A stretch of DNA of 45,440 nt from an uncultured Prevotella sp. Lineage in GTDB: Bacteria > Bacteroidota > Bacteroidia > Bacteroidales > Bacteroidaceae. Shown here piece by piece: positions 1-45,440 of this stretch (position 1 is the first letter of the stretch; the number at the start of each line of letters is the position of its first letter). Both the position numbers and the translations under genes were made by a program. The notes beneath the pieces were generated by a model. It searched no databases and was not told where the DNA came from. It was given only the letters and a program-made list of their open reading frames with translations. The stretch spans positions 1-45,440 of the forward strand of contig CAJJWN010000024.1 of NCBI GenBank assembly GCA_905196835.1. The letters run 5' to 3'.

Positions 1-2657
1 AGAGCATCGACGTGCTCAAGGACGCATCCTCTACCGCCATCTACGGTGCGCGCGGCGCAAACGGTGTCATCATCGTTACGACGAAGAGCGGCGTGGAAGG
101 CAAGGTGCAGGTCAACTTCAACGCTTCTATCGGATGGAAGAAGATGACAAAGGAAGTTAAGGTGATGGACCCGTACAACTATGCTTACTACCAGTATGAA
201 ATAGGTAACGGCGAGAGTTACGGTAACTTTGACGACCTTGAGATATGGAAATCGCGTGAAGGCCGCAACTATCAGGACGAGGTGTTCGGACGTACCGGCC
301 AGCAGAAGATGTACAACGTGAACGTGAGCGGAGGCTCGAAGGAAGTGAAGTTCAACGTAGGCTTCTCACACTCTGACGAAAAGAGCATCATGAAAGGCTC
401 GGGTTATGCAAAGAACAACGTCAACGCCAAGTTGAACGCGAAGCTGAACAAATGGCTGACCTTGGACTTCACTGGCCGCCTGGCGTTCACCAAGCTCGAC
501 GGACTTAACGGCGGCGCCGACACCAACGAGAGCAACGCCGCCAACTCTGTTGTTGCCAATACGGTAAGGTGGAACCCCGTAGAGCCGCTCGTACAGACCG
601 ACGAGGACGAGGAGAACAGCACCTCTACCCGCCGCAACCCGACCGAACGCATCGACGACACATATAAGTATCAGGAACGTTTCCAGCAGAACTACAACGT
701 AGGCTTGAACTGGAAGCCGTTTAAAGGCTGGACATTCCGCACGGAGTTCGGTTACCGTTGGGACTATAACAACACCGACCAGGTATGGGGAAGCAACGCC
801 ACGACAAACTCTAAGTATGGCTACAATGGTATGCCGCAGGCGCAGTTCGTCAAGGTGAACAAGCAGAACTGGCGCAACGCCAACACCGTAACATACGACA
901 ATGACAAGCTCTTTGGCGGGCGCGACCGCATCAACATCGTTGTAGGTCAGGAGTGGAGCAGCAACAGGCAGACCACCCGCACCAACACGTCAGTGGCCTA
1001 TCCTACGTCGTTCTCTATTGACGACGTGCTTTCAAACACAGCTGCCGGCACCGCACTGCCCAACGAGGTTGACATTGCAGCCGACGAAAACATACTCTCT
1101 TACTTCGGACGCGTCAACTACACCATGGCCGACAAGTATCTGGCAACGGTAACGTTCCGTGCCGACGGTTCGTCCAAGTTCGGCGAAGGCAACCGCTGGG
1201 GCTACTTCCCCGCTGTGGCTTTGGCATGGCGCATGTCAGAGGAGAACTTCCTGAAAGGCGCGCAGAGCTGGCTCTCAAACCTGAAACTGCGCCTCAGCTT
1301 CGGTATGGCCGGTAACAACCGCATCAACAGCGGCCTTATCTCTACCGTTTACTCGATGGCAAGCAACACGTCGAAAGCTCCGTTCTTCGACGAGAACAGG
1401 AACTCGATGCTCGAGCACGGCACATACCTTTATAATCCCGACCTGAAGTGGGAGACCACCATCACCCGTAACATAGGTATCGACTACGGCTTCTGGAACA
1501 ACCGTATCAGCGGTACAATCGACTTCTACTGGAACACCACAAAGGACCTGCTCATGCAGACTTTGATTCCTTCAAACACAGGTTACAGCTACCAGTACCA
1601 GAACTTCGGACAGACATCCAACAAGGGTATAGAGTTCGCCCTCAACGCAGTGCTCGTTGACAAGAAGAACTGGGGCTTGAACTTCAATTTCAACATTGCC
1701 TACAACCGCAACAAGATAGACAAGCTCAACCTTGACAACCCGTGGCAAAGCTCTAACTGGTCAGGTTCTACAATATCCAAATATGAGGATTACCGCGTAG
1801 AGGAAGGCGGACGCCTTGGCGAAATTTGGGGCTACAAGATGAACGGTTACTACACCGTGGCGCAGTATGACGCCGACGGCAACTACCTTAGCGGCGACCT
1901 CGTACTCAACGAGAAGGGCGAATGGGCGCTTGTAGACGGCAAGAAAGACAAGAGCAAAGACCTCTTCGGCGGAAACCTCTATCCCGGCGTTCCCAAGGTA
2001 CAGGTTGACAAGGACGGCAACCCCATCAAGCAGCGTCTCGGCAACACAGTAGCTCCTACGACCGGTGGTTTCGGCTTCGACGGCCGCGTGGGCAACTTCG
2101 ACTTCAACGTATTCTTCAACTATTCTCTTGGCAACAAGCTTATCAACGGTACTAAGCTGGCTAACTCGTTCTACGCAGGTTCAAGCAAGAACTACAACCT
2201 CGTAGCCGACTTCAACCTTGCTAACCGTTACACTTGGATTGACCCGGAGAACGGACTCAACCTCGGACGCCCGTCGTCAAGCACTATCGCTTCATACGGA
2301 GGCGTTGAAGCTGTGATGGCACGCCTGAATGAAATAAACCAAGGACGCAACATGTACAACCCCGCCGGCGTAACTGCTATGCAGCTTATCGACTACGCAG
2401 TGGAGGATGCCTCGTTCCTGCGCCTGCAAAACATCACCGTAGGTTACACCCTGCCGAAGAAGTGGGTAAAGGCCCTGCAAATAGAGAACATCCGCATCTA
2501 CTTCACCGGCTACAACCTCTTCTGCTTCACCGGTTATGACGGCTACGACCCCGAAGTAGACACCAGCAGCAAGAAGAACCCGATGACCCCGGGCGTTGAC
2601 TATGCAGCTTACCCGAAGAGCCGCACGTTCGTGGGAGGTATTAACGTAACATTCTAA
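1..2657 (+). CDS. SusC-type TonB-dependent outer-membrane transporter, 5' truncated by window edge
   Basis: Imports oligosaccharides across the outer membrane with energy from TonB. The reading frame is open from the first base (first full codon at position 3), so the signal peptide, the carboxypeptidase-regulatory domain and the first part of the plug lie outside the window; the GTG at 12 is an internal valine codon. The visible part starts in the plug with the family hallmark DVLKDASSTAIYGARGANGV and continues through about 880 residues of beta-barrel, with motifs such as WRMSEENF and LKWETT and a C-terminal strand ending NVTF, as usual for the barrel assembly signal. The SusD gene follows after 100 nt that hold an inverted repeat. 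Full-length members are about 1000 to 1100 residues. The substrate cannot be read from this fragment. Confidence 0.95.
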   Translation, partial: SIDVLKDASSTAIYGARGANGVIIVTTKSGVEGKVQVNFNASIGWKKMTKEVKVMDPYNYAYYQYEIGNGESYGNFDDLEIWKSREGRNYQDEVFGRTGQQKMYNVNVSGGSKEVKFNVGFSHSDEKSIMKGSGYAKNNVNAKLNAKLNKWLTLDFTGRLAFTKLDGLNGGADTNESNAANSVVANTVRWNPVEPLVQTDEDEENSTSTRRNPTERIDDTYKYQERFQQNYNVGLNWKPFKGWTFRTEFGYRWDYNNTDQVWGSNATTNSKYGYNGMPQAQFVKVNKQNWRNANTVTYDNDKLFGGRDRINIVVGQEWSSNRQTTRTNTSVAYPTSFSIDDVLSNTAAGTALPNEVDIAADENILSYFGRVNYTMADKYLATVTFRADGSSKFGEGNRWGYFPAVALAWRMSEENFLKGAQSWLSNLKLRLSFGMAGNNRINSGLISTVYSMASNTSKAPFFDENRNSMLEHGTYLYNPDLKWETTITRNIGIDYGFWNNRISGTIDFYWNTTKDLLMQTLIPSNTGYSYQYQNFGQTSNKGIEFALNAVLVDKKNWGLNFNFNIAYNRNKIDKLNLDNPWQSSNWSGSTISKYEDYRVEEGGRLGEIWGYKMNGYYTVAQYDADGNYLSGDLVLNEKGEWALVDGKKDKSKDLFGGNLYPGVPKVQVDKDGNPIKQRLGNTVAPTTGGFGFDGRVGNFDFNVFFNYSLGNKLINGTKLANSFYAGSSKNYNLVADFNLANRYTWIDPENGLNLGRPSSSTIASYGGVEAVMARLNEINQGRNMYNPAGVTAMQLIDYAVEDASFLRLQNITVGYTLPKKWVKALQIENIRIYFTGYNLFCFTGYDGYDPEVDTSSKKNPMTPGVDYAAYPKSRTFVGGINVTF

Positions 2658-2659
2658 AA

Positions 2660-2745
2660 ATGATGGAGTAAAGGAGTAAAGCAATAAGTAGATTACCATG
2701 ACAACATGCCTACTTACTCCTTACTACTTCTCTCCTTACTACAAA
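2660..2745. repeat. Intergenic inverted repeat built from GGAGTAA-like words
   Basis: Between SusC and SusD. The left side reads GGAGTAAAGGAGTAAAG and the right side is an imperfect reverse complement containing CTTACTCCTTACTAC. The same words occur at 22.57-22.65 kb and 14.15-14.18 kb. It can form a hairpin in the mRNA between the two genes; a role in processing or differential expression of SusC and SusD is inference. Confidence 0.6.
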
Positions 2746-2757
2746 AAATCAAAAACA

Positions 2758-4698
2758 ATGAAAAAGATATTTTCAATAATCGCGCTTTCAGCCGGTGTGC
2801 TGGCCGCCACGTCCTGCCAGGACTTCCTCGACCAGACATCAGAGTCTGAACTCAACTCCCAGAAGGTGTACAGTTCGACTTATTACACCGGCCTCCGCGT
2901 CAACAAGATATATGGCGGACTGACACAAGACCGCACATATTCGCAGGACTTGGCAATAGTCTGGAACCTCAACAGCGACATCGAGCTGGTTGACGGTCTT
3001 GGCGACGATGCCACCAATACCACCAGCGAGCGTGGTAACATGAACTATAACATCAGCCCAGCATGGTCTAAAATCAGTGGTGTGTGGGATGCCATCTACG
3101 GCGTTATCGAGGATGCCAACCTCGTGGTAGACGGCATACGCACCAGCCCGTTACTCACCGGCGGAGGTGCCGACCAAAAAACTATGGAGCGTTATCTCGG
3201 CGAAGCCATCACGCTTCGCGCCATGTGCTACCTCGACCTCGTGCGCTTCTTCGGCGACGTTCCGTTCAAGATGGAAACATCAAAGGCCGACCTTAGCAAC
3301 GCCTACCTCAACAAGACCGACCGCGACGTAATCATGGACTCGCTCATGAACGAGCTTGACGAGGCAATAGAGTACCTGCCTTGGGCCGACGAAGTGTCAG
3401 GTTACACTACGGAACATATCACCAAGGGCTACGCCCACGGACTACTGGCACAAATCGCCATGACAAAGGCCGGTTATTCAATCCGCGAGCAGGCCAAGGA
3501 AGGCTACGAGACGGCAGCTTACTCCGACCCCACTTATCCTACCCAGCGTCCGGGCGCAACCGAGCGCACCAAGCTGCTCGAAAGGGCGTTGACGCACCTT
3601 TCTGCCATCATCACCAACGGCACGCACCAGTTGAACGACTCGTTCGAGGACCTGTGGGATAAGGTTAACAAGCTACAGCTTGACAAGACGTATCACGAGA
3701 ACCTGTTTGAAATCCCCATGGGCCGCAACGTAACAGGCGAGCTTGGCTACACCGTAGGCGTGCGTCTTAACGGCGTTACCACCGAGTATGGCTACGGCAA
3801 CTCTACCGGAAAGCTGAAGCTTACCGCCCCGTTGCTCTATTCGTACGACAAGAAAGACCTACGCCGTGACCTTACCGTTGCAGCGTTTGAAATCAAACAA
3901 GACGGCAACAAGACCATAGAAAATATATTGGGCAACGCACCGTTCGGCCTTTACTGCGCAAAGTGGGACCCGCGCAAGATGTCAGAAGAGTGGCTTAGCG
4001 AAAACCTTACCGCTACAGCAAAGCACATGACGGGTATCAACCCCATCAAGATGCGTTATTCGCAGGTACTGCTCTACTACGCAGAAGTGCTTAACGAGCT
4101 TGCAGGCCCGCAAGGCTCCTACACCGGCGATGCCGGCATAACGGCGTTCGACGCCCTGGCGCAGGTACACCGCCGCGCATTCGAGAATGAGAGCGACGCA
4201 AACACATTCCTCAACTCCATCACCATGACAAAGGACGGCCTGTTCGACGCCATCATGCAGGAGAACGCATGGGAGTTTGCCGGCGAGGGTTATCGCAAGT
4301 GGGACCTCATCCGCTGGGGCAAGCTCTATGACAAAATCAACGAGTTCAAGCAAACTTACCTTGACCAGTTGGCAGACGGCACGTATCAGGAAAAGGTATA
4401 TTACAATTACACAGATGAAAACAAGACCAAGCTCGACATGTCAAGCGTAACATGGTACGGCATACCTACGGGCAACACCGAGGCTGACTATGCCGCAAGC
4501 ACAGACTCCTTCGGAAAGTCTGTTGACAAGGGTGACGGCAAGGCCGACACGCAGCGCGACACCAACCTGCCGTCAATCTCGAGCGGACTTGTAGGCGACA
4601 ACGTTACGGTGAAAAACCGCTACATAATGCCTATCGCGTCTACTACGATTTCCGCTTCAAACGGACATCTGTACAACTCTTACGGTTACAGCAATTAA
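2758..4698 (+). CDS. SusD-family outer-membrane glycan-binding lipoprotein
   Basis: Binds the glycan at the cell surface and caps the SusC transporter. The start at 2758 is chosen because it gives a lipoprotein signal peptide MKKIFSIIALSAGVL followed by ATSC with Cys20; an ATG 60 nt upstream lies inside the intergenic inverted repeat and would add a non-hydrophobic extension. The protein has 646 residues. SusD features are the N-terminal QDFLDQ segment after the lipid anchor, an alpha-helical TPR-like region (EAITLRAMCYLDLVRFFGDV at about residues 142-161), and the C-terminal AWEFAGEGYRKWDLIRWGKL block. It is co-oriented with SusC and the following lipoprotein gene (30 nt gap). Family assignment is secure; substrate is unknown. 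Confidence 0.95.
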   Translation: MKKIFSIIALSAGVLAATSCQDFLDQTSESELNSQKVYSSTYYTGLRVNKIYGGLTQDRTYSQDLAIVWNLNSDIELVDGLGDDATNTTSERGNMNYNISPAWSKISGVWDAIYGVIEDANLVVDGIRTSPLLTGGGADQKTMERYLGEAITLRAMCYLDLVRFFGDVPFKMETSKADLSNAYLNKTDRDVIMDSLMNELDEAIEYLPWADEVSGYTTEHITKGYAHGLLAQIAMTKAGYSIREQAKEGYETAAYSDPTYPTQRPGATERTKLLERALTHLSAIITNGTHQLNDSFEDLWDKVNKLQLDKTYHENLFEIPMGRNVTGELGYTVGVRLNGVTTEYGYGNSTGKLKLTAPLLYSYDKKDLRRDLTVAAFEIKQDGNKTIENILGNAPFGLYCAKWDPRKMSEEWLSENLTATAKHMTGINPIKMRYSQVLLYYAEVLNELAGPQGSYTGDAGITAFDALAQVHRRAFENESDANTFLNSITMTKDGLFDAIMQENAWEFAGEGYRKWDLIRWGKLYDKINEFKQTYLDQLADGTYQEKVYYNYTDENKTKLDMSSVTWYGIPTGNTEADYAASTDSFGKSVDKGDGKADTQRDTNLPSISSGLVGDNVTVKNRYIMPIASTTISASNGHLYNSYGYSN

Positions 4699-4728
4699 TG
4701 CAAACAACAACTTTAACAAAGTAAAGCA

Positions 4729-6447
4729 ATGAAACTAAGAAACATATACGGTCTGGCACTGTCAGTCCTTGCAGCGGGGGCGGCTGTCACCGCTTGTACG
4801 GACGACAACGACTGGACCACAGACCCTGCGTATGACAGGATGTTCGGCGTGAACAGCAACAAAATCTCCATCGAGACCGACCAGGAAGACCCCTCGACGG
4901 TAGGAGTTACGTTTACGCCTATCGAGGGTGCCGAATACTACGTCATAGAGGTAAGCACCGACAGCTTGTATGACGACATACCCATGGGCGGCGAGAACGC
5001 AACGGTGTACGGCGAGGACAAAAGCATAATCAAGTCGCCGGCGCAGCTTGAAAACATGCGCGAAGAGACCCAATACTACATGCGAATAAAGACCATGTCG
5101 TCAACCACGGCCGAGAGCCACTGGGTATATTACAACATGGGCGAGCCGTTCAAGACGCTCGGCATAATCTATGACGTGCCGTCGGCCGACATTCTCGAGG
5201 ACAGGATTACCCTTAGGTGGATAGCAGGCTCGGAGGTAACGCACATTACTTATACCACCACGGCCAACGGCGAGGAAATCACCGAGACGCGCCAGCTTAC
5301 CGAGGCGGAAATTGCAGCCTCGTCTTGCACCATCAAAGGTCTTGACCAAAACAAGACTTACAAGTTCGCCATCTACAACGGCGACGTGCTCCGCGGTACG
5401 AAGACCGTCAAGACGGCTAAGGCAATGCCTTGGGCTACCGTGCGCCAGGAACTTGGCGACGACGTTACGCAGATAGACCAAGACCTTATGGACATGCTCG
5501 CCCAGAAGGCTCTTGACATAATGGCGGCCGAAGGCAAAGACACCGCCAGCGTAACCATCGGCGTACCTGCCGGAAAGACCATGCCGCTCGGAACAACGGA
5601 AGAATCACTTAGTGTTCCTGAAGGAATTTCAGTTACATTCTTTGGAATGGCAGGAGAAGTGCCGACATTGCAACTGCACAAAGCACTGAAGGCTGACGGA
5701 CATCGTAACGGTGGCTACATCAGGTTTGAGCACATCAACGTTGACGGCATGTATAATGCAGAAACAGGAGATAAAGGATGTGAATATATATTCCAAGCTA
5801 AGAATGAATGCGATTTAGACTCTATCGTATTTATGGACAGTAATATATCTAATATAAACAAATCAATTGTTGCTTTGGAAGGCTCTTCTTCAGAGGCTGT
5901 CAGGCTTATAAAAATTGATAATTGTGTAATAACTAATCATGCAGGAGATTATGCGTTTATTAAAATCGACAAAGGCGGATGTACTGTTAATGATATAGAA
6001 ATCAAGAACTCGACATTCAACAGTATATGCCCAAATCCAGACAAAGATAAAGCCTTCATAGATTTGAATAACATTCCAAGTGCTGTAAATATCAATATTG
6101 AAAATTGCACATTCTATAACATTCTTGGAAAGGGTGCATTCCTTATTACCGATAAATCTCAAGAGAAGGCGGAAACAAGCACTATAAACGTTTCAATTTA
6201 TAGAGTTTTGTTTGCCAAGAATGCAGGTGAAAAAGCAAAAGGCTATCGTGGTGTAAACATAACAGCAACAAGTTCATATATGACAAGTGACTTCAAGCTG
6301 GATAAAAATTACGAGTGGGGAGTACAGTCATATAACGGCTCATCTTCTGACGTGTTTGAAGACCCTGCTACAGGCAACTTCACGTTGAAGGTTAACGACC
6401 TTATCAGAGACAAAGTAGGTGACCCACGTTGGTACACGACCCAATAA
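4729..6447 (+). CDS. PUL surface lipoprotein with FN3-like N-terminus and beta-helix-like C-terminus (DUF4957/DUF5123 type)
   Basis: Predicted third surface protein of the left PUL, in the position of SusE/F. The 572-residue product has a signal peptide ending AAVTAC (lipid Cys23). Residues about 35-225 look like two fibronectin-III-like beta-sandwich domains (YYVIEVSTDS, YYMRIKT; then ITLRWIAGS, TYKFAIYNG). The C-terminal half has repeated short strands with Asn, Ile and Cys (VFMDSNISNINKS, IKIDNCVITN, IEIKNSTFNS, INIENCTFYN), as in right-handed beta-helices, and ends GDPRWY, an ending I associate with DUF5123 proteins of Bacteroidetes pectin-type PULs. From about 5,600 to 6,300 the DNA is visibly AT-richer than both flanks. 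A polysaccharide-binding role is inference; catalytic residues of pectate lyases were not recognised. Confidence 0.75.
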   Translation: MKLRNIYGLALSVLAAGAAVTACTDDNDWTTDPAYDRMFGVNSNKISIETDQEDPSTVGVTFTPIEGAEYYVIEVSTDSLYDDIPMGGENATVYGEDKSIIKSPAQLENMREETQYYMRIKTMSSTTAESHWVYYNMGEPFKTLGIIYDVPSADILEDRITLRWIAGSEVTHITYTTTANGEEITETRQLTEAEIAASSCTIKGLDQNKTYKFAIYNGDVLRGTKTVKTAKAMPWATVRQELGDDVTQIDQDLMDMLAQKALDIMAAEGKDTASVTIGVPAGKTMPLGTTEESLSVPEGISVTFFGMAGEVPTLQLHKALKADGHRNGGYIRFEHINVDGMYNAETGDKGCEYIFQAKNECDLDSIVFMDSNISNINKSIVALEGSSSEAVRLIKIDNCVITNHAGDYAFIKIDKGGCTVNDIEIKNSTFNSICPNPDKDKAFIDLNNIPSAVNINIENCTFYNILGKGAFLITDKSQEKAETSTINVSIYRVLFAKNAGEKAKGYRGVNITATSSYMTSDFKLDKNYEWGVQSYNGSSSDVFEDPATGNFTLKVNDLIRDKVGDPRWYTTQ

Positions 6448-6466
6448 TAACTTACACACTATGACG

Positions 6467-6498
6467 AAAAAGAGGGACAAGCATTTGTCCCTCTTTTT
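6467..6498 (+). terminator. Rho-independent terminator of the left PUL
   Basis: A perfect 14-bp stem (AAAAAGAGGGACAA, positions 6467-6480, with its complement at 6485-6498) and a 4-nt loop, ending in five T. The A tract on the other side makes it able to work in both directions. It lies 20 nt after the lipoprotein stop. Confidence 0.9.
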
Positions 6499-6515
6499 GT
6501 GTTCTCTCTGTTCTG

Positions 6516-6724
6516 GCGGATTTGCAATCCGCCAGTTCTTATTATAAGGATTTGTAATCCGATTACTGTTCCTTGTTTATTGACGGCAAGGCGTAACGGT
6601 TTGAGCGGATTACAAATCCTCATAGTATATTTCGGCGGATTACAAATCACGCCGAAACGCAGAGACCGACGAAACGCAGAGACCGCCGAAACACAGAAAC
6701 AGTCTAAACACAGAAACCACTGAA
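6516..6724. repeat. GGATTTGCAATCC-type inverted repeats followed by a 17-bp tandem repeat
   Basis: Four related units: GCGGATTTGCAATCCGCC (6516-6533), AGGATTTGTAATCCG (6547-6561), GCGGATTACAAATCC (6604-6618) and GGCGGATTACAAATC (6634-6648). They are followed by about four copies of a 17-bp unit GAAACGCAGAGACCGMC from 6654 to 6724; the first two copies differ by one base and the last two have decayed. No ORF here resembles a protein. Confidence 0.7.
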
Positions 6725-6730
6725 AAAGAA

Positions 6731-6832
6731 TGCCACCTTTCAGTCTGTAAAAGACGGCCTTTCTGCTTACAAAACACGGTCTTTTACGTTGCAAAAGGCG
6801 GCAAACGGGAGGGCGAAAGGCCGTGTTTTGCT
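6731..6832. repeat. Cluster of AAAGGCGG/CCGCCTTT-type repeat units
   Basis: Contains GTAAAAGACGGCCTTTC, CACGGTCTTTTACGTTGC, GCAAAAGGCGGC and GCGAAAGGCCGTG. The same short units, in both orientations, recur at 14.86-14.98, 23.92-24.01 and 32.95-33.06 kb, always between genes. Confidence 0.65.
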
Positions 6833-6867
6833 CAACGTTAACCGGGTGGATTTATTACAGGAAACGA

Positions 6868-7250
6868 TGTCACAATGCCACGCGGCGCGTAAACCTCTGG
6901 TTGTCAAAAAGTTAAGCGTGACATTGGCGATAAATTCACTACGTGAGTTCGGTATAAGATAATATGAAAAAATCTCACTTCAAGTAGTCGGTTGGTAATT
7001 GTCATTCCGCGCTCCGACGCGGAATCCAGTGTCAACTACCTTGTTTTTTCTATGCTTTCTATACTGGATTCCGCGTCGGAGCGCGGAATGACAATTACCA
7101 ACCGACTGTTTGAAACGAAAAAACAAGTAGCTGTACCATTGTTTGAAGGGTTACTCCTTATACCGAACTCACGTATTCACTATCACCAATGTCTCACTAA
7201 ATGTCACGCTGTAAACCGTTGACGCGCAGGCTTTTACCGGGAATGTGACA
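6868..7250. repeat. Nested imperfect palindrome of about 380 bp with 45-bp perfect inner arms
   Basis: The inner arms 6986-7030 and 7063-7107 are perfect reverse complements (45 bp each), separated by 32 bp; the arm contains CATTCCGCGCTCCGACGCGG. Around them are imperfect arms 6915-6958 and 7157-7210 sharing ACGTGAGTTCGGTATAAG, and weaker outermost similarity (TGTCACA near 6868 and TGTGACA near 7244). Nothing codes for protein here. It looks like a palindromic, MITE-like element inserted into another palindrome; mobility is inference. Confidence 0.8.
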
Positions 7251-7278
7251 GTGTGACGGTAAAAAACACGGGAAAAAC

Positions 7279-7761
7279 TTAATACTTGTCAAGCATCTCC
7301 TTGATTTTCTTGCGCCGCTTGGCCTGCTTGTGCGCCTTGGGATTGAATATGGACATGAAGTCAAAACCTGCGCCCGAGCCGCCTTTCATGCCTGCGCCAT
7401 GGACGGCGCGGCGTACGGCTTCCTTAATGTCGAAGCCCGGCCTTGGCTTCTTGCCGTAAATCACCACCTCGTCGAGGCGCCGCATCTTGGGCAGCAGCCA
7501 AACGGTGTCGCGCACTGACGACCTGGCAAGCGACAAGGCCTCGTAGCTGCCGTGAGACAAAGTAATGCTGTTACACTTGCCTGTGATGACGAAACGCCCG
7601 TAGCGGTCGGTCATGACGGTGCCGCGCGGATTGATGTACACCTTTACATCAGGGACGCACCGGCGCGTCTCCATATCGTACACTACGGCGGACAGCTGGG
7701 CGCGGCTCTCGGCGGCCACGCCCGCAATCATCAGCAGCGATATGTATAAGCAACGGTGCAT
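7279..7761 (-). CDS. Small secreted carboxypeptidase-regulatory-like domain protein
   Basis: A 160-residue protein with an N-terminal signal peptide (MHRCLYISLLMIAGVAAESRA) and one carboxypeptidase D regulatory-like beta-sandwich (residues about 22-95: AVVYDMETRRCVPDVKVYIN, MTDRYGRFVI, LSHGSYEAL, ending LDEVVIYGKK as in the region before the plug of SusC proteins). The tail is very basic (KAHKQAKRRKKIKEM). An upstream GTG at 7782 is rejected as start because the -7 promoter box covers it (7782-7789). The gene stands alone between a repeat-rich region and guaA. The fold call rests on motif resemblance; function is unknown. Confidence 0.7.
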   Translation of the reverse strand: MHRCLYISLLMIAGVAAESRAQLSAVVYDMETRRCVPDVKVYINPRGTVMTDRYGRFVITGKCNSITLSHGSYEALSLARSSVRDTVWLLPKMRRLDEVVIYGKKPRPGFDIKEAVRRAVHGAGMKGGSGAGFDFMSIFNPKAHKQAKRRKKIKEMLDKY

Positions 7762-7781
7762 CGAGGCATGAATTATTGCCA

Positions 7782-7789
7782 CAAAGTTA
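7782..7789 (-). promoter_or_regulatory. Bacteroidetes -7 promoter box for the small secreted protein
   Basis: On the minus strand TAACTTTG fits TAnnTTTG. Its distance puts the transcript start near 7774, leaving about 13 nt before the ATG at 7761. No good -33 box was seen. Confidence 0.45.
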
Positions 7790-7919
7790 ACCTTTTATGC
7801 CGTGAAAGCGGAAACACAGAATGGCATTTACGGATATTTTGCATTGTTTTTAACGACATAACACGGCACCTTAACGTTATTTACGCCGCAGAAGTTATAA
7901 ACATACGGAGCATAAACAA

Positions 7920-7959
7920 TCATCCCGGCAATGTGCGTTTTTGTACATTGCCGGGATGA
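7920..7959 (-). terminator. Hairpin downstream of guaA, possible terminator
   Basis: A perfect 15-bp stem (arms 7920-7934 and 7945-7959, containing CATCCCGGCAATGT) with a 10-nt loop. It lies 38 nt beyond the guaA stop. The T tract after the stem is weak on the minus strand, so factor-independent termination is uncertain. Confidence 0.5.
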
Positions 7960-7996
7960 CATGATAAAAACATGTATGCAGAGAGAAGCCGAAGCG

Positions 7997-9538
7997 TCAC
8001 TCCCACTCTATCGTCGATGGCGGCTTTGACGAGATGTCATAGCATACGCGGTTGACGCCCTTCACCTTGTTTATTATTTCGTTAGACACTTTCGCCATGA
8101 AGTCGTAAGGCAGATGAGCCCAATCGGCCGTCATGGCATCGGTGCTTGTCACGGCGCGCAGAGCCACGGGGTGCTCATAAGTGCGCTCGTCGCCCATCAC
8201 GCCGACGCTGCGTATTGTAGAGAGAAGCACCGTGCCGGCCTGCCAAACCTTGTCATACAGCGACTCGCCGTCCTCGCAGACGTAGTTGTGCATGTTCTCT
8301 ATGTAAATGTCGTCGGCGTCTTGCAGTATGCGAACCTTCTCGCGCGTTATGTCGCCGAGTATGCGCACGGCCAGGCCCGGACCGGGGAACGGGTGGCGCT
8401 TGATAAGCCGTTCGGGCATACCGAGCTGGTAGCCAACGCGGCGCACCTCGTCCTTGAACAGCCATTTCAGCGGCTCGCACAGTTGCAGGTGCATCTCCTT
8501 GGGCAGTCCGCCTACATTGTGGTGGCTCTTGATTACCATGCCCGTGATGCTAAGGCTCTCTATGCGGTCGGGATAAATAGTACCCTGCGCCAGCCATTTG
8601 GCGTCGGTTATTTTCTTCGCCTCGGCGTTAAACACCTCTACGAAGTCGCGTCCTATGATTTTACGCTTCTGCTCCGGGTCAGTAACTCCCTCCAAGTCCT
8701 TGAAGAACTTGTCGCTCGCGTCAACGCCGATTACGTTCAGTCCGAGGCCCTTATACGCGTCCATAACCTTCTGGAACTCGTTTTTGCGCAGCATTCCGTG
8801 GTCTACGAAGATACACGTAAGGTTCGAGCCAATGGCGCGGTTGAGCAACGTTGCGCACACGGAGGAGTCAACCCCGCCCGAGAGGCCGAGTATTACGCGG
8901 TCGTCGCCAAGCTGCTCTTTCAGCTCTTTCACCGTAGTCTCGACGAACGACGCCGCGCTCCACTCCTGGCGGCTGCCGCAGATGTCAACGACGAAGTTCT
9001 GCAACAGCTGCTTGCCCTGTTCCGTGTGGTACACTTCCGGGTGGAACTGCACAGCCCAAAGGGGCTTCTCCGTGCTGGCGTAAGCGGCAAACTGAACATC
9101 GGCCGTTGACGCTATGGCGTGGCAGTCAGCCGGGATAGCCGTGATAGTATCGCCGTGGCTCATCCACACCTGCGAGTTTTCCTTGAAGCCTTTGAACAAC
9201 GGATTTTGCGCGTCGAACGACATCAGATGCGCGCGTCCGTACTCACGGGTGTTGGTCTTTTCCACCTTTCCGCCGCCTTGTGCTGCTATGAACTGCGCCC
9301 CGTAGCATATTCCGAGCACGGGAAACTTGCCTACGAACTGGCTCAAATCGGCCTTAAACGCCTCGGGGTCGTGCACGGAGTAAGGCGAACCGCTTAGGAT
9401 TACGCCGATAACGCCCTCCGTGTCCTGCGGAAACTTGTTGTAAGGCAGGATTTCGCAGAACGTGTCAAGCTCGCGCACACGGCGGCCTATAAGCTGCGTG
9501 GTCTGCGAACCGAAATCGAGAATGATGATTTTTTGCAT
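7997..9538 (-). CDS. guaA: GMP synthase (glutamine-hydrolysing)
   Basis: Converts XMP to GMP with ATP and glutamine in the cytoplasm, the last step of guanine nucleotide synthesis. The 513-residue product is of normal length. The class I glutamine amidotransferase domain has the nucleophile Cys78 (LGICYGAQ) and the His166/Glu168 pair (VQFHPEVYH); the ATP pyrophosphatase domain has the PP-loop GLSGGVDSS at about 218-226; the C-terminal dimerisation domain ends KPPSTIEWE. It starts [12 protein letters not shown], the usual N-terminus. The gene follows the MurU-like gene on the same strand with an 85-nt gap and has no recognisable promoter of its own, so read-through from that operon is possible. 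Confidence 0.98.
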
Positions 9539-9623
9539 CGTATCTTTTTATTTGGAAGTTATAGAATTTACAGAAGTCAGGGAAGTTTAATACAAATATT
9601 TTGTCGCCAATCGCAATACCTAT

Positions 9624-10370
9624 TTAATTGTTGTCACCGCTTTCACCTTTTAAAAAGCGTTCCGCCTCGGCCAAAGTGTCAAGTTTGCCGACGTCAAGCA
9701 GCCGAAGGTCTTGCTTCACGCAGCCCTTGATTACGGCTTCGCCGCACACTTTCAGGTAAAAGTCTATGATGCCGAACTTGTCGGGGAAGGCATCCATCAA
9801 TGGGAACATGCGCGGCGAAAACACGTGTATGCCGCTGAAAGCGTACATCCGACAGGCGGCAACATCAAGGTCTTTGTACGGACTTCTTACTTCGCCCGTC
9901 TCTATATTTGTCCAGCCTACGAGGCGCATGTCATCGTTGAAAAGCAGGTAACGCTTGGTCTTGCGCTCGCTTACGAGCAATGTGGCATCGTTGCCTTCAT
10001 GGCTCTCATACAGCCAACGCAGGTCTACGTTGCTCAATATGTCTACGTTGTGTATAAGTATCGGAGCATCGGCGGCAAACAGACCGGCGGCTTTCTTCAA
10101 GCCTCCGCCAGTATCAAGGAGCTTGTCTGTCTCGTCGCTTATGCTTATGTCAGCTCCGAAATTGCCGTTTTCATGCAGGTAATCGACAACCTGCGACGCG
10201 AAATGATGCACGTTGACAACCATCTTTTCTACGCCTGCGGCTTTCAGTTTGTCAACCACATGCTCGATGAGCGGCCTGCCCCCTACCCTGACAAGAGCCT
10301 TCGGCATGGTGTCGGTAAGCGGCTTCAGGCGCGTGCCAAGGCCTGCGGCAAATATCATTGCTTGCATCAT
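9624..10370 (-). CDS. murU: Sugar-1-phosphate nucleotidyltransferase, probable MurNAc-1-phosphate uridylyltransferase
   Basis: A 248-residue nucleotidyltransferase of the NTP-transferase family with the N-terminal signature FAAGLGTRLKPLTDTMPKAL (pyrophosphate and nucleotide binding) and HNVDILSNVDL as metal-binding region. The short single-domain form, without a left-handed beta-helix, fits MurU-type enzymes. The gene lies 11 nt after a kinase with AmgK-like features; in Pseudomonas AmgK and MurU together make UDP-MurNAc from recycled MurNAc, bypassing de novo synthesis. Function as MurU is inferred from this pairing; mannose- or glucose-1-phosphate as substrate is the alternative. Either of two successive ATGs (10370 or 10367) may be the start. 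Confidence 0.7.
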   Translation of the reverse strand: MMQAMIFAAGLGTRLKPLTDTMPKALVRVGGRPLIEHVVDKLKAAGVEKMVVNVHHFASQVVDYLHENGNFGADISISDETDKLLDTGGGLKKAAGLFAADAPILIHNVDILSNVDLRWLYESHEGNDATLLVSERKTKRYLLFNDDMRLVGWTNIETGEVRSPYKDLDVAACRMYAFSGIHVFSPRMFPLMDAFPDKFGIIDFYLKVCGEAVIKGCVKQDLRLLDVGKLDTLAEAERFLKGESGDNN

Positions 10371-10381
10371 TACAACTTATA

Positions 10382-11923
10382 TTATTTTCGTTTGGCCTCC
10401 AATGTCTTGCTGATATTCTGCTCACGGTGGACGATGCGCACCTCGACACCAAACTTTTCATTTATATGTTCGGCAAGATGCTGCGCCGCATAGACACTGC
10501 GGTGTTGCCCGCCAGTGCATCCGAAACAGAACATAAGGCTTGTAAATCCGCGCTGGATGTAACGGCGTACGTGGGCGTCGGCCAGCTTGTAAACGCTGTC
10601 AAGGAACGCAAGTATTTCGCCGTCGTCCTCAAGAAAGCGTATTACAGGCTCGTCAAGCCCGGTCAACTTCTTGTAAGGCTCGTAGCGCCCGGGGTTGTGC
10701 GTGCTGCGGCAATCGAACACATAGCCACCCCCGTTGCCGCTCTCGTCTTCAGGAATGCCCTTGTGATAGGAGAAGCTGAACACGCGGACAACCAGCGGCC
10801 CCTTGTTGTCATACTTTGAGAATGTGGCCGGACCGTCAGACGGATGGCCTACATATACCTTGCTGTCGGATGTTTTGAAGCCGTCAGCGCGTGTCAACGC
10901 CGGCTCTTCCAGCCGTGCGAACTGCGGCAACTCGGTAAGCTGGCGCAGCACATCCATAAGGTATGGATATGTGAAGACATTGAGTTTCAACAACTCGCGC
11001 AGGTTCTGTATGGCAGGAGGTATGCTGTCAAGGAAATGCTTTTTACGCTCGAAATATCCGCGGAAGCCGTATGCACCAAGCACCTGGAGCGTGCGGAACA
11101 GCACGAACAGGCTCAAACGCTCTACAAAATGGCGTACCGAAGGCACTTCGGTGTACATCTTCAACGAGTTGTAATATTCGTAAACCAGCTCACGCCTCAA
11201 CTTATTCGAATACTTGGCGGACGCCTGCCATAGGAACGAAGCCAAGTCATAATAATACGGCCCCTTGCGTCCGCCCTGGTAATCGATGAAATACGGGCGG
11301 CCCTGAGCGTCGAGCATGACATTGCGCGCCTGGAAGTCACGGTACATGAAGCTGTCCGACTTCTCCGCAACAAGGTCTTTCGCGAAGAGGCGGAAGTTTG
11401 CCTCAAGCTTCAGTTCGTGAAAATCAAGCTCGGCAGGCTTCAAGAAACAATACTTAAAATAATTCAAGTCGAAGAGCACGCTGTCCTCGTTGAACTCCGG
11501 CTGGGGATAACAATTGGTCCAGTCAAGCCCGCGCGCGCCTCGGATTTGTATGTTGGGCAGTTCGCGGATGGTATTGACCAACAACTGCTTCTCACGCTGA
11601 TTGTACCTGCCCCCGGACTCACGGCCGCCGCTGATTGCGCCAAACAGCGACACGCGGCCAAGGTCTTCCTGCAAATAACGAAGCTCGTCATCAGACACGA
11701 CAATGATGCGCGGCACGGGCAGCTGCCGCTTCCTGAAATGCCCGGAAAGGTAAATGAAGGCGTGGTCCTCGTCGCGGCTCGTGCCAATAACGCCTATAAC
11801 AGAGCCTCCGTCAGCACCCCACATGCGGTAATAACGGCGGTTGCTGCCTGCCGCGTCAAGCTGCTCGACACCCGAAGGAGCCGAACCGCTCCACTGCTTG
11901 TACAAATCCAAAAGCTTCTGCAT
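10382..11923 (-). CDS. AmgK-like sugar kinase fused to a RapZ C-terminal domain
   Basis: 513 residues in two parts. Residues about 1-345 are an aminoglycoside-phosphotransferase-fold kinase: YRDFQARNVML (catalytic Asp196, Asn201) and FIDYQGG (metal-binding Asp214), as in the anomeric MurNAc/GlcNAc kinase AmgK. Residues about 355-500 match the C-terminal domain of RapZ, with VFSFSYHKGIP, FDCRSTHNPG and the signature FGCTGGQHRS at 467-476. E. coli RapZ uses this domain to sense glucosamine-6-phosphate and bind small RNAs, but here the RapZ N-terminal P-loop ATPase domain is replaced by the kinase. The partner nucleotidyltransferase follows and a small membrane protein precedes. Domain calls are strong; the sugar substrate and any sensing role are inferred. 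Confidence 0.85.
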   Translation of the reverse strand: MQKLLDLYKQWSGSAPSGVEQLDAAGSNRRYYRMWGADGGSVIGVIGTSRDEDHAFIYLSGHFRKRQLPVPRIIVVSDDELRYLQEDLGRVSLFGAISGGRESGGRYNQREKQLLVNTIRELPNIQIRGARGLDWTNCYPQPEFNEDSVLFDLNYFKYCFLKPAELDFHELKLEANFRLFAKDLVAEKSDSFMYRDFQARNVMLDAQGRPYFIDYQGGRKGPYYYDLASFLWQASAKYSNKLRRELVYEYYNSLKMYTEVPSVRHFVERLSLFVLFRTLQVLGAYGFRGYFERKKHFLDSIPPAIQNLRELLKLNVFTYPYLMDVLRQLTELPQFARLEEPALTRADGFKTSDSKVYVGHPSDGPATFSKYDNKGPLVVRVFSFSYHKGIPEDESGNGGGYVFDCRSTHNPGRYEPYKKLTGLDEPVIRFLEDDGEILAFLDSVYKLADAHVRRYIQRGFTSLMFCFGCTGGQHRSVYAAQHLAEHINEKFGVEVRIVHREQNISKTLEAKRK

Positions 11924-11926
11924 AGC

Positions 11927-12121
11927 CTAAAACAATATATCGTCGTCGTCACCGCCGCGCTTCTTCCGCTCATATTCGGCAAGCCAGCGGTCGAGCAGAA
12001 TGAGCAACAGCATTATTCCGAGCGACATCAACCACGACTTTGTGATATAAAGCAACCCGGCCGACACTGCGATATACAGCACCCACTGCCACCACTTTAT
12101 CTTGAAATCATTGACATCCAT
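11927..12121 (-). CDS. Small two-helix membrane protein
   Basis: A 64-residue protein with two hydrophobic segments (WWQWVLYIAVSAGLLYI and SLGIMLLLILLDRWL) and a charged tail KKRGGDDDDILF. The start at 12121 (MDVNDFKIK) is preferred to an upstream codon at 12196 because a -7 promoter box lies between them at 12172-12179. It ends in TAG, 3 nt before the kinase start, so it is the first gene of the kinase/MurU operon. The family was not recognised. A membrane link for peptidoglycan recycling is only a guess from position. Confidence 0.65.
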   Translation of the reverse strand: MDVNDFKIKWWQWVLYIAVSAGLLYITKSWLMSLGIMLLLILLDRWLAEYERKKRGGDDDDILF

Positions 12122-12171
12122 AATATCCAAATTACCACATACGTTAAGGCGTGTATGTGGGAACTTGCCTG

Positions 12172-12179
12172 CAAAGGTA
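12172..12179 (-). promoter_or_regulatory. -7 promoter box of the kinase/MurU operon
   Basis: TACCTTTG on the minus strand, an exact TAnnTTTG match, about 50 nt before the start codon of the small membrane protein. A TTTG lies 24 nt further upstream, a little more than the usual spacing of 19-21 nt. Confidence 0.6.
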
Positions 12180-12230
12180 AGCAAAATCAAGGACAATGTG
12201 AAACAAAGGCTTCGATTTTTGATTTTGGAA

Positions 12231-12363
12231 CAAATAAAAAAAATCGCATGTCGTCACGACAAGCGATTTTCAAAAAACAAACTACTTAAAAACTAATCTA
12301 CTAAAACAAATCAAAAAAATATCTACTTTAGGATTTACTCTTTGTTTATAACTATCTTTTTAC
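12231..12363 (-). ncRNA. Candidate small RNA of about 130 nt between groEL and the kinase operon
   Basis: A consensus minus-strand promoter lies at 12369-12400 and a strong terminator at 12232-12270. The expected RNA starts near 12362. It has no start codon with a useful reading frame, is very rich in A and U in its 5' part, and ends in the terminator hairpin. The groEL terminator lies upstream of the promoter, so this would be its own transcription unit. I could not assign it to an RNA family. Confidence 0.5.
12232..12270 (-). terminator. Rho-independent terminator of the candidate small RNA
   Basis: Near-perfect palindrome with arms 12240-12254 and 12256-12270 (14 of 15 pairs, containing GCGATTTT and TGTCGT), followed on the minus strand by a run of T broken by one A. 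On the plus strand the tail is A-rich, so the orientation is minus. Confidence 0.75.
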
Positions 12364-12368
12364 ACGTG

Positions 12369-12400
12369 CAAAATTAGGCACTTTATATGTAACAAACAAA
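12369..12400 (-). promoter_or_regulatory. Consensus Bacteroidetes promoter for the candidate small RNA
   Basis: On the minus strand: -33 box TTTG (12400-12397), a 20-nt spacer, and -7 box TAATTTTG (12376-12369). Box sequences and spacing both fit the family consensus, which makes it the best promoter in the left 40 kb. Confidence 0.65.
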
Positions 12401-12442
12401 TTTTTCGAGATAAAAATCACACCAGAGAAGCTAAAAACAATT

Positions 12443-12479
12443 AAAAAGAGGGGCACTCGTTACAAGCACCCCTCTTTTT
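12443..12479 (-). terminator. Rho-independent terminator of groESL
   Basis: An 11-bp stem AAAAAGAGGGG (12443-12453) with its complement at 12469-12479 and T tracts on both strands. It lies 20 nt after the groEL stop. Confidence 0.9.
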
Positions 12480-12499
12480 GTTATCTTAAGTTTGCAATT

Positions 12500-14140
<1,641 letters not shown>

Positions 14141-14145
14141 TTATT

Positions 14146-14290
14146 TAGGAGTAAAGGAGTAAGGAGGGAAGGAGTAATAAAAGAATGTATTTCCATTTAA
14201 ATCCTTTATCATTCACTCCAAACCATCCGCCTTTACGTTGTTTTACCCTTTTACTTTTTTACCGTTTTACCTTTTAACTTTTTATTTTTC
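14146..14290. repeat. Purine/pyrimidine word repeats between groES and groEL
   Basis: One half reads GGAGTAAAGGAGTAAGGAGG on the plus strand, the same words as at 2.7 and 22.6 kb. The other half, up to the groES stop, reads in short words of the type TTTTACC and TTTTAACT. Together they fill the gap of an operon that is often only tens of bases long. Confidence 0.55.
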
Positions 14291-14554
14291 AATCACTGCG
14301 AGCACGTCGCTCTGGCGCATCATCAAATATTTCTCGCCCTCAAATTCAAGTTCCGTGCCTGAATATTTGCCGTAAAGCACCTCGTCGCCAGCCTTGAGCA
14401 CCATATCTTCGTCCTTAGTGCCCTTGCCCGTGGCTATTACCTTGCCATGGAGCGGCTTCTCCTTGGCCGTGTCAGGAATGATTATTCCACCGATTTTCTC
14501 CTCTGCCGGTGCCGGCTGAACCAGCACTCTGTCTGCTAATGGTTTGATGTTCAT
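14282..14554 (-). CDS. groES: 10-kDa co-chaperonin GroES
   Basis: Seven copies form the lid of GroEL. The 90-residue protein starts [14 protein letters not shown] and has the mobile loop ([17 protein letters not shown]) that docks on GroEL. It is the first gene of groES-groEL. Upstream no CIRCE element (the HrcA operator) and no exact TAnnTTTG box in the right orientation were found, so its heat regulation cannot be read from the sequence. Confidence 0.98.
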
Positions 14555-15254
14555 AGTTCTATGATTTTAATGTTATATACCTTAATATATTTGTCCGCGC
14601 TCATTGACGCGTCCGCCAAGGTTATAGCGAAAAGCGTGCCAAAGGTCAAAATGTCACCTCTGGCACTGACGGACTGACAGAATTGGCAGACCTTCCGTGG
14701 CTGATGGCACTTTCATTTGTCAAGCGCAGACAGCCCGGCACATTGCTTTTTGACACCGTGAAAACTACAACGAAAACGCACCAAATAGAAAAACAGAGAG
14801 CCGTAAACATGCTTTCCGGGCAATGGAAAGCACCCATCGGAGTGCCTTTTAGCGGCGCAGCGAAAGACCGCCTTTCACGATGCGTCAGGACGGCTGTCAC
14901 GCTCTGTTCGGCCGCCTCCTGCCATGCCATTTGCCGTCTTTTGCAACGTAAAAGGCGGTCTTTCGCAACACAAAAAGCCGTAAGCCATTGCACAAAACAT
15001 CGCCCACAGTACATAAAGACATGGTGTACAGACACTTGCGTTTGCACACTTATACTTGCGATATTTACGTCAGAAAGATTTTATTTTCAAAATATCGCAT
15101 TCTCGGAGCGTCTTAAAAAATCAACATGTAAGCACAAACGCCGATGGACATGACAAATAGGCACATAACGGCAAAACGCCGCAACTGACGGCGGAAACAA
15201 ACATTTATCATCAAAAAACACATTAAATATAATAGCAGTACAAGCAAATATATA
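14555..15254. other. 700-nt gene-free stretch with repeat units
   Basis: Open frames here (for example 156 codons from 14683) are Cys- and Arg-rich and look like chance. The stretch holds an AAAGGCGG-type cluster at 14859-14980. A plus-strand TATATTTG at 14586 resembles a -7 box but has no -33 partner and no gene follows closely. Confidence 0.6.
14859..14980. repeat. AAAGGCGG/CCGCCTTT repeat cluster
   Basis: Contains GCGAAAGACCGCCTTTCAC, then TTTGCCGTCTTTTGCAACG and TAAAAGGCGGTCTTTCGC. The units face each other and could pair into a large hairpin. Second of four such clusters in the window. Confidence 0.6.
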
Positions 15255-15262
15255 TACCTTTG
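15255..15262 (+). promoter_or_regulatory. -7 promoter box of the acyltransferase gene
   Basis: TACCTTTG followed by GC, an exact TAnnTTTG match, 65 nt before the start codon. No clear -33 box. Confidence 0.5.
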
Positions 15263-15326
15263 CACGCGATTTTACATACAATTAAGCATCTTTAATCTTC
15301 CGAAAGGCAAATTACCAACAACTAAA

Positions 15327-16442
15327 ATGGACAGAAACGACCTGCGTTCACAAAGCCTCGACCTGCTAAGATTTCCCTTGGCAGTAGTGGTATTGGCTGT
15401 ACACGCCAGTTTTGACGGGGTGCACAACGCGACAGACCACATTCCATTGTTCAAGGCTTTCAACGGACTTATCGACGGACTGCTGCTCGACCAAAGCGTT
15501 CCGATATACTTCTTCATTTCCGGTTTTGTGTTTTTCATTAACGTTGAGATGAATGCTGAAACGTATAAACGCAAACTGCGGAACAGATTTAAATCCCTTT
15601 TTATACCTTATTTAATATGGAATTCCCTGGCGATAGTCAAACTCTTGGTCTTCGCCTTACCGTTTCTGTCATTCTTGTTCGTAGACCAACGCACATTCTC
15701 TGAACTCGACCTGTCGCCAAGCGCGCTGGCATACAGCTTTTGGGACACAAGCAAAGGGCCTCTGCCATGGCCGTCTGGAACAGGAGAAATGTACCCAATT
15801 GACACCCCATTATGGTTTGTCCGTGACTTGATGATAGTGGTACTCGCCACACCGCTAATTAATCTCGTAATCAAGAAAATACACAGCTATGCCGTTATAA
15901 TTCTCGGAGCTGCGTGGTTTTCAACTGCATTCTTTCCACTTGGGCATCACAGCCAACTGCTCACCGCATTCTTTTTCTTTTCATGGGGAGCGTATATGAG
16001 TATATGCAGGAAAGACATTTTCATTGAATTTGGCAAGTACAGAAAAGCCGCCACAATAATTTACATCATATTGTCCGTTGCTTACGCCATGGCATATTGC
16101 AACCAGCCTGAGGCCATGCCCGTACTGAAAAGAATTAACCAATGCGCCGGATTAATCTTTGCATACAACTCTGCCGCATGGCTGTTGCAGCATAACGTAT
16201 GCAGGGTAAGCCGTTTTCTGGCCTCAGCATCATTCTTTATTTACGTCAGCCACGCCATCATCATACATGAAGTGTACATGATACTGCAACGACTTGCCGT
16301 CCCTTTCACCATATACCAATGGCAAACGGCACTTATACATATAGCCACAACACCGGTATCGGTATGCCTCCTTCTCGCCGTTTTCTACCTGATGCGCCGC
16401 TTCACGCCAAGGCTGCTGAAAGTGGTTGCAGGCAGGAAATAA
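15327..16442 (+). CDS. Membrane acyltransferase (acyltransferase-3 family)
   Basis: An integral membrane protein of 371 residues that probably transfers an acetyl or succinyl group to a cell-surface glycan. The family signature is in the first helix: LDLLRFPLAVVVLAVHAS with the catalytic-type His26. Further hydrophobic segments (about ten in all) include VPIYFFISGFVFFI, LMIVVLATPLINLVI and FLASASFFIYVSHAIIIHE, the last being the family's usual VSHxxI-like motif. The gene is single, with its own promoter, and is followed 100 nt later by the exporter gene, which has another promoter. The actual substrate cannot be inferred from neighbours. Confidence 0.85.
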   Translation: MDRNDLRSQSLDLLRFPLAVVVLAVHASFDGVHNATDHIPLFKAFNGLIDGLLLDQSVPIYFFISGFVFFINVEMNAETYKRKLRNRFKSLFIPYLIWNSLAIVKLLVFALPFLSFLFVDQRTFSELDLSPSALAYSFWDTSKGPLPWPSGTGEMYPIDTPLWFVRDLMIVVLATPLINLVIKKIHSYAVIILGAAWFSTAFFPLGHHSQLLTAFFFFSWGAYMSICRKDIFIEFGKYRKAATIIYIILSVAYAMAYCNQPEAMPVLKRINQCAGLIFAYNSAAWLLQHNVCRVSRFLASASFFIYVSHAIIIHEVYMILQRLAVPFTIYQWQTALIHIATTPVSVCLLLAVFYLMRRFTPRLLKVVAGRK

Positions 16443-16508
16443 GGCGATAGGCATGTATATGAAATGAAAGTAACGGCGAAATGCCTTCGTTTTATCGGCG
16501 GAAATGTA

Positions 16509-16516
16509 TAATTTTG
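16509..16516 (+). promoter_or_regulatory. -7 promoter box of the ThrE-type exporter
   Basis: TAATTTTG followed by C, 26 nt before the ATG at 16543. It excludes the upstream in-frame ATG at 16504, which lies before the box. Confidence 0.55.
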
Positions 16517-16542
16517 CAGCCGTTTTACACTACCACGACATT

Positions 16543-17883
16543 ATGACAAGTTTTCAGGAAACGACAGACACAAGGCTGAAAGAGGAAGGTAACGTACACG
16601 AAACGCTGAAAGACACGGCCATATTCCTGGCCGAATACGCCTCGACACTGATGGCCGTAGGGGCGCAGACATCGCGCATACAATACAACACGGTGCGCAT
16701 GGCCCACTCGTTCGGCTACCATATCAACCTGCTAATCTTCCCAAAGACGCTAAGCATAACGCTGCTCGACACTAAGCACAACCGCTCGTACACGTACATT
16801 AAGAAAACGCCGGCCATGGCACTCAACTTCAAGGCCAACATGAAGCTGTCCGCCCTGTCGTGGAAAGCGTTTGACAAGAAGCTGCCGCTGAATGAACTTT
16901 GGCGCATGTTCAAGATGATTGTGAAGGAAAAGAAGGAAAGCCGATGGACGGTGTTGCTGCTGGCCTCGCTCGCAAACGCCTGCTTCTGCCGCCTGTTCGA
17001 CGGCAACCTCACGTCGATGACGATAGTGTTCGTAGCCACGCTCGTTGGCTTCTTCATACGCCAGGAGCTTACACGGCGCAAGCTTAACCACCTGGCCGTA
17101 TTCGTAATCTGCGCCTTCGTATCGACAATGATTGGCGTTACGGACTATCTCTACTTCCATGGCGGCACGGAAGACATATCGCTCGGAACATCGATGCTCT
17201 ATCTCGTCCCCGGCGTTCCGCTAATCAACGGAGTGATGGACATAGTTGACGGACACGCGCTTGACGGCATAGCGCGCCTCACCAACGCCTGCCTGCTAAT
17301 CATCTGCATAGCCGTGGGGCTCTCGGCAACGGTCATCACGTTCGACATCGACCCAACGACATTCACCAAGGTGGTGCGCCCTGACGTTGTGCAGGCCGCC
17401 ATCGCCGACGGACTTTTCGCCGCCGTGGCCGGCGTAGGCTTCGCAATCATAAGCAATCCGCCGCGCAAAGCCCTGCTAATCTGCGCCCTGCTGGCCTGCA
17501 TAGGGCATGGAATACGTTACTTCCTGATGCACAACTCCACGATGCCGCTCGACCAAGTTACGGCCTCAACCGTTGCAGGCTTCACCATAGGACTGCTGGC
17601 CGTACCCTTCGCCATGCGCATACACTGCCCTGCGGAGTGCTTCGCCTTCCCGTCGCTGCTGCCCATGGTGCCCGGAATGTTTGCTTACAAGGCCGTGCGC
17701 GACCTTATAAACATAGTGCGTCTGCCCGACGAATACACGATGGAATACGTCTCGCGCTTCTTCCACAACTCGTCGCTCACGGTGCTGGTGATGTTCGGCA
17801 TGGTGGTAGGCTGCATCATTCCAATCTTCATTTTCCACCGTCAGTCGTTCTCGGTGACGAGAGGAGAACAGGCGAAAAATTAA
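16543..17883 (+). CDS. Threonine/serine exporter family protein (ThrE, fused ThrE-1/ThrE-2 domains)
   Basis: A 446-residue inner-membrane protein. Residues about 15-260 match the ThrE N-terminal domain (FLAEYASTLMAVGAQTSRI, then LVPGVPLINGVMDIVDGH at about 230-247, the family's conserved motif). The C-terminal part (about 280-430) is the second, smaller ThrE-like domain with FPSLLPMVPGMFAYKAV. Roughly ten membrane segments are visible. In Corynebacterium ThrE exports threonine and serine; export of these amino acids here is inferred from family. The stop codon lies inside a large hairpin shared with the convergent dehydrogenase gene. Confidence 0.85.
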   Translation: MTSFQETTDTRLKEEGNVHETLKDTAIFLAEYASTLMAVGAQTSRIQYNTVRMAHSFGYHINLLIFPKTLSITLLDTKHNRSYTYIKKTPAMALNFKANMKLSALSWKAFDKKLPLNELWRMFKMIVKEKKESRWTVLLLASLANACFCRLFDGNLTSMTIVFVATLVGFFIRQELTRRKLNHLAVFVICAFVSTMIGVTDYLYFHGGTEDISLGTSMLYLVPGVPLINGVMDIVDGHALDGIARLTNACLLIICIAVGLSATVITFDIDPTTFTKVVRPDVVQAAIADGLFAAVAGVGFAIISNPPRKALLICALLACIGHGIRYFLMHNSTMPLDQVTASTVAGFTIGLLAVPFAMRIHCPAECFAFPSLLPMVPGMFAYKAVRDLINIVRLPDEYTMEYVSRFFHNSSLTVLVMFGMVVGCIIPIFIFHRQSFSVTRGEQAKN

Positions 17884-17957
17884 GAGTTAAGAATTAAGAG
17901 TTAAGAAAACATGCTTTGCAGGTAATTTTCTTAACTCTTAATTCTTAACTCTTAATT
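17878..17957. repeat. Perfect 32-bp inverted repeat of 7-nt words, shared convergent terminator region
   Basis: Arms 17878-17909 and 17926-17957 are perfect complements with a 16-nt loop; each arm alternates the words TTAAGAG and TTAAGAA. The stop codon of the exporter (17881-17883) lies in the left arm and the stop codon of the dehydrogenase (17952-17954) in the right arm. It probably works as a two-way terminator although it lacks a typical GC stem. Confidence 0.85.
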
Positions 17958-18680
17958 CCTTATATTCATCCTGCGCCACAGCCAGCGCGGCATCAACCGC
18001 CACGCAAAAACCAGCAGGCGGTAACGCCAGTCGATAACGTGCACATGGCGGTGGGCGTAAACCGCACGCAGCATCTCACGCGCCACAGCCTCCTTCTGCA
18101 TAAGCATTGGATAGCGTCCGCTGCCCGAAAGCAGGTCGGTATCGACAAAACCGGGACGTATGTCGGTGAACCTTATGTGCAGGCGGCACATGTTAGAAAG
18201 CTGTTCAAGAGCCTGTATGTATGTGTTCTGAAAAGCCTTGGTCGCGCTGTAAGACGGCGCAACGCCAAGCCCCTTTGTACCAGCTATGGAGGAAATGACG
18301 GCAATGTCGCCGCCAAGATTTTCCGCCATGTAGTTGAAAATGGTGCCTATCATTGCGGTAAACCCCTTCACGTTGACATCAACCGTAGTAAGTTCTAAGC
18401 CAGTATCGAGCTCCGGGTTCTGCTTTCCTATGCCTGAACAATACACAAAAAGATTTACTCCGCCAAGCCTTTTGGCCAGTTCGAGCAAGCGTTCCTGCGC
18501 ATCGGCCGCAGTAACGTCTATCCGCATGACTTCAATCATACCAGGGTTAATTGCCTTAACCTCCATCAACAAGTCCTCACGCCTTGCCGCTATGCCGACC
18601 AACCAACCGTCGGCAAGCAGCAGTTTGGCCACCTCGCGCCCTATGCCCGAAGATGCGCCGATTACTATCGCACGTTTCAT
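17952..18680 (-). CDS. Short-chain dehydrogenase/reductase
   Basis: A 242-residue NAD(P)-dependent oxidoreductase of the classical SDR family. Visible are the nucleotide-binding motif GASSGIG (8-14), the Asp of the DVTA segment (55), CSGIGK in place of the NNAG motif, the active-site Ser at ISS (130-131), and Tyr144-x3-Lys148 in YSATK. The arginine pair RR at 33-34 after the second strand suggests NADP. The C-terminus is basic and hydrophobic (RLLVFAWRLMPRWLWRRM), which could attach it to the membrane. The substrate is unknown. It is convergent with the exporter and divergent from sppA. Confidence 0.9.
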   Translation of the reverse strand: MKRAIVIGASSGIGREVAKLLLADGWLVGIAARREDLLMEVKAINPGMIEVMRIDVTAADAQERLLELAKRLGGVNLFVYCSGIGKQNPELDTGLELTTVDVNVKGFTAMIGTIFNYMAENLGGDIAVISSIAGTKGLGVAPSYSATKAFQNTYIQALEQLSNMCRLHIRFTDIRPGFVDTDLLSGSGRYPMLMQKEAVAREMLRAVYAHRHVHVIDWRYRLLVFAWRLMPRWLWRRMNIRN

Positions 18681-18755
18681 ACATGCGAAGTTAGCAATAT
18701 TTGACGATACGCTAAAACTTTGTCCGTTTTTTCAAACAAAATAAAATAAAATGAG

Positions 18756-18763
18756 TATCTTTG
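18756..18763 (+). promoter_or_regulatory. -7 promoter box of sppA
   Basis: TATCTTTG, an exact TAnnTTTG match, 53 nt before the sppA start. The T-rich run around 18727-18732 may serve as -33 region but is not TTTG. Confidence 0.5.
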
Positions 18764-18816
18764 TGGCTGATTAGCATCTTGATAACAATTTCACGACAAA
18801 ATAACAATAACAACGT

Positions 18817-20589
18817 ATGAAAGACTTTTTCAAGTACATGTCAGCCACAGTCGTAGGACTGATTGTATTCACGCTCATTACGGGCATCATCGGCGCAATG
18901 TGCATAGTGGGCATGATAGCTTCGGGCAGCTCGGCCAAGGACGTCAGTGACAACAGCGTCATGGTAATCAACCTGTCCGGGATGCTCAACGAACGTTCTG
19001 AAAGCACATTCATGGACGAAATAGGCGGCAACACGGTTGGCACAATAGGCCTTGACGACGTGCTCGCAGCCATTGACAAAGCCGAAGGCAACGACAAAAT
19101 CAAGGGCATATACATTGAGGCCGGTATGTTGTCGGCCGACTCTTACGCCTCACTCACTGCTATACGCAACGCATTGCTCGACTTCAAGAAGAGCGGCAAG
19201 TGGATTGTAGCATACGGAGACGTGTACACACAGGGCGTATATTACGTGGCCTCTGTGGCCGACAAGGTTTTCCTCAATCCGAGCGGACAGGTTGACTGGC
19301 ACGGAATAGCGTCGCAGCCCATATTCCTTAAAGACCTTATGGCGAAGTTCGGAGTGAAGATGCAGCTTGCGAAAGTAGGCGCATACAAGAGTGCTCCGGA
19401 AATGTTTACCGCCGACAAAATGAGCGATGCCAACCGTGAGCAGGTAACCGCTTACATAAACGGCCTGTGGCAGAACGTATGCAAAGGCGTGTCGGAAAGC
19501 CGCAAAATCAGCGTAGCACAGCTGAACGCCTACGCTGACAGCTTCGTTACGCTTAGCGACGCCAAGGATTTCGTGAAATACAAATTTGTTGACAAGCTTA
19601 TCTACACAGACGGAATAAAGGCGGAAATCAACAAACTTTTGAAGAATGAAGCCGACGACGACATCAACACGGTAAGCCTTGCCGACATGAAAGTGGTGAA
19701 AGGCAAGGAAGATAAGGGCGAGGAAATAGCCGTCTACTACGCATACGGCGACATTGTTGACAGCGAAACGGGCGGAATGATGTCGAGCGGACACAGCATC
19801 GTGGGCAAAACAGTATGCCAAGACCTTGAAGACTTGATGGAAGACGACGACGTGAAGGCTGTCGTACTGCGCATCAACTCTGGCGGAGGAAGTGCATACG
19901 CGTCAGAACAAATATGGCATTATGTGGAGATGCTTAAGAAGAAAAAGCCCGTAGTGGTTTCCATGGGAGGCATGGCCGCATCGGGAGGCTACTACATCAG
20001 CAGCGGCGCGAACTGGATTGTGGCCGAGCCAACGACACTCACGGGAAGCATAGGCATATTCGGCATGTTCCCCGACATGAGCGAACTGCTTACGCAGAAA
20101 CTCGGAGTTAAGTTCGACGAGGTGAAGACCAACAGGCACAGCGCTTTCGGAACGCCGGCCCGTCCGTTCAACGAAGAAGAGATGAGATACCTTAATAAAT
20201 ATATAGACCGCGGCTACAACCTGTTCCGTCAGCGCGTGGCGCAAGGACGCAAGATGAAGGTTGAGAATGTCGAGAAAATCGCCCAAGGGCGCGTATGGCT
20301 CGGACAGGATGCGCTGAAAATCAAGCTTGTTGACGAGCTTGGCGGACTCGACAAGGCCATTGCCAAGGCGGCGCAACTGGCAAAGCTCAAGGAATACCAC
20401 ACATCGGCATACCCGGGCAAGGTTGACTGGTTAGACCAGCTGCTCAACAAAACATCCGGCGGCAGCTACATAAAGGCTCAAATGCGCCAAAGCCTCGGCG
20501 AATACTACGAGCCGTTCATGCTGCTCAAGGACATGAACAACCAGTCGGCGATACAGGCCCGTGTACCGTTCATGATGAACATTAAATAA
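18817..20589 (+). CDS. sppA: Signal peptide peptidase SppA, 67-kDa type
   Basis: A membrane-bound serine protease that degrades signal peptides after their release. The 590-residue length fits the long, two-domain (67K) form. An N-terminal membrane anchor covers about residues 12-36. The general-base Lys191 lies in GAYKSAPEMF in the first domain, and the nucleophile Ser389 in GGMAASGGYYISSGA in the second, as in E. coli SppA. RINSGGGSAYASE (352-364) is the usual substrate-binding loop. It has its own promoter and is followed by lpxK after an inverted repeat. Confidence 0.95.
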   Translation: MKDFFKYMSATVVGLIVFTLITGIIGAMCIVGMIASGSSAKDVSDNSVMVINLSGMLNERSESTFMDEIGGNTVGTIGLDDVLAAIDKAEGNDKIKGIYIEAGMLSADSYASLTAIRNALLDFKKSGKWIVAYGDVYTQGVYYVASVADKVFLNPSGQVDWHGIASQPIFLKDLMAKFGVKMQLAKVGAYKSAPEMFTADKMSDANREQVTAYINGLWQNVCKGVSESRKISVAQLNAYADSFVTLSDAKDFVKYKFVDKLIYTDGIKAEINKLLKNEADDDINTVSLADMKVVKGKEDKGEEIAVYYAYGDIVDSETGGMMSSGHSIVGKTVCQDLEDLMEDDDVKAVVLRINSGGGSAYASEQIWHYVEMLKKKKPVVVSMGGMAASGGYYISSGANWIVAEPTTLTGSIGIFGMFPDMSELLTQKLGVKFDEVKTNRHSAFGTPARPFNEEEMRYLNKYIDRGYNLFRQRVAQGRKMKVENVEKIAQGRVWLGQDALKIKLVDELGGLDKAIAKAAQLAKLKEYHTSAYPGKVDWLDQLLNKTSGGSYIKAQMRQSLGEYYEPFMLLKDMNNQSAIQARVPFMMNIK

Positions 20590-20597
20590 AAGAGAAC

Positions 20598-20690
20598 AAC
20601 GAAAAATGAAAAGTGAAAAATCCATCTGTAACTTTTGGCAAAGTATTGGATTTTTCACTTCTCGCTCTTCACTTTTCACTCAACCCCCCA
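20598..20690. repeat. Intergenic inverted repeat of GTGAAAA words
   Basis: The left side AAAAGTGAAAAATCCA pairs with TGGATTTTTCACTT on the right, and both sides extend in words of the type GTGAAAA/GAAAAAT. It lies between sppA and lpxK and ends just before the lpxK start. Confidence 0.6.
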
Positions 20691-20694
20691 AAAG

Positions 20695-21867
20695 ATGGAA
20701 GGCGACTTTATCAAGATAAACGAATGGATGCTGCCACTTAGCTGGTTGTACGGCCTCGGCGTTAAGATGCGCAACCAGATGTTCGAACTCGGCATACTGA
20801 AAAGCCGTAGTTTCGACATCCCGGTAATATCGGTCGGCAACATAACCGTTGGCGGTTCCGGCAAGACGCCACACGTAGAATACTTGATAAGGCTGCTTAA
20901 AGACAAGGTAAAGGTGGCTGTGCTCAGCCGCGGCTACAAGCGCAAAAGCAAAGGTTTCGTACTTGCCGGAGCAGACACGGCGATGAAAGACATCGGCGAC
21001 GAGCCTTTCCAGATGAAGACAAAGTTCCCAGACATACATGTGGCCGTGGACAAGAACCGATGCCACGGCATCGACATGCTGACAAGCATGGAAGAAAGTA
21101 ACGACACGGACGTAATCCTTCTTGACGACGCCTTCCAGCACCGTTATGTCAAACCGGGAATAAACATACTGCTCGTCGATTACCACAGGCTAATCATATA
21201 CGACAAACTGCTCCCTGCCGGACGGTTGAGGGAGCCGCAAAGCGGCAAGGCCAGGGCCGACATCGTCATCATAACGAAATGCCCGAAAGACCTGAAGCCT
21301 ATGGAGTTCCGCGTAATCATAAAGGCTATGGAACTGTACCCATACCAGCAACTGTTCTTCACCACGCTTGAATACGACAACCTCCGCCCGATGTTCGGTG
21401 ACAAGGAACTGCCTTTGAACAACATCGGCAGGGACGTAAACATACTGCTGCTGACCGGCATCGCATCGCCCAAACAGATGACATACGACCTGGAAGAACA
21501 TTCGGCAAACATCACACCGCTGACTTTTCCCGACCACCACCAGTTCAAAAGCAAAGACATCGAACTGATAAACACTACGTTCAGCCAGATGCCTTCTCCC
21601 AAAATAATCATAACTACGGAAAAAGACAACGCACGCCTGGCCGGCATGGAAGGACTGTCTGACGAAGTGCGGCAACATATATACATGCTGCCAGTCAGGA
21701 TAAAGTTCATGCTCGGACAGGAAGAAGAGTTCAACAATAAAATCATCGGCTATGTACAAAAAAATTCAAAAAACAGCATCCTGGCTAAAACAAAGGATGA
21801 CAACAAGTCCAAAAACGGCGATAATACTCGGCACCGGACTGGGACAATTAGCTTCAGAAATAACTGA
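20695..21867 (+). CDS. lpxK: Tetraacyldisaccharide 4'-kinase LpxK
   Basis: Phosphorylates the lipid A precursor at the 4' position, at the inner membrane. The start at 20695 (MEGDFIKINEW) is chosen because the open frame before it lies within an inverted repeat. The 390-residue product has the P-loop region VGNITVGGSGKTPH (47-60) and the family motifs LSRGYKRKSKGF, VAVDKNR and LLDDAFQHR. The C-terminus (from about residue 353) is polar and basic and is read through the first 116 nt of the next gene, in another frame. The tail may be a consequence of that overlap rather than a functional domain. Confidence 0.95.
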   Translation: MEGDFIKINEWMLPLSWLYGLGVKMRNQMFELGILKSRSFDIPVISVGNITVGGSGKTPHVEYLIRLLKDKVKVAVLSRGYKRKSKGFVLAGADTAMKDIGDEPFQMKTKFPDIHVAVDKNRCHGIDMLTSMEESNDTDVILLDDAFQHRYVKPGINILLVDYHRLIIYDKLLPAGRLREPQSGKARADIVIITKCPKDLKPMEFRVIIKAMELYPYQQLFFTTLEYDNLRPMFGDKELPLNNIGRDVNILLLTGIASPKQMTYDLEEHSANITPLTFPDHHQFKSKDIELINTTFSQMPSPKIIITTEKDNARLAGMEGLSDEVRQHIYMLPVRIKFMLGQEEEFNNKIIGYVQKNSKNSILAKTKDDNKSKNGDNTRHRTGTISFRNN

Positions 21868-22564
21868 CAGTTACGAATTTCCTTACGAAGAAATACCCAA
21901 CTTCCCCGTTTCAACGGTAGAGGGACACGCCGGCAAACTTATATTCGGCAAGCTTGGCGGCGTAGACATCATGGCGATGGAAGGCCGATTCCATTACTAC
22001 GAGGGCTACAAGATGAAGCAAGTGACATTCCCCATACGCATAATGTACGAACTGGGCATTAAGACCCTCTTCGTAAGCAATGCGTCGGGAGGTATGAACC
22101 CCGACTTCAAAATAGGCGACCTGATGATTATCACCGACCACATCAACCTCTTCCCGGAGCATCCTTTGCGCGGAAAGAACCTGCCTACCGGGCCCCGCTT
22201 CCCCGACATGCACGAGGCATACGACCACAAACTTATAGCCCAGGCCGACGCCATAGCCAAAGAGAAAGGCATACGCGTGGTGCACGGAGTGTACGTCGGG
22301 GTGCAAGGCCCTACGTTTGAGACACCAGCCGAATACAAGATGTACCACCGCCTTGGCGGCGACGCAGTGGGAATGAGCACCGTGCCTGAAGTCATCGTGG
22401 CCCACCATTGCGGCATAAAGACATTCGGAATAAGCATAATAACAGACCTCGGACTTGAAGACCAGCCCGTTGAAGTAAGCCACGAGGAGGTTCAAATAGC
22501 CGCAAACAAGGCGCAGCCCCTGATGACCGAGATTATGAGGGAAATGATTAGAAGGGCACAATAA
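21752..22564 (+). CDS. Purine nucleoside phosphorylase
   Basis: Cleaves inosine and guanosine with phosphate to base and ribose-1-phosphate (purine salvage). The 270-residue length and the motifs GTGLGQLA (phosphate loop), VEGHAGKLIFG, NASGGMNPDFKIGDLMIITDHIN and GPTFETPAEYK place it in the trimeric PNP/MTAP family, and Asn at TDLGLEDQP region is replaced by Asp-Leu-Gly, so the preferred base is not certain. The N-terminal helix KKIQKTASWLKQRM is normal for the family, which supports the start at 21752 inside lpxK; an internal ATG at 21797 would remove it. Confidence 0.92.
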   Translation: MYKKIQKTASWLKQRMTTSPKTAIILGTGLGQLASEITDSYEFPYEEIPNFPVSTVEGHAGKLIFGKLGGVDIMAMEGRFHYYEGYKMKQVTFPIRIMYELGIKTLFVSNASGGMNPDFKIGDLMIITDHINLFPEHPLRGKNLPTGPRFPDMHEAYDHKLIAQADAIAKEKGIRVVHGVYVGVQGPTFETPAEYKMYHRLGGDAVGMSTVPEVIVAHHCGIKTFGISIITDLGLEDQPVEVSHEEVQIAANKAQPLMTEIMREMIRRAQ

Positions 22565-22569
22565 AATAA

Positions 22570-22655
22570 AGGAGTAAGGAGAGAAGTAGTAAAGGAGTAA
22601 GTAGAAATGCGTTGTGTACCATGGCATATCTACTTACTCCTTCTCTCCTTACTAA
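22570..22655. repeat. Intergenic inverted repeat of GGAGTAA words
   Basis: The right arm (22629-22653, CTTACTCCTTCTCTCCTTAC) is complementary to parts of the left arm (22573-22605), which has an extra 7-8 nt word. The left arm is nearly the same as the reverse complement of the repeat at 2.7 kb. It separates pnp from thiL. Confidence 0.65.
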
Positions 22656-22686
22656 TTTTACTACATCAACCAAACGACAAAAGAAA

Positions 22687-23757
22687 ATGACCGACATAGC
22701 AAAACTTGGAGAGTTCGGACTAATCCACCACCTTACCGACGGGCTTAAGCCTAAGAACGAAGCCACCCTGTACGGCGTAGGCGACGACTGCGCCGTGCTC
22801 CACTACCCCGGCACCGAGGTGCTCGTAACCACAGACATGCTCATGGAGGGCGTACACTTCGACCTTACCTACATAGACCTTGAGCACTTGGGCTACAAAG
22901 CCGCCATGGTGAACATCAGCGACATATTCGCCATGAACGGCACTCCGCGCCAGCTGACCGTGAGCATTGCACTAAGCAAACGCTTCACCGTCGAAGACAT
23001 GGAGAAGTTTTACAACGGCCTGCGCATGGCCTGCGACAAGTGGGGAGTTGACATTGTGGGAGGTGACACCACGTCGTCATACACGGGCATGGCCATCAGC
23101 ATCACCTGCATAGGCGAATGCCCGAAAGACGAAATAGTGTACCGCAACGGCGCCGGGGACACCGACCTCGTCTGCGTTTCAGGCGACCTCGGGGCGGCAT
23201 ATATGGGCCTGCAGCTGCTCGAACGCGAAAAGAGCGTGTACTACCAGCAGGTAGACGAAGCACGCAAGAAGAACGACAAGCGCGCGTTGGAGCAGCTCGC
23301 CCACTTCCAGCCCGACTTCGCAGGCAAAGAATACCTGCTGCAACGCCAACTGCAGCCCGAAGCCCGGGGCGACATCATACGCCGCCTGCGCGAGCTGAAC
23401 ATACGCCCTACGGCCATGATGGACATCAGCGACGGCCTGAGCAGCGAACTGATGCACATCTGCAAGCAGAGCGGATGCGGATGCAGGATTTACGAGAAGA
23501 ACATCCCCATCGACTACCAGACGGCGGTAATGGCCGAGGAGATGAATATGAACGTCACCACCTGCGCCCTCAACGGGGGCGAAGACTACGAGCTGCTATT
23601 TACCGTGCCCATAGGCGACCACGAGAAGATAGAGCAGCTTGATGGTGTCAGGCTAATCGGACACATAACCAAGCCCGAACTGGGACAGATGCTCGTAACA
23701 CGCGACAACAACGAGTTCGAGCTGAAAGCACAAGGTTGGAACCCGCTGAAAGGATAG
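22687..23757 (+). CDS. thiL: Thiamine-monophosphate kinase ThiL
   Basis: Makes thiamine diphosphate from thiamine monophosphate with ATP. The 356-residue protein has the PurM-like N-terminal domain with YGVGDDCAVL and TTDMLMEGVHF (Mg and ATP binding), GGDTTSS, and the C-terminal MDISDGLSSEL. The start at 22687 (MTDIAKLGEFG) is preferred to one 75 nt upstream that would fall inside the inverted repeat. It ends in TAG and is followed by a strong terminator. It probably belongs with lpxK and pnp in one transcript, an order not explained by pathway. Confidence 0.95.
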   Translation: MTDIAKLGEFGLIHHLTDGLKPKNEATLYGVGDDCAVLHYPGTEVLVTTDMLMEGVHFDLTYIDLEHLGYKAAMVNISDIFAMNGTPRQLTVSIALSKRFTVEDMEKFYNGLRMACDKWGVDIVGGDTTSSYTGMAISITCIGECPKDEIVYRNGAGDTDLVCVSGDLGAAYMGLQLLEREKSVYYQQVDEARKKNDKRALEQLAHFQPDFAGKEYLLQRQLQPEARGDIIRRLRELNIRPTAMMDISDGLSSELMHICKQSGCGCRIYEKNIPIDYQTAVMAEEMNMNVTTCALNGGEDYELLFTVPIGDHEKIEQLDGVRLIGHITKPELGQMLVTRDNNEFELKAQGWNPLKG

Positions 23758-23775
23758 CCACAACACCATACATAT

Positions 23776-23817
23776 AAATCCGCACGGCCTGCATTTGTAC
23801 AAGCCGTGCGGATTTTT
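23776..23817 (+). terminator. Rho-independent terminator of thiL
   Basis: A perfect 13-bp stem (AAATCCGCACGGC at 23776-23788, complement at 23803-23815) and a T tract. 18 nt after the thiL stop. Confidence 0.9.
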
Positions 23818-24218
23818 CATACACGCTCCAGACCCGATTTACAACCGTCCACACAGCGTGCCAAGGAATTTCCCATAAACTACTGGCAATCAGGCACTTA
23901 CAGCAAACCCACCTATAAAAATCCCAAAGGCGGCCTTTTAACTTGCAAAAGACGGCTTTTGGCAGCCTTAAAGACGGCCTTTGGTGATGCCAAAGACCGT
24001 CTTTTACAAAACCGCCGCAGCCATTCCCCTCCCCGACCGGCCGCTACCGGCTATACAAAAAACGTTTCCAACGCCATAAACAAGTTTTAGTTTTACATGT
24101 AACCCGTTTTTCAGACAAATTACAACGGCGGCTTCGCATATTTTATCAGATGATGATACTTTTATGCTTACGGCTCAAATTAGATTGAAAAAGCGTAGGC
24201 GGTTGAGTTCTTTTTCAA
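23818..24218. other. 400-nt gene-free stretch with AAAGGCGG-type repeat cluster at 23924-24008
   Basis: Contains CCCAAAGGCGGCCTTTTAAC, GCAAAAGACGGCTTTTGG, TTAAAGACGGCCTTTGG and GCCAAAGACCGTCTTTTAC back to back, each partly self-complementary, about 22 nt apart. The rest is AT-rich leader DNA before the GH26 gene; I see no gene in it. Confidence 0.65.
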
Positions 24219-24226
24219 TAATTTTG
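24219..24226 (+). promoter_or_regulatory. -7 promoter box of the GH26 PUL
   Basis: TAATTTTG followed by C. A transcript would start near 24233, only 8 nt before the ATG at 24241, so the ATG at 24268 is the more likely start of the GH26 gene. Confidence 0.5.
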
Positions 24227-24267
24227 CGATGATAATCTGAATGACTGAAAACTTAAACTTAAATAAT

Positions 24268-25449
24268 ATGACGCGCTATTTACTGTATTTCCGTTCCAAA
24301 TTAAATGCGGCGGCAACCGGCATTGCAGGATGTCTGCTCGCCGTAGGCATGGCTGCCTGCCCCGTAACAGCAAGCGGGCAGCACCGGCTTTGCAACCCGC
24401 AAGCCACACAAGAGGCGAATGACGTTTACCAAATTCTGTGGCAGGTGTACCAGAAGCAGGCACTATCGGCCACCGTGGCGAACGTCGACTGGAACATCAA
24501 GGAGGCCGAGAACGTGCATGAATGGACGGGCAAGTGGCCGGTGATGAACGTGTTTGACTTCATCAACTTTCGCAACTCGAAGGACGTAAACCCGAAAGGC
24601 TGGCTCGACTACAGCGACATAAGCCTGGCCGAAAACTGGTGGAAGGACGGCGGACTGGTAGGCTGCATGTGGCACTGGAACATGCAGGCGAACAACGGCA
24701 AGGACCAGACCTGCACGCCGGGCACCGAGCCGGGACAGACAAGTTTTGACGTATCGAAGATTGACGACACCAATTCCGCCGAATACAAGCAAATCATCAA
24801 GGACATAGACCAGATAGCCAAATACCTCGGCAAGATGCAGGATGCAGGCATACCTGTTATCTGGCGTCCGCTGCACGAAGCCGCAGGCAACATCTACGAG
24901 TATGAGGGCGGCCAGGCTTGGTTCTGGTGGGGAGCCAAAGGTGCGGAACCTTTTAAGAAGCTCTGGCGGCTGATGTACGACCGCCTTGTCAACGAGCACA
25001 AGCTGAACAACCTCATATGGGTGTGGACATCGCAGGCTTCGGCCGCTGACGGAGTAGTAGACAGCGACTGGTATCCGGGCGACGAATACGTCGATGTGGT
25101 AGGCCGCGACAGCTATTACGCCTTGCAATACCCTCTGATGAAAGAATACAAAGCCCTCGCGGCGAAGTATCCGGGCAAGCTCGTTGCCTTGGCCGAATGC
25201 GGCAACGGCGACGAAGTAAGCATGTCTCTATGGAGCAAAATCTGGCAGGAAGGCTCGCGCTGGTGCTGGTTCATGACGTGGTACGACTACAACTACAACG
25301 CCGGACAGAGCCAGGAGCACAAGTTTGCAGGCAAGGAATGGTGGATTGACGCCTTCAACTCCGGCACCGTGCTCGACCGCGACGCCTTCAAGCAGCTGCG
25401 CGGACAGTCACATAAGTACGTACTCGTAAAAGACAACAAGGTATTATGA
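24268..25449 (+). CDS. GH26 endo-beta-mannanase, secreted
   Basis: Predicted to cut beta-1,4-mannan chains at or outside the cell surface. With the start at 24268 the protein has 393 residues: a signal region to about residue 35 (a Cys at 31 makes a lipoprotein possible, though the lipobox MAAC is not ideal), then one GH26 barrel. The acid/base Glu204 lies in IWRPLHEAAGN and the nucleophile Glu310 in VALAECGN, both in the family's usual context; CMWHWNMQANN, WFWWGAKGAEPFKKLW and IWVWTSQ are also GH26 hallmarks. The next gene overlaps by 4 nt. GH26 also includes rare beta-1,3-xylanases and lichenases, but mannanase is by far the likelier activity. Confidence 0.92.
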   Translation: MTRYLLYFRSKLNAAATGIAGCLLAVGMAACPVTASGQHRLCNPQATQEANDVYQILWQVYQKQALSATVANVDWNIKEAENVHEWTGKWPVMNVFDFINFRNSKDVNPKGWLDYSDISLAENWWKDGGLVGCMWHWNMQANNGKDQTCTPGTEPGQTSFDVSKIDDTNSAEYKQIIKDIDQIAKYLGKMQDAGIPVIWRPLHEAAGNIYEYEGGQAWFWWGAKGAEPFKKLWRLMYDRLVNEHKLNNLIWVWTSQASAADGVVDSDWYPGDEYVDVVGRDSYYALQYPLMKEYKALAAKYPGKLVALAECGNGDEVSMSLWSKIWQEGSRWCWFMTWYDYNYNAGQSQEHKFAGKEWWIDAFNSGTVLDRDAFKQLRGQSHKYVLVKDNKVL

Positions 25450-26591
25450 AACGATTTACAGCCATATCACTGCTTCTGGCCTGCCTGTTTGCCGTCACAC
25501 GCACTATGGCGGCAGAGCGTACAATCCTGCTCGGGCCGAAAACCATCGGCGCAGGATGGAAAGACAACATCGTAATACTGCCCCAGCAGTTCGCCACGGC
25601 AAAGGCGGGCGACATACTGACCGTGTACGTTGACAACGTGAAGGGCGGCGCACAGGGAGCATTCCAAGACCCGGCCGGCTGGAAGGCCATAGCCCCAGAA
25701 TACGCATACTTCGGCATTTCAGGGCCTTTCCGCCTGAAACTGACCGACGACATCCTCGCAAAAATAAAGCAGCGCGGCCTCGCCTTGAGCGGACATGACT
25801 ACCGCATACTGCGCGTGACGCACATCCCTGCGGAAGAAATGGTTGAAAAGGTAATATACAAAGGTCCGTCAGTCTTGATGAAAGACGACTGGAGCGCAAG
25901 CGCAAGAATACAGAAGAGCTGCTTCAAGGACGTGAAAGTGGGCGACGTGCTGCACTTCCAGGTGAGCCGCGTGGAGGAAGGCGCGGCAGGCAAAATCATG
26001 GATTTCACGTGGAACGCAATGGACGCCTCGCTTGACGGTGTGCCCGTAGGGCAGGACGGTTTCACCTACCCCATCACCGAGCAGTCGCAACTCGTGAAGC
26101 TACAACTGGCCGGCAGCGACGGCGTAAGTATGCGCGTAGGCGGCAAGGGCTACCGGCTGGAAAAGATTTCGGTCGTATCTTTCATCGGAACGCGCGACGA
26201 AGACCTTACCAACGCGCAGCGCGCCCCACGAGAATACGAGCTGCAACCGGGCGAACTGTTCCACGGAGAAAAGGAGTTTCCATTAGACTGGAGCGGCAAC
26301 CTGCGCATAACGGCCGAGCCGTTTCAGGACTGCACAGAGAGCGACTGCATCGTAGTAAGCTACGAAAAGATGCAACCCGGCTGCCAACCGCAAATCTCAT
26401 TCCGCGAAAACCGCGGCAAATGGCTTGACATAACGGGCGCCGCAGAGCCCGTATGGTACAAGCTCGACGGCAACGACGTTGTACTTACGCTCGACGCCAC
26501 GATACTCGACAAGCTCAAGACGCGCGGAGTGGTCATCACGGGCATGGGTGCCACGATAACCAAAGTCTACATCTTACACATTGACAACTAA
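25446..26591 (+). CDS. Secreted protein of three tandem beta-sandwich-like modules, partner of the GH26 enzyme
   Basis: A 381-residue protein with a signal peptide (MKRFTAISLLLACLFAV...AAE). It contains three repeats of about 110-120 residues, each beginning with a GP/G-xW-type segment (ILLGPKTIGAGWKD, VIYKGPSVLMKDDW, ELFHGEKEFPLDW), with a central strand rich in hydrophobics (AGDILTVYVDNV, VGDVLHFQVSRV, ESDCIVVSYEKM) and ending in a strand like RGLALSGHDYRILRVTHI, GGKGYRLEKISVVSF or RGVVITGMGATITKVYIL. The first gene of the PUL overlaps its start (ATGA), which suggests coupled translation. No catalytic residues were recognised. The modules resemble those of the interrupted gene at 33.15 kb. 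A non-catalytic glycan-binding role is the inference. Confidence 0.7.
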   Translation: MKRFTAISLLLACLFAVTRTMAAERTILLGPKTIGAGWKDNIVILPQQFATAKAGDILTVYVDNVKGGAQGAFQDPAGWKAIAPEYAYFGISGPFRLKLTDDILAKIKQRGLALSGHDYRILRVTHIPAEEMVEKVIYKGPSVLMKDDWSASARIQKSCFKDVKVGDVLHFQVSRVEEGAAGKIMDFTWNAMDASLDGVPVGQDGFTYPITEQSQLVKLQLAGSDGVSMRVGGKGYRLEKISVVSFIGTRDEDLTNAQRAPREYELQPGELFHGEKEFPLDWSGNLRITAEPFQDCTESDCIVVSYEKMQPGCQPQISFRENRGKWLDITGAAEPVWYKLDGNDVVLTLDATILDKLKTRGVVITGMGATITKVYILHIDN

Positions 26592-26616
26592 CAAACAAAT
26601 TTAATAACCTTCTAAT

Positions 26617-29600
26617 ATGTACAAATGGATTTTATGGTGCGTCATGCTATTCGCATGGTGTATCGACTTGAACGCACAGCAGACGGTAAAAGGCTCCGTG
26701 CTGGACGGCTCAAGCAACAACGAGCCGATGATAGGCGCCACTATCCAAGTTCCCGGCACTAAGACTGCCGCCGTGGCCGACCTTGACGGCAATTTCACCA
26801 TCACGTTGCCGGCCGGAAAGAGCCTCATCCAAGTGTCTATGATTGGCTACAAGACACAAGTAATCAACGTAAAAGGCAAGACTTCGGTGCAGGTAATACT
26901 CGAAGCCGACGCCAACGAGATGGACGAAGTGGTAGTGGTAGGCTACGGAACGATGAAGAAGCGCGACCTTAGCGGCTCCATTACGCAAATAAAGGGCGAC
27001 GAGCTTATGGCCGGCAACACCACCGACGTAGCCCACGGACTGCAAGGCAAGATAGCAGGTGTGCAGGTAAGCCAGAGCGACGGCTCGCCCGGTGCAGGCG
27101 TAAGCATCACCGTACGCGGTGCCAACTCGTTCACTACAAGCTCACAGCCGCTCTACATCGTTGACGGAGTGCCTTACGGCACAAACCCGAGCGGCACGCC
27201 GTCGTCAAGCGCCAACGAGGGCAACAACCAGTTTACGTCGCCCCTGTCGATGATTAACCCCAACGACATCGAGAAAATAGAGGTGCTGAAAGACGCCTCG
27301 GCTACGGCCATATACGGCTCGCGCGGTGCCAATGGTGTCGTCATCATCACCACAAAGAAAGGCAAGGAGAGCGACGGCGGCAAGCCTACAATCGAGCTGA
27401 ACGTGAAGCTCGGCTTGCAGACGGTGGCAAAACGCTTGAAAATGCTCAACCCGTACACTTACGCTTTATATCAGAACGAAGGCGCGGCAAACAGCCGTTA
27501 CTATGAAGGAGCAAGCACACAAGACCCTTACCGCGGAGAATGGACGTATCCGTATGTGGGCACTGGATATGTATATGATGCCGGTTCATACAATCCCGGG
27601 CCTGAAGATTTTCTCAATCCGGGTCTGCGCACCGACGAGTACGGCAACGTTGACGAAGTGGCCATAGCCGACTGGCAGGACGAAATCTACCAGACAGCTT
27701 TCCAACAGGACTACAACGTAAGCGTAAGCAACGGCAACGACCGTGGCTGGTACAGCTTTTCGGGCAACTTCACGAAGCAAGACGGTATCATAAAGAACAC
27801 CGGTTTCGAGCGTTACGGCATATCAATCAACATCGGAAGGCACATAACCAAATGGTTGGAAATCGGCACAAGCTCGTTCTTCACCAACACCACGACCGAC
27901 TTCCAGCGCACAGGCTCCGAGAATACGGGCGTAATCCGCTCCGCATTAATCTTCCCTCCAACATACGGAGTACACTCATCGACCGAACAGCTTGACGAGC
28001 TTAACTGGCTCGCCACAAACCCGGTAAACTATGTAAACGGCGCAAAAGACCAATTGAAGCAGATAAGCTGGTTCTCAAGCAGCTACGTAGAAGTGAAGCT
28101 CGCGCCGTGGCTCAAGTTCCGCCAGAACCTCGGTCTCGGCTACAACGACGGCCACCGCGGCACGTACTATGACCGCCACACGCAGGAGGGACGTACTCCT
28201 AACAACGGTTTGGCAGGAAAAGCCACAAGCATATGGAAGAGTCTGACGGCGGAAAGCATCCTTACGTTCGACAAACGCTGGGGCATCCACGCACTGAACG
28301 TTGTCGCCGGTATGACATTTGAGAAGGGAACGGGCGAAAACACGTCAATGACAGTAACCAACTTCCCCACAGACTACACACAGGACAACGACATGAGCCT
28401 CGCCATAGACAGGGCTACCATCGCAAGCAGTACAACCGAACAGGCTCTTGAGTCGTTCCTCGGACGCGTCAACTACACGCTGCTCGACCGCTACATCTTC
28501 ACCGCCAGCGTCCGTACAGACGGTAGTTCAAGCTTTGCTAAGAACAACAAGTGGGCTACGTTCCTTTCAGGCGCATTCGCATGGAGGGCAAGCGAGGAGA
28601 AATTTATCCAAGACCTCAACATCTTCTCAAACCTCAAGTTCCGTTTAAGCTTCGGTCAGACGGGCAACCAGGCCATCGGAGCTTACCGCACACTGAACGT
28701 GCTAAACGCCTCCAACTATCCTTTCAACGGCTCGCTTGAAAGCGGAGTGTCAATGATAGACTGGCGCGGACCTACCAACCCCGACCTGAAATGGGAGACA
28801 ACAGACCAGTTCAACGCCGGAATTGACATGGGATTCCTCGACAACCGCCTGCAATTCACCATCGACTATTACTATAAAAAGACGCGCGACTTGCTGCAAA
28901 ACGTCACCATACCGGGCAGCTCCGGCTTCACGCAGATGATGGTTAACAGCGGTAATGTAACCAATGAAGGACTTGAATTTACGCTCAACTACGACGTGCT
29001 GCGCAACACTCCTGTGAAGTGGAACATAGCAGCCAACCTCTCGTTCAACCGCAACCGCATCGGCGGACTTGACGGAGACCAGTACGCAACATCGCTTTGG
29101 AGCGCGGCAGACCAGGCCTTCCTCCAGCGCAACGGCTGTCCCATCGGTACTATCTTCGGATATGTGGAAGACGGTTTCTTCGACAACCTGGCCGAAGTAC
29201 GCTCCTTCCCTGCATACGCAGGACTGTCTGACACCGAGGCACGCCGCTACATCGGCGAGATAAAATACCGCGACATGAACGTCGACGGGCAGATAACGGC
29301 AGCCGACAAGACCATCATCGGCGACACTAACCCCGACTTCGTGTACGGCTTCACGAGCAACCTGTCGTGGAAGAACTTTACACTCTCCTTCATGCTGCAA
29401 GGCTCGCAGGGCAACGACATACTGAACTATAACCTTACGGACATAAAGATGGGCAACTACGGCAACATAACCCAGGAAGCATATGACCGCCGCTGGACTG
29501 CCGAAAACCCGCAAGCCGCACTATGGCCGAAGGCTACCGCAGGCTATACCCGCACGTGGCTGTTCAGCGACCGATACGTAGAGGACGGCAGCTATCTGAA

Positions 29601-29823
29601 GATGAAGTACATCACGCTGTCCTACAACTGGTTCAAACCGTTCCCCGGCGTACAGAAACTGAACATATCGTTCACGGCAAACAACCTGTTCACGATTACC
29701 AACTACAGCTGGCTCGACCCGGATGTAAACGCCGGCGGCACAAACGCAGCCTGCCCCGGAGTGGACAGCTACTCTTATCCGAGCGCGCGCACGTTTACGC
29801 TCGGCCTCAACTTCACTTTCTAA
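26617..29823 (+). CDS. SusC-type TonB-dependent transporter of the GH26 PUL
   Basis: Complete, 1068 residues. A signal peptide ends at about residue 20 (DLNAQ). A carboxypeptidase-regulatory domain follows (24-100: VKGSVLDGSSNNEPMIGATI, DLDGNFTITLP, SMIGYKTQ), then the TonB-box region DEVVVVGYG (about 106-114), the plug with IVDGVPYG and KDASATAIYGSRGANGVV, and a barrel ending TLGLNFTF. It probably takes up manno-oligosaccharides released by the GH26 enzyme. It lies 25 nt after the three-module protein and 20 nt before SusD, in one transcript. Confidence 0.97.
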   Translation: MYKWILWCVMLFAWCIDLNAQQTVKGSVLDGSSNNEPMIGATIQVPGTKTAAVADLDGNFTITLPAGKSLIQVSMIGYKTQVINVKGKTSVQVILEADANEMDEVVVVGYGTMKKRDLSGSITQIKGDELMAGNTTDVAHGLQGKIAGVQVSQSDGSPGAGVSITVRGANSFTTSSQPLYIVDGVPYGTNPSGTPSSSANEGNNQFTSPLSMINPNDIEKIEVLKDASATAIYGSRGANGVVIITTKKGKESDGGKPTIELNVKLGLQTVAKRLKMLNPYTYALYQNEGAANSRYYEGASTQDPYRGEWTYPYVGTGYVYDAGSYNPGPEDFLNPGLRTDEYGNVDEVAIADWQDEIYQTAFQQDYNVSVSNGNDRGWYSFSGNFTKQDGIIKNTGFERYGISINIGRHITKWLEIGTSSFFTNTTTDFQRTGSENTGVIRSALIFPPTYGVHSSTEQLDELNWLATNPVNYVNGAKDQLKQISWFSSSYVEVKLAPWLKFRQNLGLGYNDGHRGTYYDRHTQEGRTPNNGLAGKATSIWKSLTAESILTFDKRWGIHALNVVAGMTFEKGTGENTSMTVTNFPTDYTQDNDMSLAIDRATIASSTTEQALESFLGRVNYTLLDRYIFTASVRTDGSSSFAKNNKWATFLSGAFAWRASEEKFIQDLNIFSNLKFRLSFGQTGNQAIGAYRTLNVLNASNYPFNGSLESGVSMIDWRGPTNPDLKWETTDQFNAGIDMGFLDNRLQFTIDYYYKKTRDLLQNVTIPGSSGFTQMMVNSGNVTNEGLEFTLNYDVLRNTPVKWNIAANLSFNRNRIGGLDGDQYATSLWSAADQAFLQRNGCPIGTIFGYVEDGFFDNLAEVRSFPAYAGLSDTEARRYIGEIKYRDMNVDGQITAADKTIIGDTNPDFVYGFTSNLSWKNFTLSFMLQGSQGNDILNYNLTDIKMGNYGNITQEAYDRRWTAENPQAALWPKATAGYTRTWLFSDRYVEDGSYLKMKYITLSYNWFKPFPGVQKLNISFTANNLFTITNYSWLDPDVNAGGTNAACPGVDSYSYPSARTFTLGLNFTF

Positions 29824-29843
29824 CACATATATAAATTGACAAC

Positions 29844-31601
29844 ATGAAAAAGACAATAACATACGTCCTGGCGCTCATAATGGGCGCAGGCGTGCTGGCC
29901 GGATGTACAAGCTGGATTGAGGAAGACCCCGACAGCCTCATCACTCCCGACATGGTGGGCGACAGCGAGGACGCCGCAAAGCAATGGGTGACGGGCGTTT
30001 ACAGCAAGTGGGTCAACGACATGTTCCGCTGGGGCTACTTTCCGAGGGTGCTCGAGCAGGACGCCGACTATATATCAGGTCCCGACTGGCTCTTCGGAGG
30101 CTTCGGAGCGGGCAACTTCCAGGGCACCAACGACGACCTCGCACTGCAAGACGCGCTGTGGAACGGATGCTACAACCTGATAGGCCGCGCCAATATGGCA
30201 GAGCGCGAAATACGCGCAATGAGCAACATATCCGAAGTTGCAAAGGACAACGCCATAGGCGAAGTGAAGTTTCACAAGGCGTTCGCATACTTCCTCTTGG
30301 TGCGCGCTTACGGCCCTGTACCTGTGCAGCCGGAGGGCGACACGGCAGACAAGAACCAGCCGAGGCAGACGGTTGACTCCGTGTACAACTACATTATAAA
30401 GAACCTTGAAGCCGCAGCTACGCTGATGTACAAGAACACCGACCAGGCATACGAGGCCGGACACGTAAACGCGGGCAGCGCAGCCGGACTGCTTGCCAAG
30501 GTCTACGCCACCATGGCAGCCGCCGCAATGCCGGCCGGAACACCTATAACCGTGCGCACAGGACCTGCGTATGACGGCGAGGGCGACGACAAAGCCTATG
30601 CTCCGCTGCGCAGCATGACGTTCGCAAAGACCGCCGTCAGCGGATATGAAGACATGGACTCACACGCTCTCTACGAGAAAGCGGCGCAGTGGGCGTGGGC
30701 GGTTATCGACGGCGACTATGGCGACTACGAGCTGCTGCCTTATTCGGAGCTGTGGAAAAAGACGTCGGCAACGGCGTCGGAGTTCATGTTCTCCGTGGCA
30801 TCTGCCGACGGCAACGACACCTACTCTACGCAAGTGCACACCCAGTATGACGGCTACCGCACGGCCGCAGGTTCCGACTTCATAGCCAGCGGAGGATGGA
30901 CGGGCTGCACGCGCCACTGGTACGACCTGTTCGACCACGACGACTACCGCATAACCCAAGGCGTAAAGCACCGCTGGCGTGTGTACACGCAGGAGGAGGG
31001 CAACGGCGGCTTCTACTATCCCTACACTGACGAATACTGCATCGCGGCCACCGGCTACAACCTCAACGGCGACTGGGTAAGCGAGCCTGTAGCTCCTTAC
31101 GACGACGGCGTAAGCTACTATTACAACAAGGACAGCCAGTGTCTCGCCTTCACCACGAAGTATTCCGACGTTACGAACAACGCCACCGAGAACGCCAACG
31201 CCAACTGGCCCTTCCTGCGCTACGCCGACGTGATGCTCATCTACGCCGAAGCGGAGAACGAACTCGGGAACATCGACACGGCACTTGAATACCTGAACTA
31301 TGTGCGCAGCCGCTCCAACGCGGTGGCGGGAAGCCTCACCGGCAACGGCGCGCTCGACACGCAGGACAAGATGCGCAGCGCAATCATAGAAGAGCGCGCC
31401 AAGGAATTCGCCTGTGAGGCCGACCGCCGCTGGGACCTCATACGCTGGGGAATATACCTCGACGCGATGAACGCCATCGGGGCAAACGAGGACTCGGGTG
31501 TGAACAAGGCGCGCCAGGAGCGCAACCTGCTCTTCCCCATACCAAATTCCGAGTTGAATACAAACAAATACATAACCGAGAACAACCCAGGATGGAGCTG
31601 A
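29844..31601 (+). CDS. SusD-family lipoprotein of the GH26 PUL
   Basis: 585 residues with a lipoprotein signal (MKKTITYVLALIMGAGVLAGC, Cys21). SusD features are EVKFHKAFAYFLLVRAYGPVPV at about 134-155, MLIYAEAENELG and the C-terminal CEADRRWDLIRWGIY, and it ends ENNPGW as many SusD proteins do. It pairs with the SusC before it. Low identity by eye to the left PUL's SusD fits a different glycan. Confidence 0.96.
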   Translation: MKKTITYVLALIMGAGVLAGCTSWIEEDPDSLITPDMVGDSEDAAKQWVTGVYSKWVNDMFRWGYFPRVLEQDADYISGPDWLFGGFGAGNFQGTNDDLALQDALWNGCYNLIGRANMAEREIRAMSNISEVAKDNAIGEVKFHKAFAYFLLVRAYGPVPVQPEGDTADKNQPRQTVDSVYNYIIKNLEAAATLMYKNTDQAYEAGHVNAGSAAGLLAKVYATMAAAAMPAGTPITVRTGPAYDGEGDDKAYAPLRSMTFAKTAVSGYEDMDSHALYEKAAQWAWAVIDGDYGDYELLPYSELWKKTSATASEFMFSVASADGNDTYSTQVHTQYDGYRTAAGSDFIASGGWTGCTRHWYDLFDHDDYRITQGVKHRWRVYTQEEGNGGFYYPYTDEYCIAATGYNLNGDWVSEPVAPYDDGVSYYYNKDSQCLAFTTKYSDVTNNATENANANWPFLRYADVMLIYAEAENELGNIDTALEYLNYVRSRSNAVAGSLTGNGALDTQDKMRSAIIEERAKEFACEADRRWDLIRWGIYLDAMNAIGANEDSGVNKARQERNLLFPIPNSELNTNKYITENNPGWS

Positions 31602-31604
31602 TTT

Positions 31605-31685
31605 CAGCAGATGAATAACAAGTGACAAGCAGACAAGCGACAAGGCAAATCATCTTGCCTGCTCGTCACTCGTCAGCTTATCAAC
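31605..31685. repeat. Intergenic inverted repeat of ACAAG words
   Basis: Left side AACAAGTGACAAGCAGACAA, right side CTGCTCGTCACTCGTCAGC, imperfectly complementary. Same build (short words, two arms, small loop) as the repeats at 2.7, 17.9, 20.6 and 22.6 kb but with different words. It separates SusD from the lipoprotein gene. Confidence 0.55.
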
Positions 31686-31701
31686 TAAAAAACATAAACC
31701 T

Positions 31702-32877
31702 ATGAGAACAAGAATAACAACATACATTGCGGCCATGCTTGCACTGCTCACCATGGCAAGCTGCAACGACATCGTCAACTATGACGACGGCTATACGCCG
31801 CTCGAAGACCAGGCCAACACCGGCGAGCCTGTAATAACCGCCGTCTACGACGTCAGCGACACCAAGATGGAGAACCCCATCACCGAAGCCGACGCAGGCC
31901 AGATGGTGCGAATTGTGGGCAAGAACCTCAACAACGTGAAGCGCATAACGTTCAACACCGTAGAGGCCGACCTCTCCGAAGTGTACACATACTCGACCAG
32001 CGCGAACGTGACAATACCGCAGGAGCTGTCGATGGAGCACCAGAACAAAATAGAATACACTACGGACAAGGGCACGGCAACGTTCGACTTCACCGTACCC
32101 TTCCCCCAGCTGCTCGTCAATGCGCTTGAATGCGAGTTCACCGACGCGGGCGACTCCGTGACTATAACCGGCCGGAACTTCGACTACTACGACTTCGGCA
32201 CGTCGTCGCAAGTGACAATCGGCGGCACAGCCCTCGGCCTCGGCTCAATCACCAACACGTCGATGAAGGCCCTCGTGCCCGAAGGAACGACCGACAACAG
32301 CACCATCACCGTAAAATGGACTGACGGTAACACCGGCACGCCGATGACCGCCACCCTGCCCTTCCGCCCCACTCAGCACCTGCTCTACGCCGACTTCAGC
32401 GACGTGACGCCTGCCGTAGGCGGCAGCTACAGCGCAGCCATCGAGGGCGACGACGCCATAACCACGGACGCATCGGCTCTCGGACGGCCCCACGTACACG
32501 TAACAGGCACGTCAGACGCATGGGGATGGAACACCATTGACCTAAGCCGCAACATGATAGACGCAGGCGACCTTACCAACCTTGACGACTACGTGCTCAA
32601 GTTCGAGGTGCTTACGGTCAACGACTATCCCCTGACCGAAGCATCGACACTGCAATTCTCGTTCAACTGGGGAGACTCTTACACGTGGACGCCGGGCGAC
32701 GGCACAGGCCTCAACACCCACGGACTGTGGCAGACCGTAACCCTGCCGCTCGCCCCGATGGCAACCAACGGAATTGTAGCCCCCGGCACATGGCAGACCC
32801 TGCGCATAGTGCTCAGCCCGTCGGCAACATACACCGCCGACTTCCGCATGGGCAACTTCCGCATAGAGAAACGCTGA
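31702..32877 (+). CDS. SusE-position surface glycan-binding lipoprotein with IPT/TIG-like domains
   Basis: 391 residues, lipoprotein signal MRTRITTYIAAMLALLTMASC (Cys21). Two IPT/TIG-type beta-sandwiches: about 45-125 (VRIVGKNLNNVKRITFN) and 130-215 (VTITGRNFDYYDFGTSSQVTI, FGSITNTSMKALVPEG-type ending). The C-terminal half (about 220-391, starting LYADFSDVTPAVGG and rich in Trp: SDAWGWN, FNWGDSYTW, GLWQTVTLPL) looks like the glycan-binding module of SGBP-B proteins. These proteins hold glycan on the cell surface for the SusC/D pair. Placement directly after SusD supports this. Confidence 0.85.
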   Translation: MRTRITTYIAAMLALLTMASCNDIVNYDDGYTPLEDQANTGEPVITAVYDVSDTKMENPITEADAGQMVRIVGKNLNNVKRITFNTVEADLSEVYTYSTSANVTIPQELSMEHQNKIEYTTDKGTATFDFTVPFPQLLVNALECEFTDAGDSVTITGRNFDYYDFGTSSQVTIGGTALGLGSITNTSMKALVPEGTTDNSTITVKWTDGNTGTPMTATLPFRPTQHLLYADFSDVTPAVGGSYSAAIEGDDAITTDASALGRPHVHVTGTSDAWGWNTIDLSRNMIDAGDLTNLDDYVLKFEVLTVNDYPLTEASTLQFSFNWGDSYTWTPGDGTGLNTHGLWQTVTLPLAPMATNGIVAPGTWQTLRIVLSPSATYTADFRMGNFRIEKR

Positions 32878-32948
32878 CCCGCCCGTTAGGCGGACAGTCT
32901 CTTCATCCTGAAAAGAACAAACAGCGCAACACGCTGACACTCAACGGC

Positions 32949-33062
32949 TTGGCAATATACCGCCTTTCACTCTGCAAAAGACGGCATATTGCAAGCCCAA
33001 AGGCCACCTTTCGCCGCCTAAAAGACCACCTTTGACAACGCGAAAGGCCACCTTTCACAACA
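32949..33062. repeat. AAAGGCGG/CCACCTTT repeat cluster
   Basis: GCAATATACCGCCTTTCAC pairs with GCAAAAGACGGCATATTGC, followed by CCCAAAGGCCACCTTTCGC, TAAAAGACCACCTTTGAC and GCGAAAGGCCACCTTTCAC. Fourth cluster of this family in the window, again between two genes of one direction. Confidence 0.6.
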
Positions 33063-33152
33063 CAGCCGGAAACAACGCCGACACCAGGACGCAACCTGCC
33101 ATGCGGCAACCGGCAAATAACAACAAGTTTAACAATCTAAAATCAACACATC

Positions 33153-34520
33153 ATGAAGAAGATTTTTACCTCGTTGTTGCTGCTCGTGGCAACAGTAGTA
33201 ACCGCCAATGCGGAGATGAAAACAGTGTGGGAAGGCTCTCACGAAATAGGCAACTGGGACTGGAACACACGTCTTGAACTGCCGGCCAACACCTTTGCCG
33301 ACATAGCCGACGGCGGACAGTTGGTCGTTACTGTTACCCGCAACACGACGGCTGCCGGCGAAAAGCAGTAGTTTAACTATGAAATCATGGCTAACGACTA
33401 TGTTGCCGGTCGCACGCCTGAGCGCACGACGCTCGCAAGCGGCACAGTAGAGGCCGACGGCGACGTAACTGTCAGCCTTGACGCAGCACAGGCTGCTCTG
33501 CTTAGGGATTATGGCCTGATAGTCAACGGCAAGCATATCATCGTGACAAAAGTGGCAGTTGATGCTCAGGAAGCAAAGGAAGGAACTACCACGACATTGT
33601 GGGAAGGCACGCCTGTAACGATCGGCGACTGGTCAGGAGCGTTGCAACTCAGCTACGACAACAAGCCGCAGGGACTTGCTACAGCCAAGGTTGGCGACCT
33701 GATAACCGTTACTTGCACCACAACCGGCGACGATGCCCAAGTGCAGATAGCAAATCCTGAAGGCTGGCAGCCGTTTGACGAGGACGCACATGCAGCCTTG
33801 CCAGCCGGTTCAGCGGCACAGACATTCTCATACGAGATACCCAATGTTGCCACGTTGGAACTGATACAGTTCAACGGAATCATCGTAAATGGTAAGAATA
33901 TCACTATCTCAAAGGTTGAGCTTACCACCTATCCTGACAGCTATGACGCGGTAGAGATAACCATAGACGACGCAGGGATTGCCACTTACAGCAACTCAAG
34001 CAAGAGCCTTGACTTTACCAATGCCGACGTGACGGCTTACTATGCTACTGCCGTTGAAACGGGTAAGGTGACGCTGACACCCGTAACATACGTTCCTGCA
34101 TGTACCGGCATCATAGTAAAAGGCACTCCCGGCACCCACATGGTAATGACCGGCGAGGGCGAGAACAACACCACAAACCTTCTTAAAGCCATAGGCGACT
34201 GGGAGCAGGAAATAAAGGCTTCAACGACTGAAATATTCAACTACAACTTCGACGAGACATCCGCTACATTCAGCCTCATCACCGTCAACACCAAGATACC
34301 TGCCCGCAAGGCATACCTCGAAACCACGATTGACATCACGCCCGAGACAGGAAGCATCGAGCTCGTCTTCACCGACGGCACCGGCACGGGCATCAACGAA
34401 ATCGAAACCGAAGCCCGAGAGAGCGGCGACAACTCTTACTACAACCTCCAGGGAATGCGCGTAGAGCACCCCACAAAGGGCATCTACATCCACAAAGGCA
34501 AGAAAATCATCATCCGTTAA
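33153..34520 (+). pseudogene. Secreted beta-sandwich-module protein interrupted by an in-frame TAG
   Basis: The frame is open from 33153 to 34520 except for one TAG at 33369-33371 (codon 73). The residues on either side belong to one module (TRNTTAAGEKQ, stop, FNYEIMANDY), so this is a point mutation or a sequencing error, not a gene boundary. The signal peptide is MKKIFTSLLLLVATVVTANA. Two modules of about 110-125 residues follow (WEGSHEIGNWDWNTRLEL ... YGLIVNGKHIIVTKVAV; LWEGTPVTIGDWSGALQLSY ... FNGIIVNGKNITISKVEL), related to those next to the GH26 gene. Then comes a beta-rich region and a C-terminal YNLQGMRVEHPTKGIYIHKG, typical of secreted Prevotella proteins. If the TAG is real, a new start at 33387 would make a protein without a signal peptide. 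Confidence 0.8.
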
Positions 34521-34544
34521 GCCGCCCCATACCGTACAACACAC

Positions 34545-34585
34545 AAGGCGCAACGCAACGGCCAAAAGCCCTGCGCTGCGCCTTT
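34545..34585 (+). terminator. Hairpin terminator at the end of the GH26 PUL
   Basis: Stem AAGGCGCA (34545-34552) with TGCGCCTT (34577-34584), extended inwards by CGCA/TGCG and GGC/GCC pairs. The T tract is short (TTT). It lies 24 nt after the last stop codon. Confidence 0.65.
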
Positions 34586-34698
34586 AACATCAATACCTAA
34601 CGGCAAAAGCCAACCACCAAAGAGTCATACAAATCAAAAAAGAAGTTAAAATCAGCAACTTTCGCCACCCGCCTCTCGCCCGCCTCGATAATTTTCAC

Positions 34699-34706
34699 TA
34701 CCTTTG
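34699..34706 (+). promoter_or_regulatory. -7 promoter box of the tRNA-Phe gene
   Basis: TACCTTTG followed by C, 21 nt before the tRNA 5' end. Confidence 0.55.
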
Positions 34707-34727
34707 CACCCGCAATCAACAAACGAT

Positions 34728-34800
34728 GGTGCCATAGCTCAGTTGGTAGAGCAAAGGACTGAAAATCCTTGTGTCCCCGGTTCGATTCCTGGTGGCACCA
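34728..34800 (+). tRNA. tRNA-Phe (anticodon GAA)
   Basis: 73 nt. The acceptor arm GGTGCCA pairs with TGGCACC, discriminator A. The D-loop contains AGTTGGTAGA, the anticodon arm AGGACTGAAAATCCT has GAA at 34761-34763, and the T arm contains GGTTCGATTCC. CCA is not encoded. An integrase remnant 250 nt downstream suggests its 3' end served as an integration site, but no second copy of the 3' end was found within the window. Confidence 0.97.
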
Positions 34801-34825
34801 CAGCAAAGAAAAGCAAAACAACGTA

Positions 34826-34864
34826 AAATCCTGATTTTCAACGAAAATCGGGATTTTTTATTTT
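34826..34864 (+). terminator. Terminator of the tRNA-Phe transcript
   Basis: A 13-bp stem (AAATCCTGATTTT with AAAATCGGGATTT, one G-U pair) and a T-rich tail, 26 nt after the tRNA. Confidence 0.8.
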
Positions 34865-35012
34865 CCCCAAAAACGCAAAAAAGTGCGGTTCGCGACCGTC
34901 TTTGGTGGAGCAAGAGGTGGAGCAAACGGGTGTTCCAAATATCTCCACCTTGAAAGAGTGCTTTTCGTTGATTCACAATATTTTGCATAGCGTCAAAACG
35001 GACTAGGATTCC

Positions 35013-35020
35013 TACATTTG
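35013..35020 (+). promoter_or_regulatory. -7 promoter box before the integrase remnant
   Basis: TACATTTG, 33 nt before the ATG of the integrase remnant. A TTTG lies 27 nt upstream, more than the usual spacing. Confidence 0.45.
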
Positions 35021-35053
35021 TCGAACTAATGTTTAACTTAAAAGTAGGAGAAA

Positions 35054-35854
35054 ATGAGACGAGATTCATTTAATGTGCTTTTCTTTATCAAGAAAACCAA
35101 GCTGCTGAAGAACGGAGAGGCTTCAGTATGTATGCGTATCACAGTCAATGGCGCAAGAGTAGAAACCAACATCCGCAAAAGCATTGAGCCTGTGTCGTGG
35201 AACCAGGCAAAGGAGTGTGCGAGGGGCAAAAGTCGCAAATCAACCGAGCTTAATAACTACATCGAGGAGAGCCGTATCAAACTCCACCGAATTTACACGC
35301 AACTTGAAGAGAATGGAGAACTTATCACTGCCCGAATATTGCAAGAAAAGTTCTTTGGAGTGGACAAAAAGGTGGAGCAAGTACGCTCCATCATTGGCAC
35401 TATGCGCGAACACAACGAGCAATGCCGAGCTTTGGTGGGTAAAGATTTTGCCCTAATCACCGTAAGACGCTACGAAAGTTGCACCCGCTATCTTGCTGAA
35501 CTTATCAAACTGAAATACGACAAAGAGGATTTGCCTATTACGGAGGTAAATGGCGAACTTGTGCGAGCCTTTGAGTTTTATTTGAAGACCGAGAAGAATT
35601 GTCAGCAGAATACCGTTATCCGCTATATGAAGTGCTTGAAAAAGATTATCAACCTTGCACTTGCCAACGAATGGATAGAGAAGAATCCTTTTGCAGGTAT
35701 TAAGTTTCACGAGAAAGAGGTAGTTCGCGAGTTCCTGACGATGGATGAACTGATGACAATATACCAAAAGGAGTTTTCGCTGCCTCGCCTTGCATTGGTG
35801 CGTGATGTATTTATCTTCGCTGCCTTCACAAATGTTGCACTAAATAAGATATAA
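35054..35854 (+). pseudogene. Tyrosine-type integrase of a Bacteroidales conjugative/mobilisable element, catalytic domain lost
   Basis: The 266 residues cover the N-terminal arm-binding domain (FNVLFFIKKTKLLKNGEASVCMRI..., about 1-100) and the SAM-like core-binding domain (about 110-215), then the first strands of the catalytic domain (FLTMDELMTIYQKEF, LALVRDVFIFAAFT). It breaks at about 35,832, just where related integrases continue FTGLAYxD and reach their first catalytic Arg; none of the R-K-H-R-Y residues is left. The following bases show no continuing integrase frame. It sits right after tRNA-Phe, as element integrases do. A deletion or a later insertion removed the 3' part, so it should be inactive. 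Confidence 0.9.
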
Positions 35855-35879
35855 TTGTAAATCAAGAAGTTATCATCAG

Positions 35880-35967
35880 ACGAAAAGAGAATAGGTAATG
35901 GTTTGGAAACCACCGAGCTTCACCATTCTACTCATTTCCAATAAGTCAATCAACTGTTGCAAAGGTA
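35880..35967 (-). pseudogene. Fossil gene start on the minus strand (promoter box plus 19 codons)
   Basis: A minus-strand -7 box TACCTTTG (35967-35960) is followed 24 nt later by an ATG at 35935 and a short frame MSRMVKLGGFQTITYSLFV that stops at 35876-35878. This looks like the beginning of a lost gene, cut near the point where the integrase also breaks off. The parent gene was not recognised. Confidence 0.35.
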
Positions 35968-36083
35968 CGAAAAAAATTGAAATTACTCCATTAATATGCT
36001 TTTTAAACGGTAATATGTACGAAATAAATTGTTTTTAAATGTTAAATAAGACAATGGTAGAATATTTTTCTGTATAATGTTAC

Positions 36084-36112
36084 TTGTGTATGGAATATTT
36101 TTTATACATTTG
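36084..36112 (+). promoter_or_regulatory. Promoter of the 198-aa protein / XRE-ImmA operon
   Basis: TTG at 36084-36086, an 18-nt spacer and the -7 box TACATTTG (36105-36112), 25 nt before the ATG at 36137. Base composition of the area is very AT-rich. Confidence 0.6.
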
Positions 36113-36136
36113 TTGCCGTATTAAAAAGTTAAGATT

Positions 36137-36733
36137 ATGGAGATATTTCAGACATCTTTATTTCCTTCAAGAAAAGGAGATTTTAAACCAGATGAGTTTA
36201 AAAACGCAATCCGTGATACCCCATTTTTAGAATGCGTAAAGAATGGATTAAACGATGGCTTTCGTAGAATGCGAGAAGCTTTTTCGGCAGGTGATATGTC
36301 GATGCGGAATGAATCCAACTTTTTGCATGAGGCTATTTTTAATAGCATAAGGACTCAGATTGATACCTATATGCCAGATTGGGATGTAAGTTTTTCTACC
36401 AATAAGATTGGTTCTGAAAGATTGTTCTTTACATTTGGGGGCTATATCTTTATCCTGAAAATTACGGGGGCAAAAACTAATGACACTAAGCCGTCACGAT
36501 GTATTGAATACCAAGAAGCCGATAAGCATATTATCACTTTGGAATACACCTTAGATGACATGCGGGAATCAATACAATCTGCATATTTTCAATATAAAAA
36601 GGGCAAATCGTCAACTTACATTATGTCTGTTCCATTGCATCAGCCTTTTGAAATTCAAGAAGAAACTCAATCGGAAGATATAATAGAAGTGAAGAAGCCA
36701 ATACTAAAGGTTTCAAAGAAAAAAGCGAAGTAA
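36137..36733 (+). CDS. Unknown 198-residue protein paired with an XRE-ImmA/IrrE protein
   Basis: I do not recognise the family. The protein is soluble in appearance (no signal peptide or membrane helix), with a helical N-terminal half (FKNAIRDTPFLECVKNGLNDGFRRMREAF), a beta-like middle (VSFSTNKIGSERLFFTFGGYIFILKI, ITLEYTLDDMRESIQSAYFQYKKG) and a lysine-rich tail (VKKPILKVSKKKAK). It is the first gene of an operon, 3 nt before the XRE-ImmA gene. By analogy with two-gene modules in which an XRE-ImmA/IrrE protein controls a partner (RosmerTA is one example) it could be a toxin or effector; that is inference from position only. Confidence 0.8.
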   Translation: MEIFQTSLFPSRKGDFKPDEFKNAIRDTPFLECVKNGLNDGFRRMREAFSAGDMSMRNESNFLHEAIFNSIRTQIDTYMPDWDVSFSTNKIGSERLFFTFGGYIFILKITGAKTNDTKPSRCIEYQEADKHIITLEYTLDDMRESIQSAYFQYKKGKSSTYIMSVPLHQPFEIQEETQSEDIIEVKKPILKVSKKKAK

Positions 36734-36736
36734 AGT

Positions 36737-37807
36737 ATGAATCCATTTAATTATGAGAAGTTAGAGATAGCTCGATTACTCAGACAAAGGACTCAGAAAG
36801 ACGTTGTTAAAGACGTTGGAATCTCACAATCAACATTATCAAAAGCCGAACATGGGCTATTGGAATTGTCAGACGATATGATGCAGAAATTGTGTCAATA
36901 CTATGATATGCCTATTGATTTTTTTTCTGAAATGTATGAGGTTCCACCTGCAGGTTATCTATATTATAGACGGAAATTGACAATAACGAATAAAATAATA
37001 GATTCTTTCGTAGCGAAAGTACAAATTTTTAAGGCCATCATAGACTCCCTTATGCAGTCAGTTGAACTTCCAGACTATGCTTTAGATAACTATAGACCAA
37101 GCGAAGATTTATCTCCCAAAGAAATAGCGCATAAAATACGTTTCTCTTTAAAAGTCTTTCATGGCCCTGTCCCTAATCTGAGTACTTTATTGGAAAATAA
37201 TGGGATTGTGATAGTTCGGTTTGATTTTGGAACCGAAAAAATTGATGGGGTTTCGGCTATAACAAATGGAAATAGGAAGGTTATGTTTATTAACAGCCAA
37301 ATGCCAGATGATAGAATTCGTTTTTCTATGGCTCATGAATTAGGACATATTGTCATGCACATTGCGAATCCGCCAAAATCAAGCGAAGAAGCAGAAAGAG
37401 AAGCGGATGAATTTGCAACAGAGTTCTTAATGCCAGAGCTTGAAATACGCCCGATGTTAGAAAATTTAACAATTTCAACTTTAGCCTCTCTCAAAAGAAG
37501 GTGGAGAGTTTCCATGCATGCATTAGTAAGAAGAGCTAAAGATTTGGAAGTTATTAATAGCCAACAATATCGCAATATGCAAATTTATTTTTCAAAGAAA
37601 GGGTACACTAAAACAGAACCAATACAATTGCCAATTGAGCAACCTACAATTCTGAAAGAAACATTGCGATTATACAGAGATGAACTTGGTTATTCTGACC
37701 AAGATTTGATGAGTATAATGCATATAAACAAAAATGATTTTGTAGAATGGTTTGCACCACACCCTAAAATTATAAGATTTCAACCGATTTTTAATAAAAG
37801 AATTTAG
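36737..37807 (+). CDS. XRE-type regulator with ImmA/IrrE zinc metallopeptidase domain
   Basis: 356 residues. Residues about 8-62 are a helix-turn-helix of the XRE type (LLRQRTQKDVVKDVGISQSTLSKAEHG). Residues about 150-255 are the M78 peptidase domain with the zinc site HELGH at 200-204 and the third ligand in EREADEFATEFLMP. Proteins of this build repress a promoter and cut a regulator or antitoxin when a signal arrives, as in ICEBs1 ImmA. The C-terminal 100 residues are of unknown type. The gene probably autoregulates the promoter at 36084-36112. Strong AT bias and position next to element remnants point to horizontal transfer. Confidence 0.9.
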   Translation: MNPFNYEKLEIARLLRQRTQKDVVKDVGISQSTLSKAEHGLLELSDDMMQKLCQYYDMPIDFFSEMYEVPPAGYLYYRRKLTITNKIIDSFVAKVQIFKAIIDSLMQSVELPDYALDNYRPSEDLSPKEIAHKIRFSLKVFHGPVPNLSTLLENNGIVIVRFDFGTEKIDGVSAITNGNRKVMFINSQMPDDRIRFSMAHELGHIVMHIANPPKSSEEAEREADEFATEFLMPELEIRPMLENLTISTLASLKRRWRVSMHALVRRAKDLEVINSQQYRNMQIYFSKKGYTKTEPIQLPIEQPTILKETLRLYRDELGYSDQDLMSIMHINKNDFVEWFAPHPKIIRFQPIFNKRI

Positions 37808-37863
37808 AGATAGTGTGTTCTTGGCTATATAATTCAAGAACAAAAATATAGGAGGTTAAGTAT

Positions 37864-38037
37864 ATGGCAACGAATCCACCGTCCGGCGACGGACATCGTA
37901 ATGGGGCAGTGAAAGGACGTTCTCAAACTTTCAATCCCAAGACAGAACAATGGGTAAAACGGGATTCCGAAACGGGTCGTTTTATGGATGTTAAAAAAGA
38001 TGGTACGCCATTCAAAGGAGTAAGGAAAGAAAAATGA
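37864..38037 (+). CDS. 57-residue basic protein
   Basis: ATG at 37864, TGA at 38035-38037, preceded by a strong Shine-Dalgarno AGGAGG (37850-37855), which is rare in this window. The sequence begins MATNPPSGDGHRNGAVKGRS, contains FNPKTEQWVKRDSETGRFMD and ends PFKGVRKEK. Short proteins with this NPKT...W.KRD..TGRFMD...PFKGVRKE pattern seem to recur next to toxin-like and phage-derived genes; I recall the pattern but not a function. The base composition is higher in GC than the two preceding genes. The gene lies 57 nt after the XRE-ImmA gene and just before the terminator. Confidence 0.75.
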   Translation: MATNPPSGDGHRNGAVKGRSQTFNPKTEQWVKRDSETGRFMDVKKDGTPFKGVRKEK

Positions 38038-38045
38038 TTCCTTAG

Positions 38046-38092
38046 CAGAAAGTGGAAGTTTGGGGATGACCTAATCTCCACTTTCTGTTTTT
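38046..38092. terminator. Terminator between the convergent 57-aa gene and the R-M operon
   Basis: An 11-bp stem CAGAAAGTGGA (38046-38056) with its complement at 38077-38087, then TTTTT. The R-M stop codon begins at 38093, just at the end of the T tract. Confidence 0.85.
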
Positions 38093-41000
38093 ACATTGGC
38101 TTTATCATCTTTTCAATGAAAGCTATTTCTTCATCGGTCAGATGGTATTTCAAATAAAGTTGTTGGTCTATCTCCAGGATGGATTTACTCCAATCAATGT
38201 CGCTTGCTTTTGTGAAATTTTGGAGCGGAACAAACGAATATACTTTACTTGTTGCATGCTGCGTATTCTTCTTTAGTAAAACAAAGAATCGTAAGAATGT
38301 TGTTTTAAGGTATTTGATGACATTCATACAATATTGTTTTTGGTCATTGGGAGCAATTACTAAATAGGTTTCACTACAACAGGTTTTTGGTTCACCTAAA
38401 AAAGGCTTTCCTATTACAAAATAAGGAAAATCACCTCGTTCCCCATAAGCATAAGAGATATAAACCTTATAGCAGTCTATCCATTTTGAATTTGATTTCA
38501 CTGTATTTTGTTCAATAAAACCATTATCTGGATAAGCATATATTTTTATCATATTCTCTGTTTGTAGTTTAGAAACATGCACATCGGTTGCAATACCAAA
38601 AGGTTTACGAGGACTAACTAAGTTTGAGAAGTTAATATCTTCACTAACTGCTACTTTTCGCAAGATTGATATAGCTTCGTTAAAACGAATAAATGTATTA
38701 TTACCTTTTTCAAGTAATGGACGCACAAGTTCATTTCGTTTCCCTTGTCTGTTTGTGATGATTTTGCAATTACCCTGATATTTTTTATCATATAGAAAAT
38801 AGCATATTCCTCCAGATATATCTATTCGAGGAAATACATCCGTTGCATCAAAATAGTCAACAAGTAATGATATTGATCTGTCCCTTAACATCTCATCCCT
38901 AAAATCGTCCAATCCTTTTCCTCCAGCATACCAACGTGCAGGCATAATCATGCTAATATACTCTGCTCTTAACTTTTTTGCAATATCCACAAATAGATTG
39001 TAAACTGGCTTTGCACTGGCACCAGCTCCTCCATCCATAATCTGATATGGTGGATTGCCAACTATCGCATTGAATTTCATATTGTCATCATCATTAGCTT
39101 TCCAGAACGAGCGTCCCTTTGCCATTTTTTCGATAAAGTTCTGGGGCTTGTTCTTGATTTGGTTGATTAAATCCTCGAAATGACGGGTGTTCACTTTGGC
39201 TTTGCGGAATCCCACAAGCGTCCGTTTGGTGATGCTTTTTGCCATCGGTGTCTTGCAGACCACGAAAATGTTTTCAGCAACGGTCTTGTCCCATACTGCC
39301 TGTTGCTCTTCAAGCGTATCGGCTGAAATGGTGCTGTCCTTTAGGCGTGCGCGGTAAATGCTGTAAGCCATATAGAGCGGATATAAACCCGACTTGGAAT
39401 TGATTTCAAGGATGCAGCTGTCAGAGGTGAACACTTCCTCAGTCACCTTGCCGTGGTCAATAAAGCGCGGTTCGTTAAGAGTATTTTCGTAATCCTTGTC
39501 ATAGAAGCAATAACCGCCTAAACAATCGCCCAAGTGCATATTCACCACACGCCACGGGGTAAGCACCGTTTCCTTGTCGGGATTGCGGAACGTGCTGAAA
39601 ATGTCCATGATGCGCCCGATACGCTCTTCCACACTCAGTTTGTCAGCCGCTTTCGCCATCGCACGGATGCGCTTGCCAGCGGCACGGAAGATGTCCGGGT
39701 CATAGTATTTCTTGAAGGCATTGAATTTCTGCTTGCTCACACCTTTGGGCATGAACTCCTCCCAGGAACGCGGGTCTATCTTCTCGGCGAAGTTGTCAAT
39801 GGTGATTTCCTCGTCCTCATCCTTCAGTTCCGCACCGTAAATGAGCAAGGGCATACGGATGGATATGCCACGGAGTATGGAGATAGCCGCTTCGCGGTTC
39901 TTCGTCTTCTTTTTCAGTTCCTCCAGCCTGCACTTCTCCTCCTCGGTCAGTTCCTTCTTAGGCTTTTTCTCCAGCTTTTCCTTTTCCTCGTATTCCTCTC
40001 CCGTCAACCCTTGGTTGTTGATGTCCACCTGATTGGTCTTGGGCATAGCCTTGGTCTGACCAATAATCTTTTTCAGGTCATCAAACTCCTGCAACTCCAA
40101 ATCGCCCAGTTTCAATAACTCATCATTGTAGAGGCTGTTGTCCTCGAATCCGTTGCGCACCACACGCTCCACATAGACCTTCTTCAACTGCTCCAGCATA
40201 CGAGGTACGTCAAACTTGTCCATGTGCGAGCCTTCGATGGAAATGACCGGGCAGAAGTTGAGGAAGTCGCCCATCGTCTTGCGGTCGTCCTGCGAGGTCT
40301 TGCCTGCCTTGGCGGAAATCTTGGCGGTCTCGGCAAGTACTTTCAGCGTGCGGTCGGGCGCGAAGTCGAACACGTAGCACTGCTCTTTCACCCGTCCGTT
40401 GATGGTGGCAGGTGTCTGCATGCGGAAGATGGTCTGCATGTAACTTGATGCTGCCGTGTTATACGAGCCGGAAAGCATGAACACGGCTGTCCATGCCGGA
40501 ACGCTTACGCCCGTGGTCAAGCGTCCGCAGGACAGGGTGATGGTGCGCGTCTGGTCCGGGTCTTTTCCGATAGCCTCATTTACCATCTCAAGCGCACCAC
40601 GGTTTTCCTCGTCCTCGTCGCCGTCACCCGCCACGTTTACGATGTGGAAATGTTGGAACACGGGATGCCGCTGCAACAATGCGCTCAACGCTTTTGCCTC
40701 TTTCACACCCGGCACCATCCACAGCGTATGGCGAAACACATTGCGGTATTCCTCGCTGGCGAAAGGATAACAACTTTCCTTGTCCTCTTTGGTAAGCAGG
40801 TTGAGGAAAGCGGAAACGTCACGTTCATGGATAAAGCCTCCGTCTTTGTTCACGCGGAAGAACTCACGGAAATTGAAAGCCACGTCCTCATCAACAAACT
40901 CTTTCAGCAAACGTCCGAGGTCGTAAGTGTAGATGTTCATGGCAGGCAACGCCGCATACGGGTTGGGGTCGCCGAAGTGGGTCTTGTCCCATTCCAGCTT

Positions 41001-42023
41001 GGCACGCTGCTCCATCACGTAGTCCCACGTGTAGATTTCATTCTCCTTGAAATCGTCCAGCAGGTTGAACGGTGTTCCTGACAACCGTAAAACTTTTGTA
41101 TCCTCCTTGACCAGTTCCGCCATCACCGCCTTGCCTAGTTCGGTCTGCGTCCCCTCGTGCGCTTCGTCCACGATAACCAAGTCCCAAGGTGTGGCGAACA
41201 CCTCATTGTTCTTGTCGAAGTTGCCGCCGACAAGTTCAGAGCCGCGCAAGTCCTGCATGGAGGCGAAATAGACATAGTGCAGTCCGCCAGCCTTTGCCCT
41301 GCGCTCAAGGTTTGCATGGCTTTCACCGTTGTTCTTCGAACCGTAAGCGAAGTCGTTGCGGTCATAGAATATCTTACCGAAGTCCTCGAACCATCCGCTG
41401 TCCACCACGGGGCGGTGGGTCAGGATGAGCGTCCGCCTGAAATCCATGTTCTTGACCACCTGCAAGGCGGAGAGTGTCTTGCCGAAACGCATCTTGGCGT
41501 TCCAGAGCATCTGGTTGCCTTTCCTGAACTGCCTTTCCGTCTTCTCAATGGCTTCCCGTTGTTCGGGGCGGAACACAATGGGGCTGCATCCGCGTATCAC
41601 CTCTCCCGGCAAAAGGGATTCCTTGCCCTCCTTGACGGCTGCAATGGCACGCTTTACGACATCAAGCGTGGTGATGAACCACTCGTTAGCCTTGTTCTCC
41701 TTGTCGAACACCTTCCTCTTCACGCCGGAACGTTCCAGCACGGCATGCACCTCCTTGTCGTTGAACGAGCGCAAGCCGTTACGGTTGTATAACGTCAGTT
41801 CGGTGTGTAACAGTTCGTAGCGTATTCCTGCGGTCTGCGTGTACTGGTTGATGCGCTTTCTTGCCGCCTCGTTCAGCGGCTTGCTGTTCGGTGCCAGCCC
41901 GATGACGCTCTCATCGTCACAGGTAGCCTCGCCTATCTTCAGGCAACCTTCGTGTGTAGCATCGTTGATGCGGAACACGTATATCAGCTTCAGTTTAAGG
42001 GAAGAAAAGTATTTCATAGGCAT
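38091..42023 (-). CDS. Single-chain restriction-modification enzyme: GIY-YIG-like nuclease, SF2 helicase, N6-adenine methylase
   Basis: 1310 residues. N-terminal domain about 10-115 (LKLIYVFRINDATHEGCLKIGEAT) resembles GIY-YIG/T5orf172 nucleases. Residues about 150-590 are an SF2 helicase: Walker A variant AKMRFGKT (Lys182), DEAH box VIVDEAHEG (286-289), motif III RLSGTPFN, motif V LTTGVSVPAW, motif VI QTIFRMQTPAT. Residues about 840-1000 are methylase-like: TPWRVVNMHL, a motif-I-like LEINSKSGLYP, and motif IV NPPY at 990-993 (Eco57I type). The last 300 residues should be the target-recognition domain and are encoded by visibly AT-richer DNA. The layout recalls Type ISP enzymes such as LlaGI but with another nuclease. 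ATG follows directly on the stop codon of the partner gene. Confidence 0.85.
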   Translation of the reverse strand: MPMKYFSSLKLKLIYVFRINDATHEGCLKIGEATCDDESVIGLAPNSKPLNEAARKRINQYTQTAGIRYELLHTELTLYNRNGLRSFNDKEVHAVLERSGVKRKVFDKENKANEWFITTLDVVKRAIAAVKEGKESLLPGEVIRGCSPIVFRPEQREAIEKTERQFRKGNQMLWNAKMRFGKTLSALQVVKNMDFRRTLILTHRPVVDSGWFEDFGKIFYDRNDFAYGSKNNGESHANLERRAKAGGLHYVYFASMQDLRGSELVGGNFDKNNEVFATPWDLVIVDEAHEGTQTELGKAVMAELVKEDTKVLRLSGTPFNLLDDFKENEIYTWDYVMEQRAKLEWDKTHFGDPNPYAALPAMNIYTYDLGRLLKEFVDEDVAFNFREFFRVNKDGGFIHERDVSAFLNLLTKEDKESCYPFASEEYRNVFRHTLWMVPGVKEAKALSALLQRHPVFQHFHIVNVAGDGDEDEENRGALEMVNEAIGKDPDQTRTITLSCGRLTTGVSVPAWTAVFMLSGSYNTAASSYMQTIFRMQTPATINGRVKEQCYVFDFAPDRTLKVLAETAKISAKAGKTSQDDRKTMGDFLNFCPVISIEGSHMDKFDVPRMLEQLKKVYVERVVRNGFEDNSLYNDELLKLGDLELQEFDDLKKIIGQTKAMPKTNQVDINNQGLTGEEYEEKEKLEKKPKKELTEEEKCRLEELKKKTKNREAAISILRGISIRMPLLIYGAELKDEDEEITIDNFAEKIDPRSWEEFMPKGVSKQKFNAFKKYYDPDIFRAAGKRIRAMAKAADKLSVEERIGRIMDIFSTFRNPDKETVLTPWRVVNMHLGDCLGGYCFYDKDYENTLNEPRFIDHGKVTEEVFTSDSCILEINSKSGLYPLYMAYSIYRARLKDSTISADTLEEQQAVWDKTVAENIFVVCKTPMAKSITKRTLVGFRKAKVNTRHFEDLINQIKNKPQNFIEKMAKGRSFWKANDDDNMKFNAIVGNPPYQIMDGGAGASAKPVYNLFVDIAKKLRAEYISMIMPARWYAGGKGLDDFRDEMLRDRSISLLVDYFDATDVFPRIDISGGICYFLYDKKYQGNCKIITNRQGKRNELVRPLLEKGNNTFIRFNEAISILRKVAVSEDINFSNLVSPRKPFGIATDVHVSKLQTENMIKIYAYPDNGFIEQNTVKSNSKWIDCYKVYISYAYGERGDFPYFVIGKPFLGEPKTCCSETYLVIAPNDQKQYCMNVIKYLKTTFLRFFVLLKKNTQHATSKVYSFVPLQNFTKASDIDWSKSILEIDQQLYLKYHLTDEEIAFIEKMIKPM

Positions 42024-43043
42024 TCATTTTAGGAGGTCGATAAAACGGATGCGTTTGCCTTTACGTCCTGTATGTGGGTCTTTGGAGCGCCAGTCCTTTA
42101 TGAGGCAGTAAGTGCCGTTGTGCCTGTAAATGTTGTCCGTCTTGCATCCCTCGCAAGGTGTGACGACCTTCGTATTTTCCCCGAAAAGTGACATCTCTGT
42201 ATGCACCTTGTTGTGGCAACTGTCAGGCACGACTCCTTTCAGTCCATCCATCTGCCATACGTTCCACGAAATGATGTAGGCGATGTAGTTGACGGACTTC
42301 GCCAACGGGTCTTTTCTGAACTTAGTACGGTAGTATTCAACAAAAGAGGCAAGCATGGATTCACGGGCAATAAGCAGGCTGTCGCCCTGCCATTCGTAGG
42401 CATAGAGGCTTTTGTAGGCTTCCTGTGCGGCTTCCAGCCATTCGCCGGAAGTCCCGGTATTTTCGCTGATAACACGCAGTTTGCGGTCAAGCAGTCCGAT
42501 ACGGTCAGAAAGCGGAACAACTGCGCCTGTGGTGGTGTCATAGCGGCTGACGATATAGGGTGCTTCGCCGCAGGTGATTTCAAGACGTGTGTCACGGACA
42601 TAATCCTTCCATGTCTTTCCTTCGGGGAAAGAAATTCTTTCAAGATTCGTTTTCCAACCGTGTGTACCGTCCTCTGACGTGTATTCTGTATTGAACACGT
42701 CTTTCCTGCCGAACCACGCCTCGTCAATCAGGTTGTTCTGCGCGTTGCACACCCATGCAGGGGTGAACACCTCCGCCATGTCGCGGACACGTGCCGACTG
42801 GGTGTCCTTGTGCTTCAGGACACGGGGCATGATGACCTGACCGTTGTTACCCGTGATGAGTTCGGGCAATATCGGGTCATGGTAGCCATACCCTTCACCG
42901 AGGTGTTCATAGTCGGAAGTCGCCCAGAAAATGTTGCACACGGCATCGCCCCTGCTCGTCGTATGGTCTTTGAGCAGGGTGGACAGCAATCCGGGGGAAG
43001 CCTGCAAGATGCTGTTCTCCAATATGTCGGCAGTTTCAGGCAC
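42024..43043 (-). CDS. Restriction-modification partner subunit with degenerate methylase motifs
   Basis: 339 residues, translated first; its TGA abuts the ATG of the large R-M gene, which points to coupled translation and a fixed ratio. It contains AEVFTPAWVCNAQNNLID (about 91-108), as in motif X of N6-adenine methylases, and LEITCGEAPYIV (154-165) in place of motif I, but no NPPY/DPPY motif. The C-terminal part has two Cys pairs (CHNKVHTE..., PCEGCKTD) and a basic end GRKGKRIRF. I take it as an accessory methylase or specificity subunit of the same system. Its start codon lies 20 nt from the left inverted repeat of a putative invertible promoter. Confidence 0.75.
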   Translation of the reverse strand: MPETADILENSILQASPGLLSTLLKDHTTSRGDAVCNIFWATSDYEHLGEGYGYHDPILPELITGNNGQVIMPRVLKHKDTQSARVRDMAEVFTPAWVCNAQNNLIDEAWFGRKDVFNTEYTSEDGTHGWKTNLERISFPEGKTWKDYVRDTRLEITCGEAPYIVSRYDTTTGAVVPLSDRIGLLDRKLRVISENTGTSGEWLEAAQEAYKSLYAYEWQGDSLLIARESMLASFVEYYRTKFRKDPLAKSVNYIAYIISWNVWQMDGLKGVVPDSCHNKVHTEMSLFGENTKVVTPCEGCKTDNIYRHNGTYCLIKDWRSKDPHTGRKGKRIRFIDLLK

Positions 43044-43063
43044 GTTGATACACTTTGGTTAAG

Positions 43064-43245
43064 GTGTATCTCCTGTCGGGAGAGCATAATACCTGATAAT
43101 CAAACCGTTTATTTCTCACTTGTAAAACAACAGCCGTTTCAATGCTACTTTAATGCTTGTCTGACGCATTTTTATGGAGTGCAAATTGCCCGTTTTTCAC
43201 AAAAATGTGTAATTTTGCATCCGATAGTGTATCTCCCGACAGAAG
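43064..43245. promoter_or_regulatory. Putative invertible promoter segment of the R-M operon (OFF orientation)
   Basis: Inverted repeats CTCCTGTCGGGAGA (43070-43083) and, reversed, CTTCTGTCGGGAGA (43232-43245) match in 13 of 14 positions and enclose 148 nt. Each repeat is itself partly palindromic (TCTCC/GGAGA in the left one), as core sites of tyrosine recombinases are. GTGTATCTCC also occurs at both ends. The enclosed promoter (43186-43217) points right, away from the R-M operon, while the left repeat is 20 nt from the operon's first ATG. No minus-strand TAnnTTTG box exists in the segment. An intact tyrosine recombinase gene is adjacent. Confidence 0.55.
43186..43217 (+). promoter_or_regulatory. 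Promoter inside the inverted-repeat segment, pointing right
   Basis: TTG at 43186-43188, a 21-nt spacer and -7 box TAATTTTG (43210-43217) followed by C. A transcript would start near 43225, within the edge of the right inverted repeat, and run antisense into the recombinase gene. No plus-strand gene follows. Confidence 0.6.
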
Positions 43246-43274
43246 TACCGTCATTGTTCCCAAACAACTTCCGA

Positions 43275-44483
43275 TTACAAGTCTTTCAGGATAAGGTAGT
43301 TCGCTTTGTCTATCACCGAACCGTCCAATGACGCAAGGTAGATGCGCGTGGTTTCCTCCGAATCATGTCCCATACCCTCGCTGATTACAGAAATCGGTAT
43401 GTTCTTGCTTTTGGCGATGCTTGCCCAAGAGTGCCTACTCACGTACATGGTAAGCGGCGCGGCAATGCCGCATAGTCGGGCAATCTCTTTCAGGTACTTG
43501 TTGATGCGGAACAGCGTACTCTTGTATTGACTGCGTAGCTTTTTGGAAGGCAGTTTTAGGATGGGGAGCAGGTAATCACCGGAACATCCTGCGGCATATT
43601 TCGCCACGGTTTCCTCCATGCATCTTTCCCACCTGATGTGGAGTTGCTGTCCGGTCTTGTGCCTGCGGTAACTCAATATGCCGTTCTTCAGGTCTGACTT
43701 CTTCAAATAAGCCATGTCAATGAACGACATTCCACGGGTGTAAAACGAAAAGAGGAACATATCCCTTGCCAGTTCCCAATGCGGCTTTCCCGTCAGGTCA
43801 AGTTCCTTGATGCGCCGGATGTCCTTCAGGGATATGGCGCGTTTCACGGTCTTGTCCATTCCCGTATAGACATGCCTGAAGGGATGCTTCTGTACGGTCA
43901 ACCCCTTTTCCACGGCACGGTTGTAGGTGGCGCGCAGGATACGCATATAGAAAGATACGGTATTCAGGGATGCGTCATTTGTTTTCAGCCATGCCTCGTA
44001 TTCCATTATCAAGTCCTCATCCATATCGTCCAACTGTATATCCTTGTTCCGCCTGAAACGCATGAAACTGGACAACGCAGACGCATAGGTTTCCGATGTG
44101 CGTTCCCTGCTCAGGCGTTTCAGTTGTCCGATGACAGAATCCATGAAATTGAAGAACGATTGCAGGCTTGTTTGTTTTCGATAACCGTCCACAATGGCAT
44201 CTGCCGAACAGACACCTTTGAGCGTCAGGTCGCGGATGATGTTCTCCAGCCGTAGTACGTCACGGCTGATGTGTTTCTGAATCATACGAAGGTGGTGCTT
44301 CCTGTCCGCATCAGCCCATGAAGGAATTGTTACGGACGATGTTCCGGCGTTCCACTCGCTTTCATGTACATGCAGGTCTGCCGTAATTTGGCGGACCGCG
44401 CGGTTGTGTATCACCTGATAATATATGCTGCCTTCCCTGCCGTCTGTGGCGGAAGGACGGAATTTCACTTTTACCGATGCCAT
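43275..44483 (-). CDS. Tyrosine site-specific recombinase (Bacteroides Tsr/integrase type), intact
   Basis: 402 residues. The N-terminal arm-type domain is about 1-100 (VKVKFRPSATDGREGSIYYQVI), the core-binding domain about 105-210, and the catalytic domain holds Arg250 (FYTRGMSFIDMAYL), Lys276 (RRHKTGQQ), Arg350 (YVSRHSW; a Tyr stands where the HxxR His is usual), His373 (GMGHDSEETT) and the nucleophile Tyr382 (RIYLASLD). Size and the FYTRGMSFIDMA block are those I associate with the chromosomal Bacteroides recombinases that invert promoters or shuffle hsdS genes. It lies 5 nt after the coiled-coil gene, so it may be transcribed with the element genes. It could alternatively be the element's integrase. 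Confidence 0.9.
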   Translation of the reverse strand: MASVKVKFRPSATDGREGSIYYQVIHNRAVRQITADLHVHESEWNAGTSSVTIPSWADADRKHHLRMIQKHISRDVLRLENIIRDLTLKGVCSADAIVDGYRKQTSLQSFFNFMDSVIGQLKRLSRERTSETYASALSSFMRFRRNKDIQLDDMDEDLIMEYEAWLKTNDASLNTVSFYMRILRATYNRAVEKGLTVQKHPFRHVYTGMDKTVKRAISLKDIRRIKELDLTGKPHWELARDMFLFSFYTRGMSFIDMAYLKKSDLKNGILSYRRHKTGQQLHIRWERCMEETVAKYAAGCSGDYLLPILKLPSKKLRSQYKSTLFRINKYLKEIARLCGIAAPLTMYVSRHSWASIAKSKNIPISVISEGMGHDSEETTRIYLASLDGSVIDKANYLILKDL

Positions 44484-44488
44484 TCACG

Positions 44489-45151
44489 TTACTTTTTGTT
44501 ATTACCATTTATTTGTGTCACTTTCAATTTCTCCTGCATCAGACTGTCCGACAAGGTCTTTAATCCTTTGTCGTAGCCGTCAGCTTCCTGTCGTATCCAG
44601 TCAATAGTTTCTTCGTTGCGGTGGATGTCGAACACGTCATTCAGCCAAAGGATATGCTTCGCATTACATCCTCCCCATGAACGGATGACACGGAACTTCA
44701 AGGCATCGTCCGCATACTGACGCTTGGATTTCCATAGCTCGATGTTTCCCCAGATGGAAAGGCTGCATACGATGCCCATGCCGACCAAAAGAGAAAACAC
44801 TTTGCTTGACCGGATGTCAAAGCTATGGCGGTGGATATGTTCCTGTGGCTCGGTATCTCGTTCTTCCGAACTTCGGGCAAACATCTCTTTTAAATCACGT
44901 AACAGATGCAGAATCCTGTTCGATGCGTAAACCTCCGCTTCCGCAAATTTGGTCAGCATGGCTTTGGTCTGTGCCTGATGCTCTTTTGCGGAACTGTCAA
45001 ACAGCTCCTTTACGGCTGTCAAATCCACCGCTGGAGGCAGTCCGCTTGCTTGGTCATTTGCTACTTTTGAAGCGTTCTCCAATTTCCCGTTGATACCTTT
45101 GAGATCATTCTTAATACCCTCGAAAAGTGCATATACTTCGTTATTATCCAT
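44489..45151 (-). CDS. Coiled-coil protein with one central membrane helix, mobile-element associated
   Basis: 220 residues. The first 110 are predicted helical with coiled-coil character (FEGIKNDLKGINGKLENASKV, QAQTKAMLTKFAEAEVYASNRI); one hydrophobic segment SLLVGMGIVCSLSIWGNIELW (about 121-141) follows; the last 80 residues are hydrophilic. No signal peptide. The family was not recognised by name. Its place between a small basic-tailed protein and a recombinase, with gaps of 2 and 5 nt, resembles mobilisation regions of Bacteroidales elements, where such proteins follow the relaxase gene. A mobilisation role is inference. Confidence 0.65.
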   Translation of the reverse strand: MDNNEVYALFEGIKNDLKGINGKLENASKVANDQASGLPPAVDLTAVKELFDSSAKEHQAQTKAMLTKFAEAEVYASNRILHLLRDLKEMFARSSEERDTEPQEHIHRHSFDIRSSKVFSLLVGMGIVCSLSIWGNIELWKSKRQYADDALKFRVIRSWGGCNAKHILWLNDVFDIHRNEETIDWIRQEADGYDKGLKTLSDSLMQEKLKVTQINGNNKK

Positions 45152-45153
45152 AT

Positions 45154-45429
45154 TCAGAATCTTATTTTACGTTGTTTCTTTTTCTTGTTCTTACGTTTTA
45201 ACTCTTCCTCAAAATAGTTCTCATCTGCCTGAGCATTTGTATTGTCCGGCATGAAAAGACCTATTGAGCTGCTGTACAAATCATCACTGCCTCTTGGTTC
45301 AAACTGTGATGTCTGTAACATCGGTTGTTCCTTGTCTATTGCTTGGTCGGACATTACCCTTTGTCGTTCATTGTAGCGGTTGGTGTTCAACGCCGCATCA
45401 ATTTTGGAATAGCTGAACCGCCTGGCCAT
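45154..45429 (-). CDS. 91-residue protein with lysine-rich tail, mobile-element associated
   Basis: Begins MARRFSYSKIDAALNTNRYN and ends in a strongly basic stretch (EELKRKNKKKKQRKIRF). No domain recognised. It is 2 nt before the coiled-coil gene and 11 nt from the window end; the ATG at 45429 gives a plausible start, but an earlier start outside the window cannot be excluded. Presumably part of the element's mobilisation operon, which continues to the right. Confidence 0.6.
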   Translation of the reverse strand: MARRFSYSKIDAALNTNRYNERQRVMSDQAIDKEQPMLQTSQFEPRGSDDLYSSSIGLFMPDNTNAQADENYFEEELKRKNKKKKQRKIRF

Positions 45430-45440
45430 TTTTGAACCGC

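Follow-up and report, generated by a model that had tools for sequence, protein, structure and literature searches.

In gut Bacteroidota, phase variation is known chiefly from capsules and surface proteins. In Mycoplasma pulmonis, restriction-modification (R-M) is reportedly also regulated by DNA inversion, in work ascribed to Dybvig and Yu 1994, but that organism belongs to a different phylum. In Bacteroides fragilis NCTC 9343, the large-capsule locus has an invertible promoter and the recombinase Tsr19 (PMC3090145); the locus described here likewise pairs a tyrosine recombinase with an invertible promoter placed to control an operon, but its cargo is R-M on a presumed mobilizable island instead of capsule synthesis. 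Bacteroidales ICEs carry antibiotic-resistance genes behind invertible promoters (PMC8748976). These too are mobile elements with highly variable cargo directly downstream of the invertible region, although that cargo is mainly resistance or glycan synthesis, as opposed to the R-M and Zorya systems found here. Inverton group 145 of gut strains comprises hsdS with a recombinase, a relaxase, and MobC (PMC11892184). In the present family of islands, too, recombinase and relaxase genes stand beside a restriction-linked inverton, with a complete MobC seen in the related locus L002, but in group 145 the inverted DNA includes part of hsdS and the presumed effect is a change of specificity, whereas here a promoter inverts. 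Invertible promoters controlling methyltransferases have been suggested as a common mechanism (PMC10333322), and a review states in general terms that phase-variable genes control R-M systems in Bacteroides strains (PMC11868660). Among the open-access literature matches listed, in their accessible parts, there was no description of promoter inversion before a Bacteroidales R-M or Zorya system, nor of a recombinase-inverton cassette that precedes such systems on mobilizable islands.

Our locus lies in a 45,440-nt stretch of DNA from an uncultured Prevotella sp. (contig CAJJWN010000024.1), analysed at full length and called the window below. We put at about 88% the probability that positions 43070-43245 are an invertible promoter that is flipped by the neighbouring recombinase and sets expression of the adjacent R-M operon, with the window in the OFF state. 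The tyrosine recombinase would presumably flip the segment at two short inverted repeats with the core CTGTCGGGAGA, probably often and within single clones. In the window orientation transcription from the promoter would run toward the 3' end of the recombinase gene, leaving the R-M genes behind it mostly silent; once inverted, the promoter would lie about 62 nt upstream of the GTG codon and transcribe the two-gene R-M operon. The unit would then be one version of a recombinase-inverton cassette placed before restriction and other anti-phage systems in Bacteroidales, and the comparative evidence is best read as phase-variable immunity on mobilizable islands. A switch similar to those of surface structures would thereby stand before intracellular immunity (several restriction types and Zorya II), frequently with a relaxase gene alongside. 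It would make sister cells differ in anti-phage immunity, would confound phage host-range and transformation tests, and would let R-M genes reach new hosts harmlessly.

The minus strand of the window carries, in order, the end of a MobA-type relaxase gene, a 220-aa gene, the recombinase gene, an intergenic stretch of 234 nt, and the two genes of the R-M operon. The relaxase gene runs off the window, leaving its C-terminal end (45154..45438; 63.8% to locus L002 and 67.0% to L095); L002 has a complete MobA and MobC, and its full-length MobA matches PF03432. The 220-aa protein (44489..45151) is, by comparison, conserved between MobA and the recombinase. The recombinase itself (402 aa; 43275..44483), the probable invertase of the segment, has an open frame with R250, K276, Y347, R350, H351, and Y382, which we take to be the catalytic set. 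The first R-M gene encodes a methyltransferase-like subunit of 339 aa (42024..43043; PADLOC MTase_II, E 2.3e-118) and the second a 1310-aa protein in which ResIII helicase and Eco57I methylase domains were recognised (38091..42023; PADLOC REase_MTase_IIG, E 2e-75). Both frames are open; domain search identified no nuclease domain in the R-M proteins.

Within the intergenic stretch, two 14-nt arms, complementary at 13 of 14 positions (93%), enclose 148 nt (43084..43231). The arm on the R-M (distal) side reads CTCCTGTCGGGAGA on the plus strand (43070..43083) and occurs also in L001, L002, and L114; the arm on the recombinase (proximal) side reads TCTCCCGACAGAAG on the plus strand (43232..43245). 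Between them lies a promoter of Bacteroidota type, TTG-21-TAATTTTG, on the plus strand (43186..43217), pointing away from the R-M operon: TTG at 43186-43188, a 21-nt spacer, and TAATTTTG at 43210-43217. The promoter call is a match to what we take to be the Bacteroidota consensus. The motif TAnnTTTG occurs once in the intergenic stretch, directed away from the R-M genes, and was not found there in the direction of those genes. These observations agree with a reading made earlier from the sequence only, which had described repeats matching at 13 of 14 positions, a TTG-21 promoter facing away from the operon, no minus-strand -7 box in the segment, and an intact recombinase next to it. That reading erred in placing an ATG start of the operon 20 nt from the repeat; the first codon is a GTG at 43043, 26 nt from the arm. 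The 339-aa gene starts with GTG in the window and in L114, and with ATG in L001-L004.

When the intergenic stretch was shuffled with dinucleotide composition preserved, 2 of 300 shuffles equalled the score of the repeat, so that the repeat by itself is no more than suggestive and only mildly unusual; since such single-sequence statistics are weak, the case rests on relatives. The locus has the parts of an invertible promoter: repeats flanking a promoter-bearing segment, an adjoining intact tyrosine recombinase and, between genomes, both orientations with unchanged flanks. In an hsdS-type specificity shufflon, inversion takes place inside the coding sequence of the specificity gene; the segment here is intergenic, and inversion leaves coding sequence untouched.

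R-M loci were gathered with the 339-aa protein, which matched 327 relatives among genome contigs (the best 80 were used) and 4 among viral contigs; a further 399 genomes, all from one family, were searched, and 52 of them were matched by the R-M gene. Of the resulting 98 non-redundant R-M loci, 25 have the homologous recombinase on the same strand and no more than 900 nt upstream, and none has it on the opposite strand. All 25 (L001-L004, L006, L014, L015, L017-L021, L025, L028-L034, L037, L108, L114, L132, and the window) have a repeat-flanked segment. The promoter points away from the R-M genes in 20 and toward them in five (L004, L015, L019, L032, and L114); because the loci are related, we do not claim that this bias is significant. 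L006 was oriented by eye, its automatic repeat call having fallen on an inserted repeat, and L021, counted here from the R-M loci, was removed by a length filter from the recombinase-set comparisons below. Within the invertible segment of L006 (5449-6001) there is an insert of about 300 nt rich in inverted repeats. The remaining 73 of the 98 loci have no recombinase directly upstream, and this R-M family can therefore do without the switch. L009, a locus that lacks this recombinase, has a perfect 26-nt inverted repeat before its copy of the R-M gene, within 350 nt upstream of position 6001, possibly a different inverton.

The opposite orientation in five of the 25 loci is the decisive evidence for an invertible promoter before the R-M operon. 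All comparisons of the two orientations are between different genomes or different islands. L114 is inverted relative to the window, L001, and L002: the inner segments of the window and L114 are 56.1% identical as they stand but reach 95.9% once one of them is inverted; the short flanks agree at 97.8% and 91.7%, and identity over 6.4 kb around the segment is 89.5%. The other sets are L004 against L003 (99.3% after inversion), L019 against L014 (98.1%), L015 against L018 and L037 (100% for L037), and L032 against its seven R-M relatives L028-L031, L033, L034, and L108 (91.0 to 94.5%). L015 (Bacteroides nordii) and L037 (Bacteroidaceae bacterium IMSAGC_004) were compared over 11 kb: of the 10,900 columns that lie outside the segment 11 differ, against 143 within it, and the segment is exactly inverted, with 192 of 192 bases equal after inversion. 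In the L014/L019 set, the OFF form belongs to Parabacteroides massiliensis and the ON form to Bacteroides faecalis; Leyella lascolaii khD1 holds two diverged islands in one genome, L002 in the OFF and L004 in the ON orientation. A repeat is present at 66 of the 88 recombinase loci; when these were compared all against all, 65 pairs reached at least 72% inner identity, and 19 of those pairs did so only with one segment inverted. The repeat has a variable spacer (TGTCGG, TGACGG, TGACAG, or TGGCAG), and in each of the seven nearest loci the two arms share the same one, which counts for inversion, as recombination between the arms requires it. Since relatives carry the segment flipped, the defence genes are probably switched by inversion. 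The sequence-only reading, which had proposed a search of relatives for the inverted form and would have yielded to its absence, is thus supported by five sets; its predicted leader of about 45 nt after inversion also fits, the box in the inverted L114 beginning 62 nt before the start codon.

A tyrosine recombinase beside short repeats is also what an integrating element would show, as such elements carry integrases, and the repeats could in principle be attachment sites, with the differences in orientation arising from rare integration or homologous recombination. We regard this as next to negligible: inversion appears in five separate locus sets, both flanks are the same in both orientations, and the presumed edge of the island is at a tRNA-Phe about 8 kb away. 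The identical flanks led us to reject the repeats as an attachment site. It is less far-fetched, yet still improbable, that some other recombinase of the cell inverts the segment, the neighbour being passive or the island's own integrase. Several related recombinases do occur per Bacteroidales genome: the six genomes positive at E <= 1e-60 contain 2 to 6 matches each. Against this, the recombinase stays beside the segment in the 25 loci, repeat sequences differ between recombinase groups, and the island has a separate integrase piece beside the tRNA. In the family of the neighbouring recombinase, our preferred invertase, R250, K276, R350, and H351 are present in all 88 members compared and Y382 in 87, with one gap; at position 347, 82 members have Y and six have H.

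The direction of the promoter in OFF loci, toward the 3' end of the recombinase gene, could also mean that it serves a plus-strand antisense transcript over that end and that its link to R-M is incidental. This is very improbable given two loci, L008 and L035, in which the recombinase is absent from beside the R-M genes and the promoter faces them. L035 has neither recombinase nor matching repeats upstream; 27 nt of its promoter core are identical to the inverted L032, at the same distance from the same R-M gene. L008 has kept a repeat-like site, and its genome gave no recombinase match at E <= 1e-60. Because both loci retain the promoter facing R-M, we assign the promoter to the R-M genes.

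If inversion sets R-M expression, as we propose, the question arises of how silent the OFF form would be. It could leak, because the R-M operon shares its strand with the genes for mobilization and the recombinase, and 42900-43500 yielded no terminator-like site. Read-through from those genes may even transcribe R-M in any case, inversion only adding to it; the short distance from the arm to the R-M start (26 nt) would also suit such tuning. We consider this unlikely, though it deserves to be taken seriously; the 20 of 25 loci in the away orientation are compatible with either low leak or periodic switching. Scans of the same interval for sigma-70 promoters and terminators gave no match (terminator-like sites in shuffles average 0.8). 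A minus-strand R-M promoter outside the segment, named earlier as evidence that would count against the switch, was accordingly not seen by simple scan, although one may still exist. In the nearest ON copy (L114/L143) the large R-M gene is cut to 1173 aa (L143 6961-11407) and followed by what is presumably a transposase gene; given the shortening, this copy may no longer restrict. In the leader, beside the R-M-side arm, there is a dyad, GATACACTTT/AAGGTGTATC (43047-43070), and in the ON form the arm region would, as judged by eye, also form a 10-bp palindrome; the two might give RNA hairpins ahead of the R-M start codon.

Convergent with the R-M operon, on the plus strand, is a gene for a 356-aa RmrA-like HTH/ImmA protein of the RosmerTA antitoxin family (36737..37807). 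The 198-aa gene directly upstream of it (36137..36733, plus strand) returned no family match and is a candidate RmrT toxin by position only. RosmerTA-like genes are placed alike in L004 (356 and 199 aa) and L003 (356 aa). Further out on the plus strand, a tRNA-Phe (34728..34801) marks where the presumed island would border the chromosome; beside it lies a 266-aa integrase piece with arm-binding and SAM-like domains (35054..35854), in which no catalytic domain was matched. The stretch 34728-35854 is the likely island edge; the other edge is beyond the window. The recombinase-inverton and R-M unit looks like a passenger on a mobilizable island inserted beside tRNA-Phe. When 501 bases spanning the segment were searched against plasmids, two weak matches resulted, both under the recombinase end; the R-M protein matched 17 plasmid records, none of which reached 60% identity or came from Bacteroidota.

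The cassette is found in front of other defence systems as well. In the 399 genomes, 88 recombinase places were located in 68 genomes at E <= 1e-125. A separate protein search with the recombinase, in which at least 7923 of 7999 scored candidates passed, added nothing further. The best 67 of the 88 places have defence genes next in 28 cases and other genes in 35, and four run off the contig; the best 30 include 25 with defence genes, four with other genes, and one contig end. Cargo classes were assigned by BLASTP against representatives that PADLOC and Pfam had identified. The 28 defence cargoes are Eco57I type (11), three-gene methylase (5), PLD-helicase with type IIG (4), type ISP (4), type III (2), a DrmD-like helicase (1), and Zorya II (1); the others include kinase/FHA genes, polysaccharide genes, and further operons. 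Some more distant recombinases precede genes that we take to be capsule loci. A repeat downstream of the recombinase was found in 41 of 41 defence rows and in 24 of 43 others. An L002-like relaxase upstream was present in 25 defence rows, missing in 11, and cut off in five; for other cargo the numbers were 5, 32, and 6. The set behind these relaxase counts over-represents this R-M because of how it was assembled, and the counts would overlook distant relaxases. On a recombinase tree of 83 rows (built by a quick method, without bootstrap), cargo class needs 21 changes, against a minimum of 7 and a shuffled mean of 36.7; cargo is therefore clustered and yet often swapped. The promoter match fails in some other defence cassettes, which counts against the switch reading: no match was found in L107 or L157, and L173 has matches on both strands. 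A TAnnTTTG match in L155 was not trusted, its segment being oriented like those of L107 and L157, which lack the match. In L185 (5971-9865), Zorya II (ZorA, ZorB, and ZorE) follows the cassette, with the promoter in the away orientation; compared with the R-M locus L014, the segment is 77.9% and the flank 87.8% identical.

Closely related cassettes with different cargo lose DNA identity close to the cargo-side repeat. In four sets of islands identity ends within 8 nt of it: at +2 nt for the Eco57I loci L028-L031, L033, L034, and L108 against L156, at -2/0 for L018 and L037 against the type ISP locus L146, at +1 mutually for L014, the Zorya locus L185, and L183, and at +8/+6 for L148 against L149. 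Thirteen of the 14 different-cargo pairs with at least 83% identity fall in these four sets, the exception being L167/L174 at +60. When all 109 pairs that differ in cargo are counted, identity stops no more than 8 nt from the arm in 16, fails to reach it in 90, most of them diverged, and passes it in three (L092/L096 by 17 nt, L163/L167 by 72-74, and L167/L174 by 60), whereas in 62 of 76 homologous-cargo pairs identity continues more than 100 nt past the arm. Leaders at the cargo-junction loci are 11-53 nt long where the start is clear, and because they are so short the precision of the junctions suggests exchange at the repeat without proving it.

We tentatively raise, as a rather doubtful extension, a mobile immune switch of the Bacteroidales: the cassette would be separable from both mob genes and cargo, the cargo-side repeat would serve as the exchange joint, perhaps through the recombinase acting between the repeats of different islands, and a mostly OFF state would ease entry. 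An R-M island in that state would enter an unmethylated host without cutting and later turn ON in some cells, and unassigned operons that occupy this slot would become candidate new defence systems. Two such operons, in L165 (5965-12733) and L183 (774-7229), stand behind a similar cassette and consist of genes of about 400-450, 130-150, 500-530, and 1130 aa; both are candidate defence systems. Two of the L165 genes were tested and gave no PADLOC match, and the L165 operon includes a weak tubulin-like match.
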